Of a stretch of 64,000 bases of DNA, positions 1 to 64,000 are shown piece by piece. How positions within the stretch are numbered: position 1 is the first letter of the stretch; every line of letters begins with the position of its first letter. A model generated the notes under the pieces. It did not search any database, was not told where the DNA came from, and worked only from the letters and a program-made list of their open reading frames with translations. Source of the stretch: Chloroflexota bacterium. Lineage in GTDB: Bacteria > Chloroflexota > Dehalococcoidia > Lucifugimonadales > GCA-2722455. The stretch spans positions 175,971 through 239,970 of the forward strand of contig PBMB01000009.1 in assembly GCA_002722455.1 (NCBI GenBank), read 5' to 3'. The position numbers were made by a program, and so were the translations under genes.

Positions 1-606
1 ATTCAAATTTTAGAATTAGTAAATATTCATGCTAGATTTATTTCTAACTTAGATGAAATCGAAAACAAATCATATTGTGATTTGTTACTCATTAATATAT
101 CATCGCAATCTAAGATCGATTATCGTAATTTGAAAAATTATAATACTTCGGCGCCTCCTCTGATTGCTATAATTCATGAAGATGAAATAAATAAAATTTC
201 TTTAGATTTAGTCCCTGATAATTTCATCATATTGCCTTGCTCTAATCAAGAAATCATACTCAGATCAATCAAAATAGTTAATAAATATAAAAAAACAAAA
301 AATGATTCAATTATTAATATAGGATCCTTAGAAATCAACGTATCTAATTTTGAAGTTTTATTGAACAAAATTCCTATAACATTACGATTTAAAGAATATG
401 AACTTCTTGTTCTAATGGCAAGTTCTCCAGGAAAAGTTTTTAGTAGAAATATGCTTCTTAAAAAAATTTGGGGATACGATTATGTCGGAGGATCTCGAAC
501 AGTAGACGTACATATTCGACGGCTAAGAAGTAAATTAGAAAAAGAAGAAACATATATTGAAACAGTACGACCACTAGGGTATCGATTTAAAAAATATCCA
601 ATTTAA
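1..606 (+). CDS. OmpR/PhoB-type response regulator, 5' partial, degenerate receiver
   Basis: The reading frame is open from base 1, so the TTG at 82 in the ORF track is probably not the start and the gene is cut by the window edge. About 201 residues are visible. The last ~95 are a typical OmpR/PhoB winged helix, with the recognition-helix and wing segments 'RTVDVHIRRLRSKL' and 'ETVRPLGYRF'. The receiver part is degenerate. Where the phospho-acceptor Asp of 'LLD' is expected, the sequence reads 'LLIN', and the conserved Lys of 'TKP' is replaced ('ILP'). It is therefore probably a DNA-binding regulator controlled by something other than phosphorylation. No histidine kinase is visible. It lies 20 nt before lipB on the same strand. 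Confidence 0.8.
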   Translation: MQILELVNIHARFISNLDEIENKSYCDLLLINISSQSKIDYRNLKNYNTSAPPLIAIIHEDEINKISLDLVPDNFIILPCSNQEIILRSIKIVNKYKKTKNDSIINIGSLEINVSNFEVLLNKIPITLRFKEYELLVLMASSPGKVFSRNMLLKKIWGYDYVGGSRTVDVHIRRLRSKLEKEETYIETVRPLGYRFKKYPI

Positions 607-626
607 CAAAAATACTTGAGATCATT

Positions 627-1301
627 ATGGGAACAAATATAAATAAGGCAAATCAGTGTCTTGCAATTTCTATGTCTAGTATGCCTTATCAATCTGCCCT
701 TACATACCAAGAAGAATTTCAAAAAAAAATTCATCTGGAGAATAATTCAAACACTATATTACTACTAGAACACCCTAGTATCTATACAATCGGTCGTAGT
801 GGAAATGATTCAGATATACTAGTTAATAAAAAATTTCTTAATAAGAATAAGATCCCCGTTTTTTTTTCAAATCGTGGAGGGCAAACTACTTATCATGGAC
901 CAGGACAACTCATCTGTTACCCTATATTCAATATTAAAAAATTAAGAATTACCCCACGTAAATATATTCAAAGCCTGCAAAAAATTATTACTTCTACACT
1001 TGAAGATTTTGATATTCTAGCTCAATGGAAAAACAAACCAATTGGAGTCTGGGTCAAAGATACTAAAATTGCTTCCATTGGCATACGTATCAGTAATGGT
1101 ATTTCTTCTCATGGATTCTCTTTAAATATTAACCCAAACCTTAAACATTTTGATCATATCATATCTTGTGGCTTATCTATTGCTAAAAATACATCAATGC
1201 TACAATTAACTGGACAAACCCCTAATCGTAAAAAAATTGAATCCCGAATAATACATCATTTCTCAAATACATTTGAAATGAATATTACAATGAATAACTA
1301 A
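627..1301 (+). CDS. lipB: Octanoyl-[acyl carrier protein]:protein N-octanoyltransferase LipB
   Basis: LipB moves the octanoyl group from acyl carrier protein to lipoyl domains, the first step of lipoate assembly; LipA (encoded at 32 kb) then inserts sulfur. At 224 residues the length is normal. The family motif 'RGGQTTYHGPGQ' is at about residues 83-94, the catalytic Lys lies in 'KIASIGIR' (about K147), and the catalytic Cys in 'IISCGL' (about C181). The ATG at 627 has only a weak ribosome site. It follows the truncated regulator by 20 nt and could be co-transcribed with it. The family assignment is secure. Confidence 0.95.
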   Translation: MGTNINKANQCLAISMSSMPYQSALTYQEEFQKKIHLENNSNTILLLEHPSIYTIGRSGNDSDILVNKKFLNKNKIPVFFSNRGGQTTYHGPGQLICYPIFNIKKLRITPRKYIQSLQKIITSTLEDFDILAQWKNKPIGVWVKDTKIASIGIRISNGISSHGFSLNINPNLKHFDHIISCGLSIAKNTSMLQLTGQTPNRKKIESRIIHHFSNTFEMNITMNN

Positions 1302-1401
1302 AACTGGTATTAATCTAATTGTAAATAAAATCTACGACAAACTATTTCTACCTTGATAGACTCATAAAATTCAACGTATACTAAAATTGAAAGATAAGGT
1401 T

Positions 1402-2316
1402 ATGGTTAAAAAAGATTTTTTGTCTCTGATTGATCTTGATAGTGACCAAATTGGTTTTTTGCTTTCAAACGCAATCAATATCAAAAATAATAAAATCACA
1501 ACTACTCCTCTTAAAGGGAAAATACTTGCTTTGATTTTCCAACATCCATCGTTAAGAACAAGGGTAAGTTTTGAAATTGGAATTCGCAAACTTGGAGGAG
1601 ATTGTTTTTATCTGGATAAAAATAGTATCCAAATAGGTGAACGTGAATCTGTAGAAGATATTGCTAAGGTTTTAGACCGTTGGGTAGATGGTATTATTAT
1701 ACGTACACCTTCACCTCAAGACCTCATTGTTCTTGCTGAAAATACTAGTATTCCTGTGATTAATGCTATGACCGATGCAGAACATCCATGTCAGACAATT
1801 GCAGATCTTTTAACAATATTAGAACATAAAAAAACATTAAAAGGTATTAACGTTGTATTCATTGGAGATGGCAATAACGTCGCATCTAGTTTAGCAATTG
1901 GATGTAGCAGTGTAGGGGCCAATTTTACTTTAGTATGCCCCTCAGGCTACGAAATACCTAAAGAATACTGGAATGAAGCAACTAATAGAGCTACCAAAAA
2001 TGAATCTGTATTGTCAATAACTAATAATCCATCAGACATTGATACATCTGTAGATGTAATATATACAGATGTATGGATCAGTATGGGGCAAGAAAAAGAA
2101 TCTTCTAAACGGCTTCAGTCATTTGAATTAAAATATCAAGTCAATAATAAATTACTTGATTCTACCAATCAAAATACAATTTTCATGCATGATATGCCTG
2201 CACACGAAGGAGAAGAAATAGCAAAAGGGATTTTAAATCATCCAAAATCAGTAGTTTTTGACCAAAGTGAAAATCGATTATATGCACAAATGTCTATAAT
2301 GGATAGTATTTTCTAA
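1402..2316 (+). CDS. argF: Ornithine carbamoyltransferase
   Basis: ArgF makes citrulline from ornithine and carbamoyl phosphate in arginine synthesis (cytoplasm). Seen: the carbamoyl-phosphate loop 'PSLRTRVSFE' (PSTRTR in many homologues), 'HPCQ', the ornithine loop 'DVWISMGQE', and the C-terminal Arg in 'SENRLYAQ'. The usual 'HCLP' motif reads 'HDMPAHEGEE', so the ornithine-side Cys is Asp. I place the start at ATG 1402 (304 residues), because homologues begin 'MKKDFLSLxDL' and the protein from there reads 'MVKKDFLSLIDLD'. The ORF-track TTG at 1387 has no ribosome site. The DxxxSMG loop favours an OTC over aspartate carbamoyltransferase, but the Asp change leaves some doubt about the exact substrate. 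Confidence 0.88.
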   Translation: MVKKDFLSLIDLDSDQIGFLLSNAINIKNNKITTTPLKGKILALIFQHPSLRTRVSFEIGIRKLGGDCFYLDKNSIQIGERESVEDIAKVLDRWVDGIIIRTPSPQDLIVLAENTSIPVINAMTDAEHPCQTIADLLTILEHKKTLKGINVVFIGDGNNVASSLAIGCSSVGANFTLVCPSGYEIPKEYWNEATNRATKNESVLSITNNPSDIDTSVDVIYTDVWISMGQEKESSKRLQSFELKYQVNNKLLDSTNQNTIFMHDMPAHEGEEIAKGILNHPKSVVFDQSENRLYAQMSIMDSIF

Positions 2317-2373
2317 ACTTCGTAACTATTTCTCGATTAATTATTCTATATATAATCATTATTAACTATTAAT

Positions 2374-3729
2374 ATGTCCACAGAGAAAAAGAGCAATACT
2401 ATGCCTGATATTAAATCCAACGTAGTCATTATTGGACGTCCCAATGTTGGTAAATCAACTTTATTCAATCGACTAACAAAAACTCGTAAAGCAATAGTCC
2501 ATTTCACAGAAGGTACGACCAGAGACAGACTAATAACTAAAATAGCTACATCTAATGTTACGTATAATCTTGTTGACACCCCTGGTTATATATATATACC
2601 TAAATCATCTGAAACAATTGCTTCAAAAAGTCAAGGACAAATTCATCAAGGATTGAAATCTGCGACAATCATACTTTTTTTATTAGATATTCAAACCGGT
2701 CTCACCAATGAAGATATCACAATTGCTTCTCTATTAAGGCCTATGAAAGAAAAGGTTATACTGGTAGCAAATAAATCAGATAACTCTAATTATGAAATGA
2801 GTAAATTTGACTTTCTAGAATTAGGATTTGGTACTCCTATAGCAATCAGCGCATACCACAATATTGGAATATCTAATTTAACGAATGCAACTTATGCTTT
2901 ATTACCAAAATCAAATTCCAAATTAATAAATAATCCAACTCCTATTAAAATTACGCTTTCTGGTCGTCCAAATACAGGGAAATCAATGTTACTAAATTCT
3001 TTAATTAATAGTGAGCGATCAATTGTTAGTGAGGTCCCAGGAACTACAAGAGATAGTATCGATACAATGCTTGTCACTAACAACACATCGCTGCAAATAG
3101 TAGATACTGCTGGTATAAGGCGTAGAGGTAAAATCACTAAAGGAATTGAAAAATTTAGTTCAATGAGAAGTATCAATAACATCTTATCTTCTCACATTTG
3201 TATACTATTGCTAGATTCTACTGAAATCGCAACAAACCAAGATATGCATATTGCTGATTACATTCTTTCCTCCAGTCGTGGAATGATAATTGCAATTAAT
3301 AAATGGGATCTCGCAACAGAAATTGGAATATCCAAAGATGAAATTAGAAAATATGTCCGATCAAAATTTAAATTTGCTAATTTCGTTCCTATTTGTTTTT
3401 TATCAGCTTTAAAAAAGACTGGAATCTCTGAATTAATAGAAACTATTCAACTCGTATATTCTCAATGGAACACAACCATTGAAAATAACTTAATTAACGA
3501 TACTCTCTTAGAATCTGTGTATAAAACACCACCATCTACAAAACGAACAAAATCTCTTAAAATATATACTGCTGAACAAGATGGTATTTGTCCTCCTAGA
3601 TTCACTATCAAAGTTAATGATCCAGAATTAGTTCATTTTTCATACCACCGACACTTAGAAAACGATTTTCGCCGTTTTCTAGGATTTACACATTGTCCTA
3701 TAAAACTTAATTTCAAACCTAAGGTGTAA
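2374..3729 (+). CDS. der: GTPase Der (EngA), 50S ribosome assembly
   Basis: Der is the tandem-GTPase needed for maturation of the large ribosomal subunit. Two G domains are visible. The first has 'GRPNVGKSTLFNRL', 'DTPGY' and 'NKSD'. The second has 'GRPNTGKSMLLNSL', 'DTAGIRRRGK' and 'NKWD'. A C-terminal KH-like domain follows from about residue 360. At 451 residues it is a normal length. Two starts are possible, ATG 2374 or ATG 2401 (MPDIKS); the second has a purine-rich stretch upstream and cannot be excluded. It is first of a tight group with plsY and gpsA. Confidence 0.95.
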   Translation: MSTEKKSNTMPDIKSNVVIIGRPNVGKSTLFNRLTKTRKAIVHFTEGTTRDRLITKIATSNVTYNLVDTPGYIYIPKSSETIASKSQGQIHQGLKSATIILFLLDIQTGLTNEDITIASLLRPMKEKVILVANKSDNSNYEMSKFDFLELGFGTPIAISAYHNIGISNLTNATYALLPKSNSKLINNPTPIKITLSGRPNTGKSMLLNSLINSERSIVSEVPGTTRDSIDTMLVTNNTSLQIVDTAGIRRRGKITKGIEKFSSMRSINNILSSHICILLLDSTEIATNQDMHIADYILSSSRGMIIAINKWDLATEIGISKDEIRKYVRSKFKFANFVPICFLSALKKTGISELIETIQLVYSQWNTTIENNLINDTLLESVYKTPPSTKRTKSLKIYTAEQDGICPPRFTIKVNDPELVHFSYHRHLENDFRRFLGFTHCPIKLNFKPKV

Positions 3730-3732
3730 ATT

Positions 3733-4371
3733 TTGATCGAATTTCTATTATCTATAATTATTGCCTATCTAATTGGTTCAATTTCATTTGGAGTACTTGC
3801 TGGTTACATAATACATAATATAGATATACGAAAATATGGTAGTGGTGGATCAGGAGCAACTAATGTTTTACGTACTATTGGTAAACCTGCTGCTACTATA
3901 GTTCTATTGCTCGATATCAGTAAAGCAGTTATTTATCTTCTTTTACTCAACTTACTACCCAATAATACTCCTTTAATCTCAACATTAAGTGCTCTAGCTT
4001 TATTATCGGGACATATTTGGCCAATTTACTTTAAATTCCATGGAGGACGTGGGATCGCACCTGCATTAGGTGCTCTATTAATCATCAACCCCATAATCGG
4101 AATTTTATCTTTTCTAATTGCTATTATTGTAATGATTATTTCTAAATATGTATCACTCGGTTCAATAATAGGAACATTATTTGGAGCAATTTCTTTAAGT
4201 CTCGTATCTTTTTATAATTTGCCCATGTTTGCTAATGAACCAATTGAGGTATTGTATGCTATATTTGGAGCAATTCTTATTGTTGGGAGTCATCGAAAAA
4301 ATATAAAACGGCTGCTAAATAAAACTGAATCTAAACTTGGAGAAAAAATAAAGATAAAAACTGATGGATAA
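3733..4371 (+). CDS. plsY: Acyl-phosphate:glycerol-3-phosphate acyltransferase PlsY
   Basis: PlsY is an integral membrane enzyme that acylates glycerol-3-phosphate from acyl phosphate, the first step of phospholipid synthesis. The 212 residues form several hydrophobic segments. The three family motifs are present in slightly altered form: 'GSGGSGATNVLR', 'HIWPIYFKFHGGRG' and 'SKYVSLGS'. The start is a TTG at 3733, set by AAGGTG (3721-3726) six nt upstream, which lies inside the end of der; translation is probably coupled. The stop overlaps gpsA by 8 nt. GpsA makes the glycerol-3-phosphate that PlsY uses, so the pair forms a functional unit. Confidence 0.93.
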   Translation: MIEFLLSIIIAYLIGSISFGVLAGYIIHNIDIRKYGSGGSGATNVLRTIGKPAATIVLLLDISKAVIYLLLLNLLPNNTPLISTLSALALLSGHIWPIYFKFHGGRGIAPALGALLIINPIIGILSFLIAIIVMIISKYVSLGSIIGTLFGAISLSLVSFYNLPMFANEPIEVLYAIFGAILIVGSHRKNIKRLLNKTESKLGEKIKIKTDG

Positions 4372-5365
4372 AAAACTACAAATAGGTATTATTGGTACTA
4401 CAACTTGGGCTACAACACTAGGGCTGCTATTTGCTAAAAAAGGACACACGGTTATTTTATGGGCTAGAGACAAGAATGAAGCAAAAAAATTGAATGCCAA
4501 TAATGAAAATATTCGATTTCTACCAGGCATCAAATTTCCTTCAAATATGTCCGTAACAAATTCTACTCTATCAGCTATATCTACAGCAAACATCACGATA
4601 TTTGCTGTCCCATCATTTACTATGGAAAAGAATATTACTCTAATTAAAAAACATCTTAATCCTAATACAATCATTCTCAGTGCTTCAAAAGGATTAGATC
4701 CATCTGGTAAAAGGATGACTGAAGTTTTATCTGAACAAATAAAAACTGCTAATATTCCAATCTGTGCTATTTCGGGACCTAATCTCGCTACTGAAATAAT
4801 TAAAGGCAAAACCTGTTCAATGGTAATAGGATCTGACAATATCAATATATCAAACAAAATCCAAACTATAATGAATTCAAATCAAGTTCGAATTTATACA
4901 ACTGATGACATTACAGGAATTGAACTAGGAGGAAGTCTTAAAAACATTATAGCTATAGGGTCAGGTATATGCGATGGAGCTAATTTAGGTAAAAATGCGC
5001 AATCAGCATTTATTACTCGTGGTTTAGTAGAAATTACCCGATTTGCAACATATTTTGGAGCACAAGCAAAAACTATGATGGGACTTGCTGGCATAGGTGA
5101 TCTAATTGCTACATGTACAAGTCCATTAAGTAGAAACTACCAATTTGGTCAAAAATTAGCAGAAGGTCAAACATTATCAAAAATTTACAATAATGCAAAT
5201 AATGTTATTGAAGGAATTCATACTACCAAAATAGTCATGAATATTGCAAAAAAACATAAAATCAATATGCCAATTACTGAAGCTACATACAAAGTAATCC
5301 AAGGTGAAATGAAACCAAACGCAGCTATTTCAGAATTAATGAATCGATATCCTACTACAGAATAA
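4364..5365 (+). CDS. gpsA: NAD(P)-dependent glycerol-3-phosphate dehydrogenase
   Basis: GpsA reduces dihydroxyacetone phosphate to sn-glycerol-3-phosphate for lipid synthesis. The 333 residues include 'SASKGLDP', 'AISGPNLATEI', the catalytic-Lys region 'LGGSLKNIIAIGSGI' and 'GLAGIGDLIATCTS'. The N-terminal nucleotide loop is unusual: 'IIGTTTWATTLG' keeps only the first Gly of GxGxxG (usually GAGSWGTALA). The rest of the active site is intact, so I read this as a lineage variant rather than decay. The ATG lies inside the last codons of plsY. It is last of the der-plsY-gpsA group and meets rsmE tail to tail. Confidence 0.94.
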   Translation: MDKKLQIGIIGTTTWATTLGLLFAKKGHTVILWARDKNEAKKLNANNENIRFLPGIKFPSNMSVTNSTLSAISTANITIFAVPSFTMEKNITLIKKHLNPNTIILSASKGLDPSGKRMTEVLSEQIKTANIPICAISGPNLATEIIKGKTCSMVIGSDNINISNKIQTIMNSNQVRIYTTDDITGIELGGSLKNIIAIGSGICDGANLGKNAQSAFITRGLVEITRFATYFGAQAKTMMGLAGIGDLIATCTSPLSRNYQFGQKLAEGQTLSKIYNNANNVIEGIHTTKIVMNIAKKHKINMPITEATYKVIQGEMKPNAAISELMNRYPTTE

Positions 5366-5371
5366 TCATCC

Positions 5372-6115
5372 TTAATAATCTAAATCTTTATTCTCTAATT
5401 CATATAACACAATTGCCATAGCTGAAATAGCTGCTGTTTCAGCACGTAAGATTCTAGGACCTAAAGATAGTTTTCTAATACCATTTTTAATAGCAAAAAT
5501 TTCTTCTTCGACAGTAAATCCATATTCCGGACCAATAAATATATCAACCGACACATTAGAATTAGGTACTAATTCTAATGTGTCCTTAACATTTTCATTG
5601 CAATTCAAGCTACCTATCAAAGCAAAATCATTTACAAAAGAACATGCCTCTTTAAAATTACATGGATCATATAAGGATGGTAATAATCCTCTTTGTGATT
5701 GTTCCGTAGATTCAATAATTATACGATTCCATCGATCATATTTTTTCTTCACTGAATTTAAACTCCGGTACATAGTAGATTTTTCACTAATTATAGGAAC
5801 AAAAGCACTAACTCCCAATTCAGTACATTTTTGTAAAACCAGTTCAAATTTGTCAAATCTAATTAAAGATTGGAATATACGTATATTAAATACAGGTTCA
5901 TTCTTATTTTTATAAGAATCAAGTACAATACCTATGATTTTGTTATCTAAAAATGAATTGAGTTTAACTACATATTCCATACCAGTATTATCAAAAACAA
6001 TGACTGTATCACCTACTCTAAAACGTAAAACATTTTTAAATTGATGTACTAGCTGACCTACAATCTCAACACGGCCATTAGCAATATATTCAGTAGAAAT
6101 AAAAAAATGATGCAT
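5372..6115 (-). CDS. rsmE: 16S rRNA (uracil-N3)-methyltransferase RsmE
   Basis: RsmE methylates U1498 of 16S rRNA. It is a SPOUT-fold enzyme of 247 residues. Family motifs seen are 'ESTEQSQRG' (about 138-146), 'FIGPEYGFTVEEE' and 'LGPRILRAETA' near the C terminus, which form the AdoMet-binding knot. It lies downstream of prmA, as in many Gram-positive hrcA-dnaJ-prmA-rsmE clusters. The gap to prmA is 42 nt with no obvious terminator, so co-transcription is likely. Confidence 0.94.
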   Translation of the reverse strand: MHHFFISTEYIANGRVEIVGQLVHQFKNVLRFRVGDTVIVFDNTGMEYVVKLNSFLDNKIIGIVLDSYKNKNEPVFNIRIFQSLIRFDKFELVLQKCTELGVSAFVPIISEKSTMYRSLNSVKKKYDRWNRIIIESTEQSQRGLLPSLYDPCNFKEACSFVNDFALIGSLNCNENVKDTLELVPNSNVSVDIFIGPEYGFTVEEEIFAIKNGIRKLSLGPRILRAETAAISAMAIVLYELENKDLDY

Positions 6116-6157
6116 TTTAAAATTATGAAAAGAATGTTATGTTAATTTACAATGCTA

Positions 6158-7066
6158 TTATACTACCTGAAAACATAAACATCCCCAATCTTCTTCTACA
6201 CATGAATTCACTAAAAGAAAACCATTTTTTTGAAAAAAATCAATGATATCTATCATATTCTCTTGAAAAAACCCAGATAGAATTATTTTACCACGAGAAT
6301 GTAAAATTCTTTTGAAATGAATGATGCTATCTTTGATAACTTTTGCTGAAATATTCGCTACAACCAGATCAAATGATCCATCATTGAATTGCTCATGAGG
6401 TAAACCCGTATGAATAATTTCTATTTTATCCTGAACATTATTTATCTTTGAATTTTCTAAAGCTACTTCAATAGCAACTGGATCAATATCAATTGCAACA
6501 ATATTTTCTAAACCATACTTGGCAGAAACTATTGAAAGAATACCTGAGCCAGTACCAAAATCTAAGATATGCTGATCTTTCATAATATAAAGATCCAATA
6601 ATTCTATACACATCCTTGTAGTAGGGTGATATCCTGTACCAAATGCTTGTCCAGGATCTAATAAAACCATTAAATCTTTAGATTGAGGTTTATACTTTAT
6701 CCAGCTAGGGACTACTATGACACGTTGACCTATTTTTAAAGGACGATATCTTTTCCTCCAACTACTTAACCATTTTTTTGAATCTGTAACATCATAATTA
6801 AATTTTATATTAGAAGATAAATATGAAAATAGCGTCAAACCGATATCAATGTATTGAATAGAATCTTTATTATCATTAGATATCGGAATATAAGCTTTTA
6901 CTTTAATAATTTTTGGTTTAATGAAATCTTCATCATCAGAAACAGATTCGTAAGATTCTTCAATTACAATTCCATCAATAGCAAATTTCTGTAATAACTG
7001 AGAAACGGGATCAATATATTCAGATTCACATTCAACTACAATTTCAGTCCATTTAGGAATATCCAT
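6158..7066 (-). CDS. prmA: Ribosomal protein L11 methyltransferase PrmA
   Basis: PrmA trimethylates ribosomal protein L11. It has an N-terminal substrate-recognition domain (about 1-120) and a class I AdoMet methyltransferase domain. Seen: 'LDPGQAFGTGYHPTT', the AdoMet loop 'ILDFGTGSGILSI' and the post-IV motif 'VVANISAKVI'. Its 302 residues match the family length. It sits 34 nt after dnaJ in the hrcA-dnaJ-prmA-rsmE order. Confidence 0.94.
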   Translation of the reverse strand: MDIPKWTEIVVECESEYIDPVSQLLQKFAIDGIVIEESYESVSDDEDFIKPKIIKVKAYIPISNDNKDSIQYIDIGLTLFSYLSSNIKFNYDVTDSKKWLSSWRKRYRPLKIGQRVIVVPSWIKYKPQSKDLMVLLDPGQAFGTGYHPTTRMCIELLDLYIMKDQHILDFGTGSGILSIVSAKYGLENIVAIDIDPVAIEVALENSKINNVQDKIEIIHTGLPHEQFNDGSFDLVVANISAKVIKDSIIHFKRILHSRGKIILSGFFQENMIDIIDFFQKNGFLLVNSCVEEDWGCLCFQVV

Positions 7067-7100
7067 TTAATATAGTATATCCTAACAATTAGAGGTTGTA

Positions 7101-8246
7101 TCACCAACCTACTATATTATTCATCATTTTTTTAAACCAGCTCTCTTCACGTGCATATGGCTCTGCTTTATCATCGATCATCTCTTTACTTAATTCTTCA
7201 AACAATCTCTGTTGAGCTCGAGATAATTTACGTGGAATCTTAACTATTATATTAACGAGATGATCTCCCCGAACATTTGATCTACCTAATACTGGGGATC
7301 CTTGACCTTTAATTTTAATCATATCACCTGTTTGAGTACCCGGAGGTATTTCGATTTCCTTATTTTCTCCATCTATAGTTGGTACAGATATATTGGCACC
7401 CAATGTTGCTTGAACAATATTTATCGCATGTACATGGGATAAATTACTGCCTTTTCTTCTAAAAATTAAATGATCAGTAACTTGTATTTCAACATAAAGA
7501 TCACCCCTTGGTCCACCTCGTAGTCCTGCCTCACCCTCTCCTGTTAAACGAATATTCGTACCTGTTTCAACTCCAGCAGGAATAGAAACAACAATTTTTC
7601 GATCCTTTATCTCTTCACCTCTCCCTTTACATTCAGAACAAGGTGAAGTTATAACCTTACCTGCACCACTACAAATACTGCATGTATGAACTTGAGAAAA
7701 AGATCCAAAAAATCCTTGTTGAGTCCTTTTAATTTGTCCTGTACCCTTACAATTATTACATGTAATTGACGAAGATCCAGGAGCACTACGATTGCCTCTA
7801 CATGAATGACATACTTCTTTACGTCTAATTGCTATATCTTTATCAATACCGAAAATTGCATCTCTAAAATCTAAATTAATACGATATTTTAAATCAGAAC
7901 CTCTCTCAGGAGTGGTTTGAGAACGTCCTCCTGAAGAACCAAAAAAAGCATCAAATATATCACCAAAACCACCAAAATTCTCAAACCCTTCGAAACCAGC
8001 ACCTTGTGCTCCCTTAACTCCTGCATGACCAAATTGATCATAAGCAGCTTTTTGATTAGGGTCACCCAAAACCTGATAAGCTTCATTTATCTCTTTAAAT
8101 TTTTCATTCGCACCAGAAGCTTTATTTTTATCAGGATGGTATTTTAAAGCAAGTTTACGAAAAGCTTTTTTTATATCTTCATCAGAAGCATTCCGAGAAA
8201 CCCCTAAAACATCATAATAATCTCGTTTTTTATTACTAGTAGACAT
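7101..8246 (-). CDS. dnaJ: Chaperone protein DnaJ (Hsp40)
   Basis: DnaJ is the co-chaperone that delivers clients to DnaK and stimulates its ATPase. All class I parts are present in 381 residues: a J domain with 'YHPDKNK' (residues 1-70), a Gly/Phe-rich region, four CxxCxGxG-type zinc motifs ('CHSCRGNR', 'CNNCKGTG', 'CSICSGAG', 'CSECKGRG') and the C-terminal beta domains. It lies downstream of hrcA, separated by 175 nt that contain its own promoter-like sequence. Its partners grpE-dnaK are 37 kb away behind hspR, so the chaperone machine is under two regulators. Confidence 0.97.
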
Positions 8247-8290
8247 TATTTATCACATTATGATTATATTGAATCCAATACCTATATACA

Positions 8291-8319
8291 ACTATATATG
8301 TGATCAAATATTAAGTCAA
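8291..8319 (-). promoter_or_regulatory. Candidate sigma-70 promoter of dnaJ
   Basis: On the minus strand a -35 TTGACT (8314-8319) and a -10 TATAGT (8291-8296) are separated by exactly 17 nt, 45 nt before the dnaJ ATG. This lets dnaJ be transcribed apart from hrcA. No CIRCE (TTAGCACTC-N9-GAGTGCTAA) was found near it. A short AGTTG/CAACT inverted repeat lies just upstream; its meaning is unknown. Confidence 0.6.
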
Positions 8320-8421
8320 TAAAGTTGAGTTGCATCATATCAACTATAAGTAAGAAAATATATTAAAAAAGAACAATCATAAATGATTCATACTTGGTTA
8401 AAATTCAGCTACCATCAATAA

Positions 8422-9450
8422 CTAAGCAACCATTCTTGTGATATCTGTCATTATATTTACCATTAACTTAACCGATGCAATCCCTTTTAAATACTGCATT
8501 CTAACAGAATCAACTACAGCAATAGAACCAATCATATTATTTGAAATACCATAACAACCAATTATCAGACTAAATGGTCTCATTTTATTATTTGAATGCT
8601 CATCACCAATTACAACTCGAACTGTACCAACTTGAGGCATCAAAGACATAATTAATTGTAATAATTCTCCCTGTTCAATATCATGGACTAAAGAATGTAA
8701 TAACCCATTACGATTAACAAACTCAGGCTGGATCAATAAGTTTCTTAATCCATCCAGTCGATAATCAAATTGAATCTTTTGCTGTTGCTCTTCTAAAACA
8801 AACAAAACTGATTTAAAAAGTTTTTTCTTAACAATACCTAACGGAAGATCTACATCTTTTATTTGATGGTAGGATTTATTAACAAAAATATGATTCAGGT
8901 AAGTAATAGATTCATCTATCAAAGATTGATCTATATGATTTGGAAAAGATAATATCTTCTGTTTAATAACAGCACCAGGGAAAACAACAATTAGTAACAA
9001 TGTATTATTTTGAATTTTTATCACATGTATTTGATTAACATATAACTGAAAACTTTGAGGCGCAGTAACAATAGCTAAACTTCCTACTAAATTAGACAAA
9101 AGATTTACTGCAGTACTTCCCCATGTATTAATGTCATTTGAAACAGATTGGATTAACTGATGTCTAACTTTTCTTCTTAACTTAGAAGACAACATCATTT
9201 CATTAACAGAGCCTAATGCTTCAACATACAATCTGTAGGCTTTTCTAGCAGGAATACTTCCAGCAGAAGAATGTGGACGAGTAACATATCCGTTCATTTC
9301 TAATTCAGAAACAACATTTCTGATAGTTGCAGAACTAACCTGCATTTCAGGAAATTCAGCTATCTTTTTAGAAGGAACAGGTAACCCATTCAGTATATAA
9401 TCTTCAACTATATACTGTAAAACATTAATATCTCGAGACTGTAAAACCAT
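8422..9450 (-). CDS. hrcA: Heat-inducible transcription repressor HrcA
   Basis: HrcA represses chaperone operons by binding CIRCE elements and is kept active by GroEL. The 342 residues show the N-terminal winged helix ('SSATIRNVVSELEMNGYV', about 36-53), the 'RPHSSAGSIPARKAYRLYV' segment, and the C-terminal GAF-like region ending in the usual 'GPxRM'-like 'DSVRMQYLKGIASV'. It heads the dnaJ-prmA-rsmE cluster. No CIRCE could be found at its own promoter or elsewhere in the window, so its targets (perhaps groESL) are probably outside. Confidence 0.95.
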   Translation of the reverse strand: MVLQSRDINVLQYIVEDYILNGLPVPSKKIAEFPEMQVSSATIRNVVSELEMNGYVTRPHSSAGSIPARKAYRLYVEALGSVNEMMLSSKLRRKVRHQLIQSVSNDINTWGSTAVNLLSNLVGSLAIVTAPQSFQLYVNQIHVIKIQNNTLLLIVVFPGAVIKQKILSFPNHIDQSLIDESITYLNHIFVNKSYHQIKDVDLPLGIVKKKLFKSVLFVLEEQQQKIQFDYRLDGLRNLLIQPEFVNRNGLLHSLVHDIEQGELLQLIMSLMPQVGTVRVVIGDEHSNNKMRPFSLIIGCYGISNNMIGSIAVVDSVRMQYLKGIASVKLMVNIMTDITRMVA

Positions 9451-9480
9451 AACTTTTCCAACATGGAGAAATATAAGGAA

Positions 9481-9509
9481 AAGGTAGCATCGTTATAGCA
9501 ATGTGTCAA
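9481..9509 (-). promoter_or_regulatory. Candidate promoter of hrcA
   Basis: On the minus strand TTGACA (9504-9509) is followed 17 nt later by TACCTT (9481-9486), a weak -10, about 30 nt before the hrcA ATG. The spacer holds two direct TAGCA-type repeats (TAGCATCG and TAGCAATG) but no inverted CIRCE. Confidence 0.45.
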
Positions 9510-9529
9510 GTAAATTTAAAGATAAGCAA

Positions 9530-10723
9530 TTAATATTTAACAACAGTATCTTTTGATCTTTTAAAAATAAAGAATGCTACAACTATAACTGAAATAAGTA
9601 TTATAACTATAAGTATAATTAAAGCTATTAATAATGGGGAAAAATTATTCGATTCGTCAGTAGATTTATCTTGATTATTACCTTTTGCGATCAAATTATT
9701 ATCGATATCTAACACAACTTCTGAGTTAGAAATAGATGGTGTTTCGATAACTATTGGAAGAGGAGTTGCTGTTGCAGGAACTAAAGTTGCTGTTGCAGGA
9801 ACTGGAGTTGCTGTTGCAGGAACTGGAGTAGCTGTTGCAGGAACTGAAGTTGCTGTTGCAGGAACTGAAGTTGCTGTTGCAGCAAACGGAGTAGTGGGCT
9901 GTGAAGATTTAAATGCTTCTAATGCAGCAGCAATAGCTGTAGCGACTATATTAACTTCTGGAGTTGGTACAGGTGTCGGGGTAACAGTTGGACTTGGTGT
10001 TGCTGTAGGTTGAGATGATTTAAATGCCTCTAATGCCGCTGCGACAGCTGTAGCAACAAGATCTGGAACTGGAGTTGCTGTAGGTGTTGGTGTCGATGTA
10101 GGAATCGGTGTTGGTGTTGGTGTTGGTAATGGCAAAGACTGAAAAGTTAGTGTGAAATCCCTTACAACTGTAGGGAAATTAATTACTCTATATTTATCAG
10201 TTTCTTGAGCGAATATTCCATGTTTACTAGCATATTCATGGAATAATTTAGTTCTCAACCATTTTTCTTTATCTGTATTATACTTACTAGGTTTAGTCTT
10301 TTTTTCTATATCAGTCCAATATTTTTCAAAATCATCAGTATTAAGATTCAATTCACTAGCAACCTTATTTAAAGCATCTAAGTCTAGTCGCAATACCTCA
10401 GATGCTTCGACTAAAATAAATTTGATAGTTTCTCTAGAAGAAGGATCATCAGGTCCAATTGAAAGACCACAATACGTACCATCAGTTTTAGTTAACTGTA
10501 TATACTCGGAAAAAGTACTATTACCAATCTGGCTCAATAAAACATAGTTGCCATCAGATTTAAAGGGCGTTCCATTAAGTGTTACAACACCACAATAAAT
10601 AAGAGGCAAAGGTTTTGCTGCAAAAACTGTTGTTGTTACAAATAAAGACAGACAAACAAAAATTGCAGATACTACATAACGATTTAAGATAGAAATTTTT
10701 AACATTTGCATACTATTTGTCAT
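9530..10723 (-). CDS. Secreted, C-terminally anchored surface protein with Pro/Thr-rich linkers
   Basis: No function recognised. The 397 residues start with a signal peptide (hydrophobic stretch ending 'TTTVFAAK'), followed by a small domain of about 170 residues that begins 'IYCGVVTLNGTPF' and recalls the short beta domains often seen in Chloroflexota surface proteins. Next come 'PTPTPT' linkers separating two near-identical segments ('VATAVAAALEAFKSSQPT' and 'VATAIAAALEAFKSSQPT'), then six to seven 'PATATP'-like hexapeptides. A single membrane helix ends in 'FFIFKRSKD', giving a cytoplasmic basic tail. The start is uncertain: ATG 10723, 10711 or 10705, none with an SD. It follows the S-layer-like gene, separated by a strong terminator, so it may be a cell-envelope partner of that protein. 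Confidence 0.7.
   Translation of the reverse strand: MTNSMQMLKISILNRYVVSAIFVCLSLFVTTTVFAAKPLPLIYCGVVTLNGTPFKSDGNYVLLSQIGNSTFSEYIQLTKTDGTYCGLSIGPDDPSSRETIKFILVEASEVLRLDLDALNKVASELNLNTDDFEKYWTDIEKKTKPSKYNTDKEKWLRTKLFHEYASKHGIFAQETDKYRVINFPTVVRDFTLTFQSLPLPTPTPTPIPTSTPTPTATPVPDLVATAVAAALEAFKSSQPTATPSPTVTPTPVPTPEVNIVATAIAAALEAFKSSQPTTPFAATATSVPATATSVPATATPVPATATPVPATATLVPATATPLPIVIETPSISNSEVVLDIDNNLIAKGNNQDKSTDESNNFSPLLIALIILIVIILISVIVVAFFIFKRSKDTVVKY
9762..9887 (-). repeat. 18-bp tandem repeat inside the surface-protein gene (about 7 copies)
   Basis: About seven 18-bp units reading GTTGCTGTTGCAGGAACT on the plus strand, with small variations. In the gene they encode the PATATxV hexapeptide stalk. 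Copy number is probably variable between strains through slippage. It is coding and in frame, so it is not a CRISPR array. Confidence 0.85.
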
Positions 10724-10728
10724 TATAC

Positions 10729-10770
10729 AAAAAAAAGACCCCCCCTTGAAAGGGGAGGTCTTTTTTTTTG
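10729..10770 (-). terminator. Strong intrinsic terminator after the S-layer-like gene
   Basis: A G/C-rich stem (GACCCCCCCTT / AAGGGGAGGTC, with a short loop) is flanked by A8 and T9, so it could work in both directions. On the minus strand it lies 30 nt after the stop of the S-layer-like gene and only about 6 nt before the first ATG of the next gene. Most transcripts of the abundant surface protein should stop here. Confidence 0.88.
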
Positions 10771-10799
10771 TAACCTTTATTTAGTAACTAAATACTTTA

Positions 10800-13610
10800 T
10801 TACGGTACAAGAGTTCCTGCAGCCTTCAGATATACCCAATAACCTTGTCCAACAGATACTGTATCAGAACTGTCTGGGAGTATCGAAGTGAATGCATTAT
10901 TACTGTTGCTGTATCCAATAATTCTGGACCATGACAAACCAGTAAGATAATCATCAGCATCTCTTGTAGTTACAGTTAAGTCGTTAGTTGAAACAGGTAT
11001 TAAGTTCCAACCTTGTACTAACTTGTACTGTGCAGGAGCAGATGCTGAACCTGCAGTAAGTCCAGGAACATCAACCGTCAATGGATCAAATGTACTGGTG
11101 TGTACCCAATAACCCTTAGAACCATCTACTGTAGTTAATGTACCAGAGAATGTACCATCAGAACCACGAACAGCTGTTAACCAACCACCTGCAGTTGTAG
11201 GATCGTATGTAGTTACGATATCAATATTTGCATTTGCAATTGCAGTACCAACAGCTGTATCAGCTGGAGTACCAGGTATTGATACCAAGTTCCATCCTGG
11301 CCTTAGAGCAATAGATGCAGTTCTCTTAGCTACTGTAAATGTAGTAGCAGAATCAGTTAATGCATTACCTGCAGAGTCTGTAGCAGATATTGTTAACGTA
11401 TAAGCACCTAATGCTAAGTCAGTAGCACTATAGAGGAAATCAATGTTGTCAGCTGAAACAAATGATGAAGCAATATCAGTAGTACTAGCATCAGGATTTG
11501 TTAATACAGCCTTTGTAATCGTAACTGTTTTATAGCTATCGCCAGGATACTCATCCTCATCAAATACCAATCTTAAGAATGGACTTTGATCAGTAACAGT
11601 TGCTCCGCTTGCAGGAGTAACTGTGACTGTAGGAGCAGCTTGGTCAATTTCAAAAACAGTATCAGCTATTTTATAGGAAACTGTAGCTGCAGTTGCTGCA
11701 GATGACAATGTTATTGTCCTAGCAGAAGCATCCACTGCTGAGATAAATGACTTAGATGTTGTTGCAGTACCACCTATTGTAAGGCTTACTGAAGTAATGT
11801 CATCTCTATCGACATCACCATCAAAGTCAGCATCAGCAATTGGGCCTTTAGCTAATGTTAATAGAGTACTAGATGTTAATGTAGGAGTCTCATCTGCAAC
11901 GGCTGTAAGGTTAGTATAAGCATTTGTACCATCAGATGCTTGTATACTGAAACCAAACTGACCAGATCCACTACCAGCAACTGCAGTATAACTAGCAGTT
12001 GTTACTAGAGGAGTACTTGCAGTAGTTGTAAGAGCCCCAGCACCGGTTGCACCGGAATTACCATGAACATCAATCTTTGGATAGCTAGCTGCTAACTTCT
12101 CATCTGTTGTAACAGTTACTGTAACTTTACCATCTAAGGCAATTAATGCAGCATCTGTTGTAACAGTAGGAGCAGGAGCTATACCATCAGTTGCAGTAAC
12201 AGACGAACCTGAAGCGACTGCATTACCAGCAGCATCAGCAATTGTCCCTGCAATTGTAACAGCAGGCTTGACAGCAGGATCCATATCGGATGCAACTACT
12301 ATATCTACCTGTGTTGTAGTATCAGCGTTAAGTGTAGCTGAATTAACAGTTGAACCATCAACTGTGAAATCAGATGCAGCAATCGTTGAAGCATCTAAAG
12401 CTTCACTAAATACTGCTGTAACTGTAGTTCTACCAGAACCTGTAGTAGCAGAACTTAGAGTTGGAGCAGTAGTATCAATAGTTACTGCATTTGTACCTGT
12501 CGCTGCATTTCCAGCAGCATCAGTAGCACTTACTACTATATTAAAGGCAGTAGAGTCACTAACAGCAAAACCTGCAGGACTACTGCTTGTTGCAGTCTTC
12601 CAAGAAGTTCCTTGTACAAACCAACCACGATATCCATCTGTGATAGGAGCATAGTTGATTGATGAACCAGAAACTGCAACACCATTAATCGAAAGAGCAA
12701 TTCCAGAAGTTGTTATTCCACTTGCAGAATCAGCAACATCAAATGTTACTGTAGGAGCAAGTGTTGTTGTTTTAGAAGCATCAGCAGGAGTTAAACTACT
12801 AACGGTCGGTGCAGTAACATCAATTGTTACTGTATCAGTAGCTAAGGTATTACCAGAGCTATCTAGATAACTTAAAGTAACCGTATCACCATCTTGAGCC
12901 CAGACACCATCATTGTTAGTGCCTTGTAAATTAGCTTCACTCTCAATAGCAATTGAACCTCTAAATACCTGAGCTGTTGAGTTAGCTGTTGAAGAACCAA
13001 CAGAAGCAACCTCAGTAATGGTTGCATACTCACCAGCTGGATCAGAAGTACTTGTAACTTTTACTCTCTGCGTAGCTGAAGCAGTATGTGCCCATGAATC
13101 AGCAACATGATAACTAAATGAAACAGTTGTCGTTGCAGTTGTTGCAACAGCTGTCAATATAGTTGCCTCAGCAGAAGTTAATGAATATGAGGAAACGAAA
13201 GCTGAAGTTCCATCAACTGACACCGTTGGTGCAGCACTTAATGGAGTACTGGACGGAGATGACTCATTAAAATCAGTCTCAGTAAGAGTATGCTTTGAAC
13301 TCTCATTCGTTGAACCTACGTAACCTGTTGCAATTTTGAAAGCTGTACCAGCAGATGCAGTTCCACTTAAACCTTTCCAGACAGCAGTTCCTGTCTTGGT
13401 GGTTTCTAGAGCATCATCTACTACGTAAAAATAGGCAGTGGCATCAGATTGAATATAACTGATGTCTTCCCCACTTGTATTAGTCCATGCAGCCGCACCA
13501 TCGGCAATTGACATAGCAGCTGCCTCCGTAGTTTGAACTGACTGACTAAATCCCGTAACAGCAATTAAAATAGCCGCGAGAAATACAGAAATTTTAGCTA
13601 GCTTTTTCAC
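10800..13610 (-). CDS. Large secreted S-layer-like protein with repeated beta domains
   Basis: The protein has 936 residues and a signal peptide (cleavage near 'TTEAAA'). It is rich in Ala, Thr, Ser and Val with no Cys. It contains several Ig-like/cadherin-like repeats recognisable by 'DVTAPTVSSLTP', 'DTTAPTLSSAT' and 'DQAAPTVTVTP', each followed by 'ATDAAGN'-type strands. A Ca-binding-like loop 'DADFDGDVDRDD' lies near residue 600. Two C-terminal modules share 'GWNLVSIPG...GYWVH' and 'GWNLIPVS...GYWVY'. The start is a GTG at 13610 with a strong AAGGGGG ribosome site 8 nt upstream. A consensus promoter, long leader, strong terminator and G+C-richer sequence all fit a very abundant surface protein. 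S-layer identity is inferred; no anchoring domain was recognised. Confidence 0.75.
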   Translation of the reverse strand: MKKLAKISVFLAAILIAVTGFSQSVQTTEAAAMSIADGAAAWTNTSGEDISYIQSDATAYFYVVDDALETTKTGTAVWKGLSGTASAGTAFKIATGYVGSTNESSKHTLTETDFNESSPSSTPLSAAPTVSVDGTSAFVSSYSLTSAEATILTAVATTATTTVSFSYHVADSWAHTASATQRVKVTSTSDPAGEYATITEVASVGSSTANSTAQVFRGSIAIESEANLQGTNNDGVWAQDGDTVTLSYLDSSGNTLATDTVTIDVTAPTVSSLTPADASKTTTLAPTVTFDVADSASGITTSGIALSINGVAVSGSSINYAPITDGYRGWFVQGTSWKTATSSSPAGFAVSDSTAFNIVVSATDAAGNAATGTNAVTIDTTAPTLSSATTGSGRTTVTAVFSEALDASTIAASDFTVDGSTVNSATLNADTTTQVDIVVASDMDPAVKPAVTIAGTIADAAGNAVASGSSVTATDGIAPAPTVTTDAALIALDGKVTVTVTTDEKLAASYPKIDVHGNSGATGAGALTTTASTPLVTTASYTAVAGSGSGQFGFSIQASDGTNAYTNLTAVADETPTLTSSTLLTLAKGPIADADFDGDVDRDDITSVSLTIGGTATTSKSFISAVDASARTITLSSAATAATVSYKIADTVFEIDQAAPTVTVTPASGATVTDQSPFLRLVFDEDEYPGDSYKTVTITKAVLTNPDASTTDIASSFVSADNIDFLYSATDLALGAYTLTISATDSAGNALTDSATTFTVAKRTASIALRPGWNLVSIPGTPADTAVGTAIANANIDIVTTYDPTTAGGWLTAVRGSDGTFSGTLTTVDGSKGYWVHTSTFDPLTVDVPGLTAGSASAPAQYKLVQGWNLIPVSTNDLTVTTRDADDYLTGLSWSRIIGYSNSNNAFTSILPDSSDTVSVGQGYWVYLKAAGTLVP

Positions 13611-13679
13611 TTAAGCTACCCCCTTACGATTAATATTTTTTTTAACAATTTCTTTCAAAAATTAAACCTTATATTATTA

Positions 13680-13731
13680 TAAGTCTTAATAGATTTTCGA
13701 AGTCTTAATACTACGTTATCATTAAGGCTTA
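13680..13731 (-). repeat. Direct and inverted TAAGxCTTAAT repeats in the leader
   Basis: AAGTCTTAATA occurs at 13681-13691 and again at 13700-13710. An inverted near-copy, ATTAAGGCTTA, follows at 13721-13731. In the mRNA the inverted copies could fold into a stem of about ten pairs with one mismatch. The arrangement may stabilise the transcript or act as a protein site. Confidence 0.5.
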
Positions 13732-13816
13732 TTATATTGTCAAGTACTTTAAACACCCTAAAACAAAATCTTTATATCATTAAAGCTTTGTGTCGAATAT
13801 AAAATACTACATATGA

Positions 13817-13845
13817 ACTATATCTCACCCTATCCCCATTGTCAA
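13817..13845 (-). promoter_or_regulatory. Near-consensus sigma-70 promoter for the S-layer-like gene
   Basis: On the minus strand TTGACA (13840-13845) is followed after exactly 17 nt by TATAGT (13817-13822), five of six bases of the consensus -10. It points at the S-layer-like gene about 205 nt downstream. Confidence 0.7.
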
Positions 13846-13993
13846 CAATTAAGCAACTATATTTTTATTGAAAAAACGTGCAAAAAATAACCATAATTTT
13901 AATTCATGAAAAGCTTGACGAGTTTTAAACAAATATAAATTATTAATAGGTAATATCATTACTTTTACAAAACACATTAGTTGCGACATATCT

Positions 13994-15310
13994 CTATTTA
14001 GCAGATTTAGCAGATGCGTCTTTATTTAGTTTATCTAAAAATTCTTGATTAGTTTTTGTTGCCTTAAGCCGATTGAAAATTTGTTCAACAACATCAACAG
14101 ATGTTTTGCTGTCAGGGTTGCTTTGAGAATTCATAAGACTAATCATCCGTCTTAATAGCCAGGTTTGCTTTAGAGTTTCTGGAGATAGCATTAACTCTTC
14201 ACGACGAGTACCGCTTTTCGCTATATCTATTGCTGGGTAAACTCTTCTTTCACTTAATCTTCTATCTAGGTGGATTTCCATATTTCCTGTACCCTTAAAC
14301 TCCTCATATATGACATCATCCATTCGGCTTCCTGTATCAACTAAACACGCAGCTAATATAGTCAAACTACCGCCATCTTCTGCATTTCGAGCTGCTCCAA
14401 AAAACTTTTTAGATGGATAAAAAGCAACTGGATCAATTCCTCCAGATAATGTTCTGCCACTTGTAGGTGCAGACAAATTATATGCACGTGTCATTCTTGT
14501 AATACTATCTAATAAAATAGCAACATCTTTACCTGATTCAACAAGACGTTTAGCTCTTTCTAAAACTAATTCAGCAACTTTACAATGATCTTCAACGGGT
14601 TCATCAAAAGTTGAAGCATAAACTTCACCATTCACTGATCTTGTCATATCAGTTACTTCTTCAGGTCTTTCGCCAATTAGTGCAACCATCAAATGAATAT
14701 CTGGAGCATTTTGAGTAATGCCTTCAGCCATATCTTTTAAAAAAGTTGTTTTACCAGCTTTAGGTGGAGCTACAATTAATCCTCTTTGACCTCGACCAAT
14801 AGGTGAAACTAAATCAATAACTCTATTCGAAAGTCTCTTTTGCCCTATTTCCATTTTGATCATCTCTTCTGGATGAAGAGGAGTTAACCTTTCAAAATAT
14901 TGTCTATTTTGAAGAGAACTAGTGTTTACATCATTAATAGTATCAACATTAACTAACCCAAAATATCTTTCCCCATCTTTGGGTGCACGAACAGCACCTA
15001 ATATCATGTCACCAGGTCTAAGTGAATGTTTTCTAATTTGAGATTGAGATACATATACATCGCTACTCGAACCATTAGAGCCTATACTAGTATTACCCGC
15101 GCTATAGGTCCGTAAAAAGCCATATCCATCTTTACTAACAGATAAAACCCCCTTCGCTTTAACTGAATCATCTTTTTCTGCATAAATACTAAGAATTTTA
15201 GCTAATAAATCATGTCGTTTATTACTAGCTCCTTCTACATTAACCCCTATATCCTGAGCTAAAACATGTAACTCGCTTGTAGATTTAGATTGAATTTCAC
15301 TTAAATTCAT
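13994..15310 (-). CDS. rho: Transcription termination factor Rho
   Basis: Rho is the hexameric RNA helicase that ends transcription at rut sites. The 438 residues have the N-terminal helix bundle (1-48), a cold-shock-like RNA-binding domain carrying a Ser/Gly-rich insert '[12 protein letters not shown]' (about 72-84), and the ATPase core with Walker A 'APPKAGKTT' (about residue 185), Walker B 'AILLDSITR' and the R-loop region. The ATG at 15310 has AAAGG about 10 nt upstream. It appears to be a single-gene unit. Confidence 0.97.
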
Positions 15311-15434
15311 AATGTATTACCTTTATAACTAAAACCAGAATAACTTATATAATTGTGTGATTAATTTACAAGTCCTAAAGAAAACCCAAAGCTCATTATT
15401 GAAACTATATATTTATTAAATATACTTTATCGGG

Positions 15435-15469
15435 AAAATCTTTCAAACATTAATTCCTACAAAGATTTT
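15435..15469 (-). terminator. Possible terminator hairpin between pyrG and rho
   Basis: A perfect 9-bp inverted repeat, AAAATCTTT and AAAGATTTT, with a 17-nt loop. On the minus strand it lies about 90 nt after the pyrG stop and is followed by only four T. The stem is A/T-rich, so the call is weak. Confidence 0.3.
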
Positions 15470-15561
15470 GAAGGAACAAAAATAGACTAACACAATCAGT
15501 CTTCTACGTCTATACTTGGATAACTATTTTTAATAATAAAATACTATGAGCAATAGACCCT

Positions 15562-17193
15562 CTAAAGCAATGAGTACTGCTTCCCTTCCCTTAATGTCTG
15601 AGATGAAATTTTTATAAACTCAACGAATAATGGATGAGGAGATTCAGGACGTGATAAAAATTCAGGGTGGAATTGTACTCCTAACATAAACGGATGTCCT
15701 TTTAACTCCATAATTTCAACTAACTTACCATTAGGTGACACCCCACTAGCTAAAAAGCCTTGTTCTCTAAATTTGGGCAAATAATAATTGTTAACTTCAA
15801 ATCTATGCCTATGTCTTTCCTCTATTAAATCACGTTGGTAAGACACACTAGCAAGTGTATCTTTTACAATGCGACATGGATAAACCCCTAATCTCATTGT
15901 TCCACCTTTTTGATCTACTTCTTTCTGATCATCCATCAAATGAATTACAGGGTGTTTAGTATTTAAATCGAATTCCATAGAATTAGCTGAATCAAAATGT
16001 AGTAAGTTTCGTGCTACTTCAATTACCATCACTTGTAACCCCAAACACAGGCCTAAACAGGGGATCCCATTTTCTCTACAATATGTAACAGTATCAACCA
16101 TACCTTCAATACCACGAGGCCCGAATCCTCCTGGTATAACAACGCCATCTACATTACTCAGAAACTCAGCCGGTCCATTCTTTTCAATATCCTCAGCCCT
16201 TATCCAAATAACTTCGATACCTAAGTTGTACCTGAACCCTGCATGCGTTAAAGATTCTTTAACAGAAATATAAGAATCAGGGAGGTCCACATATTTACCA
16301 ACAATTGCAATTCTTATAGTATCTGAGGTGTTTTGTATAACACTTAACATTTTCTTCCACTGAATCATGTTTAATCTTTTATATTTAAGGTCCAACGATT
16401 GAGAAATTATCTTGCTAAAATTTTGATTTTCTAAATGTAAAGGAACCTCATATACTGAAGAGGCATTTTCTAATGCAACAACGCTATTTGAACGTACATC
16501 ACAATATCGAGATATCTTAAGTTTAGTATCATCATCTAGTGGATAATCACTCCTGCAAACAATAGCATCAGGCTGAATACCCATACCTCGTAATTCTCGT
16601 ACACTATGCTGAGTTGGCTTCGTCTTCAACTCACCAGTCATTTTCATATAAGGCAAATATGTCACGTGGATATAATAAGTTGAGTTAATATCAACTTCAT
16701 TCTTTATCTGACGTATAGCTTCAATAAATGGTTGTCCTTCAATATCTCCAACGGTACCACCTACTTCAACAACAACTACAGAAGCACTACTCTCTCTAGC
16801 CACTTTATAAATACGTTGCTTAATAGCTTCAGTCACATGAGGGTCTACCTGAATAGTACCCCCTAAAAATTCACCTTTTCTTTCTCGAGAAATAACATCA
16901 GAAAATATTTCTCCAGCCGTACAATTAGAAGACGAAGTTAATTCAATATCAATAAATCTTTCATAATGCCCTAAATCTAAATCAGTCTCAGAACCATCCT
17001 TAGTTACAAAAACCTCTCCATGCTGATATGGAGACATCGTTCCCGGGTCTACATTAAGATAGGGATCTAACTTCAAAACTGACACAGATACACCACGACT
17101 TTTTAATAACCGCCCAACGGAAGCAACAGTAATTCCTTTTCCTATAGAACTTACTACCCCACCGGTTACAAAAATAAATTTAAATTTTTTCAT
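15562..17193 (-). CDS. pyrG: CTP synthase (glutamine hydrolysing)
   Basis: PyrG converts UTP to CTP using ATP and glutamine. It is full length at 543 residues. The N-terminal amidoligase domain starts 'FIFVTGGVVSSIGKGI' and has the 'SPYQHGEVFVT' region. The C-terminal class I amidotransferase domain has the nucleophile in 'CLGLCLGLQ', with the His/Glu pair in 'QFHPEFLSRP'. Its ATG is 4 nt after sucD on the same strand, so it is probably read as the last gene of sucC-sucD-pyrG. Confidence 0.97.
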   Translation of the reverse strand: MKKFKFIFVTGGVVSSIGKGITVASVGRLLKSRGVSVSVLKLDPYLNVDPGTMSPYQHGEVFVTKDGSETDLDLGHYERFIDIELTSSSNCTAGEIFSDVISRERKGEFLGGTIQVDPHVTEAIKQRIYKVARESSASVVVVEVGGTVGDIEGQPFIEAIRQIKNEVDINSTYYIHVTYLPYMKMTGELKTKPTQHSVRELRGMGIQPDAIVCRSDYPLDDDTKLKISRYCDVRSNSVVALENASSVYEVPLHLENQNFSKIISQSLDLKYKRLNMIQWKKMLSVIQNTSDTIRIAIVGKYVDLPDSYISVKESLTHAGFRYNLGIEVIWIRAEDIEKNGPAEFLSNVDGVVIPGGFGPRGIEGMVDTVTYCRENGIPCLGLCLGLQVMVIEVARNLLHFDSANSMEFDLNTKHPVIHLMDDQKEVDQKGGTMRLGVYPCRIVKDTLASVSYQRDLIEERHRHRFEVNNYYLPKFREQGFLASGVSPNGKLVEIMELKGHPFMLGVQFHPEFLSRPESPHPLFVEFIKISSQTLREGKQYSLL

Positions 17194-17197
17194 AATA

Positions 17198-18079
17198 TTA
17201 GTTGTCTTTAAGTATCTCTTCTATAGTAACTCCAATATCACCTGGCCTTGGAATAATTGCAGCACCAGCTGAAGATAAAGCTTTAATTTTTTCAGAAGCT
17301 AATGCGTCATTACCTGTTACAATAGCACCAGCATGCCCCATTCTTCTACCAGCAGGTGCACTCTGACCTACAATCAGAGATGCTACAGGCTTATTTAGTT
17401 CATCTTTAATATATTCAGCGGCTAATTGTTCTCCCGATCCCCCAATCTCACCAATCATAATTATTGCATCAGTTGCTTCATCATCGTTAAATAATTTCAA
17501 AATATCTACAAATGAAGACCCTACAACAGGATCACCTCCAATTCCTACGCAAGTAGACTGACCTAATCCAACCATAGTCAATTGAAAAACTGCTTCATAT
17601 GTTAATGTCCCACTCCTAGAAACAACTCCTATGCGACCTGGAGTATGTATATCGTTAGGCATAATTCCCACTTTACATTGATCCCCAGGAGAAATTACCC
17701 CTGGACAATTTGGACCAACTAATATTGTATCTTTATTTCTCAAATAACTGGATACCCGTACCATGTCATGAACAGGTATACCTTCTGTAATACATACTAT
17801 TAAATGAATACCTACATCTGCAGCTTCAATAATAGCATCAGCAGCAAAACGGGGCGGAACGAAAATTAAAGATGTATTGGGGTTTGTTTCTTCAAAAGCT
17901 TCTTCAACAGTATTATATATAGGAATTTCATCTAGTAACACCTCACCACCACGGCCAGGAGTTACTCCTGCAATAACATTAGTCCCATAATCTAAGCATT
18001 TCGAACTATGAAAACGACCTTCACGGCCGGTGGCACCCTGAACTAATAATCTTGTTTCTTTATTAATTAAAATACTCAT
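17198..18079 (-). CDS. sucD: Succinyl-CoA synthetase alpha subunit
   Basis: SucD carries the phospho-histidine of succinyl-CoA synthetase, the substrate-level phosphorylation step of the TCA cycle. Its 293 residues match the family. The CoA-binding Rossmann domain begins '[18 protein letters not shown]', and the active-site His is in '[13 protein letters not shown]' near residue 243. It follows sucC by 5 nt and precedes pyrG by 4 nt, forming one transcription unit. Confidence 0.97.
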
Positions 18080-18084
18080 TATAA

Positions 18085-19254
18085 TTAAATTTCACTACTC
18101 AAAAAACTCTTAATTTTCGCCGAAGCTTCGTTCAAATTATTTACCATTATAATATTCAACTTCGTGTCTTGTAATATTTGAGATGCAATTTCAGAATTAG
18201 TACCTAACATTCGTATAACAAACGGTCTAATTTCATTAGGATATTCTTTTTCGATTTCCAAAATACTATTCGCCACAACATCACATCTTAACACTCCACC
18301 AAATATGTTTATCAATATAGCCTGGATATGTTTTTCTTCTAAAATAATTCTTAAAGAATCAACAATTTTTTGTTGATCAGCACCACCGCCAACATCTAAA
18401 AAATTAGCAGGTTGGAATCCAGTCTCATTTACAATATCCATAGTAGCCATTGCAAGGCCTGCTCCATTAACTACACAACCTACTTCTCCATCTAATTTAA
18501 TATAATTTAATCCTAAATCATTAGCACGTTTTTCAACTAAATCTTTTTCGCTATCATTATCAAATTTTTGATATTCTTTATGCCGAAATATTGCATCATC
18601 ATCAATTTCTATTTTGGCATCTGCTGCAAGTAATCTTCCATCGGAAGTAATTACAACTGGATTAATCTCAAGTAAAGAAAAATCATTTTTTTGAAATGTA
18701 TCCCATATTGCTGATAAAAATTTTCTAAATGAATCAGATTGGTCATCTGGTAATGCTAGTAATTTAATTAATTTTCGTAATTGATATTCTTTTAATCCAA
18801 ATAAAGGATCTATATCTTCTCTTAATATCTGTTCAGGAGAGATTTGTGCAATTTCTTCTATATCCATACCACCAGCTGCACAAACAATCAAAAAAGGTAA
18901 TTTACAATTACTATCTATCGAAATTGACACATATAATTCTTGTTGAATTTCTAATAATTCTTCAACGAGTACACTGGATACAAGAGCACCATCATTACCA
19001 GTTTGATGCGTTACTAAATTAGTACCCAAAATAGAACTCGCGAATTTTTTAGCTTGAGCAGAAGAGGAAAATATTTTCACACCACCAGCTTTCCCTCGAC
19101 CTCCAGTAAGCACTTGTGCTTTAACAACAACTTTGCCATTAAGGGTATCTGCAAATTCATAAACAGCATTTGGATCAAAACAAACTGTACCCTTAGGTAT
19201 TTGAATTAATTCTTGGCTCAATATATTTTTAGATTGATACTCATGTAATTTCAA
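18085..19254 (-). CDS. sucC: Succinyl-CoA synthetase beta subunit (ADP-forming type)
   Basis: SucC holds the ATP-grasp nucleotide site and pairs with SucD. I start it at a TTG at 19252-19254, giving 389 residues that begin 'MKLHEYQSK', the usual family N terminus. A GGAGG lies six to seven nt before this TTG. The ORF-track ATG at 19278 would translate through that ribosome site. ATP-grasp features include '[15 protein letters not shown]' and the C-terminal '[10 protein letters not shown]'. It is first gene of sucC-sucD-pyrG, about 60 nt after tRNA-Ser on the same strand. Confidence 0.95.
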
Positions 19255-19317
19255 CTCAAACCTCCACAACATATTCAACAGTAATGATAGAACATAGTCA
19301 AATTAACATAAAACCGG

Positions 19318-19404
19318 CGGAGGGGAGAGGATTCGAACCTCCGATACCATTGCTGGTATAACGGTTTTCAAGACCGTCGCAATCGTCCACTCTGCCACCC
19401 CTCC
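19318..19404 (-). tRNA. tRNA-Ser (anticodon UGA)
   Basis: An 87-nt class II tRNA on the minus strand. The acceptor stem pairs GGAGGGG with CCCCTCC, and the discriminator is G. The anticodon loop is CTTGAAA with anticodon TGA (reads UCA-type Ser codons). The long variable arm typical of Ser and the T-loop TTCGAAT are present. CCA is not encoded (GCCG follows). Confidence 0.95.
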
Positions 19405-19524
19405 TACACGTAAAAATATAAATTATTAAATATAATAAAATACAATTTAAAATATAATTTTAATCGAAATCGAAACATTATAACAAGTCTAACAAGGGTT
19501 ATTTATCTACAAAATATCTACCAG

Positions 19525-19554
19525 TTGACTATCCAGTAGACTTACACTTATAAT
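19525..19554 (+). promoter_or_regulatory. Promoter of guaB3
   Basis: TTGACT (19525-19530) and TATAAT (19549-19554) are 18 nt apart on the plus strand, about 130 nt before the guaB3 start. It is the clearest promoter in this 280-bp gap. Confidence 0.65.
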
Positions 19555-19597
19555 TCGCTTTATCTATTTAAATATTAAATCAAAATTGATCGATTTT

Positions 19598-19654
19598 TTG
19601 CACTAAAATATTATGCAATTAATTATTCTTAAACAGATATTAAAATAAGTGCAA
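19598..19654 (+). repeat. Inverted repeat in the guaB3 leader
   Basis: TTGCACT (19598-19604) and AGTGCAA (19648-19654) are perfect inverse copies 43 nt apart. TGCAATTAAT occurs twice between and after them. The element lies between promoter and start codon. It may be a folded leader or an operator; it does not resemble the known purine riboswitch. Confidence 0.35.
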
Positions 19655-19683
19655 TTAATCACTAGTAAGGTGACATAATACGG

Positions 19684-20817
19684 TTGGATACTAATCCAAA
19701 ACTACGAATCAGTAATGCATATAGTTTTGATGATATATCGATAGTCCCTGGGACTGTGACTATCGATCCTGATAAAGTTACTACAGATTTTTGTATAGGC
19801 TCATATAAATTTTCTATACCAATTATAGCTGCTGCAATGGACGCAATTACTTCTCCGAATTTTATTCAGAAACTTAATGATTTAGGTGGATTGGGAGTAA
19901 TGAATCTTGAAGGTATCCAAACTCGATATAAAAATCCTGATGAAACATTAAAAGAAATTATTGACTCATCTCCTTTACAAGCGACTAAGGTACTGCAAAA
20001 ACTTTATACTTCACCTATAAAACAAGAATTGATAAAAGAAAGAATTAATGAAATAAAATCAAATGGTACTACATGTGCAGTATCTATAACCCCTGGAAAA
20101 GTTAATGAGTTAGCTCCTATTGCAATTGATTCAGGTATAGATATTTTGGTAATTCAGTCAACTGTAACTACGGCAACGTACATTTCAGATAAAGAATCAA
20201 CATTAATTTTATCTGACTTAATTAAACAATCACCAATACCAGTCATTGTCGGAAACTGTGTTACATATGAAACTGCAATGGAATTAATTGAAGCAGGGGC
20301 TAGTGGATTATTGATTGGTGTAGGCCCTGGAGCTGCCTGTACAACTCGTGAAGTAACAGGTGTTGGTATTCCTCAAGTAACTGCAACCATGAATTGTTCC
20401 ACAGCAAGAGATGACTATTTTAAAAAAACTGGAAAATATATCCCCATTATTACAGATGGTGGAATCAGAACTGGTGGGGATATGTGCAAATCACTCGTAT
20501 CTGGAGCAGATGCAGTAATGTTGGGTACTCCGTTAGCTCAATCATCTGAAGCTCCAGGAAAAGGGTTTAATTGGGGTATGGCTAGTCCGCATCCTGACTT
20601 ACCTCGTGGAACACGTATAGATATTGGCACAAAATGCTCCCTCAAAAAACTTTTATTCGGACCAGCTTCAGTTCATAACGGAACTCAAAATTTTATCGGC
20701 GCCTTGAAAGTATGTATGGGGATGCTTGGAACAAAAGCTATTAAAGAAATGCATAACTCTGAAATAGTAATTTCTCCTTCTTTAAAAACTGAAGGGAAAT
20801 CCTATCAAATTAAATAA
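19684..20817 (+). CDS. GuaB3-type IMP dehydrogenase family protein
   Basis: A 377-residue member of the IMP dehydrogenase/GMP reductase barrel family without CBS domains. Seen: the N-terminal 'SFDDISIVPG', the catalytic loop 'GVGPGAACTTREVTGVG' with its active Cys, and the phosphate-binding 'ITDGGIRTGGD'. This arrangement matches the GuaB3 group described in actinobacteria and cyanobacteria, which makes XMP for GTP synthesis. GMP reductase activity cannot be excluded from sequence alone. The start is TTG 19684, preceded by AAGGTG 11 nt upstream. The last 8 nt overlap the end of prmC, which is read from the other strand. Confidence 0.88.
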   Translation: MDTNPKLRISNAYSFDDISIVPGTVTIDPDKVTTDFCIGSYKFSIPIIAAAMDAITSPNFIQKLNDLGGLGVMNLEGIQTRYKNPDETLKEIIDSSPLQATKVLQKLYTSPIKQELIKERINEIKSNGTTCAVSITPGKVNELAPIAIDSGIDILVIQSTVTTATYISDKESTLILSDLIKQSPIPVIVGNCVTYETAMELIEAGASGLLIGVGPGAACTTREVTGVGIPQVTATMNCSTARDDYFKKTGKYIPIITDGGIRTGGDMCKSLVSGADAVMLGTPLAQSSEAPGKGFNWGMASPHPDLPRGTRIDIGTKCSLKKLLFGPASVHNGTQNFIGALKVCMGMLGTKAIKEMHNSEIVISPSLKTEGKSYQIK

Positions 20818-21652
20818 AAGCCGATACTCCTCGAATGATTTGATTTGAATCACTAATTGGAATTATTTCAGCTGTATCGTAAATCTCTGCAATATATTTA
20901 CTGACCTTTTGAATTTGATTAGGAGCTATTTCTAAAATAAGACATCCATTTGGCTTTAAATAATCTTGAGATTGTAAAATCGTATTTAATATAAGATCCA
21001 GTCCATCCATACCACCATCAAGTGCAACCCTAGGCTCTTTTTGCACTTCAATAGACACCTTATCTAAATCTGATTTTGTAAGATAAGGTAAATTAGCAAT
21101 AATTAAATCAACTTTACCTGGAATAGCATTTAATAAATCTCCGCATTTCAAAAATATCCTATCTTGAAGATTATGTGAAGTGATATTATGTTTAGCTATC
21201 TGTAATGCCGATGAACTAATATCTGTAGCAAACACAGTAATTTGAGAACAAAAAGTTGCTATTGAAACTGCAATAGCACCTGTACCAGTACCTATATCAG
21301 CAACTAAAGAATCTATTTGATATTTTTGTTGTAAAATGCGGATAGCAAATTCTACTAAATCTTCAGTTTCTGACCTAGGAATCAATACATTTGGATTAAC
21401 ACGAAAATTTAATCCATAGAACTCACGTTCTTCTGTGATGTAACTTAATGGTTCTCCAGCTAATCTCTTCTCCAGGTAATAGGTAACTCGATCTCTTAAT
21501 GATGAATTTATAGGATAGTCTAAATTAGTATAAAAATCTGTACGAGACATATTTATTACAAATCGAATTAATATCTCAGCTTCAATTTCATCAATATTTA
21601 CTGCGATTAATGAACTTCTAACAAACGCCCATAAACTCCTTATATTATCCAC
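20810..21652 (-). CDS. prmC: Peptide chain release factor N5-glutamine methyltransferase PrmC (HemK)
   Basis: PrmC methylates the Gln of the GGQ motif in release factors and is encoded directly after its substrate gene prfA, with an 8-nt overlap. Its 280 residues include an N-terminal helical domain and a class I methyltransferase domain with 'VADIGTGTGAIAVSIA'. The catalytic motif reads 'IANLPYL' rather than the more common NPPY; Asn, Pro and Tyr are kept. Its 3' end overlaps convergent guaB3 by 8 nt. Confidence 0.93.
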   Translation of the reverse strand: MDNIRSLWAFVRSSLIAVNIDEIEAEILIRFVINMSRTDFYTNLDYPINSSLRDRVTYYLEKRLAGEPLSYITEEREFYGLNFRVNPNVLIPRSETEDLVEFAIRILQQKYQIDSLVADIGTGTGAIAVSIATFCSQITVFATDISSSALQIAKHNITSHNLQDRIFLKCGDLLNAIPGKVDLIIANLPYLTKSDLDKVSIEVQKEPRVALDGGMDGLDLILNTILQSQDYLKPNGCLILEIAPNQIQKVSKYIAEIYDTAEIIPISDSNQIIRGVSAFI

Positions 21653-22718
21653 TCTGTAAAGCCTGTGATAATTTCAAGCTCCGTTCATGATCTAGTAATG
21701 CACTAATGATTTCTTCAATATCGCCATCTAGAAAAGATTCTAATGTATGTTTTGTTAAATTAATTCTGTGATCTGTTACACGAGATTGAGGGAAGTTGTA
21801 TGTTCTGATTCTATCTGATCGATCGCCAGATCCTACTTGAGATCTACGACTATCACTGATTTTTTTCTGTTGTTTTTCGATTTCTTTACCCAGTATTCTA
21901 GAACGAATAACAGACATAGCCTTTTCTTTATTTTTTAATTGGGATCTTTCGTCTTGACAAACAGCTACAATTCCCGTCGGCAAATGAGTGATTCTAATAG
22001 CGGTTGAATTTTTCTGAACACTTTGTCCTCCAGCACCACTAGCGCGAAATACGTCTATTTTTAAATCATCATTTTTAATATAAACATCAACTTCATTAGC
22101 TTCAGGTAATACTGCAACAGTTGCTGAAGAAGTATGAATTCTACCTCCAGATTCTGTAATAGGTATCCTTTGAACTCTATGCCCACCACTTTCGTGCTTT
22201 AAAATACTATATGCACCTTTACCAGTTATTTGAAATATGACTTCTTTAATACTGCCTAATCCTGACTGAGTTATACTTACCAGATCAACCTTCCAATTTT
22301 GCTTTTGTGCATAACGGGTATACATAGTAAATAGTTCAGAGGCAAAAAGACCAGCTTCATCCCCACCTACTCCTGCTCGAATTTCAAGCATTACATTTTT
22401 TTCATCATTAGGATCACTTAAAATTAATTTTTGCCTTATTTCATTTTCAATTTTTGCCTTATCAATAACTAGATTATCGAGATCTTCGCGAGCCAATGTA
22501 GCTAATTCTCGATCTTCCACCAATAACATTTTGGTTGATTCATCTATATCAATCAACAATTTTTTATATTGTCTAATCAGTAAAACAATATCTTTTAAAC
22601 TAGCAATTTCTCTCGTAATTTTTTCAACTTTTGTATAATCTTGAGAAATAGTAGGATCTTCTAAACTTTTTACAAGATCATCATACCGACTTTCAAACTC
22701 ATCTAAATTTTCTAACAA
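21645..22718 (-). CDS. prfA: Peptide chain release factor 1
   Basis: RF1 ends translation at UAA and UAG. The GGQ loop is in 'GAGGQSVQKNSTAIRITH', and the stop-codon reading PxT motif is 'IPITES' in the usual 'HRVQR...' context. I place the start at a TTG giving 357 residues that begin 'MLENLDEFESRYDDL', matching family N termini, because AGGAG lies 7 nt before it. The ORF-track start at 22766 adds 16 residues and runs through that site. It is in one unit with hisS upstream and prmC downstream. Confidence 0.95.
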   Translation of the reverse strand: MLENLDEFESRYDDLVKSLEDPTISQDYTKVEKITREIASLKDIVLLIRQYKKLLIDIDESTKMLLVEDRELATLAREDLDNLVIDKAKIENEIRQKLILSDPNDEKNVMLEIRAGVGGDEAGLFASELFTMYTRYAQKQNWKVDLVSITQSGLGSIKEVIFQITGKGAYSILKHESGGHRVQRIPITESGGRIHTSSATVAVLPEANEVDVYIKNDDLKIDVFRASGAGGQSVQKNSTAIRITHLPTGIVAVCQDERSQLKNKEKAMSVIRSRILGKEIEKQQKKISDSRRSQVGSGDRSDRIRTYNFPQSRVTDHRINLTKHTLESFLDGDIEEIISALLDHERSLKLSQALQSG

Positions 22719-22752
22719 ATTCAATCTCCTAAATAAATAATCTTTTGATAAC

Positions 22753-24021
22753 CTATAGATTATCAATACATTCTTTTGCTAAAAAATTGGCTAATATTTC
22801 AAATTTAATTTCTTTTTGTTCATTTTTAATCATATCTTTCAAAATATATGTATCTTTCTTAATTTCTTCTGAACCCAATATAACAACATAAGGAGAAGAC
22901 AAGTTACCAGCATATCTCATTTGACCTTTTATACTCTTTGACATAGGTGCCAAAATTACTTTAATATCCATATTCCGTAATTTATAAGCAGTGTTAACAG
23001 CTTTTCTGATTTCCTTTTCTCCTCCAATGCAACAGATCACCACATCAACTTGATTAGATTTTTCAAATTGCATATCCTGTTTCTTTAGTTCTTCAACAAT
23101 CCTTTCTATCCCCATAGCAAACCCAATACCAGGTACACTAGGACCACCTAATTCCTGAACTAATCCATCATATCTTCCACCAGCTAATATAGTACTTTGG
23201 CTACCTCCATCTATTGGCATAAATTCAAAAACTGTATGAGTATAATAATCCAATCCTCTTACTAATTGAGTATTAACGTAATATTCGATATTAGAATCTC
23301 TTAGATACATTAATAATTTTTCCCACCGATCTTTACTTGCTTTAGATAAATAATCTAAGCTATTTGGAGCTTTAGCAAATAAAGATTTCACGTACTTATC
23401 TTTTGAATCTAATATTCTTAAGGGATTTTCTTCCAATCTCCTTGAATCATCTTCAGATAAGTTATTGGAATAAACGCTGAAATAGTTCAAAATAGCTTCT
23501 CTGTATAAATTACGACTTTCTTTATCACCTAGAGAATTTATGTTAAGTTTGAATTGTTTCAGGCCAAAGAAAGCAATGATTTTTGTTGCAAATTCAATTA
23601 CTTCAAAATCAACAGTTGCGGTATCATCACCTAATAACTCAATTCCAAATTGATGAAATTGTCTGTATCTTCCTAATTGAGGCCGTTCATACCGATACAT
23701 TGGCATAATATAAAATAATCGCACTGGTTGAGGTTGATTATGCATACCATGCTGTAGATATGATCTACAAACAGATGCAGTCCCTTCTGGACGTAAAGTC
23801 AGACTATGTCCTCCTCGATCATCAAAAGAATAAGTTTCCTTCTTAACAATATCTGTAAACTGACCAACACTTCTACTAAAAAGTTCAGTTGATTCAAAAG
23901 TAGGAGTAGATATTTGATCATAAGAATACTGAGAGGCAAACTGGCGCACTACATTCTCAATATATCTCCAATAAATTTGTTCATTTGGTAATATATCAAC
24001 TGTTCCTCTAGGAGATTGCAT
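22753..24021 (-). CDS. hisS: Histidyl-tRNA synthetase
   Basis: HisRS charges tRNA-His. The class II motifs are visible: motif 2 'RYERPQLGRYRQFHQFG', the histidine-binding 'VRGLDYYTHTVFE' and motif 3 'GIGFAMGIERI'. An anticodon-binding domain follows from about residue 330. The start is ATG 24021 (422 residues, 'MQSPRGTVDI') or GTG 24030 as in the ORF track; neither has a clear SD. Homologues usually start a few residues before 'PRGT', which favours the ATG. Confidence 0.95.
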   Translation of the reverse strand: MQSPRGTVDILPNEQIYWRYIENVVRQFASQYSYDQISTPTFESTELFSRSVGQFTDIVKKETYSFDDRGGHSLTLRPEGTASVCRSYLQHGMHNQPQPVRLFYIMPMYRYERPQLGRYRQFHQFGIELLGDDTATVDFEVIEFATKIIAFFGLKQFKLNINSLGDKESRNLYREAILNYFSVYSNNLSEDDSRRLEENPLRILDSKDKYVKSLFAKAPNSLDYLSKASKDRWEKLLMYLRDSNIEYYVNTQLVRGLDYYTHTVFEFMPIDGGSQSTILAGGRYDGLVQELGGPSVPGIGFAMGIERIVEELKKQDMQFEKSNQVDVVICCIGGEKEIRKAVNTAYKLRNMDIKVILAPMSKSIKGQMRYAGNLSSPYVVILGSEEIKKDTYILKDMIKNEQKEIKFEILANFLAKECIDNL

Positions 24022-24355
24022 CACTAACACTCACATCAATATGAATCTTTAAGTTAAAAAACACTAGAATAATACTAAACAACTTACTTCAGCCAGTATT
24101 ACAATATTAGAATTCTAGAACTTTATACCAACAGATGCTAGCGTAAAATACTGACAATAGCATAAAATTCTAAATTAATAATATAACAACTTAATAAGCT
24201 ATTCCATAAAAGTATTGTACTTCTCTATATACTCAGGATATACTAATATCATAAAATATATATTAAAAAACAGATTGCGTATTTAATTACTAAATTTGAA
24301 ATATATAATTTAAAAATCAAATGATACATTTCAATTATATATAGGAGAATTATCG
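24022..24355. other. Divergent intergenic region between hisS and rpsT
   Basis: About 330 nt of A/T-rich sequence without an ORF. It contains the rpsT promoter and ribosome site on the plus strand. A palindromic TTCTAGAA is near 24110. I could not pick a convincing hisS promoter by eye. Confidence 0.5.
24215..24244 (+). promoter_or_regulatory. Candidate promoter of rpsT
   Basis: TTGTAC (24215-24220) and TATACT (24239-24244) are separated by 18 nt, about 110 nt before the rpsT start. The leader is A/T-rich. Confidence 0.5.
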
Positions 24356-24622
24356 TTGACTGCTGCTAAGTCACTACGCGTTTCTATAAGACGTCACCAA
24401 ATTAAAGGTCCTCTGAAAACAAGAGCAAATAGTTCTATCAAAAAAGCTCGCATTTCAATCCTCGAAGGGAATTTAGATAATTCAAATATATCTGTTCAAA
24501 ATGCTATCATCGCTTTAGACAAAGCTGCAAAAAAAGGTGCTATACATAAAAAAAATGCTGCTCGAAGAAAATCAAGAATTACTCGGCAACTAAACAAACT
24601 TCAAAAACAGCTTTCTCAATAA
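24356..24622 (+). CDS. rpsT: 30S ribosomal protein S20
   Basis: S20 binds 16S rRNA early in small-subunit assembly. It is 88 residues, strongly basic and helical, with the typical 'SLRVSIRRH' and 'AIIALDKAAKKGAIHKKNAARRKSRI'. The start is TTG 24356 with a clear AGGAG 8 nt upstream. E. coli rpsT also uses UUG, where a weak start serves autoregulation, so the same could hold here (inference). Confidence 0.96.
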   Translation: MTAAKSLRVSIRRHQIKGPLKTRANSSIKKARISILEGNLDNSNISVQNAIIALDKAAKKGAIHKKNAARRKSRITRQLNKLQKQLSQ

Positions 24623-24655
24623 TTATTATCTTAATAATTTGCACCCATTACTCTA

Positions 24656-24684
24656 TTGACACCTCGAATTCAGTATGTTAATTT
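24656..24684 (+). promoter_or_regulatory. Promoter of lexA
   Basis: TTGACA (24656-24661) is followed after 17 nt by TAATTT (24679-24684), a weak -10. A LexA-box-like sequence lies immediately downstream, where it would block the start region. Confidence 0.5.
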
Positions 24685-24693
24685 CTAGAATTA

Positions 24694-24705
24694 GAACATT
24701 TGTAC
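24694..24705 (+). promoter_or_regulatory. Candidate LexA (SOS) box
   Basis: GAACATTTGTAC differs at one of the eight fixed bases from the Gram-positive GAAC-N4-GTTC box. It sits just after the lexA -10 and 15 nt before the start codon, the right place for autorepression. Confidence 0.5.
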
Positions 24706-24720
24706 TGAAAAGAGGCCTCT

Positions 24721-25446
24721 ATGAAAAAAAACGTTTTATCGAGTAAACAGACTGCAATATTAAAGTTTATTAAGCAATTTATTGAATCAAAACCATACCC
24801 TCCTTCAATTAGAGACATTAAAAATGGATGTGGTCTGAGTTCTACATCAGTAGTTGACTACAACTTAAAAATACTTGAAGAAAAGAATTATTTAAAACGA
24901 GATACTTCAGTATCACGTGGAATCTACCTTGAAGCTCAAAAACATGTATCTAGTCTAATAGAAACATCAGACCCTGATACTACCATCAATCAAATTGAAC
25001 TTGATGATTTGGAGTTTGAAAACAGAGGAGACTCTAGGACAATAACAATTCCATTTCTGGGATATATTGCTGCAGGAGAACCTTTATCCATCCCACCATC
25101 AGACAAATGGAATTCAAATGAATTCGATAGTGTCGAGATTCCTGCCTTTTTACAAAAAGGAAAGAACGACCTTTTTGCATTAAAGGTTAAAGGGGATTCA
25201 ATGATAGATGCGCTTGTAACTGAAGGAGACATTATCATTATGGAACAAACTACACAGGCTCAACCCGGAGATATGGTTGCAGCTTGGCTAAATGATAATG
25301 AAGAAGTAACATTAAAATATTTTCAAATAAAAAATGACAAGGTAATTTTACGTCCTGCTAACCCTACAATGTCACCAATAGAAATTCCTGCTAACAAAGT
25401 TTCAATACAAGGCAAAATAGTTGGATTAATACGTTCATTATCATAA
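24721..25446 (+). CDS. lexA: LexA repressor
   Basis: LexA represses SOS genes and cleaves itself when RecA is active on single-stranded DNA. The 241 residues have an N-terminal winged helix ('PPSIRDIKNGCGLSSTSVV', about 23-41), a somewhat long acidic linker and the S24 peptidase domain. The Ala-Gly cleavage site is 'YIAAGEP', the catalytic Ser is in 'GDSMIDALV' and the Lys in 'EEVTLKYF'. AGAGG lies 5 nt before the ATG. The 3' end is duplicated at 29.6 kb, so the present C terminus may be a replacement copy. Confidence 0.95.
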   Translation: MKKNVLSSKQTAILKFIKQFIESKPYPPSIRDIKNGCGLSSTSVVDYNLKILEEKNYLKRDTSVSRGIYLEAQKHVSSLIETSDPDTTINQIELDDLEFENRGDSRTITIPFLGYIAAGEPLSIPPSDKWNSNEFDSVEIPAFLQKGKNDLFALKVKGDSMIDALVTEGDIIIMEQTTQAQPGDMVAAWLNDNEEVTLKYFQIKNDKVILRPANPTMSPIEIPANKVSIQGKIVGLIRSLS

Positions 25447-25475
25447 ATATTGTATACTATAACCAATTTAAATAT
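25394..25475 (+). repeat. Left copy of the lexA 3'-end duplication
   Basis: These 82 nt cover the last codons of lexA, its stop and the following A/T-rich promoter-like TTGTATACTATAAC. They match 29593-29674 at 75 of 82 positions by hand alignment without gaps. This copy is in frame with the working lexA. Confidence 0.92.
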
Positions 25476-25500
25476 GAAGAAAAGAACGAAAAGCTTTATA

Positions 25501-25579
25501 TTAGTCCTGATTGTGGGTTTTTTTCAGTTTCCTAGATGGTTGTAGCATATCAAACTAAAGGCATTGATATCAGGACTAA
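25501..25579 (+). repeat. 11-bp perfect inverted repeat upstream of the cassette genes
   Basis: TTAGTCCTGAT (25501-25511) and ATCAGGACTAA (25569-25579) are perfect inverse copies 57 nt apart, 33 nt before the first cassette gene. The interior contains a GTGGGTTTTTTT run. It could be an operator pair, a leader RNA stem or a relic of the insertion. Confidence 0.6.
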
Positions 25580-25612
25580 GCTAGTAAAGTAGGAATTAGG
25601 AATAGAGTAATT

Positions 25613-26752
25613 TTGAGACCGCTTGCTAATATCACGGTTTTAGATCTAACAGTCAACGTTCCTGGGCCTTTTTGTTCCATGATTCTTGGCGATTTGGGGG
25701 CTCGTGTTATCAAAGTGGAACCTCCTAGTGGGGATGCATTACGTCATAGCTCAGATATGTGGAACTACCTCAATAGAGGAAAAGAGAGTATCGTCTTAGA
25801 TCTTAAGAAAGATTGTGCTAAGGAGATATTGAGTAGATTAGCTAAAGATGCCGATATAGTCTTAGAAGGTTGGCGTCCTGGCGTAGCCAAAAGGCTTGGG
25901 GCTGATTATGGTACTTTGTCTGCCAAAAACAACTCACTTGTGTATTGTTCGATTTCAGGATTTGGACAAGATGGTCCATGGCGAGATCGACCTGGCCATG
26001 ATCTTAACTACCTAGCATTGAGTGGTTATTTGGATCTTCAGGCGTCTATTGAAGGTAGACCATGGCCGCCTTCAGTTCTTTTATCTGATAAGGCTTCAGG
26101 ACTATATGCGGCTATTATGGTTTTAGCTGGAGTTAATGGAAGAAAATTGTCTGGAAGAGGAACATATATAGATCTTTCTATGACTGAATCAGTTGTCTCC
26201 CTATTGGGTTTAGAATTGAGTAAGACATTTTCTGAAAATGAAACTCATCCCAACGTTACTGGCATACCACATTACGGGTTATTTAAGTGTGCAGACGATA
26301 AATGGATTAGTTTGGGTATTGTTAATGAAGATCACTTTTGGAAAAGCTTTTGTAAAACGGCTGGACTAAATGATTTGTGCGAATTGAATTTTCGTGAACG
26401 GGTTGAGAGCAGAGAACACATCCAAGAGATACTAAATGAGAAATTCCAGTCATTGACTGCTGACAAATGGGAACAATTACTGCAACAGGCCGACGTACCA
26501 GTTGCTAAGATAGTGAGCTTGAAAGATTTATATTCGTCACCTCAATTAAAAGCACGAGACGTTTTCATAAACACAAAAAAGCATAAATTTTTGGCTCAGC
26601 CAGCACATTTTTCGTCTACCTCGATCGCTCCTAACAAGGATTTACCTGATTTAGGAGAACATACCGAAAACATTCTGGAGAAATTGGGATATCTTTCTGA
26701 CGATATTAAGAAACTTAAAGATGAGGGTTCCTTTGGAAAACCCGAAAGATGA
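25613..26752 (+). CDS. CaiB/BaiF family (class III) CoA-transferase
   Basis: Class III CoA-transferases exchange CoA between acids through a catalytic Asp. The 379 residues begin 'MRPLANITVLDLTVNVPGPFC', and the conserved 'LGDLGARVIKVEPPSGD' follows. The likely catalytic Asp is in 'RPGHDLNYLALSG' (about residue 131). It is slightly shorter than the usual ~400. The start is TTG 25613 with only a weak purine stretch before it. Substrate cannot be read. With the synthetase and dehydrogenase it probably activates a carboxylic acid for beta-oxidation-like breakdown. Base composition is richer in G+C than its flanks. Confidence 0.85.
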   Translation: MRPLANITVLDLTVNVPGPFCSMILGDLGARVIKVEPPSGDALRHSSDMWNYLNRGKESIVLDLKKDCAKEILSRLAKDADIVLEGWRPGVAKRLGADYGTLSAKNNSLVYCSISGFGQDGPWRDRPGHDLNYLALSGYLDLQASIEGRPWPPSVLLSDKASGLYAAIMVLAGVNGRKLSGRGTYIDLSMTESVVSLLGLELSKTFSENETHPNVTGIPHYGLFKCADDKWISLGIVNEDHFWKSFCKTAGLNDLCELNFRERVESREHIQEILNEKFQSLTADKWEQLLQQADVPVAKIVSLKDLYSSPQLKARDVFINTKKHKFLAQPAHFSSTSIAPNKDLPDLGEHTENILEKLGYLSDDIKKLKDEGSFGKPER

Positions 26753-26758
26753 ATTTGT

Positions 26759-28393
26759 ATGAGTTTTAATTATCAAATAGGCGACTATCATGAGACATAT
26801 CGAACTTTCAAATTAGATGTACCTGAACGTTATAACTGGGCCTATGAAGTATTTGATGCTTGGGGACAAGATTCTTCAAAAGTGGCCATGGTTTGGGTTG
26901 GGCGTACTGGTGATACGAAAGAAGTAACATTTCGACACCTAAGTGAACGCTCAAAACGAGTTGCGAACGCGTTAATTGGACTTGGTGTTCAACCTGGCGA
27001 CAAAGTTTTTATAATGTTGCCTCGTATAATTGAATGGTGGGAACTAATACTAGGATGTATGCGTTCTCGTACTATATCAGTACCAGGCACAACGATGCTT
27101 ACTTCAAAAGATATAGCATATCGAATTAATATTGCAGAAGTAAAAATTGCAGTCGTAGATTCAGATAACATAGAAAAAATCCAGGCAATTAGTAAAGAAT
27201 GTCCAACACTTGAGAAGGTGATAATTGTTGGTAATGCTGAAGGTGCCATCAGTTACGAAAGCATCTTGCAGAAATCGTCTCCAAATTTGCCTAATCCAAA
27301 TAATTTCTCCAATGACCCTATGATGCTTTATTTCACTTCTGGAACTACTGGACATCCTAAAATGGTCCTTAATACACATGCTTCATATCCGTTGGCACAT
27401 ATAATCACCGGTAAATTTTGGCTTGATAATAGACCTAGTGACCTTCATTGGACTATTGCGGATACTGGTTGGGCCCAGGCTGCATGGACCTGTTTTTTTG
27501 CTCCTTGGACTATGGGTGCCGCCATATTTATTTGGGATAATCGTGGGAAATTCGATCCAGCCGGGACACTACATATGCTAGAAAAGTATCCAATCACTAC
27601 TTTCTTTGCACCTCCTACTGTTTATCGGATGCTTTTGACAGATAAAAAACTTAATGGCCTTAGACCCAAAGCTCTAAGACACTGTGTAGGTGCTGGAGAG
27701 GCAGTTAACCCAGACCTCATAGATATTTGGAAAAAAAATACAGGTACTCATATTTGGGAAGGATATGGACAAACAGAAACGGTCTTGTGTATAGCTACGT
27801 TTCCAGGAATGCGTCCAAAACCTGGATCTATGGGAGTGGCTGCACCAGGATTTAACGTGGCAGTTATTGATGAAAAAGGAATTGAAGTTTCTGATGGACA
27901 GGAAGGAGAAATTGCTATTCGCGTTTGCCCAGATAGACCAGTAGGGTTATTTTCCGAATACTGGCGCGACCCAGATGCAAATGCCAAAGCTTTTCAAGGT
28001 GACTGGTATCATACTGGAGACACGGCATATCGTGATGCGGATGGATATTTTTGGTTCGTTGGACGTGACGATGATGTTATCAATAGTGCGGCTTATAGAA
28101 TTGGTCCATTTGAAGTAGAATCTGCGTTATCAGAACACGATGCGGTTGCTGAGGCAGCTGTAGTGGCAAGTCCTGATGAATTAAGAGGCCACATTGTTAA
28201 AGCCTTTATTGTATTGAATACAGGATATAAACCCACGGACTCTCTTATTAACGAATTACAAGAACACGTTAAGGAAGTGACGGCTCCGTATAAATATCCA
28301 AGAATAATAGAGTTTGTTCAAGCGTTACCCAAAACTATTAGTGGGAAGATCAAACGCATTGAGCTTAGAAACCGTGAATTAGGTAAAATTTAA
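26759..28393 (+). CDS. Acyl-CoA synthetase, AMP-forming (medium-chain-like)
   Basis: A 544-residue ANL-superfamily ligase that activates a carboxylic acid to acyl-CoA via acyl-AMP. Seen: the P-loop 'YFTSGTTGHPK' (about 190), 'GYGQTE' (about 340), 'YHTGDTAYRD', the hinge region 'VGRDDDVINSAAYRIGPFEVE' and the C-terminal catalytic Lys in 'PKTISGKIKR'. The 'TIADTGWAQAAWTCFFAPW' segment resembles the medium-chain ACSM group, so a medium-chain, branched or aromatic acid is more likely than acetate. It starts 6 nt after the CoA-transferase stop, without an SD; coupling is likely. Confidence 0.88.
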   Translation: MSFNYQIGDYHETYRTFKLDVPERYNWAYEVFDAWGQDSSKVAMVWVGRTGDTKEVTFRHLSERSKRVANALIGLGVQPGDKVFIMLPRIIEWWELILGCMRSRTISVPGTTMLTSKDIAYRINIAEVKIAVVDSDNIEKIQAISKECPTLEKVIIVGNAEGAISYESILQKSSPNLPNPNNFSNDPMMLYFTSGTTGHPKMVLNTHASYPLAHIITGKFWLDNRPSDLHWTIADTGWAQAAWTCFFAPWTMGAAIFIWDNRGKFDPAGTLHMLEKYPITTFFAPPTVYRMLLTDKKLNGLRPKALRHCVGAGEAVNPDLIDIWKKNTGTHIWEGYGQTETVLCIATFPGMRPKPGSMGVAAPGFNVAVIDEKGIEVSDGQEGEIAIRVCPDRPVGLFSEYWRDPDANAKAFQGDWYHTGDTAYRDADGYFWFVGRDDDVINSAAYRIGPFEVESALSEHDAVAEAAVVASPDELRGHIVKAFIVLNTGYKPTDSLINELQEHVKEVTAPYKYPRIIEFVQALPKTISGKIKRIELRNRELGKI

Positions 28394-28437
28394 CTTAAAC
28401 CTAATGTACAAATTGGGGGAAATTGGGGAAAATTGAT

Positions 28438-29577
28438 ATGGGATTTAGTGAAAAACATAGACGTTTCCGAAATAAGCTACGTAGATTTATTCAACAGGAA
28501 ATCGTTCCAAATATTGAAGAATGGGAAGATAAAGAAGAAATACCTCGGGAATTGTATCGCAAAATGGGTCAATCCGGTTTCTTAGGTATTGAATATCCAA
28601 GGATCTATGGTGGAGCAGAAGAAGATTTTTGGATGACAGTGGTTCTAGCTGAAGAATTAGCTAGATGTGGTTCAGGAGGGGTAGCTTTCAGCATCCTTGT
28701 ACATACTGATATGTCTTCTCCATGGTTGACGCGCCTAGGTACTTCTGTCCAAAAGAAACAGTTCATTCCATCGATTACAAGTGGAGATACAGTATGTGCA
28801 CTTGCTATAACTGAACCTGATGTTGGCTCAGATATGGCAAATTTAAAAACAACGGCATATCGTGATGGCAATGATTGGATTATAAATGGCACAAAAACAT
28901 TCATAACAAATGGAGTGCACGGGGATCTTTACTTCGTTGCCGCTCGAACTCGTAATGAAGGCCCACGGCATGGAAAACTCTCTCAATTTTTGGTATACCG
29001 CAAAACCCCTGGCGTAACTGTGGTGAAACAGCTTAAAAAAACTGGTATGTGGGCTGTAGATGCTGCTGAAATAGTGTTAAAGGATGTTAGAGTACCAATA
29101 GACAATCTGTTGGGAGAAGAAGGACGTGGCTTTTATCAATTGGCTGAAGGTCTTCAAAGAGAACGACTTGTAGGGGCAACATTAAGTTATTCTGCGTCTC
29201 AAAAAGCGCTTGAAGATACTTTGAGTTACATACAAAGACGAGAGGCATTCGGGCGTAAGCTATCAGAATTTCAGACACTTCGTCACCGGATTGCTGATAT
29301 AACGACTGAAATCGAAGCTGCTCGCCGTCTGGTCTATCATGCTGTTTCATTGTTTGCTGCAGGAGAAGAATGCACAAAAGAAGTTTCTATGGCGAAATTG
29401 TTTGCTACTGAAATTGCTAATCGTGTTGCCTATGAGACTGTACAATTACATGGAGGCATTGGGTACTTGCGTGATTCAGCTGTTGAGCGGTTTTCTCGAG
29501 ATTACCGTTTATGGACAATTGCTGCTGGAACATCAGAAATGATGCGTGAGATAATTTCTAAACACTCGTTGACGTAA
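28438..29577 (+). CDS. Acyl-CoA dehydrogenase (isovaleryl/long-chain type active site)
   Basis: A FAD enzyme that introduces an alpha,beta double bond into acyl-CoA and passes electrons to ETF (etfB-etfA lie 4.4 kb downstream). The start is ATG 28438 (379 residues) with a GGGG-rich site 9 nt upstream, not the TTG 15 nt earlier. Seen: 'CALAITEPDVGSDMANLKTTA' near residue 120, 'RREAFGRKLSEFQTLRH', 'TVQLHGGIGYLRD' and C-terminal 'AAGTSEMMRE'. The MCAD-type Glu of 'YEGT' is Ala, but 'LQRERLVGA' supplies a Glu at the position used by isovaleryl-CoA and long-chain dehydrogenases, so it should be active. Exact substrate unknown. Confidence 0.9.
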   Translation: MGFSEKHRRFRNKLRRFIQQEIVPNIEEWEDKEEIPRELYRKMGQSGFLGIEYPRIYGGAEEDFWMTVVLAEELARCGSGGVAFSILVHTDMSSPWLTRLGTSVQKKQFIPSITSGDTVCALAITEPDVGSDMANLKTTAYRDGNDWIINGTKTFITNGVHGDLYFVAARTRNEGPRHGKLSQFLVYRKTPGVTVVKQLKKTGMWAVDAAEIVLKDVRVPIDNLLGEEGRGFYQLAEGLQRERLVGATLSYSASQKALEDTLSYIQRREAFGRKLSEFQTLRHRIADITTEIEAARRLVYHAVSLFAAGEECTKEVSMAKLFATEIANRVAYETVQLHGGIGYLRDSAVERFSRDYRLWTIAAGTSEMMREIISKHSLT

Positions 29578-29583
29578 TTTCCT

Positions 29584-29593
29584 TGACTAGTCA
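29584..29593. repeat. 10-bp palindrome at the right junction of the cassette
   Basis: TGACTAGTCA is a perfect palindrome that ends exactly where the right copy of the lexA 3'-end duplication begins, 7 nt after the dehydrogenase stop. It may mark the recombination junction. Confidence 0.4.
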
Positions 29594-29674
29594 CAAAATT
29601 TCAATACAAGGCAAAATAGTTGGATTAATACGATCACTAGTATAAATATTGTATACTATAACTAATTAAAATAT
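29593..29674 (+). repeat. Right copy of the lexA 3'-end duplication (lexA remnant)
   Basis: Read in the lexA frame this copy gives 'KISIQGKIVGLIRSLV' and then TAA. It matches the present LexA C terminus except for the final residue and one Val/Ile change, and the other coding differences are synonymous. It therefore looks like the original lexA end, still attached to the native downstream gene tatA. It also carries the TTGTATACTATAAC promoter-like stretch. Confidence 0.9.
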
Positions 29675-29688
29675 TATGGAGGAAAATT

Positions 29689-29862
29689 ATGCCATTTGCT
29701 AATGGTATAGGAATACCTGAATTACTCATAGTTTTAGTAATTGTACTCATCTTTTTTGGTGTCGGTCGATTACCAGAAATTGGTGGTGCAATGGGAAAAG
29801 CCATCCGAGAATTTAGAGGGTCAGAAAAAAAGGATACTGAAGAAAACAACGAAAAGAAGTAG
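29689..29862 (+). CDS. tatA: Twin-arginine translocase subunit TatA
   Basis: A 57-residue protein too short for the ORF track. It begins '[19 protein letters not shown]', has one N-terminal membrane helix and the amphipathic '[19 protein letters not shown]', then a charged tail. This is the TatA pattern; TatA forms the protein-conducting element of the Tat exporter. GGAGG lies 6 nt before the ATG. Its promoter is probably the TATACTAT stretch in the right lexA repeat. It converges with tatC 10 nt away. Confidence 0.93.
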
Positions 29863-29872
29863 TTTAAAAAAC

Positions 29873-30598
29873 CTACTTCTTTCTTTTACTACCTATTCTA
29901 GCTAAAAGTATTCCTGCCTCATACAATACGATAAGTGGTAATGCAACAATAGATTGATTCACTGGATCAAAAGTTGGCGTTATTATTGCTCCCACAATAA
30001 ATGCGCATACTATAGCGTACCTGCGCCCTTTAATTAATAACTTTGGTGTAACAATCCCAATCAATGAAAGAAAAAATACAATTACAGGCATTTCAAAAGC
30101 GATACCCATCCATAAAATTAAAGTTAACATTAAACTGGTATAATTACCTATCCTGATATAAGGTACAGCTACATCAGCCCCAAAATGTAATAAAAAATTT
30201 ACAGCTGGAGGGAAAAGAACTTTATAACCAAAATACGCTCCAATAAAAAAAACAATTGTAGAAAGAGGGAGAAAGAAATAAACATATTTCTTCTCTTGTG
30301 ACTTTAATCCAGGCAATATAAATACAGCAAGTTGATACATTATCAAAGGCCATGCAAGTACTATCCCTGTCGTCAAAGATACTCTAATCGCAGCACCTAC
30401 AAATTCAGTTAAGTCTGTATATATAGGTAGCCCTAATGGAGACTGGGCTCCTTGAGCAGGAATCATCAAAAAATGCAATATAGGATTATGGAAAATAAAA
30501 GCTATAATGGTAGTTACAAGGACAGAAGCAAGGCACCATATCAATCGTCTCCGTAACTCTAGTAAATGTAACCCTAATGTCTCTTTTTTATTAATCAA
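29873..30598 (-). CDS. tatC: Sec-independent (Tat) translocase protein TatC
   Basis: TatC is the receptor for twin-arginine signal peptides. The 241 residues contain six membrane segments. The conserved N-terminal 'LHLLELRRRL' with its Glu is at about 10-19, 'FILPGLKSQEKK' follows helix 2, and 'TPTFDPVNQ' precedes the last helices. The start is a TTG at 30598. It lies 24 nt after tatB on the same strand and converges on tatA, so all Tat parts are within 1.2 kb but on two strands. Confidence 0.95.
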   Translation of the reverse strand: MINKKETLGLHLLELRRRLIWCLASVLVTTIIAFIFHNPILHFLMIPAQGAQSPLGLPIYTDLTEFVGAAIRVSLTTGIVLAWPLIMYQLAVFILPGLKSQEKKYVYFFLPLSTIVFFIGAYFGYKVLFPPAVNFLLHFGADVAVPYIRIGNYTSLMLTLILWMGIAFEMPVIVFFLSLIGIVTPKLLIKGRRYAIVCAFIVGAIITPTFDPVNQSIVALPLIVLYEAGILLARIGSKRKK

Positions 30599-30622
30599 TT
30601 AAGCACACTTTGTTAGAAAATC

Positions 30623-30841
30623 TTACTTATCTTTATCATTTTGATCAATACTACCTCTATTTAACGATTCATCTTCAATATCTTTAACCATTTGTTTCAT
30701 ATCACCTTGAAAATCCATTAGTTTTTTAAAAATACTACCCAACGACCGCATTACCTCTAACATACGAACCGGGCCTAATATTAAAAATGCTACTAAAGCA
30801 ACAATAAGAATTTCCATAGAACCAACTCCAAAAAAACCCAT
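30623..30841 (-). CDS. TatA/TatB-family translocase subunit (TatB-like)
   Basis: 72 residues: an N-terminal membrane helix 'MEILIVALVAFLILGP', then 'VRMLEVMRSLGSIFKKLMDF' as amphipathic helix and an acidic tail. The longer helix after the 'LGP' hinge and the place before tatC suggest a TatB role, though TatA and TatB are hard to tell apart in this family. GAGGAGG lies 7 nt before the ATG. Confidence 0.85.
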   Translation of the reverse strand: MGFFGVGSMEILIVALVAFLILGPVRMLEVMRSLGSIFKKLMDFQGDMKQMVKDIEDESLNRGSIDQNDKDK

Positions 30842-30918
30842 ATTATTGCCTCCTCATTAATAATATACAATGACTAGAATAACATCATTTCTAAAGTAAT
30901 TATTAGCCATGGCTACAA

Positions 30919-32127
30919 TTATCTCGAAAGTACTACTAAACTCTCTACATGCCTAGTTTGAGGAAACATATCAATTAAATCAAATGAAGTGATTCTATAT
31001 CCTCCAGCTACTAAAATATTAAGATCTCTCGAAAGAGTTTTTGGGCTACAAGAAACATATGCAATTTTATTGGGTAAAAGTTCTAAAACTGTTGCTAAAG
31101 TTATTTGGTCACATCCCTTTCTTGAAGGATCCAATACAAGAACATCGGGAATCTGAACTAAAGTCTTAAGAATCTCACCTGTTTGTCCAACAATCATATT
31201 TACATTGCTCAATTCTTCAAGATTTACCTGAGCATCAGCTACAGCTGCTTTTGATTCTTCTATAGCTAAAATATTTTTAGAATATGGTGCCAAAACAGAA
31301 GCAAAAACACCAACACCTGAATAAGCATCTACTACAAATTCAGTGCCTCTCAAATTCAATCGAGATAAAATCAAACTACAAAGGTTTTCTGCTTGTTCTA
31401 TATTAACTTGGAAAAATGAAGGAGAAGAAATACGAAATTCACTACCACCTAATTTTTCTTTATAGAATTTTCCTCCAAGATTTACATCTAAATAATTATC
31501 CTCAAAAGCTGGTTGTATTAAGTAATCATCCGTATTAACTCCAGATCTCAGTGAAAACTGTGAAGCATCATCAAATTTACTTTGTATAGCAACCATTAAT
31601 TTATTTATGTTAGTATGCATTATCATACATTCGTCAATTTGAATAAATTTCCTAGTATTTCTATTCACAAACCCCAGCATACTATTTCTAACAGTAAATC
31701 TAGCATGGTTTCTATACCATAGTTTATTTTTTGCACCAATAATTTGATCTATAGTTGTATTTTTTAGAGATGAGTAGTTATTTAAATTCTTATTAACAAT
31801 AATTTTCTTAATTTCTAATTGATACTCATATTTAATATGTTGCCAATCACAACCTGTGCACTCACCAAAATATGCACAGGGAGAATCGATTCTTTCTGGT
31901 GAACATTTAATTACTTGATTAGTAATAGCTGCTTGTCTAAGCAGTTTAGAACCACGAAAAACACTTACAACATCTGTATTCACTGTTTCACCTAAAATAG
32001 CACCAAAAACACTTACAAGACCTCCTTCATGTTCAGCTTGCATGTCGCCTTCATCAGAAACTGACGTAATCTTAAGAATTACATCAACTTTTTTTTCGAA
32101 AATTGTTTTACGTGATTTTCTTGTCAT
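30919..32127 (-). CDS. 23S rRNA (uracil-C5)-methyltransferase, TrmA/RlmC/RlmD family
   Basis: 402 residues. An N-terminal TRAM-like RNA-binding domain is followed by iron-sulfur ligands 'CAYFGECTGC' with a fourth Cys in 'IDECMIM'. The methyltransferase domain has 'SFFQVNIEQAE', the AdoMet loop 'VVDAYSGVGVFASVLA' and the catalytic Cys in 'AYVSCSPKTLSRD', ending in 'FPQTRHVESLVVL'. The product is 5-methyluridine in rRNA; which uridine is modified cannot be decided from the sequence. It is a single gene with divergent lipA upstream. Confidence 0.92.
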   Translation of the reverse strand: MTRKSRKTIFEKKVDVILKITSVSDEGDMQAEHEGGLVSVFGAILGETVNTDVVSVFRGSKLLRQAAITNQVIKCSPERIDSPCAYFGECTGCDWQHIKYEYQLEIKKIIVNKNLNNYSSLKNTTIDQIIGAKNKLWYRNHARFTVRNSMLGFVNRNTRKFIQIDECMIMHTNINKLMVAIQSKFDDASQFSLRSGVNTDDYLIQPAFEDNYLDVNLGGKFYKEKLGGSEFRISSPSFFQVNIEQAENLCSLILSRLNLRGTEFVVDAYSGVGVFASVLAPYSKNILAIEESKAAVADAQVNLEELSNVNMIVGQTGEILKTLVQIPDVLVLDPSRKGCDQITLATVLELLPNKIAYVSCSPKTLSRDLNILVAGGYRITSFDLIDMFPQTRHVESLVVLSR

Positions 32128-32231
32128 AACTATAGATAATACTTTTACTTACTAAATATCAATCCTTATGGAATAAATAAATTTTAATTAAATATTACAA
32201 TCTGATATTATATTTGTTAAGGAAATTTCAA

Positions 32232-33119
32232 ATGTCAACAATACAAAAAAAGCCTACAAAATTACCTCCTTGGTTTAAAGTTAAAATGCCAAATGGAAGT
32301 AATTTTAAAAAACTTCAAAATTTAGTAAAAAATAGTAGCCTCCATACAGTTTGTGAAGAAGCTCATTGTCCAAATATTGGCTCATGCTGGGAAAAAGGAA
32401 CTGCTACTTTCATGATTTTGGGTGAAATCTGTACTAGAGCTTGTGCATATTGTGCTGTAACCAGTGGAAAACCAAATAGCGTTGATAGATTAGAACCATT
32501 CCGATTAGCTAATGCAGTAAAACAACTAAACTTAAAATATGCTGTAATTACATCTGTAAACCGGGACGATCTACCCGATGGGGGATCTTCAATTTTTGCT
32601 GAATGTGTAATTCAAGTCAAAAAAAAGATGCCTGATTGTAAAATTGAAGTATTAATTCCTGATTTTTGTGGTGATTTAAATGCAATCAATACTGTATTAG
32701 CTGCAAATCCCGATACAATAAACCATAATATTGAAACTGTCGAAAGATTATTCCATAGGGTACGTCCAAAAGGCAATTATCTACAATCAATAGAACTACT
32801 AGGATATGTCAAAACTAAAGATAAAAATAAAATTACAAAATCTGGAATGATGGTTGGATTAGGTGAAACACAACTAGAAATAATTCAAACGATGAAAGCT
32901 TTGCGATCCGTAGATTGTGATATATTGACAATTGGACAATACCTTCAACCTTCAAAAAAACATATAAAGCTAAGTAAATGGTACAAACCTGAAGAATTTA
33001 AAGAGCTTGAAAATATTGCTCTTTCTCTAGGGTTTAAGCATGCTTTTTCAGGTCCATTAGTTCGCAGTTCATACCATGCTGGTGAACAATATGAATCTGC
33101 CATATCACAAATCCAATAA
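32232..33119 (+). CDS. lipA: Lipoyl synthase LipA
   Basis: LipA is a radical-SAM enzyme that inserts two sulfurs into protein-bound octanoyl groups made by LipB. The auxiliary-cluster Cys are in 'CEEAHCPNIGSCW', the radical-SAM triad is 'CTRACAYC', and the C-terminal 'VRSSYHAGE' supplies the Ser ligand. I start at ATG 32232 (295 residues) because AAGGA lies 8 nt before it; the ORF-track TTG at 32214 overlaps that site. Confidence 0.96.
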   Translation: MSTIQKKPTKLPPWFKVKMPNGSNFKKLQNLVKNSSLHTVCEEAHCPNIGSCWEKGTATFMILGEICTRACAYCAVTSGKPNSVDRLEPFRLANAVKQLNLKYAVITSVNRDDLPDGGSSIFAECVIQVKKKMPDCKIEVLIPDFCGDLNAINTVLAANPDTINHNIETVERLFHRVRPKGNYLQSIELLGYVKTKDKNKITKSGMMVGLGETQLEIIQTMKALRSVDCDILTIGQYLQPSKKHIKLSKWYKPEEFKELENIALSLGFKHAFSGPLVRSSYHAGEQYESAISQIQ

Positions 33120-33142
33120 TAATCTATTCGTTAATCTAACTG

Positions 33143-33316
33143 CTAAAACTGAAAGAATTCTCTTGATTCAGTATATTCAGAAAAAGCATCCATTACCTCT
33201 GATTCCAAATTGGAAGTAAACTGCCTTAAATCAGATAAACCCATTCGATGAGAGCTTGAGTTGATCCCGTGATTATCTTTTTGACTGATAAATAAAACAG
33301 ATTTATTTCCACCCAA
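33143..33316 (-). CDS. Possible small ORF overlapping the end of the zinc-ribbon gene
   Basis: A 57-codon frame, too short for the ORF track, begins with a TTG that overlaps the 3' end of the zinc-ribbon gene. AAGGG lies 4 nt before it. It reads 'MGGNKSVLFISQKDNHGINS...REFFQF', largely polar. No family recognised. It could be a translationally coupled small protein or simply open by chance. Confidence 0.3.
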   Translation of the reverse strand: MGGNKSVLFISQKDNHGINSSSHRMGLSDLRQFTSNLESEVMDAFSEYTESREFFQF

Positions 33317-33785
33317 ATGACCCTTCAGGTCGAGGTGTAATACTCACACGATGACCAACACCACAAAAATATCTTTTTTCGTTTTTATCACCTCTTTTAC
33401 CTGACAGTACAAATTGCTCCATACCATCACCGCAAAAAGGACAAGTCACAGCAAATACTGCTCTATGGCCAACACGTACTACCTTAACATAAGCTAATTT
33501 TTCAAATAAATTTGGATAAGGACCTATATAACGAAAAATATGTTTAGTTGCTGAGCTAATTAATCTCTTATTCAATCGTTTTTTAATACCAGTAAAAGCA
33601 TAATCAGCATATCCACAACTAATACACTCAGGTTCATCATAACCCATAGTCATAAATGAACTACATTTAGGACAAACCATTTTCCCATCATGTGACTTGG
33701 TCCTCCTTGGCATACTTTGAAATTCATTTAAAACACTAACTGAATCTTCAACCACTTCATCTTTAGAATATTTCTGTGAAACCAT
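33303..33785 (-). CDS. Hypothetical protein with two zinc-ribbon-like Cys clusters
   Basis: 160 residues, function not recognised. The first cluster is 'CPKCSSFM...CISCGYAD' (about 38-60) and the second 'CPFCGDGMEQF...YFCGVGH' (about 115-145). Between them is a basic segment 'IKKRLNKRLISSATKH', so nucleic-acid binding is plausible. Start ATG with AGGAG 7-8 nt upstream. A TTGACA within the shared motif at 33871-33884 could be its promoter. It is divergent from etfB. Confidence 0.75.
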   Translation of the reverse strand: MVSQKYSKDEVVEDSVSVLNEFQSMPRRTKSHDGKMVCPKCSSFMTMGYDEPECISCGYADYAFTGIKKRLNKRLISSATKHIFRYIGPYPNLFEKLAYVKVVRVGHRAVFAVTCPFCGDGMEQFVLSGKRGDKNEKRYFCGVGHRVSITPRPEGSFGWK

Positions 33786-33870
33786 AATAAGACTCCTGAT
33801 AAATAAAAACCTACATTTAAATAATAATTACAAGATAACTCTTTACTCTATTCTTATACAAATATAAAAT

Positions 33871-33884
33871 TTGTCAAGTACTTT
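33871..33884 (-). promoter_or_regulatory. AAAGTACTTGACAA motif shared with the S-layer-like gene leader
   Basis: The 14-mer, which on the minus strand contains TTGACA, is identical to 13737-13750 ahead of the S-layer-like gene. Here it lies 86 nt before the zinc-ribbon gene. A proper -10 is weak in both cases. Confidence 0.35.
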
Positions 33885-34017
33885 TCTGTTTTAATTTTAA
33901 ATTAAAGGTAATTTTTTATAGAATTACTTAACTAGAAGCTCTTTTGTATTGTAACCATCTTCAATCTCATGATATATTCCTTGATACGAAAATAATTTTA
34001 AAAGAGCGTACAAAGAA

Positions 34018-34812
34018 ATGCCTCTAAATATAATTGTATGTATTAAACAATTAATCGACCCTGAAACACCTATTGAAAATTTAACTATAGATACACACTC
34101 TAAAGATATCGATACAATAGATCATAAAGAATTGATAACCAATGGTTTTGATTTAAATGCAGTCGAAGCAGCTTTATATCTAAAAGATAAATATGGTGCT
34201 AAGGTAACTATTATCTCTCTTGGTACAATGGAATCCCAAAATAGTTTAAAAAGACCTTTAGCAATGGGGGCAGATGAAGCGATTCTGATAAATAAACCGA
34301 ATACACCTATAGATTCTGCTACAACAGCATTACTTCTCTCAAAAACTATCAGCTTACATATACCATTTGATTTAATACTTTGTGGGAGGCAAGCTTCAGA
34401 CTGGGATAATGCAGAAATTCCATTTAGAATTGCAGAAAATTTAAATATCTCTTGTATAAGTCTAGTAAGTAAAATAGAAATCAATGAATCTAAGCTGATA
34501 GCAACTCGTGCACTCCCTAATGGGTTGCAAAAAGCTAAAACAAATTTACCTGGTTTAATTACTATAACAAATGAATTTGGAGAACCACGTTATCCTAGCC
34601 TTAGAGGAATTATGTCTGCAAATAAAAAAAATATTAAACAAATAACACCCACTTTTTTGGGTATAAATGAATCAGATATCACTACTAAGACTGAAACTAT
34701 CAGAATCAATTTCCAAACTCGTAAAAAAAACTGTGAATTTATTCAAAATGAAAATAATGAATACGCTGCACAAGCATTAACAGAAAAACTGAAAAACCTA
34801 AACTTGATCTAA
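34018..34812 (+). CDS. etfB: Electron transfer flavoprotein beta subunit
   Basis: ETF takes electrons from acyl-CoA dehydrogenases and passes them to the quinone pool. This subunit binds AMP structurally. The 264 residues start 'MPLNIIVCIKQLIDPE' and contain 'DLNAVEAALYLKDKYGAKVTI', 'ILCGRQASDWD' and the dehydrogenase-recognition loop region 'EPRYPSLRGIMSANKKNI'. It is followed by etfA after 2 nt. The likely electron donor is the acyl-CoA dehydrogenase at 28.4 kb and relatives elsewhere. Confidence 0.95.
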   Translation: MPLNIIVCIKQLIDPETPIENLTIDTHSKDIDTIDHKELITNGFDLNAVEAALYLKDKYGAKVTIISLGTMESQNSLKRPLAMGADEAILINKPNTPIDSATTALLLSKTISLHIPFDLILCGRQASDWDNAEIPFRIAENLNISCISLVSKIEINESKLIATRALPNGLQKAKTNLPGLITITNEFGEPRYPSLRGIMSANKKNIKQITPTFLGINESDITTKTETIRINFQTRKKNCEFIQNENNEYAAQALTEKLKNLNLI

Positions 34813-34814
34813 AT

Positions 34815-35786
34815 ATGAACATACTAATTCTTGTAAATACTACAGACCCTGAAGCTAATAGTACCACTAGAGAAGCGATTTCTGTAGCTAATAAAATAGA
34901 CAACCAATACTCTATTGCCTTAATAAGTAAATCAGAAGAAACATTATCACATTTACAAGAATTAAACGATATATGTCCCAATAAAATCATAGCAACAAAT
35001 CCTCTTTTAAATACCCAATCTCTAGATCTATGGGTGGAATCGTTTAAACAAGTAATTAAGGAAACAAATCCCAAAATCATACTTATGGTTGCTGATGTAT
35101 TAACTCGTGAAATCAGTGCACGACTTGCTGCTCAACTCAACATACCGCTAATTCAAGAATCTTCTGAAATTAAAATTGAAAATAATTCTTTAAAATTTAT
35201 TCGTCCCATATTTGGTGGTATAGCTTCAGCGACAATACAGTCTGATGGAATTAGTCCATTAATTGTAACATTACAAAAAGGAGCGTTCGGCTCATCAAAT
35301 ATTCAAAAATACCCCAACCCTACAACAAGATATATTCAACTGGAATTGAAAACAGAAATGGAAAAGGTAAAATATGAAAAACTATCTCCAACTTCACCTA
35401 GTAGACTACCTATGGAAAAAGCATCATCTATTGTATGTGGAGGAAGAGGCCTTGGAGGACCAGAAGGATTTGATTTACTAAGTCAATTAGCTAATATACT
35501 TGATAATGGTACTATAGGCGCATCACGCGCTGCTTGTGATGCAGGTTGGATAGACCATAGTTATCAAATAGGTCTTACAGGAAGAACTGTTTCCCCAAAA
35601 CTATATTTTGCAATTGGAATTTCTGGAGCCAGCCAGCATATGTCTGGATGTACAAAATCTCAAACAATCGTTGCAATTAATACAGATCCTTCTGCACTTA
35701 TTTTCAATGAGGCAGATATAGGACTCATAGGTGATTGGGAAAAAATCATTCCAATATTAATTGAAAAAATCAAAACTACAAAATAG
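34815..35786 (+). CDS. etfA: Electron transfer flavoprotein alpha subunit
   Basis: The alpha subunit carries FAD. The 323 residues have the C-terminal FAD domain signature: 'GGRGLGGPEGFDLL', 'IGASRAACDAGW', 'QIGLTGRTVSPKLYFAIGISGA' and 'HMSGC'. It is translated directly after etfB and 28 nt before the zinc dehydrogenase, so the three are probably one transcript. Confidence 0.95.
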   Translation: MNILILVNTTDPEANSTTREAISVANKIDNQYSIALISKSEETLSHLQELNDICPNKIIATNPLLNTQSLDLWVESFKQVIKETNPKIILMVADVLTREISARLAAQLNIPLIQESSEIKIENNSLKFIRPIFGGIASATIQSDGISPLIVTLQKGAFGSSNIQKYPNPTTRYIQLELKTEMEKVKYEKLSPTSPSRLPMEKASSIVCGGRGLGGPEGFDLLSQLANILDNGTIGASRAACDAGWIDHSYQIGLTGRTVSPKLYFAIGISGASQHMSGCTKSQTIVAINTDPSALIFNEADIGLIGDWEKIIPILIEKIKTTK

Positions 35787-35813
35787 AGATCACAATAATT
35801 TAGGAGCAAAAAA

Positions 35814-36872
35814 TTGTATGGATTAGTTTATCACGGAAATAAAAATGTACGGCTTGAAAATCTACCTGAACCTGAACCTGACAAAAATGAAGTAAAAATT
35901 AAAATAGATTTTTGTGGTATCTGTGCAACAGATATCGAAGAATATGCATTTGGTCCTAAATTTATTTCTTTCGATAAGCCTCACCCTCTAACTCAATCTA
36001 AAGTGCCCTTAATTATTGGACATGAAATTACTGGAACTATCGTTTCATTGGGAGCAAATGTAACTAACGTAAAAACAGGAACAAAAATTGTACTTGATGG
36101 AACGATAAGTTGCATGAAATGCAACCAATGTAATTCAGGAAAACCTACACAGTGTCATTTGCTTGGAACAATAGGCTTTTCACAAAATGGTGGATTAGCT
36201 GAATATCTTACTTGGCCAGCAGCAAAAATAATAGAAATACCACCTGAAGTATCTAGTAAAGAGGCTGCCTTAACAGAACCTACGTCGGTAGCTCATCATG
36301 CAATACAACAAGGAGAAATTAGCTCTAATGAAACGATAGTGATTTTAGGAGCAGGTACTATAGGCTTACTGTCATTACAAATAGCTAAATCTATTGGATC
36401 AAAAGTTGTTGCTATCGATCAAAATAAAATGAAATTAGAGATGGCTAAAAAATTAGGAGCAGATGAAATAATAGATTCATCGAAAGAAAATGTCAGTGAA
36501 TCCTTACAAAAACTTACTGTATCTGGAGCAGATGTTGTCATCGATACAGCAGGAGGTATAGAAACATCAATTCAAGCTACAGAATGGGTTCGTTCAGGAG
36601 GACGCGTCGTCCTAGTTGCAATTTATACATCTACACCTAAGTATGATTTCAATACTATTGTTGCTAAAGAAATTCAAGTATTAGGCTCATTAGGTTACAA
36701 TATTAATGATGTAAAAGCTGCAATTAATCTGATTGCTCAAAAAAAAGTATTAACCAAACCTCTAATATCAGAAATTATTGGTATTGATAAAGTACTTTCT
36801 TATGGCTACCCCAAAATGTTAGCTGAATCAAAAGATATTTTCCGAATTTTAGTAGACCCATCGAAATATTAA
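35814..36872 (+). CDS. Zinc-dependent medium-chain alcohol/polyol dehydrogenase
   Basis: 352 residues of the MDR family near butanediol/sorbitol/threonine dehydrogenases. Catalytic-zinc ligands are in 'CGICATDIEE' and 'GHEITG'. The structural zinc lobe 'CMKCNQCNSGKPTQC' has its four Cys, and the NAD loop is 'ILGAGTIGLLSLQIAKSIG'. The TTG start at 35814 is supported by AGGAG 7 nt upstream. Substrate unknown. It may act on a sugar alcohol together with the two carbohydrate-type genes that converge on it (inference). Confidence 0.88.
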   Translation: MYGLVYHGNKNVRLENLPEPEPDKNEVKIKIDFCGICATDIEEYAFGPKFISFDKPHPLTQSKVPLIIGHEITGTIVSLGANVTNVKTGTKIVLDGTISCMKCNQCNSGKPTQCHLLGTIGFSQNGGLAEYLTWPAAKIIEIPPEVSSKEAALTEPTSVAHHAIQQGEISSNETIVILGAGTIGLLSLQIAKSIGSKVVAIDQNKMKLEMAKKLGADEIIDSSKENVSESLQKLTVSGADVVIDTAGGIETSIQATEWVRSGGRVVLVAIYTSTPKYDFNTIVAKEIQVLGSLGYNINDVKAAINLIAQKKVLTKPLISEIIGIDKVLSYGYPKMLAESKDIFRILVDPSKY

Positions 36873-36877
36873 TCATT

Positions 36878-37960
36878 TTATCTAAAAACTGTTCCATCCG
36901 AACTTACTTTTGTAACACGTTCAGTTCCCTTATATGCAATTGCTTTTAAAGATGTCTCTATTCGTTCACCAGGCTGAATTGAACTTGCAGTTCCCGATTT
37001 TAGAGCTTCTTCTAATCCTTGGTTAGTATAACCTGTAAAAGGTTCAAGTCCTACATTATATGTACGACCATAAAAAGGATATCCAAATCCTCCTCCAAGG
37101 GACTGCCAATACCAAAGATACTTAAACACATCAGTAGAATAACTTACCGCCCATCCAATCCCAAGCTTCTGATTAGTGACAGCATACCAGCCTTCAGGCA
37201 TATCTAGTATATAAGACTGATCATAAATCCTAAGATCTTTATGTGGTATTTTACTCAAGTCAATTTCTTCACCATGTTTATCTTTTGTATACGGCCATTT
37301 TGTACGAAGACCAGCTTGAAGACGATTGTTAGGATGCCAATCAACTTCTGGATGATTTAATATTTCACCACCTGGTAAATCAATTACACAATCTGTACTT
37401 AAAAAAGGAGTTCCCAATGCAATATGTTCACCCCAAATATAATCAAGAACCTCTTCTCCTTCATTTACTAATACTTCATCAATTTGAAGAAATGGAGAGC
37501 CATTCAACAAAGTTAAAGTTTTCTCAAAAAAGAATGGCGTCCTGTATGTTCTGACAGAAAATTTTACTGCCACTTTTAATACTGTATCCTCAAGAATAAT
37601 ACAATCCCAAGGAATTGTATTAACTTCAGCATGCAACCCTAAATCTGCCCCCTTATAATTTGAGGGATATCCTCCAGCAGGCAAAACAGTTTGCCAACCA
37701 CCTTCATACAAATCTAGCCATGTACTTGTAGAATCACCAGATGTAGCTATGAATTTAGAAGAATCACGTACACCTAATGGAGAACGCCACATAAAATCAA
37801 TATCTGTCTCTTTATGGACAAACTGATATATATCTGCTCCTTTATCAACAAGAACTACGACACGTAAAATATCATTTTCAATAACAACTGTTTTTAAACC
37901 TCTATATGTCCAGTCATCAGAAACACGACAACCGTGATTACGTTCAATTTGATAATGAAT
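36878..37960 (-). CDS. DUF4432/aldose-epimerase-like protein with probable ATT start
   Basis: The ORF track starts at ATG 37792 (304 residues), but the frame stays open for 56 more codons that look like family sequence: 'GCRVSDDWTYRGLKTVV' and 'LRVVVLVDKGADIYQF'. No ATG, GTG, TTG or CTG occurs in this stretch. An ATT at 37960 lies 7 nt after AGGAG, just behind the stop of the upstream gene. I therefore propose an ATT start and 360 residues. The protein resembles galactose-mutarotase-like beta-sandwich proteins (family assignment from memory). It probably acts on a sugar in concert with the upstream TIM-barrel gene. Confidence 0.7.
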   Translation of the reverse strand: MHYQIERNHGCRVSDDWTYRGLKTVVIENDILRVVVLVDKGADIYQFVHKETDIDFMWRSPLGVRDSSKFIATSGDSTSTWLDLYEGGWQTVLPAGGYPSNYKGADLGLHAEVNTIPWDCIILEDTVLKVAVKFSVRTYRTPFFFEKTLTLLNGSPFLQIDEVLVNEGEEVLDYIWGEHIALGTPFLSTDCVIDLPGGEILNHPEVDWHPNNRLQAGLRTKWPYTKDKHGEEIDLSKIPHKDLRIYDQSYILDMPEGWYAVTNQKLGIGWAVSYSTDVFKYLWYWQSLGGGFGYPFYGRTYNVGLEPFTGYTNQGLEEALKSGTASSIQPGERIETSLKAIAYKGTERVTKVSSDGTVFR

Positions 37961-37961
37961 T

Positions 37962-39788
37962 TTATTGCTCCTGAACTAATTTTTTATAAACAACGTGAAT
38001 TTCTAATTTTTCAATTTCTAAAAGTCTATTTTTTTTAACTTTTGAATTCAGTAAGTGAACTCCTACTAAATTTTCCCCAACAGCTAAATATGTTGGATCA
38101 AGATTAAACAGCACCCATCCATTTCGCATACATGGATCTTTTAACTCTATATTATTAATACGTACTCCAATATTTTTGTTTGCACTTTTATCCAAAGGGT
38201 TATTGTAAAGAACACCTCCATGCCCAATTGTTGCAACTTCAACACTGTCAGCTCTTTTTTCTGGGTTTTTGGTTGAACTTGGACCGTCAGATAGCAAGAT
38301 TTGTAAATTAACAAAGCTGATTTTATCAATATTTTCCTTCAGATCATCAGATACATTAATAGTCAATAAACAATCTTGATTTGGATTATTTGGTATTTTT
38401 TCTGGTAATTGTGCCAACATATTAGTATTTGCATATCCAAATGTTGGTGTATACCAATCCTCTGCATTCGGTATCACGCTAGCACTATGGCCTCCTCCGC
38501 GTCTTTCTATGATAAATGTCTTATCTTTCATCTTAAATCCATCTGTTAACGTAAGTTCCTTATACAAATCTAAATGACTCTTCCAATCTTCTCCTCCATA
38601 AGGAGAATCCTTTGCATAAGTAAAATTAAATGTCTGTATACCATCTGCACCCTGATTAAACCAATTTGCAACCCCTCCACGTAATACATTAATCCCTGGG
38701 TCCATATATCCATCAGATGCATGATGCGCATCCAGGGTAGGGTATATAGGTAATGTTTTAGTCAAAGACCGAAAACTTTCAATGTCAACTTCAAATGAGC
38801 GGCATCCTAACGATATAATATCCATAAGGTCGTCATCTATCCATGTTTTTACATCTAGCCCATCAAAATGACAACCAACTATAGTTTCAGGAAGACGCAC
38901 AGCTAATAAACAAGGCCTTCTCCCTTTTGCTTCTAACTCCAACAACATCTTACGTACCGAAGTTACAAAATCAGTTACTGAATCTCTTAATTCCCACTGA
39001 CGTCCCGGAGGTAAAACATATCCTCTTGCAAAATTAAGTTCAAGCCCGTCATAATCATAATTTTCAACTATTTCTGTCAAATTTTCCAATATATATTGTC
39101 TTAATTCCTTAATAGCAAAATTCCAAATTTTGGTTCCTCCGTTACCAGTAAATAACCACTCCGGATGAGATTCTTTCATAGGAATTGTTGCTTGACCATG
39201 TCCTTCATTATCACTACCATTCATTCGATGGGAATAAAAAGCCTCAATACCTCTTTTATGGGTTTCTTCTTGTAAAATTTGAACAATATCAATGTCATCT
39301 TTTATCCATCTTTGGAAAACTGGAATATCAATACTTGGTAATCTCTTACTTCTATAAGTTGCCTGATTGCCTTCAGAAAAATTCCACCATATACTGTCAA
39401 TTTTTACATCATTATTATCAGCAAACTCAAAAAAATGACGTATTAAGTAGTCTAAATCAAATTTAGAACTGTCATATCGAGCAACAGGCCTAGCATCTTT
39501 CTTTACAAGTCTCATCCATGCTAAAGACCCTAAGACATCTACCCCACTCACCATCTTCCCTGATTTTATTGCTTTAACAAGACGATACGATCTATTTATA
39601 AGGCGCAACTGATGATCTATTTCTTCATCAGGATTATTGTAAGAAAATTCATCATTCATCTCAATCGGGAACATCCTGTTTACAAAATCAACCAACTCTG
39701 GCCATGCAGTCAAGGACTGAATCATTGAAAAATTCACGTCAAAATTAGCAATTACTTTCCTATTTTTGATAACATCTTTTTTATTCAT
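37962..39788 (-). CDS. Putative TIM-barrel glycoside-hydrolase-like protein
   Basis: 608 residues, no signal peptide. The central region looks like a beta/alpha barrel: 'KIDSIWWNFSEG', 'KRGIEAFYSHRMN', 'YDYDGLELNFARGYVLPPG', 'DIISLGCRSFEVD', 'YPTLDAHHASDGYMDP', 'GADGIQTFNFTY', alternating strands with acidic residues at their ends. A C-terminal beta-rich module follows from about residue 470. This recalls uncharacterised glycosidase-like families; Glu in 'GLELNF' is a candidate catalytic acid. Substrate unknown. It is followed by the DUF4432-like gene with 1 nt between stop and the proposed ATT start, so the two are a unit. Confidence 0.6.
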   Translation of the reverse strand: MNKKDVIKNRKVIANFDVNFSMIQSLTAWPELVDFVNRMFPIEMNDEFSYNNPDEEIDHQLRLINRSYRLVKAIKSGKMVSGVDVLGSLAWMRLVKKDARPVARYDSSKFDLDYLIRHFFEFADNNDVKIDSIWWNFSEGNQATYRSKRLPSIDIPVFQRWIKDDIDIVQILQEETHKRGIEAFYSHRMNGSDNEGHGQATIPMKESHPEWLFTGNGGTKIWNFAIKELRQYILENLTEIVENYDYDGLELNFARGYVLPPGRQWELRDSVTDFVTSVRKMLLELEAKGRRPCLLAVRLPETIVGCHFDGLDVKTWIDDDLMDIISLGCRSFEVDIESFRSLTKTLPIYPTLDAHHASDGYMDPGINVLRGGVANWFNQGADGIQTFNFTYAKDSPYGGEDWKSHLDLYKELTLTDGFKMKDKTFIIERRGGGHSASVIPNAEDWYTPTFGYANTNMLAQLPEKIPNNPNQDCLLTINVSDDLKENIDKISFVNLQILLSDGPSSTKNPEKRADSVEVATIGHGGVLYNNPLDKSANKNIGVRINNIELKDPCMRNGWVLFNLDPTYLAVGENLVGVHLLNSKVKKNRLLEIEKLEIHVVYKKLVQEQ

Positions 39789-39860
39789 ATAACACTACCG
39801 TTTCTATGAAAATTAGCCACACTCAATCAACAGATTTCGTACATCACAAAATTATCTCAA

Positions 39861-41897
39861 TTAGGAGGATTCACTATCTTTTGTAGATTCGACAACTCGA
39901 GTAACTAAATGTTCAGGCACTTGTTCATACTGACGAAATTCAAGAGTAAAAGTTCCACGACCTTGAGTTTGAGAACGTAAATCAGAAGAATACGAAAGCA
40001 TTTCAACTTGAGGCACTTCTGCTTCAATCACTGTAGATCCACTCGCATCTGGTAGCATACCCAATATGCGAGCTCTTTTACCATTCAAATCTCCAACAAC
40101 ATCACCAGTTAAAGTATCAGGCACAATTACCTTACAAAACATAATTGGTTCAAGTAAAATAGGCTTAGCTTTATTTAAACCATCACTCATAGCATGTTCA
40201 CCAGCTATTTCAAAACAAACTCCAGAAGAATCAACTGGATGAAAACTACCATCAACCAATGCTGCTTTTACATCCACTACAGGGAATCCTCCAATTACTC
40301 CACTTTCTAAAGATTTATTACATCCTTTTTCAACTGCTGGAATATATTCTCGAGGCACAACTCCACCAACTATCTTAGATTCAAACTCAAAACCTGAGCC
40401 TCGAGAAAGTGATTTAATTTCTAACCATACATGCCCAAATTGACCATGTCCTCCACTTTGTTTTTTATGTCGATACTCAACTCGAGACGAACCCATAATT
40501 GTCTCTTTATAAGCAATTTTAGGAACTTTTAATTCGATTTCAGCTGCAAATTTACGTTTCATTTTTTCTAACGTTACCTCTAAATGCGTATCTCCAGCTC
40601 CACCGAGAAGAAGCTCTAAAGTTTCTTTTTCACGCACAATTTTTAAGGCAGGATCTTCTTCAGCAATTCTAGACATTGCTGTAGTCATTTTATCTAAATC
40701 AGCTTTAGATTTAGGGTAGACAGCACGATAATAAACAGGGTCTGGAAACTCAATCATATCCAGTTTAATATGATTATCTTTGTCTGAAAGAGTACTTCCT
40801 GTATTTAATCCTTCGACTTTTGCAACAGCTCCAATATCACCTGCAGAAAGACTATCCGTAGTCTCTTGAGATTTTCCATTCAAAAAGTATAGTTGGCCTA
40901 ATTTCTCGATTTTTCCAGTATTAGCATTTAACATCGACGAATCGCTATTTATTTTCCCTGCATGAATTCTTAAATAAGATAATTTACCCACATAAGGATC
41001 AGCTGTGGTTTTAAATACTCTTCCTACCGTACTAGAAGAAACATCACATTGAAAATCTTTCGACTTATTATCAGAGCCAACTCCTGTCATTTTTGAATTA
41101 GATGCTTCTAAAGGAGAGGGAGCGATATTGACTAATGCATCTAATAATTCTTTAACCCCCAAGCTATTTAATGCTGACGTTACAACAATTGGAATGATTT
41201 TTCGATCCTTGACACCTAGTTTTATTCCTTGGACAATATCTTCCTCTGACAAGGATTCACCTTCAAGATACTTCATCATAAGATCATCGTCTGTTTCTGC
41301 AACAGCTTCAATTAATTGTTCTTTTAATAATTCTCCATCATCAGTATCTCCAGCATTTTCATTAAATAAATTATTGATACCAGAAAATTTTGGGCCTTCT
41401 CCAACAGGGATTTGAATTGGTACGCATTCTCTTCCAAACTTATCCCTCAACTCTTCTACAAGTTCAACAAAATTTATGTTATCTCTATCCATCTTATTAA
41501 CAACTATAATTGTCGCTAAATTACATTTGCTTGCTAAATGCCACATTTGCTCAGTTCCAACTTCAATACCTGAAACTGCAGAAATTGTTAATAAAGCTAT
41601 ATCTGCTGCTGCAACACCTGATAAAACTTCTCCATAATAATCTGCAAATCCTGGAGTATCGATGAAATTAATCTTATGATCATTCCAGATACAAGAAACA
41701 ATAGATGTTTGAACACTAGTTTGTCTCTTATGTTCTTCAGGTTCATAATCTGAAACGGTATTCGCATCCGTAATTGTCCCAAATCGTGACACCATTTTTG
41801 CTTCAAATAGAGCTGATTCTGTAATAACTGTCTTACCAGCACCACTATGTGATAAAAGAGCAACGTTTCTAATTTTTGAACCATCAATTTTGGACAT
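39861..41897 (-). CDS. Elongation factor G-like GTPase (FusA2-type)
   Basis: 678 residues with the EF-G domain order. The GTPase domain deviates from true EF-G. The P-loop is 'SHSGAGKTV' and switch I lacks 'RGITI', reading 'HKRQTSVQTS'. Switch II is 'DTPGFADY', with Phe at the catalytic His. 'NKMDRD' is normal. C-terminal domains IV-V are present ('GQFGHVWLEI', 'GFPVVDVKAALVDGSFHPVDSS'). This matches the FusA2 group known in mycobacteria, whose role is uncertain. The start is ATG 41897, with AAGGAGG just upstream; the ORF-track start would translate that site. Confidence 0.9.
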   Translation of the reverse strand: MSKIDGSKIRNVALLSHSGAGKTVITESALFEAKMVSRFGTITDANTVSDYEPEEHKRQTSVQTSIVSCIWNDHKINFIDTPGFADYYGEVLSGVAAADIALLTISAVSGIEVGTEQMWHLASKCNLATIIVVNKMDRDNINFVELVEELRDKFGRECVPIQIPVGEGPKFSGINNLFNENAGDTDDGELLKEQLIEAVAETDDDLMMKYLEGESLSEEDIVQGIKLGVKDRKIIPIVVTSALNSLGVKELLDALVNIAPSPLEASNSKMTGVGSDNKSKDFQCDVSSSTVGRVFKTTADPYVGKLSYLRIHAGKINSDSSMLNANTGKIEKLGQLYFLNGKSQETTDSLSAGDIGAVAKVEGLNTGSTLSDKDNHIKLDMIEFPDPVYYRAVYPKSKADLDKMTTAMSRIAEEDPALKIVREKETLELLLGGAGDTHLEVTLEKMKRKFAAEIELKVPKIAYKETIMGSSRVEYRHKKQSGGHGQFGHVWLEIKSLSRGSGFEFESKIVGGVVPREYIPAVEKGCNKSLESGVIGGFPVVDVKAALVDGSFHPVDSSGVCFEIAGEHAMSDGLNKAKPILLEPIMFCKVIVPDTLTGDVVGDLNGKRARILGMLPDASGSTVIEAEVPQVEMLSYSSDLRSQTQGRGTFTLEFRQYEQVPEHLVTRVVESTKDSESS

Positions 41898-42011
41898 AAC
41901 CCCCTCCTTATTAATCAATATATTTTAAAGCAACATAACCATGACTGCAATTAAAAATAATTTTTAGCTTATTAAGGTATAATCAATTATATTTAAAAAC
42001 AGGTAAAGTTA

Positions 42012-42701
42012 GTGCAAAAATTAATCGGAATAATTGGTGGAACTGGTGAAGAAGGAATCGGAATAGCTTCGCGATTAGTGCAAAGTGGAGAAAATGTTTG
42101 CATTGGTTCACGTGATCCTAATAAATCTGACATAATCAGTAGAAAACTCCGTAAAATTAATCCAAATCTAAAAATTCAAAGTGCTACTAACCTAGAAACT
42201 GCAAAAATTTCAGATTTATTATTCCTGACAATAAATCCAAATGGAATCGAACAACTAATTTCTGACATCAAACCTTATTTGGATAATAAAATAATTGTCG
42301 ATACTACTGTTCCTCTTAAATACAATAATGGAAAATTTAGCCACATTGAATGGCCAAATGGATCATCTTCTCTACATATCCAAGCTTTAATTCCTTCCGC
42401 AAAAGTGGTGAGTGGTTTCCATACAATTAGTGCGAAAGATCTAAATAATTTAAATAAAGAAATTAATCAAGATGTATTTCTTGCTTCAAATGATAAAGTT
42501 GCTAAAACTAAGATCTTCAAAATTGTTAATAAAATTCCTAATTTACGAGCCATAGACTGTGGCAACCTAGACGTTTCTAAATATCTTGAATCGTGTACTT
42601 TACTTTTATTAAATATTAACAAAATTTATAGCAAGAAAAATAAAACCCCCATCCATACTGGATTAAAATTATCTGGATTATACAAAACTGAAAACTTATA
42701 A
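42012..42701 (+). CDS. npdG: NpdG-like F420-dependent NADP reductase
   Basis: 229 residues resembling NADPH:F420 oxidoreductase. The N-terminal dinucleotide motif is 'IGIIGGTGEEGIGIASRLVQSG', followed by 'CIGSRDP', 'VDTTVPLKYNNGKF' and 'VVSGFHTISAKDL'. It moves hydride between F420 and NADP, so it suggests the organism makes coenzyme F420. Start GTG 42012 with AGGT upstream. Other members of the family that lack F420 binding exist, so the cofactor is inferred. Confidence 0.8.
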   Translation: MQKLIGIIGGTGEEGIGIASRLVQSGENVCIGSRDPNKSDIISRKLRKINPNLKIQSATNLETAKISDLLFLTINPNGIEQLISDIKPYLDNKIIVDTTVPLKYNNGKFSHIEWPNGSSSLHIQALIPSAKVVSGFHTISAKDLNNLNKEINQDVFLASNDKVAKTKIFKIVNKIPNLRAIDCGNLDVSKYLESCTLLLLNINKIYSKKNKTPIHTGLKLSGLYKTENL

Positions 42702-42718
42702 ATTAAACCTAGAATTTC

Positions 42719-42748
42719 TTGACATACTAGGCGTTTCCACAATAACAT
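42719..42748 (+). promoter_or_regulatory. Promoter of the tRNA-Phe/tRNA-Gly pair
   Basis: TTGACA (42719-42724) and TAACAT (42743-42748) are 18 nt apart, placing the expected start close to the first base of tRNA-Phe at 42758. Confidence 0.6.
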
Positions 42749-42757
42749 GACCTTATA

Positions 42758-42830
42758 GCCGAGGTAGCTCAGTCGGTAGAGCACAGCGCTGAAAACGCTG
42801 GTGTCGCCAGTTCGATTCTGGCCCTCGGCA
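42758..42830 (+). tRNA. tRNA-Phe (anticodon GAA)
   Basis: A 73-nt cloverleaf: acceptor GCCGAGG pairs with CCTCGGC, discriminator A, D arm GCTCAGTCGGTAGAGC, anticodon stem GCGCTGAAAACGC with GAA, T loop TTCGATT. CCA is not encoded. Confidence 0.96.
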
Positions 42831-42853
42831 CACTTTAAGATAATTTTAAAAAT

Positions 42854-42923
<70 letters not shown>

Positions 42924-42925
<2 letters not shown>

Positions 42926-42944
42926 CAGAAAAATATATTCTGAG
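42924..42944. terminator. Hairpin between tRNA-Gly and the end of dnaK
   Basis: CTCAGAA and TTCTGAG are perfect inverse copies with a 7-nt A/T loop, starting at the last base pair of tRNA-Gly. It lies between two converging units. There is little T-run, so it may be a weak terminator or a processing signal. Confidence 0.35.
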
Positions 42945-42949
42945 AAAAT

Positions 42950-44839
42950 TTATTCTTCTTTCTCCTTATATTCTCCTTCGACAGTATCATTAGGTACGTC
43001 ATTATCTGGTTCTGAATTATTTGCTGATTGATCGTCACTATAAACAGACGATCCAACTTTCTGCATAGATGCTTGAAGTTCTTCCATGGCTTGCTTTATT
43101 GCTGTTTCATCTTCATTTTCTAAAGCAGTTTTAACCTCAGCAATTTTACTTTCTACTTCAACTTTAATATCTTCTTGTATCTTATCTTTATTATCTTGTA
43201 ACATTTTTTCAGCCTGATAAATCACTTGTTCTGAATTATTTTTTAACTGAACAGATTCTCTTTTCAGCTCATCAGCATCAGCATTTGCTTCAGCATCTTG
43301 AACCATTTTTTCTATTTCTTCATCAGATAATCCAGAATTTGCAGTAATAGTAATACTTTGTTCCTTACCTGTCCCTTTATCTTTCGCTGAAACACTAAGA
43401 ATTCCATCCTTATCTATATCAAAAGTAACTTCAACCTGAGGAGTCCCACGGGGTGCTGCTAATATACCGTCAAGCATAAATCTACCAATAGTTTTATTTT
43501 CTGTAGCCATTGATCTTTCTCCCTGTAACACATGTACCTCTACACTTGGTTGGTTATCAGCTGCAGTTGTGAACACTTCACTTTTGTCTGTTGGAATAGT
43601 AGTATTCCTTGGAATTAAGGGTGTACTAACTCCCCCGAGTGTTTCAATGCCTAAAGTTAAGGGTGTAACATCTAACAACACTAGATCTTCTTCAATATCT
43701 TTTGATAGAATTCCAGCCTGAATAGCCGCACCAATAGCAACCACTTCATCTGGATTAACTCCTTGATGAGGTTCTTTGCCAAATAATTTGACTACAGCAG
43801 ACTGGACAAATGGCATACGAGTCATCCCACCAACCAATACAACAGCATCTAATTTCTTTGATGTTATTCCAGCATCTTTCATTGATTTTTTACATGGATT
43901 TAGAGTTTTATCAACAAGATCTGTAACCAATTTTTCTAAGTTTGCCCTAGTTAATGTCATAACCAAATGTTTTGGCCCTGAAGCATCTGCAGTAATAAAA
44001 GGCAAATTGATTTCAGTTTGCATTACAGTAGATAATTCTATTTTTGCCTTTTCTGCTGATTCCCGTAACCTTTGTAGAGCCATTTTATCATTGCTTAAAT
44101 CAATACCTTGATCTTTTTTAAAATCATCAACCATCCACTTCACTATTCTCTGATCAAAATCATCTCCTCCAAGATGAGAATCACCACTTGTGGACATTAC
44201 CTCAAAAACACCGTCACCCATCTGTAAAATTGTTACATCAAATGTACCACCACCTAAATCATATACCGCAACTATTTGTTCTGTCTTTTTATCAAGACCA
44301 TATGCCAGAGCTGCCGCAGTTGGTTCATTTAGTATGCGTAATACTTCTAATCCAGCAATTCTACCTGCATCTTTAGTCGCATTTCTTTGACTATCATCAA
44401 AATAAGCAGGAACAGTTATAACTGCTTGAGTAATTTTTTCACCAAGTTTATTTTCTGCATCTTCCTTGAGTTTACGCAAAACCATAGCAGAAATTTCTGG
44501 CGGAGCATATTTTTTACCTGACATAACAACATGAGCATCTCCATTGGTATGCTTCTCCACAACAAAAGGAACCATATCTTTTTCAGATTGTATGTAACTA
44601 TCTGTAAATTTTGCTCCCATAAATCGTTTCGCTGAAAAAATTGTATTATCAGGATTAGTTACTGATTGCCGTTTTGCGACTAATCCTACATATCTCTCTT
44701 GTGTTTTTGGGTTAACTCCAACTACCGAAGGAGTCGTTCTTGCTCCTTCGGCATTTTCTAAAACCTTAGGTTCTCCTGCATCTATAATTGCCATACAAGA
44801 ATTAGTCGTACCTAAATCTATTCCTAAAACTTTAGCCAT
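42950..44839 (-). CDS. dnaK: Chaperone protein DnaK (Hsp70)
   Basis: DnaK is the ATP-driven chaperone. At 629 residues it is full length: '[12 protein letters not shown]' phosphate loop, '[15 protein letters not shown]', '[14 protein letters not shown]', the linker '[16 protein letters not shown]', a substrate domain, and an acidic C terminus ending '[16 protein letters not shown]'. It is last of hspR-grpE-dnaK; its ATG overlaps the end of grpE by 8 nt, with GGAG 8 nt upstream. Confidence 0.98.
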
Positions 44840-45401
44840 TTTTTTCTACTCCTTCTTCACTGTTTTCATCTTGGTCACAAGCTGGTAACTTGGACACAAC
44901 AACCTGTGACGGCCTTAATACTTTATCTCTTAATAAATATCCTTCATTCACTACTTCTACTACATGTCCCTCGGGTATTTCCGAAGTTTCCAAATAAGTA
45001 ACTGCTTCAAATTCTATAGGTTGAAAAGCTTTACCAGCAGCATTAATTTTTTTCACTCCTTCAAATTTGAGAATATTATCTAAATTTCTACTAACTAAGC
45101 TAAACCCCTTGAACCATGATTCAGTTTTCTGTTCCTCAGGAGCATGCTCCATTACTCTCTCAATATCATCAACAAGAGACAGTAACTTTAACAATAATTG
45201 AGAATTCGATTTTTTCTTTACTTCCTCAATTTCATCTGACATCCGTTTACGGTAATTTACTAAATCAGCTTGAGAACGTTTTAATATATCAAGCAACCGA
45301 TTATTTTCTTTAGATAAATCTTCTATAGTTTCCTTGTCTTCTTTAGTAACTTTCTCTTCATCATTAGTTTGCTCATCATTGTCATTCAATTCATTCATCA
45401 T
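44832..45401 (-). CDS. grpE: Nucleotide exchange factor GrpE
   Basis: GrpE releases ADP from DnaK. The 189 residues have an acidic, coiled-coil N terminus (about 10-75) and the beta-wing signature '[39 protein letters not shown]'-type region at the C terminus. Two start codons lie side by side (ATGATG). It follows hspR by 27 nt and overlaps dnaK by 8 nt. Confidence 0.95.
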
Positions 45402-45428
45402 TAAATATTACCTAAAAACACCCTAATC

Positions 45429-45830
45429 TTAAGAAAACTCGACAGAAAGATCGTCAAAAATTTCATCTAATACATCAGTTATGGCAATTTTTAATCTAGA
45501 ATCTGAATTTTTTTCTACTATTAATTTCATTTTAACTAGACGATTAAATATACTTAAAACCGTTTGAACACCATCCAAATTTAACCCTCTTTCAGCAACT
45601 AGATGTTTTATCAATCTAAGCCTTGCAATATCAACTTCAGAATACAAACGCAACATACCCATTGTTCTAGTAGGAACAACTAATCCAATTCTCTCATACT
45701 TACGTAATGTCTGAGGATGCATTTCTAAAATTCGAGCAGCTACACTAATGATGTAAACCCCACCGGTTTGTCCTACATCAGTGCGTAAAGCAACACGAAA
45801 ACTATTTCGATTTGAACGAGAATTTAACAT
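45429..45830 (-). CDS. hspR: HspR-like MerR-family heat-shock repressor
   Basis: HspR represses dnaK operons and is released by heat or unfolded protein; DnaK can act as its co-repressor. The 133 residues contain the typical 'VYIISVAARILEMHPQTLRKYERIGLV' helix-turn-helix (about 24-50) and 'RLYSEVDIARLRLIKHL'. It is encoded first in the operon, as in actinobacteria where it lies downstream. The ATG at 45830 has AAGGTG 10 nt upstream. A consensus promoter overlapped by an inverted repeat sits directly before it, so autoregulation is likely. Confidence 0.9.
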   Translation of the reverse strand: MLNSRSNRNSFRVALRTDVGQTGGVYIISVAARILEMHPQTLRKYERIGLVVPTRTMGMLRLYSEVDIARLRLIKHLVAERGLNLDGVQTVLSIFNRLVKMKLIVEKNSDSRLKIAITDVLDEIFDDLSVEFS

Positions 45831-45850
45831 AACAGTATTACACCTTGCTT

Positions 45851-45879
45851 AGTATAAACCTTGATACAGTTTATGTCAA
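45851..45879 (-). promoter_or_regulatory. Consensus promoter of hspR-grpE-dnaK
   Basis: On the minus strand TTGACA (45874-45879) and TATACT (45851-45856) are exactly 17 nt apart, 20 nt before the hspR start. This is one of the two best vegetative promoters in the window. Confidence 0.8.
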
Positions 45880-45893
45880 CACCGCTGTATCAA
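45861..45893. promoter_or_regulatory. Inverted-repeat operator straddling the hspR promoter
   Basis: TTGATACAG (45861-45869) and CTGTATCAA (45885-45893) are perfect inverse copies with a 15-nt spacer that contains the -35 box. The arm position fits repression of this promoter, presumably by HspR. The sequence differs from the actinobacterial HAIR (CTTGAGT-N7-ACTCAAG) in spacing and partly in sequence. Confidence 0.7.
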
Positions 45894-45952
45894 CCCGTAA
45901 TATTATAATAATCATATCGTCATAAATTATTAAAATCGGATATGATATTCAT

Positions 45953-46942
45953 ATGGATGAAAACAAAATCATCAAATATTTGTCTGAAAACATTAATTCT
46001 CTTTCAAAAACAGAAGAATTGTTACAACATGTGTCACTTGGTATAGGAGATGATGCCGCAATCATTAACTCTCAAAATACGAGTGTTATCACAACTGATA
46101 GCATTAGTGAGGGAGTTCACTTCTCCAGAAAATGGAGTTCTTGGGAAAATCTAGGATGGAAAAGTATTACTATTTCACAAAGTGATATCGCTTCTATGGG
46201 TGCGCAACCCATATATTCAGTGATAAACCTTTGTATACCAAACGATTTATCGCTTAATAACATCAAAGACCTCTACAAGGGCATGGTCCAAGCTACCAAT
46301 AAATTTGGGGGACAAATTGTAGGAGGCGATACAGTACGATCAAACAAAATTATTATATCCGTGACTATGGTGGGATCATACCAAAAAAATAAGCCCCCAC
46401 CTTTACCTTTAAAACGTAGTAATGCAAAACCAGGTGATTTAATAGGGGTAACCGGCACGTTAGGATGTGCACGTGGTGGTCTTATATCATATAACAAAAA
46501 TTTATCGACTACCTCTCAAAACATTAAACACTTACAAAGTGCATTTAACAGACCTGTCCCAAAAATAAAAGATGGAATAATGCTTAGTAAGTATGGAGCT
46601 ACATCAGCAATTGATATTAGCGATGGATTAATTAATGACTTAGAAAAATTGTGTTTATCAAGTAATGTTTCATCAAAGATCAACTCAAAGAATATTCCCA
46701 CTGATCAAATACTGCAAACTACGTTCCCAAAAACATTTTTAGAAATTGCTTTAGTTGGAGGAGAAGATTACGAATTATTATTTACAATTAATCCAGATAG
46801 TTTTCAAAATATTCAAAAACAATGTCCTAGTACTATTTCTATTATTGGGGAAATAAGTTCACCTTCAACTGAAATAATTAAAATAGATGGCAATCCAATA
46901 CCAAACCATTTACGTAAACAACTCTGGAATCATTTTGATTAA
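45953..46942 (+). CDS. thiL: Thiamine-monophosphate kinase
   Basis: ThiL phosphorylates thiamine monophosphate to the active diphosphate. The 329 residues carry 'LGIGDDAAII' (about 28-37), 'TTDSISEGVHFS', 'DIASMGAQP', 'GGDTVRS' and 'AIDISDGLINDL', the ATP and magnesium-binding set of the PurM-like fold. It is divergent from hspR, with only 122 nt between them, so the HspR operator may also affect it. Confidence 0.95.
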   Translation: MDENKIIKYLSENINSLSKTEELLQHVSLGIGDDAAIINSQNTSVITTDSISEGVHFSRKWSSWENLGWKSITISQSDIASMGAQPIYSVINLCIPNDLSLNNIKDLYKGMVQATNKFGGQIVGGDTVRSNKIIISVTMVGSYQKNKPPPLPLKRSNAKPGDLIGVTGTLGCARGGLISYNKNLSTTSQNIKHLQSAFNRPVPKIKDGIMLSKYGATSAIDISDGLINDLEKLCLSSNVSSKINSKNIPTDQILQTTFPKTFLEIALVGGEDYELLFTINPDSFQNIQKQCPSTISIIGEISSPSTEIIKIDGNPIPNHLRKQLWNHFD

Positions 46943-47050
46943 ATAAAAATTCGTATACTCAGATATATATCCTTTAGGCATTGCGATTTTTCTCATCCAG
47001 AGTTAATATATGGATTGTTCTATTGGTTATAAAAAAGTGAAATAACACTA

Positions 47051-47107
47051 ATGGAACACCCATTAACTTATTTCAATAAATTTAAAAAACTCATCAATAA
47101 AAAATGA
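47051..47107 (+). CDS. 18-residue upstream ORF coupled to the NAPRTase-like gene
   Basis: ATG 47051 opens 18 codons ('MEHPLTYFNKFKKLINKK') ending in TGA that overlaps the ATG of the next gene (ATGA). The downstream start has no SD of its own, so this could be a leader peptide that couples translation. Conservation is needed to believe it. Confidence 0.35.
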   Translation: MEHPLTYFNKFKKLINKK

Positions 47108-48105
47108 CTACTAATTCTAGTTTTGAAATAAAAAGACAAACCCTTATTGGAGAAACAACTGATATATATTTACACAGAACATTAAATATCTTAAGAAATG
47201 AAGGTGTTAATCCAACAGTTGTTTTTGAATTTAAACCAATTGAAAAGGGTGTTTTTTGCGGTATTAAAGAAGCCAGAATACTACTATCTAAGATCTTACC
47301 AGAAACAGGTATCGAAGTATGGACAGTAGATGAAGGGACAGAATTAAACCAGGATGAAGTTGCGTTAAGAATTAAAGCACCCTATGGATCAATTGGACTC
47401 TACACTTCTACTATAAGTGGCATACTTTCATCTTCAACTGGATGGGCTACAGCGGCAAATCAATGCGTCAAGGCTGCGAATAATATTCCGGTTATTTCTA
47501 CTTCTTCAACATATATACACCCAAATGTTGCTTCAAACTTAGATTATGCTTCAATAATTGGAGGATGCATTGCTTGTTCAACCACCTTAGGGGCAAAGCT
47601 TGCTGGAGTTACACCTTTAGGCAATATTCCACATAGTTTATCTCTCATTTTGGGAAATACAATCAAAGCAATGCATGCATTTGATAAACATATGCCTCAA
47701 GATGTCCCACGTATAGCCTTAATTGATACATTTAAAGATGAGGCAGAAGAAGCTCTTAATGTATCGGAGGAATTTAAAGAAACAATCCGTGGAATATGTA
47801 TAGATACTCCCAAAACACGTGGAGGACCATCACCGCAACTCATAAAAGAAATTAGAACAAGATTAGATATTGCAGGATTTCATCATGTAGAAATTATTGT
47901 TGCAGGAGAACTTACTCCTGAAATTATATCTAATTTCATACAAGAAAATACTCCTGTTACTAGTTTTAATATATCTCAATATATCGCTCAAGCTCCTACA
48001 ATTCCATTCCATCATGAAATTCATGAAATAAATGGTCATCCTATAGCTAGACGTGGATATTTACCAGGAATCACTAGTAATACTCAACTAGATAGAATCA
48101 TGTGA
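47104..48105 (+). CDS. Nicotinate phosphoribosyltransferase-like protein
   Basis: 333 residues. The N-terminal 'LIGETTDIYLHRTLNIL' and later 'GGCIACSTTLGAKLAGVTPLGNIPHSL' and 'ALIDTFKDEAEEAL' match the NAPRTase fold, which makes nicotinate mononucleotide for NAD salvage. It is shorter than classical PncB (about 400-480) and resembles the compact archaeal-type group. 'IRGICIDTPKTRGG' and 'VAGELTPEII' are the barrel-end phosphate regions. The exact base used is not certain. It meets tilS tail to tail. Confidence 0.8.
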   Translation: MTTNSSFEIKRQTLIGETTDIYLHRTLNILRNEGVNPTVVFEFKPIEKGVFCGIKEARILLSKILPETGIEVWTVDEGTELNQDEVALRIKAPYGSIGLYTSTISGILSSSTGWATAANQCVKAANNIPVISTSSTYIHPNVASNLDYASIIGGCIACSTTLGAKLAGVTPLGNIPHSLSLILGNTIKAMHAFDKHMPQDVPRIALIDTFKDEAEEALNVSEEFKETIRGICIDTPKTRGGPSPQLIKEIRTRLDIAGFHHVEIIVAGELTPEIISNFIQENTPVTSFNISQYIAQAPTIPFHHEIHEINGHPIARRGYLPGITSNTQLDRIM

Positions 48106-48108
48106 CAA

Positions 48109-49647
48109 TTAATTACAATCATTCTTCTCAGAAGCTGTAATTCTTTCTCTGATATCTAGTCTAGGAGAAAATTGTAACTTGACCCAATTTTCTCCTTCTC
48201 TTTTAACTTTAGCCCAATTAGCTATTCTCCATCCAACAACCCATACTATGCCTCGAGGTGATTCAACCAAAGGAATCGAATCTCTCCAGATTTTCTGAAT
48301 CTTAGAATCAATCATGAATTTTTTTAATTTTTTATTCTTTGAAATACCTAATGGATTAAAGACATCTCCACCTTTTCTCGTACGTACCCATAATTTATTT
48401 CCAACTTGATCAAAATTACAATAAACCGATAATCCATCTGGCCAATAATCTAAACTTATCGGTGAATATTTATATGATTTATCATCTTGTCTATATGTGT
48501 TTAATTTAATATCAACCTGATCTTCCTTCATAATTTGTTTTGCTTCGACAATCCAATCTCCTAAAATATTTTTTTGATTAAACCTTAAAATATATCTTTC
48601 ACCAGGAAATTTTGGGTATTGACTCATTAATGAAGGTGTACCTATAAGAATATATTCAGATGTAATTATTATTTTTAACCCGGTATAAAAAGGTACTTCT
48701 CCATCAAATTGTTTTTGAAGAAAATTGGCAAAAATATCTAAATGCTTTTGTTCAACACCTAGAGTATGACCCTGAATAGATATAACTGCTTTCAGCAATA
48801 ACTGGTCTCGCAAAATCCTATCTAAAGAACAATATTTTTCTTTATTAATCACCCAAACGCCATCATAATTGTCAGCTATACTATCCCAATATTGATTTAC
48901 TACATTACCCATATATTGATTATTTTTCTTTGCTACATCTATTAATCTTAAAACTGCAGATCGGAATTGAGGATTATACTCTCTTTGAATCTTAGGGATT
49001 AAGTCCTCTCTTATACGATTACGTGTGTAACTCAAAGAAGAATTAGTGGAATCTATTCTAGGAACAATACCAATTTGTTTACAATAATCAACTGTCTCTG
49101 CTTTTGTGAAATTTAAAAGAGGTCGTATTAAAAAGATTTTATCTCCTTTAATAATCCTTTCATTTTTTTTTGATATTCCTTCTAGTCCTTTTATACCTGT
49201 TCCACGTATTAAATTCATTAATACTGTTTCTACTTGATCATCGCTAGTATGGCCTAAAGCAATAAAGTGTGCATCAAATTTCTTTAATGCTTTTGTTAAA
49301 AATTCAAATCTTTCATTCCGTAAAAAATTTTCAGATACATTGGAGTGGGATCCTTCTTCAATATATGATTCACCCTTTCCTATCATAAAAGGAATTTCTA
49401 GCTTCTTGAAAATTTTCTCAACAAACTTTGAGTCTGCTAAAGAATCAGAACCACGAACTCCATGATTTATATGTGCTCCAAATATACTGAGATTTAAAGA
49501 TTCTGATAAATTATCTAATGCAAATAGCAACGACAAAGAATCTGATCCTCCAGAAACAGCAATTACTAATCGTAATTCCTCAGTACTACTAACATCAAGA
49601 AGGTTAGTTCTTAATTTCTCCTCAAAAGCATAAAGAGTGCTATCCAT
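48109..49647 (-). CDS. tilS: tRNA(Ile)-lysidine synthase
   Basis: TilS attaches lysine to C34 of the tRNA-Ile that reads AUA. The 512 residues start with an N-type ATP-pyrophosphatase domain: 'VAVSGGSDSLSLLF'-like P-loop (about 28-41), 'GHTSDDQVETVLMNLIRGTG' and 'NSSLSYTRNRIR'. TilS-specific central and C-terminal domains follow ('GGDVFNPLGISKNKKLKKFMID'). There is no hpt fusion. It is first of a minus-strand series after recA and the CorC-like gene. Confidence 0.95.
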   Translation of the reverse strand: MDSTLYAFEEKLRTNLLDVSSTEELRLVIAVSGGSDSLSLLFALDNLSESLNLSIFGAHINHGVRGSDSLADSKFVEKIFKKLEIPFMIGKGESYIEEGSHSNVSENFLRNERFEFLTKALKKFDAHFIALGHTSDDQVETVLMNLIRGTGIKGLEGISKKNERIIKGDKIFLIRPLLNFTKAETVDYCKQIGIVPRIDSTNSSLSYTRNRIREDLIPKIQREYNPQFRSAVLRLIDVAKKNNQYMGNVVNQYWDSIADNYDGVWVINKEKYCSLDRILRDQLLLKAVISIQGHTLGVEQKHLDIFANFLQKQFDGEVPFYTGLKIIITSEYILIGTPSLMSQYPKFPGERYILRFNQKNILGDWIVEAKQIMKEDQVDIKLNTYRQDDKSYKYSPISLDYWPDGLSVYCNFDQVGNKLWVRTRKGGDVFNPLGISKNKKLKKFMIDSKIQKIWRDSIPLVESPRGIVWVVGWRIANWAKVKREGENWVKLQFSPRLDIRERITASEKNDCN

Positions 49648-49722
49648 TATTCACTCCTACATGTACATTATTGTCAAACAATTTATGAGAAAGGTAAATC
49701 TAGCAAAATTAGTTTACTTTAT

Positions 49723-50997
49723 TTAATAAATTCTCTGTACTTTTAATTTATCAATTTTCATCCCATCCATTGAAATGATTTCTATTTTAATCCCCTCATA
49801 CTGAAATTGTTCACCTTGTAAAGGTAAATGACCAAGATAGTATAATACAAATCCAGCAATTGTTTCATAATCTCCATCTGGGAAATGAATATCTAGCTCA
49901 TCCTCTAATTCTTCTAAACCCATATTGCCATCAATTTGAAAAGTGTTCTCTCCAAGGTCAGAATATTCATCTTCTGGCCCAACACCTTCCTCACCAACTG
50001 GCCCTACTATTTCCTCTAATAACTGCTTCATAGTTACTAAACCAGAAACCCCACCAAATTCATCTACAACAATAGCCATTTGGTGACCAGAATTACGTAA
50101 TTCTTCAAATAATTCTGCAATTCTTTTAGTTTCTGGAACAAAATATCCATCTCTAATAACATCTGTCACTGAATCATCTAAGGAAACTGTTTTAGCAGAA
50201 AAGGCTTTTATCATATCTTTGAGAGAAAGAAGTCCAACAACATTATCTGTGTTGCCTTTGTAAACAGGGTATCTTGAATGCATATCTTTTTCATACAAAG
50301 ATAGAAAAGTTTCTAAACTTACTCCTCTTTCAACAAAAATTATATCTGCACGAGGTGTCATTACTTCCCGTACATGTTTATCACCAAAACGAAACACACT
50401 TTCTAATAATTCAGCTTCATCAGGATCTACAGATCCTTCAGCTTCACCAATATCAATCAAATTTCGAATCTCGGCTTCAGTCACTAAAGTTTCCTTCTCA
50501 ACTGTTTTATTTCCCAAAATTTGATTGTCAGCAAGTAACTGTAAAATACGAACAAACGGATAAAATAATAATTCAAAAAACCTGATTGGCTTAGCAAAAA
50601 CGACAACAAGTTTTTCAGAATGTCTCACGGCAAATGTTTTCGGTAAAACTTCACCAAACACTAACAATAAAGCTGTACTAAGTACAGTAGAAATAACAGC
50701 AGCTTGGCTAGGATAATCAGGCAACCAAGTAATAACCTGAGTTGTCACTAAAGCAACAAATGCAACATTAGCTAAATTATTACCTAATAAAACTGTTGCT
50801 AGCAATCTACCTCTTTGCTGTAACAAAATTGTAGATAATGGGACCTTATCATCAGACTTAGAATCCGGAATATGGGATAATTTCGTTTTCTGAATTGACA
50901 AGAATGCAGCTTCAGAACTAGAGAAAAATGCTGAAAAAATCAGAGATATTATTGAAAAGAATATTGTAAGAATTATGTTATCCGGGCTAGGTTCCAA
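49723..50997 (-). CDS. CorC/HlyC-family membrane protein with DUF21 and CBS domains
   Basis: 424 residues. An N-terminal DUF21 domain with about four membrane segments (1-180) is followed by a CBS pair ('REVMTPRADIIFVERG', 'VGLLSLKDMIK', 'MAIVVDEFGGVSGLVT') and a C-terminal transporter-associated domain ('DYETIAGFVLYYLGHLPLQGEQF'). Such proteins are linked to magnesium or cobalt efflux. The start is a TTG; AGGAG is 13 nt away, rather far. It lies 44 nt after recA on the same strand. Confidence 0.88.
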   Translation of the reverse strand: MEPSPDNIILTIFFSIISLIFSAFFSSSEAAFLSIQKTKLSHIPDSKSDDKVPLSTILLQQRGRLLATVLLGNNLANVAFVALVTTQVITWLPDYPSQAAVISTVLSTALLLVFGEVLPKTFAVRHSEKLVVVFAKPIRFFELLFYPFVRILQLLADNQILGNKTVEKETLVTEAEIRNLIDIGEAEGSVDPDEAELLESVFRFGDKHVREVMTPRADIIFVERGVSLETFLSLYEKDMHSRYPVYKGNTDNVVGLLSLKDMIKAFSAKTVSLDDSVTDVIRDGYFVPETKRIAELFEELRNSGHQMAIVVDEFGGVSGLVTMKQLLEEIVGPVGEEGVGPEDEYSDLGENTFQIDGNMGLEELEDELDIHFPDGDYETIAGFVLYYLGHLPLQGEQFQYEGIKIEIISMDGMKIDKLKVQRIY

Positions 50998-51041
50998 ATA
51001 TAATAACCGACTCCTAATACAATGAAATAAAAAACAACAAG

Positions 51042-52049
51042 TTAAATACTATTACCATCTGCTTCAGCTAAAGAAATATATATTTTTTCAGTAATTTCCT
51101 TTGCAATTTCAGCATTTTCTTTTAAAAACTTCTTAGCATTTTCTCTGCCTTGACCTAGTTTGTGGTCTTCATAAGAAAAATAAGCTCCACTTTTTTTGAT
51201 AACTTTAGTCAAATCTCCAAGATCAATCAAGTCAGATTCTCTACTAATGCCTTCTTTAAACAAAATCTCAAATTCTGCCACTCTAAATGGAGGTGCAACC
51301 TTATTTTTCACCATTCTAGCCTTAACTCTATTACCAATGATTTCTGTACCTGATTTTACAGATTCAATCCGACGTAAATCAATACGTACTGAACTATAAA
51401 ATTTTAGAGCTCTACCGCCAGGTGTAACCTCTGGATTACCCCACATTATTCCAACTTTTTCGCGAACTTGATTAATGAATATAACTGATGTCTTGGACTC
51501 ACCTATTGCAGCAGTTAATTTACGTAAAGCTTGCGACATTAGTCTTGCTTGTAATCCAACATGAGTATCCCCCATATCACCCTCAAGTTCTGCCTTAGGA
51601 ACTAATGCTGCAACACTATCAATTACAACTACATCTAGAGCTCCACTACGTACTAAATATTCACAAACCTCCAAAGCTTGTTCAGCAGAATCAGGCTGGG
51701 AAATAAAAAGTTCTGTAGTATCAACTCCACATCGATTAGCAAATTCCGGATCTAAAGCATGTTCTGCATCTAAATAAGCTGCAGCTCCTCCAGATTTTTG
51801 TGCTTGAGCAATAATATGATATGCCAACGTTGTTTTACCTGAAGATTCTGCACCAAAAATCTCGGTTACCCGTCCACGTGGGATTCCACCTATTCCCAGT
51901 GCAATATCAAGCGATAAAGATCCAGTAGAGATCGACTCTACCCCTTCAAGTAAATTTGAATCACCAAGTTTAACAAGAGTACCGGCTCCAAATTGACGCT
52001 CAATCTGACTAATTGCCAAATCTAAATCTTTTTTATTAGAAGTTGCCAC
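51042..52049 (-). CDS. recA: Recombinase RecA
   Basis: RecA forms the strand-exchange filament and activates LexA self-cleavage. The 335 residues have Walker A '[13 protein letters not shown]', '[19 protein letters not shown]' (Walker B region), the L1 loop '[21 protein letters not shown]' and L2 '[21 protein letters not shown]'. The start is a GTG with AGGAG 4-5 nt upstream. No LexA-box match like that at lexA was found in front; instead there is a 17-bp A/T palindrome. Confidence 0.97.
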
Positions 52050-52100
52050 TTTGCTCCTATTTAATTAACTAAATTTTAAACAGATTTTAAGGTTGTATAT

Positions 52101-52117
52101 ATAGTATTATATACTAT
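52101..52117. repeat. Palindrome in the recA divergent promoter region
   Basis: ATAGTAT, a 3-nt centre and ATACTAT form a perfect inverted repeat between divergent recA and the amidotransferase-like gene. It contains TATAAT on the recA strand and TATACT on the other, so it may simply be two overlapping -10 boxes, or an operator. Confidence 0.4.
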
Positions 52118-52184
52118 GACCTATATACTAACATGGATTACTTGAATATACCTCTTTATACAACCTGATTTAGATAAAGTTAAG

Positions 52185-52814
52185 ATGAATAACACACCCA
52201 AGATACTTTGTATATGTAATCAAAAAATACACGCCAATCTACATACTGATCTTTTGCAAAATAGCAAAGTTGTTATAATGCAGCTTGAGAACCATCATGA
52301 TATCTCTATTATAGAAAAAATAGATGGATTAATCATATGTAACAATATTCAATCTTCACTCAAGAAGTCAGCTAGAAATATTCTACAAAACAATATATTT
52401 CGTTATGTATTAGATCATAATCTCCCACTTATTGCTATTTCACAAGGGATGATCTCATTAAATAATTACCTGCAAAAAACAAAAGACCCCAAACAAAAAA
52501 CTCCTACAGTTCAATTAGAACCTAAAATCACCGAGGCTTTTATAACCCCAGGCTCTCGACTTGCTAAATCATTATCAACCATGGGTGTTATTAAAGTTTC
52601 TTCACCTCAAATCCCAATATTAACTGAACATCAAAAAGATAACTCACTTCTAACTTCAGCTTATTCCACTAAAAATCGATCTGTTTTAGCTTTCGAAAGT
52701 ATGTTCCATAAATGGGTTTTAGGGATATCCTTTGATTTAAATTCTTCCGAAAAAATTAACGCACATATATACAAAATCCATAGTTCTCTTATTAATCAAG
52801 TAATAAACCCATAA
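52185..52814 (+). CDS. Degenerate class I glutamine amidotransferase-like protein
   Basis: 209 residues that follow the pattern of the peptidase C26/PuuD-like family. 'KIDGLIICNN' corresponds to the first strand block and 'LPLIAISQGMISLNNYL' to the nucleophile elbow. 'ITPGSRLAKSL' and 'MFHKWVLGISFDLN' correspond to the end of the domain. The nucleophile Cys (normally ICRGMQ) is Ser, and the 'HPE' that supplies His and Glu reads 'DLN'. It therefore cannot be a normal glutaminase and may be a binding protein or pseudo-enzyme. Divergent from recA and 175 nt before gyrA. Confidence 0.6.
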   Translation: MNNTPKILCICNQKIHANLHTDLLQNSKVVIMQLENHHDISIIEKIDGLIICNNIQSSLKKSARNILQNNIFRYVLDHNLPLIAISQGMISLNNYLQKTKDPKQKTPTVQLEPKITEAFITPGSRLAKSLSTMGVIKVSSPQIPILTEHQKDNSLLTSAYSTKNRSVLAFESMFHKWVLGISFDLNSSEKINAHIYKIHSSLINQVINP

Positions 52815-52833
52815 ATGTTAACTTAAAATAACG

Positions 52834-52863
52834 TTGACACTGCCCATACAATACAGGTGTAAA
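52834..52863 (+). promoter_or_regulatory. Candidate promoter of gyrA
   Basis: TTGACA (52834-52839) is followed after 18 nt by TGTAAA (52858-52863). A separate TATAAT occurs some 20 nt later without a good -35. The leader to the gyrA start is about 120 nt and includes AAAGGA before the ATG. Confidence 0.45.
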
Positions 52864-52989
52864 AAACCACAATTTGTAGTATAATCTTACGAACTATCAC
52901 AATATATGGTAATATCAGAACCATATTGAGAATTAATAAGTGTGATTAATCTAGGCTAGGCGCCATATCGATAAATAAAGGACGTTTTT

Positions 52990-55473
52990 ATGACAACAGA
53001 AACTGAATTTGGCCTACTAAGAAATCGTGACCTCACAGAAGAAATGAAAGTTTCTTATATGGACTATGCTATGTCAGTCATAGTCTCTAGAGCACTGCCT
53101 GATGTTAGAGATGGATTGAAACCAGTCCAACGCAGAATTCTTTACGCAATGCACGGATTAGGAATGTCTCCAGGTTCTGCACATAAAAAAAGTGCCAGAT
53201 TAGTTGGTGAGGTACTAGGTAAATATCACCCTCATGGAGATGGCCCAGTATACGAAGCAATGGTTCGAATGGCACAAGAATTTTCTATGAGAGTTCCTCT
53301 TGTTAATGGACAAGGTAATTTTGGAAGTGTAGATGGAGACCCTCCCGCTGCAATGAGATATACTGAAGCTCGCCTAAGTCGCGCTGCTGAAGAAATTTTA
53401 AATGACATAGAACAAGACACAGTAAATTTTATAGAAAATTTTGATGGGTCACTACAAGAACCTTCCATCCTACCTGCTAAACTACCTCAACTTCTTTTAA
53501 ATGGTACTACCGGAATCGCAGTTGGGATGGCAACAAATATTCCTCCACACAACTTAGGGGAATTATGTTCAGGCATTATAAGATTAATTAATAATCCAGA
53601 CGCTTCAACTCGTGAATTGATGAGATATGTAAAAGGTCCAGATTTTCCTACAGCTGCAATGATCATGGGGAACCAGGGAATTGTGGAAGCTTACGAAACT
53701 GGCCGTGGTACAGCCGTTATGAGAGCTGTTTCCACACTACAAGAGACTCCAAATTCTAGAAAAGCAAAATTAATTTTTTCTGAGCTCCCATATCAAGTTA
53801 ATAAATCAAATCTAATTGAAAAAATGGCTGCACTTGTTAGGTCAAAACGTATTGAAGGAATAACAGAAATACGTGACGAGTCTAACCGAAAAGGAATTCG
53901 GATAGTCCTTGAGCTAAGAAATGTCAGTCAAGCTCCAGTCATATTAAACAAACTCTACTCAATGACCCCCCTACAAACGAATTTTTCATTCAATATGTTA
54001 GCACTGGCTAATGGTACTCCCAAAACCATTACATTGAGAGGAGCTCTTCAATACTATATTGATTTCCGTCGAGAAATTGTCACAAGAAGAGCACAATATC
54101 AACTAACAAAAGCACAAAATCGTATCCATCTATTAGAAGGATTACTAGTAGCTCTAAACAATATTGATTCAATCATAACTTTAATTAGAGAATCTCAAAG
54201 TGTTGATAATGCAAGAAGTGCGTTAATGACTTGGTATAAACTGGATGAACTCCAAGCACAAGCTATTCTTGATATGCCACTACGAAGATTGGCAGCTTTA
54301 GAAAGAGAAAAAATAGAAAATGAACATAAAGAACTAGCAAAAGAAATTAAATCTCTTCAAGGATTACTTTCCAGTAAAGAAAAAATAGATGAAGTTATTA
54401 AAACAGAAACTCAGGAAATGCGAAAAAAGCATGCAGACCCAAGAAAAACTCAAATTAAAGAAGAAGTTAGAAAATTTACTCGAGAAGAACTTGAGGCACA
54501 TGAATCTATTGTCATTACTCTTAGCCAAGGAGGCTATATAAAGCGTATACCTGCTGGAACCTATCGTAACCAACATCGCGGCGGACGTGGTGTTACTGGA
54601 ATGACTACACGTGAAGATGATCCTATAAATAATATTATAGTAGGAGATACCCATGATACTCTCCTATTTTTTACTAACCGAGGCAGAGTGCTTCCTTTGA
54701 AAGCATTTGAATTACGACCAGATATTTCTCGTAAAACTCGAGGTGTGCCAATAACAAATATAATTCCTTTGCAAGATAATGAATCTGTTAAATCAGTAGT
54801 AAGTATACAAAATCTATCTCAAAAAGATTTGTATTTATTTATGACAACAAATAAGGGTTCTGTGAAGAGAATTTCTGTAGAAAAAATTTCCTCCATACGA
54901 AAAGCCGGCTTAATAATCATGAGACTCCCTAAAGGAGAAGATCTATTAACCGCATTCTTAGTAAATAATGATGAAGATGTAATAATGGTGTCTGAAAACG
55001 GTCAATCGATTAGATTCGGTGCAAAAGACGTAACCCCACGAAATCGTCCAGCTGGTGGAGTTCGTGGTATGAAGATGGTTAAAAACGATAAGATCGTGGC
55101 TGCAGATAAAGTTATACCAGATAGCAAGTTACTTGTTGTTAGTAAAAATGGATTTGGTAAATTAACAGATCTCAATAGATATCGCTCACAAAATCGTGCA
55201 GGTAGTGGTATAAAAACATTGAATGTTACAACCAAAACAGGCAAAGTAGCAGGAGCACAGGTGATTGCTCAAAGTCATGAAGTTTATCTTGTTTCAAAAC
55301 AAGCAGTTATGTTAAGAACCAACCTTTCAGAAATACGAAATACAGGAAGAGCGACTCAAGGAGTAACTATTTTTAAATTAGCTAAAGGAGATTCTGTCAG
55401 CAGTATGGCATGTGTTGGGGATTTAGGAGATGATGCTTTATCTCAACCTAAAATCACGACAGAAGATATATAA
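52990..55473 (+). CDS. gyrA: DNA gyrase subunit A
   Basis: GyrA cuts and rejoins DNA in the gyrase complex. The 827 residues open with '[37 protein letters not shown]'-type family sequence. The catalytic Tyr is in '[11 protein letters not shown]' (about residue 122). A coiled coil lies at about 430-480, and the C-terminal beta-pinwheel has the GyrA-box-like '[11 protein letters not shown]', which favours gyrase over topoisomerase IV. gyrB is not in this window. Confidence 0.97.
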
Positions 55474-55517
55474 TCAATATTTCCCTAGATTAAAATTTAA
55501 TTTGTAAAATAAAGTAT

Positions 55518-56669
55518 ATGTCGCTTAATAAGCAATTTTCTGTTGAAGATCAAATACGTAATAAAGCAAAAGAACTAGGGTTTAATTTAGTACGTATTAC
55601 AAACGCAGTTCCATTCATTCGAGATGAAAAAGCTGCAATACAAAGACTCCGCAAAGGATTTATGGGAGATTTACCCTGGTATACTGAAAAAAGAGTTCAT
55701 ACGGCTAATAACCCTCAATTTCTTTTAGACAAAGCACAATCAATTATTTCTGTATCTATGCCTTACTATATTGAACAAAAAGCATCTTTAAGAAAATCAG
55801 TATCAGGTAAAGTCGCAAGATATGCTTGGGGTGACGATTATCATATTGTCATGAAAAAGAAACTGAAAATTCTACTCTCTAATATTTCTGAAATTACAAA
55901 AAAAAGTGCCAACGGACGTATTTTTGTAGATGATGGAGCTATAAATGACCGTGCTGTAGCTGAAAAATCTGGACTAGGATGGTTTGGGAAAAACACTAAT
56001 ATTCTGACCTCTTCCCATGGGTCTTGGATTTTACTAGGATCAATTATCACAGATTTAAAACTTACTCCAGATAAAGTACTTAAAAAAAATTGTGGTTCTT
56101 GCACTACATGTATAGATTTATGTCCAACAGGAGCTATTGTTGGACCTTATGTACTCGATAGCCGTAAGTGCATATCTTATCTCACCATTGAACTAAAAGG
56201 AATTATTCCACGTAATTTGCGCACAGCTATTGGATCATGGATTTTTGGTTGCGATATCTGTCAAGATGTTTGTCCAGTTAATAAGAGTATCCCCAATACT
56301 ACTGTGTCTGAATTTTCTCCTCGAAATACAAATTATACAATAGCAGAATTATTGAATTTTCTAGATTTCAATCAAGATAACTTTAGCAAAAAATTCAAGA
56401 ATAGCCCAATTAAAAGAGCAAAACTGGAAGGTTTAAAACGAAATGTTTGCATAGCATTAGGAAATTCACAAAACATAAAAGCAATCCCTAAATTAAAAAA
56501 GGTGTTAAAGGAAGAAACATATATAATCAAGATTCATGCTGCATGGGCTTTAGGACAAATAGGCGGGACTACTGCATATAAAACACTACAAAACGCATAT
56601 ATGGAAGAAAAAAATGAAGGAGTGAAACAAGAAATATCTCTTTCTTTAAAAGATATCGAACTCAGATAA
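55518..56669 (+). CDS. queG: Epoxyqueuosine reductase QueG
   Basis: QueG carries out the last step of queuosine synthesis on tRNA, using cobalamin and two 4Fe-4S clusters. The 383 residues have an N-terminal cobalamin-binding region ('VDDGAINDRAVAEKSGLGWFGKNTNI'-type), the ferredoxin-like 'CGSCTTCIDLCPTGAI' and 'CDICQDVCPVNK', and C-terminal HEAT repeats ('IHAAWALGQIGG'). It starts 44 nt after gyrA on the same strand. Confidence 0.94.
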   Translation: MSLNKQFSVEDQIRNKAKELGFNLVRITNAVPFIRDEKAAIQRLRKGFMGDLPWYTEKRVHTANNPQFLLDKAQSIISVSMPYYIEQKASLRKSVSGKVARYAWGDDYHIVMKKKLKILLSNISEITKKSANGRIFVDDGAINDRAVAEKSGLGWFGKNTNILTSSHGSWILLGSIITDLKLTPDKVLKKNCGSCTTCIDLCPTGAIVGPYVLDSRKCISYLTIELKGIIPRNLRTAIGSWIFGCDICQDVCPVNKSIPNTTVSEFSPRNTNYTIAELLNFLDFNQDNFSKKFKNSPIKRAKLEGLKRNVCIALGNSQNIKAIPKLKKVLKEETYIIKIHAAWALGQIGGTTAYKTLQNAYMEEKNEGVKQEISLSLKDIELR

Positions 56670-56763
56670 AAGACTATAGACCTTGTCATACTCAAAGAGT
56701 AAAATAGTTAATGATTTCGTAATTTACAAAAGAACAATTGAATAGATTTGAGGTACTAATTAT

Positions 56764-57762
56764 ATGAAAGTTGTCATGTCAAAAATATCAAAGCAAGCAT
56801 ATTCTAAAAATTATAGCTTTGAAGAAGAATTGATTGAAACATATCCAGATATAAACTGGGTATCAGCAATTAGTGAAGAAGAACAGATAAAAGAAATTGG
56901 AGATTGTGATGTTTTCTATGGCTGGCCTTCACATAAAGTATTTCTTGCAGCTTCAGAAAAATTAAAGTGGATCCATGTACCTGGAACAGGAATTGACCGA
57001 GTCACAAAAAACAACCAGGAACTTATTGATAGTGATGTTATTCTTACAAATTGTCCTCAAGCTCATACTAAACCAATGGCGGATCATACACTAGGAATGA
57101 TTTTAAGTTTATCCCGTAAATTATGGGAAAACCGAGACCAACAACATCAACATACATGGAAAGAGGAGGGGTATGTCAAATCTGCAATGGAAAATAATAA
57201 CCCCCTTGTAGCTCTTTCGGGAACTACTTTAGGTATAGTATCTATGGGTGGTATAGGTAGGCAAATAGCACAGCGTGCAAAAGGTTTTGAGATGGATATT
57301 TATGCTGTTGATAAATACCCATCTGACCCTCCAGAAGGTGTTAGTCAAATTTGGGGACTGGATAAACTAGATGAACTTATCCAAATTTCAGACTGGCTTG
57401 TAATTACTTCTCCATATACACATGAAACAAAGGGTTTGATTAATGAAAAACACCTACATTTATTTAAACCTTCATCACATGTAATTGTTATTTCCCGTGG
57501 TGGCATCTTTGATGAAAAAGCATTATTGAAAGGACTTCAGACAAAGAAAATTAAAGGTGCAGGAATCGATGCTTTTGAAGCTGAGCCCCTTGATCCTAAA
57601 AGTCCATTGTGGGATATGCCAAATGTAATAATATCTCCACATTCTTCTTCTCATACTTATACTATGGAAATTCAGCGTAGGCAGATTTTTGCAGATAATC
57701 TTGAAAGATTTATTAAAGGTGAAAAACTTCATCACATATGTAATAAAAAAGAGGGGTTTTAA
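56764..57762 (+). CDS. D-isomer-specific 2-hydroxyacid dehydrogenase
   Basis: 332 residues of the D-2-hydroxyacid dehydrogenase family, NAD(P)-linked reduction of a 2-oxoacid. The dinucleotide loop is 'LGIVSMGGIGRQIA' (about 158). The catalytic Arg is in 'ISRGGIFDEKAL', the Glu in 'DAFEAEPLD' and the His in 'IISPHSSSHT'. GAGGT lies 9 nt before the ATG. Substrate unknown. It converges directly on the aldolase-kinase pair, so a hydroxy- or keto-sugar acid is likely (inference). Confidence 0.88.
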   Translation: MKVVMSKISKQAYSKNYSFEEELIETYPDINWVSAISEEEQIKEIGDCDVFYGWPSHKVFLAASEKLKWIHVPGTGIDRVTKNNQELIDSDVILTNCPQAHTKPMADHTLGMILSLSRKLWENRDQQHQHTWKEEGYVKSAMENNNPLVALSGTTLGIVSMGGIGRQIAQRAKGFEMDIYAVDKYPSDPPEGVSQIWGLDKLDELIQISDWLVITSPYTHETKGLINEKHLHLFKPSSHVIVISRGGIFDEKALLKGLQTKKIKGAGIDAFEAEPLDPKSPLWDMPNVIISPHSSSHTYTMEIQRRQIFADNLERFIKGEKLHHICNKKEGF

Positions 57763-58605
57763 TTAATCTTCAATTCTTCTGTACGATTCGACAAAATTCG
57801 AAGAGGATTCTTTAATAAACTCCATTTCATGAGGACCTTCAAAAAATTTCACGCCTCTTTCAATCCAAAATCTTGCCTGAGTTGTATCTGAGGATGTAGT
57901 TCCCATGGGTATGTTTTTTTTCTTACATAAATTTAGCAGATGAGACATCATTTCCACAATAGCCGGATGGTTTTTATCATCCGGGTACCCCATTTCTATC
58001 GAGAGGTCTCCTAATCCGATATATACCATATCAACTCCAGGTACATTAATTATTTCTTCTGCATTCTCACATCCTAAGTTTGTTTCAATATGAACAACTA
58101 GAGTAGTTTCATCATTTTGATCTTTAAGCCATTGGCTTCGGTGGGTCGGTTTTAAATAATCACTATTTCCATACCCTGATGCAGCAGCACGAGTGCCTGA
58201 AGGAGGATATTTGATATAACTAAGTAATTCTTCTACCTGATGTTTGTGTTCAGTTCTTGGTAGCTGAATACCTACAACTCCAGATTCAAGAAGTTTTGCG
58301 ACTTCTTGTCTTTCTAGGTCTGGAGTTTTTGCAATGACTGGTAATCCATTGTCTCTTGCTGATAAAACTGTATCTGAAAACCTTGTCATATCGAAATATG
58401 CATGTTCATATTCAATATAGACAAAATCAAATCCAGCTTGTTGATATATTTTTATTAAAGATGGTCTTGCATATTCAGTTAGTGTTGCACCAATTAGTAA
58501 GTCCCCATTCTTTAGTCTATTTTTGAGATATCTACCAGGGCCACCTTGTGGATACATTGCATTAATTCGTTCGTTGGCATTTTGTGCGAAAAGGGATTTA
58601 GGCAT
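57763..58605 (-). CDS. HpcH/HpaI-family aldolase
   Basis: A class II (metal-dependent) aldolase of 280 residues, related to 2-keto-3-deoxy-sugar-acid and 4-hydroxy-2-oxo-heptanedioate aldolases. Seen: 'DFVYIEYEHAYFD' (about 62-74), 'VVGIQLPRTEHK' and 'TNLGCENAEEIINVPGVDMVYIGLGDLSIEMG'. Metal ligands are the Glu in 'IETNLG' and the Asp in 'GLGDLS'. The start is ATG 58605 with AAGGAGG 5 nt upstream; the ORF-track start lies before it. It overlaps the kinase gene by 8 nt. Together they would phosphorylate and split a keto-deoxy acid. Confidence 0.88.
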   Translation of the reverse strand: MPKSLFAQNANERINAMYPQGGPGRYLKNRLKNGDLLIGATLTEYARPSLIKIYQQAGFDFVYIEYEHAYFDMTRFSDTVLSARDNGLPVIAKTPDLERQEVAKLLESGVVGIQLPRTEHKHQVEELLSYIKYPPSGTRAAASGYGNSDYLKPTHRSQWLKDQNDETTLVVHIETNLGCENAEEIINVPGVDMVYIGLGDLSIEMGYPDDKNHPAIVEMMSHLLNLCKKKNIPMGTTSSDTTQARFWIERGVKFFEGPHEMEFIKESSSNFVESYRRIED

Positions 58606-59536
58606 CGATTCCTCCTTGTTCAATTATTACTTTAGAAAGATGTTTTTGTATTTCTATAGATTCTGGTTGAGAAGTGATACTTCTTCCTCCGATCTTAATA
58701 CCTGCAGCAGTTGTTGACCATTTCAGTGCTTCTTTTATTTCAATATTGTTATTTATGCAATGTAAATATGTCCCTACGAATGTATCTCCGGCACCAACAA
58801 CGTCTATTATTCCATATGGAGCTATCGATGACATTGTATATTTTTTATTTTCTACATACGCGACAGCACCTTTTTCTCCGCATTTTAGTATGACTGTAGG
58901 AATATGCCATTTTTTAAAATAATCATAGACATCATCAGGATCTGTAATTCCAAGCAATGTCTCAGTATCTCCAGGATGGGATGGGAATATCATGTCAGTG
59001 TATTCAAGAATTTCCTCCATAGCATATTTTGCATCTGAAGCATGTTTCCACAAATATGGACGGAAATTCGGGTCGTATGATACTAGTAAGTTATGAGATT
59101 TAGCTAATTTTACTGCTTCGAGTACAGCTGTTTTACAACTTTGAGAAATACCTTGAGATATTCCACTTATATGTAATATTTTAGATTGTTTTATATATTC
59201 CTCATCGATGTCTTTTTTATTAATTGTACTTGCTACGCTATTAGATCGATACATACCTATAACAGAATTTTCTGAATAGATTTCTAGGGCATTAAATCCA
59301 CGGCATTGCTGTACATGGCTAGTATCTATTCCTAATTCATTCCAGGACTTAATCAAGAAATCACCTATGGGGTCGTCACTAACCCTACTTATAAACCCGC
59401 AATGACTACCTAGTAGACTACCCATAGTCAATACATTTAATGCATCGCCTGAAAAAGTTTTCCCATAAGGACTATTGGGATTTTGAGGTTTAATGAATTC
59501 AATGAAACATTCACCTATAGATATGATATCTGGCAT
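58598..59536 (-). CDS. PfkB-family sugar kinase, 2-keto-3-deoxygluconate kinase-like
   Basis: 312 residues of the ribokinase fold. 'YDPNFRPYLW' (about 172-181) is typical of KDG kinases, and the catalytic 'DVVGAGDTFVGTYL' with its Asp lies near 245. The N-terminal 'GECFIEFI' and 'SGDALNVLTMGSLLG' bind the sugar. Substrate is inferred from the motifs and the aldolase partner. First gene of a two-gene unit, divergent from the PhyH gene. Confidence 0.88.
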   Translation of the reverse strand: MPDIISIGECFIEFIKPQNPNSPYGKTFSGDALNVLTMGSLLGSHCGFISRVSDDPIGDFLIKSWNELGIDTSHVQQCRGFNALEIYSENSVIGMYRSNSVASTINKKDIDEEYIKQSKILHISGISQGISQSCKTAVLEAVKLAKSHNLLVSYDPNFRPYLWKHASDAKYAMEEILEYTDMIFPSHPGDTETLLGITDPDDVYDYFKKWHIPTVILKCGEKGAVAYVENKKYTMSSIAPYGIIDVVGAGDTFVGTYLHCINNNIEIKEALKWSTTAAGIKIGGRSITSQPESIEIQKHLSKVIIEQGGIDA

Positions 59537-59618
59537 TTGTTTATGTTTGATCCAATTTATAATTTAGATTAGTATAGCATTGATATCATATGATCAGAAT
59601 ATCAAAGGAATAAATTAG

Positions 59619-60398
59619 ATGTTATCGAAAGAGCAAGTGACACATTTTGAGACTTTTGGGTTTTTGGTTTTACGTAATGTTTTAAGTCGTGATGAAGTAG
59701 ATATTATGATCAAAGAGTCTGAAGAAATATTTTCTGAATTAAGACAAGGGAAGCCATTTACTGCTCAGGAGAGGGAAGCTGTACAGCCATTTTTTGAACG
59801 GAAACCATTTCTACATTCTTTACTTGCTGATGATAGGATATATTCTATAGGTGAAAGCATATTAGGATCCGATTTTATGCTTGTTGTAACTGAAGGTAAT
59901 TTACATGTTGGTGATACTCCATGGCATGCAGGAGAAGAAGCTCGAGTATTAAGAACTGTAAAAATTGGATTTTACTTGGAACCACTGACAATAAATACTG
60001 GAAGTCTTAGAGTTATACCAGGCACACATAAAATATCTTCGCCTGATTACTTCTCTATTCTAAAGACAGCAAATAAAAATTCTGATTTTATGCCCTTTGG
60101 TGTATCTCCGAAAGAAATTCCATCCTATCCTATACAAAGTGATCCAGGAGATTTAATTGTATTTACAGAAAGTGTTGTTCATGCTGCATTTGGAGGTAGA
60201 GATGGGAGACATCAGCATGCAATCAATTTTTGTGAGTATCCGAAAAGTGAAGAGTTAATTGCATTTACTAAGGATTGGTATAGTAGAACGGTTAATATTT
60301 TTAGGCCACCAATATCAAATATTAACAGCGACAATGCTAGGTTAAGACGGATGAGTGAGGGGTGGCTACAGCTAGGATTTGAACCTGTAAATATCTGA
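59619..60398 (+). CDS. Phytanoyl-CoA dioxygenase (PhyH)-family protein with HxG in the iron site
   Basis: 259 residues of the PhyH group of non-haem Fe(II)/2-oxoglutarate enzymes. The family segments 'GDTPWH', 'IGFYLEPLTINTGSLRVIPGTHK' and 'ESVVHAAFGGRDGRHQHAINF' are clear; the second His is in 'VVHAAF' and an Arg for 2-oxoglutarate follows. The first metal motif, normally WHxD, reads 'WHAGEE', so the carboxylate ligand is missing. In SyrB2 and WelO5 type halogenases the same Asp is Ala or Gly to make room for chloride. An inactive or altered oxygenase is equally possible. AAAGGA lies 9 nt before the ATG. Confidence 0.85.
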   Translation: MLSKEQVTHFETFGFLVLRNVLSRDEVDIMIKESEEIFSELRQGKPFTAQEREAVQPFFERKPFLHSLLADDRIYSIGESILGSDFMLVVTEGNLHVGDTPWHAGEEARVLRTVKIGFYLEPLTINTGSLRVIPGTHKISSPDYFSILKTANKNSDFMPFGVSPKEIPSYPIQSDPGDLIVFTESVVHAAFGGRDGRHQHAINFCEYPKSEELIAFTKDWYSRTVNIFRPPISNINSDNARLRRMSEGWLQLGFEPVNI

Positions 60399-60585
60399 TA
60401 TTTTAAGCCCTATTTTGAGCATGAATTAGTGGCTTGGTGCAGTTTTGGTGCAGTTCTGACTCTTATCTTTTCATCTACTGGACCAGGTATGCTTCCCCCT
60501 TATATATATTAGTTAACTATATAAATATAGTAGTACGTTTCTCACATGCCACTATTAGTAGCATACTGCCACCAGTATATTTTAT
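60399..60585. other. Intergenic region with an 11-bp tandem repeat
   Basis: Non-coding stretch between the PhyH gene and the first TPR gene. It holds TTGGTGCAGTT twice in tandem (60434-60444, 60445-60455) and a TACTG-CCAC-CAGTA inverted repeat near the end of the TPR gene. The ORF-track frame at 60434 is probably chance. Confidence 0.5.
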
Positions 60586-61662
60586 TTACTCTAATTCTTT
60601 TGCTTTTGCACGATCGGCTTTAGCTTTCTCGTGCTCTCCTAGTTCTTCGTAAATATCAGCTCTGTATCTATATGTATTAGAAAGGAGACCATAAGGATTA
60701 TTAGGATTCAGCTCTATTGCCTTACTGTAATCTTCTATTGCTTTGTCGTAGTTTCTTAATTTTCCGTACATATAACCTCTGTTGTGATATGCAGTAGCAT
60801 TATTAGGATTCAGCTCTATTCCCTTACTGTAATCTTCTATTGATTTCTCGTACTCTCCTAAGTTATAGTAACTAAAACCTCTGTTGTTATACGCACGAGC
60901 ATAGTTGGGATCGAGCCTGATGGCCTCTGTGTAATCCTCTATGGCCTCTTCATATTGACCTAGGAGAAAATAAAGAAAACCTCTTTCATTGAAGTTTTTA
61001 TGATCACTTGGGTTATTATAGATGTCTACGTTCCAGTACGATATGGCTTTCTCATATTCTCCTGCATCTTGGTACTCGCCTTTCTCTATTGGGTAAAAAA
61101 GAATAAATAAAATCCATACCACCCACATAAAGAGGGAAAATATCAGCATAAATATCCATGCCAGTATATGACCCTCGTGGATATATTTGGATAGTGGCAT
61201 ATGAATACGATGTATTTTTCTTCCTAGAAGTAATGCTAATGATAACAATAGAAATAAAACGTTTACCGCTCCCCATATTAAGACAAAGCGTACATCTCCA
61301 CCTCTGTAACGCAATACGTTATCTATCTCCCAAGGCATAGTAAGGGCTGGACTAACACTAGGGGGTGATACTGGCTTTGGTAGTGGTGTAGGTGTCGGTA
61401 GTGGAGTAGCAGTAGGAGTTGGTGTGGGTTGCACCTTATTTGCCTCAGCGTCTCTTGCCTTTTTAAGTTCAGGATCAGTGGCAACATGACAAATAGTTAA
61501 AAATAAAACTAGAATGACTCCGCCGACCAATAACTTTACAAGATCCATTAAGCCATCACTATTGAGATATCGCCTGTCTGGTGTACCGTCTTTTTTAAAG
61601 TGTGTAGTCTTGAAAAGAGATACAACTAACACTACGATTACTATGCCTAAGAGAATTTCCAT
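60586..61662 (-). CDS. Membrane protein with C-terminal TPR repeats
   Basis: 358 residues. There are about four membrane segments: an N-terminal one, 'LVKLLVGGVILVLFLTICHV', 'FVLIWGAVNVLFLLLSLALLL' and 'ILAWIFMLIFSLFMWVVWILFILF'. Between the second and third lies a 'PTPTPTATPLPTPTPLP' linker. About five TPR units follow ('AIEDYTEAIRLDPNYARAYNNRG' type), ending in 'KAKADRAKAKELE'. The tail is almost identical to that of the next TPR gene, so they are paralogues in part. A protein-interaction role in the membrane is likely; nothing more specific can be said. Confidence 0.75.
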   Translation of the reverse strand: MEILLGIVIVVLVVSLFKTTHFKKDGTPDRRYLNSDGLMDLVKLLVGGVILVLFLTICHVATDPELKKARDAEANKVQPTPTPTATPLPTPTPLPKPVSPPSVSPALTMPWEIDNVLRYRGGDVRFVLIWGAVNVLFLLLSLALLLGRKIHRIHMPLSKYIHEGHILAWIFMLIFSLFMWVVWILFILFYPIEKGEYQDAGEYEKAISYWNVDIYNNPSDHKNFNERGFLYFLLGQYEEAIEDYTEAIRLDPNYARAYNNRGFSYYNLGEYEKSIEDYSKGIELNPNNATAYHNRGYMYGKLRNYDKAIEDYSKAIELNPNNPYGLLSNTYRYRADIYEELGEHEKAKADRAKAKELE

Positions 61663-61775
61663 TTTTGTTTCTCATTCTATATATTCAGAACAGGGAATAA
61701 TCAGAGAGAGACAAAGAGCGATAAATAAGATTGTCTTGTTACTACTCATCTGATCACCAAAAATATGTTTTGTTA

Positions 61776-61803
61776 AATATATAATATTGGTCAGATTAGT
61801 CAA
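61776..61803 (-). promoter_or_regulatory. Candidate promoter of the membrane TPR gene
   Basis: On the minus strand TTGACT (61798-61803) and TATATT (61776-61781) are 16 nt apart, about 115 nt before the gene's ATG. Confidence 0.45.
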
Positions 61804-61822
61804 TCTACTCTTGGTTTACAAA

Positions 61823-61850
61823 GTGTAGTAACTTTGACAACTGACTACAC
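61823..61850 (-). terminator. Hairpin after the large TPR gene
   Basis: GTGTAGT and ACTACAC form a 7-bp stem with a 14-nt loop, 11 nt after the TPR stop on the minus strand, followed by a short TTTG. A weak terminator is the simplest reading. Confidence 0.35.
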
Positions 61851-61860
61851 CTAGCTTTTA

Positions 61861-64000
61861 TTACTCTAATTCTTTTGCTTTTACACGATCGGCTTTAGCT
61901 TTCTGATCTTCTCCTAATTTTTCGTAACAATTAGCTCTGTGGCGATATACATGAGGAGGGCATAAATATTCTTCAAATGTAGAGTACTTGGGATAAATCT
62001 CTATTATTGCTGTGTAATCATCTATAGCTTTTTTATAATCAAGTGCTTTAAGTCTAGGCTCTTCATCAGAAGATTCATATCCGCCATGAGATAGAATAGC
62101 TGACCTCGCAAAGTCGCAATAGATTTCAGCTCTATTAGCATATGCTACATGGAGGTATTCAATTTGGGTTCTTTTTTCTATGTACTGAAGATGTTGATTG
62201 GGCTTACGGTCTAGTTCTTCTAAGATGTTTTTATGGCGTCTTATTTCTTTTGTGTAACGGGCTGTTTCCATTTCTCTTTTACATTGACATAGTTGTCTTT
62301 TGGTGAAATTAATGATTTTAGGTTGATCTTTAGGAAGTTTTACGATAGCCATCCTGTAAGAGTATATGGCGTTCTCGTATAGTGTTACATCATTACTATA
62401 CTCTCCTAATTCTCTGTAACAAAGAGCTCTGTTGAAATATGCCTTAGCGTACTTGGGGTCGAGACTTATGGCCTGACTGTAACTCTTTAAAGCTTTTTCA
62501 TAAAAAACTTCATGAGCAATCATTTTTTCTTCTTCTTTTTCTTTTTTGCCTAACTTACCGTAACTAACACCTCTGAAGAAATATGCATCAGATAATAGTT
62601 TTACATCATTACCAATTACTAGATCTTTAGCTACAGATAAACCGCCGTCAGTTTTAAGTGATCCATCGGTAGCTATATATGCATCAGCGTACTTAGGATT
62701 GAGTAATATTACCTTGTTATAATCTTCTATGGCTTTCTCGTGCTGTCCTAACTCACAGTAACTAAGACCTCTGTTGTTATATGCTTTAGAGTAATTGGGG
62801 TCGATCTTTATGGTCTCGCTGTATTCATCTATGGCTTCCTCATGTTTTCCTAACTTACCGTAACTAACACCTCTGAAGAAATTGGTGTCTGCACGATCGG
62901 CTTTGGCTTCCTCATGTTTTCCTAACTTACCGTAACTAAAACCTCTGTTGTTATATGCATCAGCGTAATTGGGATTGAGCTTTATGGCCTCGCTGTATTC
63001 ATCTATGGCTTCCTCATGTTTTCCTAACTTACCGTAACTAAGACCTCTGTTGAAATTGGTGTGTGCACGATCGGCTTTGGCTTCCTCATGTTTTCCTAAC
63101 TTACCGTAACTAACACCTCTGTTGAAATATGCATTAGTGTAATTGGGGTCGATCTTTATGGTCTCGCTGTATTCATCTATCGCTTCCTCATGTTTTCCTA
63201 ACTTACTGTAACTAACACCTCTGAAGAAATTGGTGTGTGCACGATCGGCTTTGGCTTCCTCATGTTTTCCTAACTTACCGTAACTAAGACCTCTGTTGTT
63301 ATATGCACCAGCGTCATCAGGCTTGAGCTCTATAGCCTTACTGTAATCTTCTATGGCTTTCTCGTGCTCCCCTAATTTACTGTAACAAAGAGCTCTGTTG
63401 AAATATGCATTAATGTACTTGGGATAGAGCAATATTGCCTTGTTATAATCTTCTATAGCTTTCTCATCTTCTCCTAATTTACTGTAACAAAGAGCTCTGT
63501 TGAAATATGCACCAGAGTAATCAGGCTTCAGCTCGATATATTTGCTGTAATCTTCAATGGCTTTCTCATCTTCTCCTAATTTACTGTAACAAAGAGCTCT
63601 GTTGAAATATGCCTTAGCGTACTTGGGGTCGATCTCTGTAGCTTTTGTGTAACTATCTATAGCTTTTTGATCTTCTTCCAATTTTTCGTAAGTTTTGCCT
63701 CTGTCAAAATGTTCATCAGCACTATAATGAATATCAATGGGCTCAGGATCAGATTTATAGTTGCTTGTTTTACTTGTCTTTGAAGATAAAGAATCATGCC
63801 AGTTTACAGAACTCTTATTTAAATCAGAATAGAAAAGGGTTTGCACAGGTTTGCCACTTTGCTTTTGAATATGTATCCTTGCATTTTCAGATAGATTGCC
63901 AACAGATATAAGTAATCGCACTCCAAATTCTTCTCTTCCTGATAGACTAATAAAACCTTGTATTTCATCTAGTGGTACTTGTGTGTCAATATAGCACTTT
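61861..64000 (-). CDS. Large TPR protein with an N-terminal restriction-endonuclease-like domain, 5' partial
   Basis: The frame is open to the right window edge, so the GTG at 63921 is not a proven start; at least 712 residues are encoded. The first visible residues read 'KCYIDTQVPLDEIQGF', then 'RLLISVGNLSENARIHIQKQ' and 'LFYSDLNKSSVNW'. This is the order of the last part of Mrr/COG4889-type nuclease domains, where QxKCY holds the catalytic Lys and a '..DL..s.vdW' strand ends the domain. A long TPR array follows (about 12 or more units). Part of it is a 58-residue super-repeat of one full and one shortened unit. The C-terminal tail 'KAKADRVKAKELE' matches the neighbouring TPR protein. A nuclease-TPR fusion could be a defence or stress sensor (inference). 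Confidence 0.7.
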   Translation of the reverse strand, partial: KCYIDTQVPLDEIQGFISLSGREEFGVRLLISVGNLSENARIHIQKQSGKPVQTLFYSDLNKSSVNWHDSLSSKTSKTSNYKSDPEPIDIHYSADEHFDRGKTYEKLEEDQKAIDSYTKATEIDPKYAKAYFNRALCYSKLGEDEKAIEDYSKYIELKPDYSGAYFNRALCYSKLGEDEKAIEDYNKAILLYPKYINAYFNRALCYSKLGEHEKAIEDYSKAIELKPDDAGAYNNRGLSYGKLGKHEEAKADRAHTNFFRGVSYSKLGKHEEAIDEYSETIKIDPNYTNAYFNRGVSYGKLGKHEEAKADRAHTNFNRGLSYGKLGKHEEAIDEYSEAIKLNPNYADAYNNRGFSYGKLGKHEEAKADRADTNFFRGVSYGKLGKHEEAIDEYSETIKIDPNYSKAYNNRGLSYCELGQHEKAIEDYNKVILLNPKYADAYIATDGSLKTDGGLSVAKDLVIGNDVKLLSDAYFFRGVSYGKLGKKEKEEEKMIAHEVFYEKALKSYSQAISLDPKYAKAYFNRALCYRELGEYSNDVTLYENAIYSYRMAIVKLPKDQPKIINFTKRQLCQCKREMETARYTKEIRRHKNILEELDRKPNQHLQYIEKRTQIEYLHVAYANRAEIYCDFARSAILSHGGYESSDEEPRLKALDYKKAIDDYTAIIEIYPKYSTFEEYLCPPHVYRHRANCYEKLGEDQKAKADRVKAKELE
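62833..63300 (-). repeat. 174-bp super-repeat in the TPR array
   Basis: The 22-mer GGCTTCCTCATGTTTTCCTAAC recurs at about 62833, 62905, 63007, 63079, 63181 (one-base variant) and 63253, spaced alternately 72 and 102 bp. The unit is thus 174 bp (58 codons: a 34-residue TPR and a 24-residue shortened unit), present about three times with few differences. Recent duplication by unequal exchange is likely. Confidence 0.85.

Follow-up and report, generated by a model that had tools for sequence, protein, structure and literature searches.

What does an iron/2-oxoglutarate (Fe/2OG) oxygenase-like protein do when the carboxylate of its iron-binding triad is absent? This question is raised by a PhyH-family gene in the 64,000-nucleotide stretch of Chloroflexota DNA analysed here (the window), in which the 2-His-1-carboxylate HxD...H triad is incomplete: both histidines are kept, yet residues 103-105 read HAG. 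A sequence-only reading of the window had seen in this motif a halogenase-like iron site, while allowing that the enzyme might be dead. The gene is:

59619..60398, + strand: PhyH-family (PF05721) Fe/2OG oxygenase-like protein, ATG start, 259 amino acids, identified by its Pfam match

PhyH was the only family returned by a Pfam search of the 259-residue product, which passed the gathering score (E = 6.8e-12; 46.5 bits, where 22 are needed). The closest PDB folds to its AlphaFold2 model (pLDDT 94.2, pTM 0.91) were HygX, SnoN/SnoK, EctD and human phytanoyl-CoA hydroxylase (PHYH), and the best PDB sequence match was EctD (3.1e-15). Those close relatives that carry names come from metagenome-assembled genomes (MAGs) of SAR202 and other Chloroflexi, from which we infer that this marine genome belongs to the SAR202 group. 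PhyH genes of SAR202 have been linked in the literature to a possible role in branched-chain alkane oxidation (PMC5395668). A search for viral homologues of the protein found none.

Residues 98-107 read GDTPWHAGEE, which places Gly105 at the HxD Asp position. The residues of interest, with their conservation inside and outside the Asp-less clade described below, are:

59925..59927, + strand: His103, first iron ligand; invariant in the clade and outside it
59931..59933, + strand: Gly105, where the Asp ligand would stand; variable in the clade (G, A, P, S, I, R or D), 103/103 Asp outside it
59934..59939, + strand: Glu106-Glu107 of HAGEE; unconserved, a replacement-ligand role unlikely
59961..59963, + strand: Lys115, family-conserved; 26 K and 2 R in the clade, K in 103/103 outside
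60168..60170, + strand: Glu184, four residues before the distal His, proposed compensating carboxylate; 28/28 in the clade and 2/103 outside
60180..60182, + strand: His188, distal iron ligand; 28/28 in the clade
60207..60209, + strand: Arg197, which we take from knowledge of the family to be the 2OG-binding Arg after the distal His; 28/28 in the clade, 101/103 outside (the other two are gaps)

The Asp is truly missing, since three paralogues in the same genome (38-39% identical to the window protein) all read HSD and all 103 homologues outside the clade carry Asp. The sequence-only reading was thus right that the Asp ligand is absent from its GDTPWH context while the second His and the Arg are retained. 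EctD and other HxD enzymes of PF05721 share the Pfam family, the fold and the 2OG Arg with the window protein, but they keep the Asp ligand, and the EctD alignment shows no acid four residues before the distal His (position -4). Against the ectoine hydroxylase model the window protein scored 34.9 bits, where the cut-off is 336.5.

We aligned 131 homologues drawn from genome and contig searches and found the Glu184 position occupied by Glu in 24/24 Asp-less sequences, as compared with 6/107 of those with Asp, four of these six lying inside the clade. A maximum-likelihood tree built on 83 rows united all 24 that lack Asp with four reading HGD in a single 28-row clade (support 98/91) whose deepest branches are Asp-less. 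On this phylogeny, the Asp loss is placed at the base of one PhyH clade and is not a private mutation of the window protein. The closest homologues in sister genomes of the order (45-57% identity) read HGP, HGG, HGA and HGD, among other variants.

Clade members come nearly all from SAR202-group Chloroflexi, with the addition of one on a Poribacteria contig (L061) that is 49% identical to the window protein and suggests interphylum transfer. Strong profile matches, at the score used, occurred in 10/250 genomes of the order, some of them outside the clade, and in this Poribacterium; samples of the class (393 genomes) and the phylum (399 genomes) added no further genome with a strong match. When 247 genomes of the order were scanned for GDTxWHx[G/A], all matches in a PhyH frame were clade members and all had the Glu. 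One SAR202-group genome of approximately 1.9 Mb (G002) holds about eleven divergent clade copies, one of them reading HGD, at the following loci:

G002 clade copies: L007, L015, L021, L026, L030, L055, L056, L057, L071, L138, L141

One clade member is broken near its C-terminus by an in-frame TAG in one MAG (L050 / L063), its orthologues being intact. On a Verrucomicrobia contig (L102), several PhyH-like genes lie within about 10 kb, two of which have both HxD and Glu at -4. Our literature searches turned up no description of this Asp-less clade.

Building a tree of close homologues, as the sequence-only reading had proposed, gave a divided answer to whether HxG is conserved: absence of Asp is common to the nearest relatives, but the Gly is not conserved, residue 105 being G in 13, D in 4, A in 4, P in 3, S in 2, R in 1 and I in 1 of the 28 members. 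The HxG label likewise describes the window sequence itself but not its relatives, which read H-G-x with a variable final position. Gly stands one residue before the old Asp position (residue 104) in 26/28 members and is replaced by Ala in the window protein, so that the HxG seen here arises by chance within an H-G-x family. Even orthologues differ at residue 105, with HGD exchanged for HGG at 97.7% identity and HGP for HGS at 88%, while dN/dS in the clade stays at 0.04-0.13, a sign of strong purifying selection; position 105 is therefore free, but the protein is not.

Against this background, His103, Glu184, His188 and Arg197 were each present in 28/28 clade members, whereas the loop after the first His (residues 106-110) was variable. 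After removal of rows more than 80% identical, Glu184 was found in 21/21 rows of the clade (mean identity 45%) versus 2/81 outside, and the sole comparably diagnostic position was Gly104. Both Asp and Glu are present in four clade members. Since the swap is single on the tree, the correlation between Asp and Glu within PhyH reflects one origin followed by long retention, rather than repeated evolution.

Other acidic residues were considered as replacements for the lost ligand. The Glu of HAGEE, which the sequence-only reading had named as the iron ligand that would count against its proposal, was rejected as unlikely, since residues 106 and 107 vary among clade members. An acid six residues before Lys115 is present in 19/28 members, but the window protein has Arg there, and at Glu92 of an EGN motif the canonical relatives are also acidic (Asp), while some clade members have Q, G or S.

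A natural parallel for the Glu184 arrangement exists in human AspH, which has an HxG motif and only two His as iron ligands, as the window protein has HAG and both His. In PDB chain sequences, AspH reads H679-T-G681 and F719-D-D721-S-F-E-H725, such that Asp721 lies four residues before the distal His, and the window protein reads F182-T-E184-S-V-V-H188. The two thus share F-x-[D/E]-S-x-x-H with an acid at -4, Glu in the window protein and Asp in AspH. Asp721 hydrogen-bonds to and stabilises a water (W1) in the vacated carboxylate site, the D721A variant is much less active, isothiocyanate is unable to bind at the vacated ligand site, and no substrate halogenation was seen (PMC13168262; PMC6817910); the water kept there is considered an obstacle to halide (PMC13168262).

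The coupling between Asp loss and the acid at -4 recurs in the family of AspH and its bacterial relatives (PF05118, Asp_Arg_Hydrox), a different Pfam family from that of the window protein. Among PF05118 homologues (the human protein together with bacterial, plasmid, phage and viral-contig sequences), the acid was present in 20/20 readable non-HxD rows and in 2/7 HxD rows, one further row being unreadable at -4 (Fisher p = 0.0012, counting the unreadable row as a mismatch and ignoring relatedness). A sign test was precluded because the tree gives between two (supported) and four independent pairs. One AspH-family protein, from Aulosira laxa (L164), reads YFG where AspH has HTG; its first His ligand is also replaced, and it is possibly a natural single-His variant.

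The window protein was not placed in PF05118: its Pfam match is to PhyH only, and comparison of the PhyH-clade and AspH profiles (hhalign) gave a non-significant probability of 0.2%, although the alignment nonetheless pairs E184 with D721. As judged from these comparisons, the resemblance to AspH is one of site and not of family membership, and it looks as though an AspH-like iron site evolved separately, and naturally, inside the PhyH family. A two-His site of the HxG type is also found in the D201G variant of FIH, which keeps some hydroxylase activity (PMC10947486; PMC6817910), but this is a single engineered substitution, not a family that has naturally acquired a residue to compensate.

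Taken with the AspH analogy, the conservation pattern leads us to favour, with a probability of roughly 60%, a working two-His Fe/2OG oxygenase that relies on Glu184 to make up for the missing Asp and that probably yields a hydroxylated product. Iron would be held by His103 and His188 only, and the role of the Asp would pass to Glu184, which by analogy would sit near the iron on the turn preceding the strand of the distal His. There, it would most likely hold a water in the vacated iron site, as Asp721 does in AspH, and O2 would be activated with 2OG as in AspH, with hydroxylation a likelier outcome than halogenation. We consider a hydroxylase likelier than a chlorinating or dead enzyme because loss of the Asp is coupled to a strictly kept Glu at the spot of the AspH acid.

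A related arrangement, in which Glu184, one methylene longer than Asp, itself binds the iron, would amount to moving the carboxylate from the HxD strand to give a relocated 2-His-1-Glu triad (H...E-x3-H). To our knowledge, no characterised 2OG oxygenase has such a triad, and we regard it as an unlikely variant, though one to be kept in view. Somewhat less probable is a role for Glu184 in binding substrate or a structural partner, unrelated to the lost Asp, in which case two His and ordinary water would serve the iron, as they do in FIH D201G. Such a role would fit the placement of Glu184 next to the active site, in a turn, when its register is taken from AspH and EctD, and a swap that arose only once may owe its coincidence to history; yet every Asp-less row has Glu184 while the 106-110 loop varies, and the same pairing is found in AspH and its relatives, a separate family of known structure.

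The halogenase proposal, under which chloride would occupy the empty position on the iron and a chlorinated or brominated product would form, draws on the HxG/A motif of known 2OG halogenases, which the window protein matches, on the halide supplied by sea water, and on the Gly or Ala at the Asp position in 17/24 Asp-less members (13 G, 4 A). Like the window protein, SyrB2, CytC3 and HxG nucleotide halogenases such as AdaV lack the Asp ligand and keep two His, and the clade profile matches SyrB2 (0.0033) and CytC3 (0.0035) distantly in sequence. The clade differs from these enzymes in its conserved Glu at -4 and in a position that is not limited to Gly or Ala, since Pro, Ser, Ile, Arg and Asp are found there too, even between close orthologues. 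It also falls far below the family cut-off, the window protein reaching 13.8 bits on the chlorinating-enzyme model TIGR01762 where 226.3 are needed; a search for this family in 389 Chloroflexota genomes gave 0 matches, but its control matched nowhere either, and we place no weight on it. Moreover, a conserved carboxylate adjoining the would-be halide site should disfavour an anion, and AspH, with an acid at the same place, has HxG and is reportedly non-halogenating. The step from HxG to halogenase in the sequence-only reading is therefore weakened by the missing family match, the lack of Gly/Ala conservation and the carboxylate beside the would-be halide site, and we judge the proposal disfavoured, with a low but real probability.

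A dead or non-catalytic member, keeping its fold as a binding protein, appears marginally less probable again. The canonical ligand is indeed absent, and the D414A and D414G variants of prolyl 4-hydroxylase are inactive, supporting neither hydroxylation nor halogenation (PMC2767507), a result that also speaks against a halogenase. However, FIH D201G and AspH indicate that two His can suffice. The clade is under purifying selection, its two His and its 2OG Arg are invariant (28/28), and it has been duplicated to about eleven copies in G002, all of which makes the dead-enzyme alternative raised by the sequence-only reading unlikely.

The genes adjoining the PhyH gene in the window were identified as follows:

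58598..59536, - strand: PfkB sugar kinase, divergent neighbour, its start codon 82 bp from that of the PhyH gene
57763..58623, - strand: HpcH/HpaI-type aldolase, by domain search
56764..57762, + strand: D-2-hydroxyacid dehydrogenase, by domain search

Downstream, two genes (60586-61662 and 61861-63921, - strand) carry many tetratricopeptide-like repeats, the second being highly repetitive internally. The divergent PfkB-PhyH pair recurs in related genomes (L064 and L034), and enolase-family, DHDPS-type and PfkB genes adjoin several clade members. These neighbours hint at sugar-acid catabolism as the context, but the hint is not clade-specific: DHDPS-type genes are about equally common near same-genome HxD paralogues, and we therefore claim no specific pathway.

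Searches of genomes for halogenases select 2OG enzymes by their HxG/A motif, and this clade is a case in which that motif, taken by itself, can mislead. Based on the Asp-less PhyH clade and the AspH family, we suggest a second filter, whereby an acid at -4 from the distal His would point to an AspH-like hydroxylase. The residues found naturally at the former ligand site (G, A, P, S, I, R and D) offer enough variety to probe what controls hydroxylation versus halogenation.
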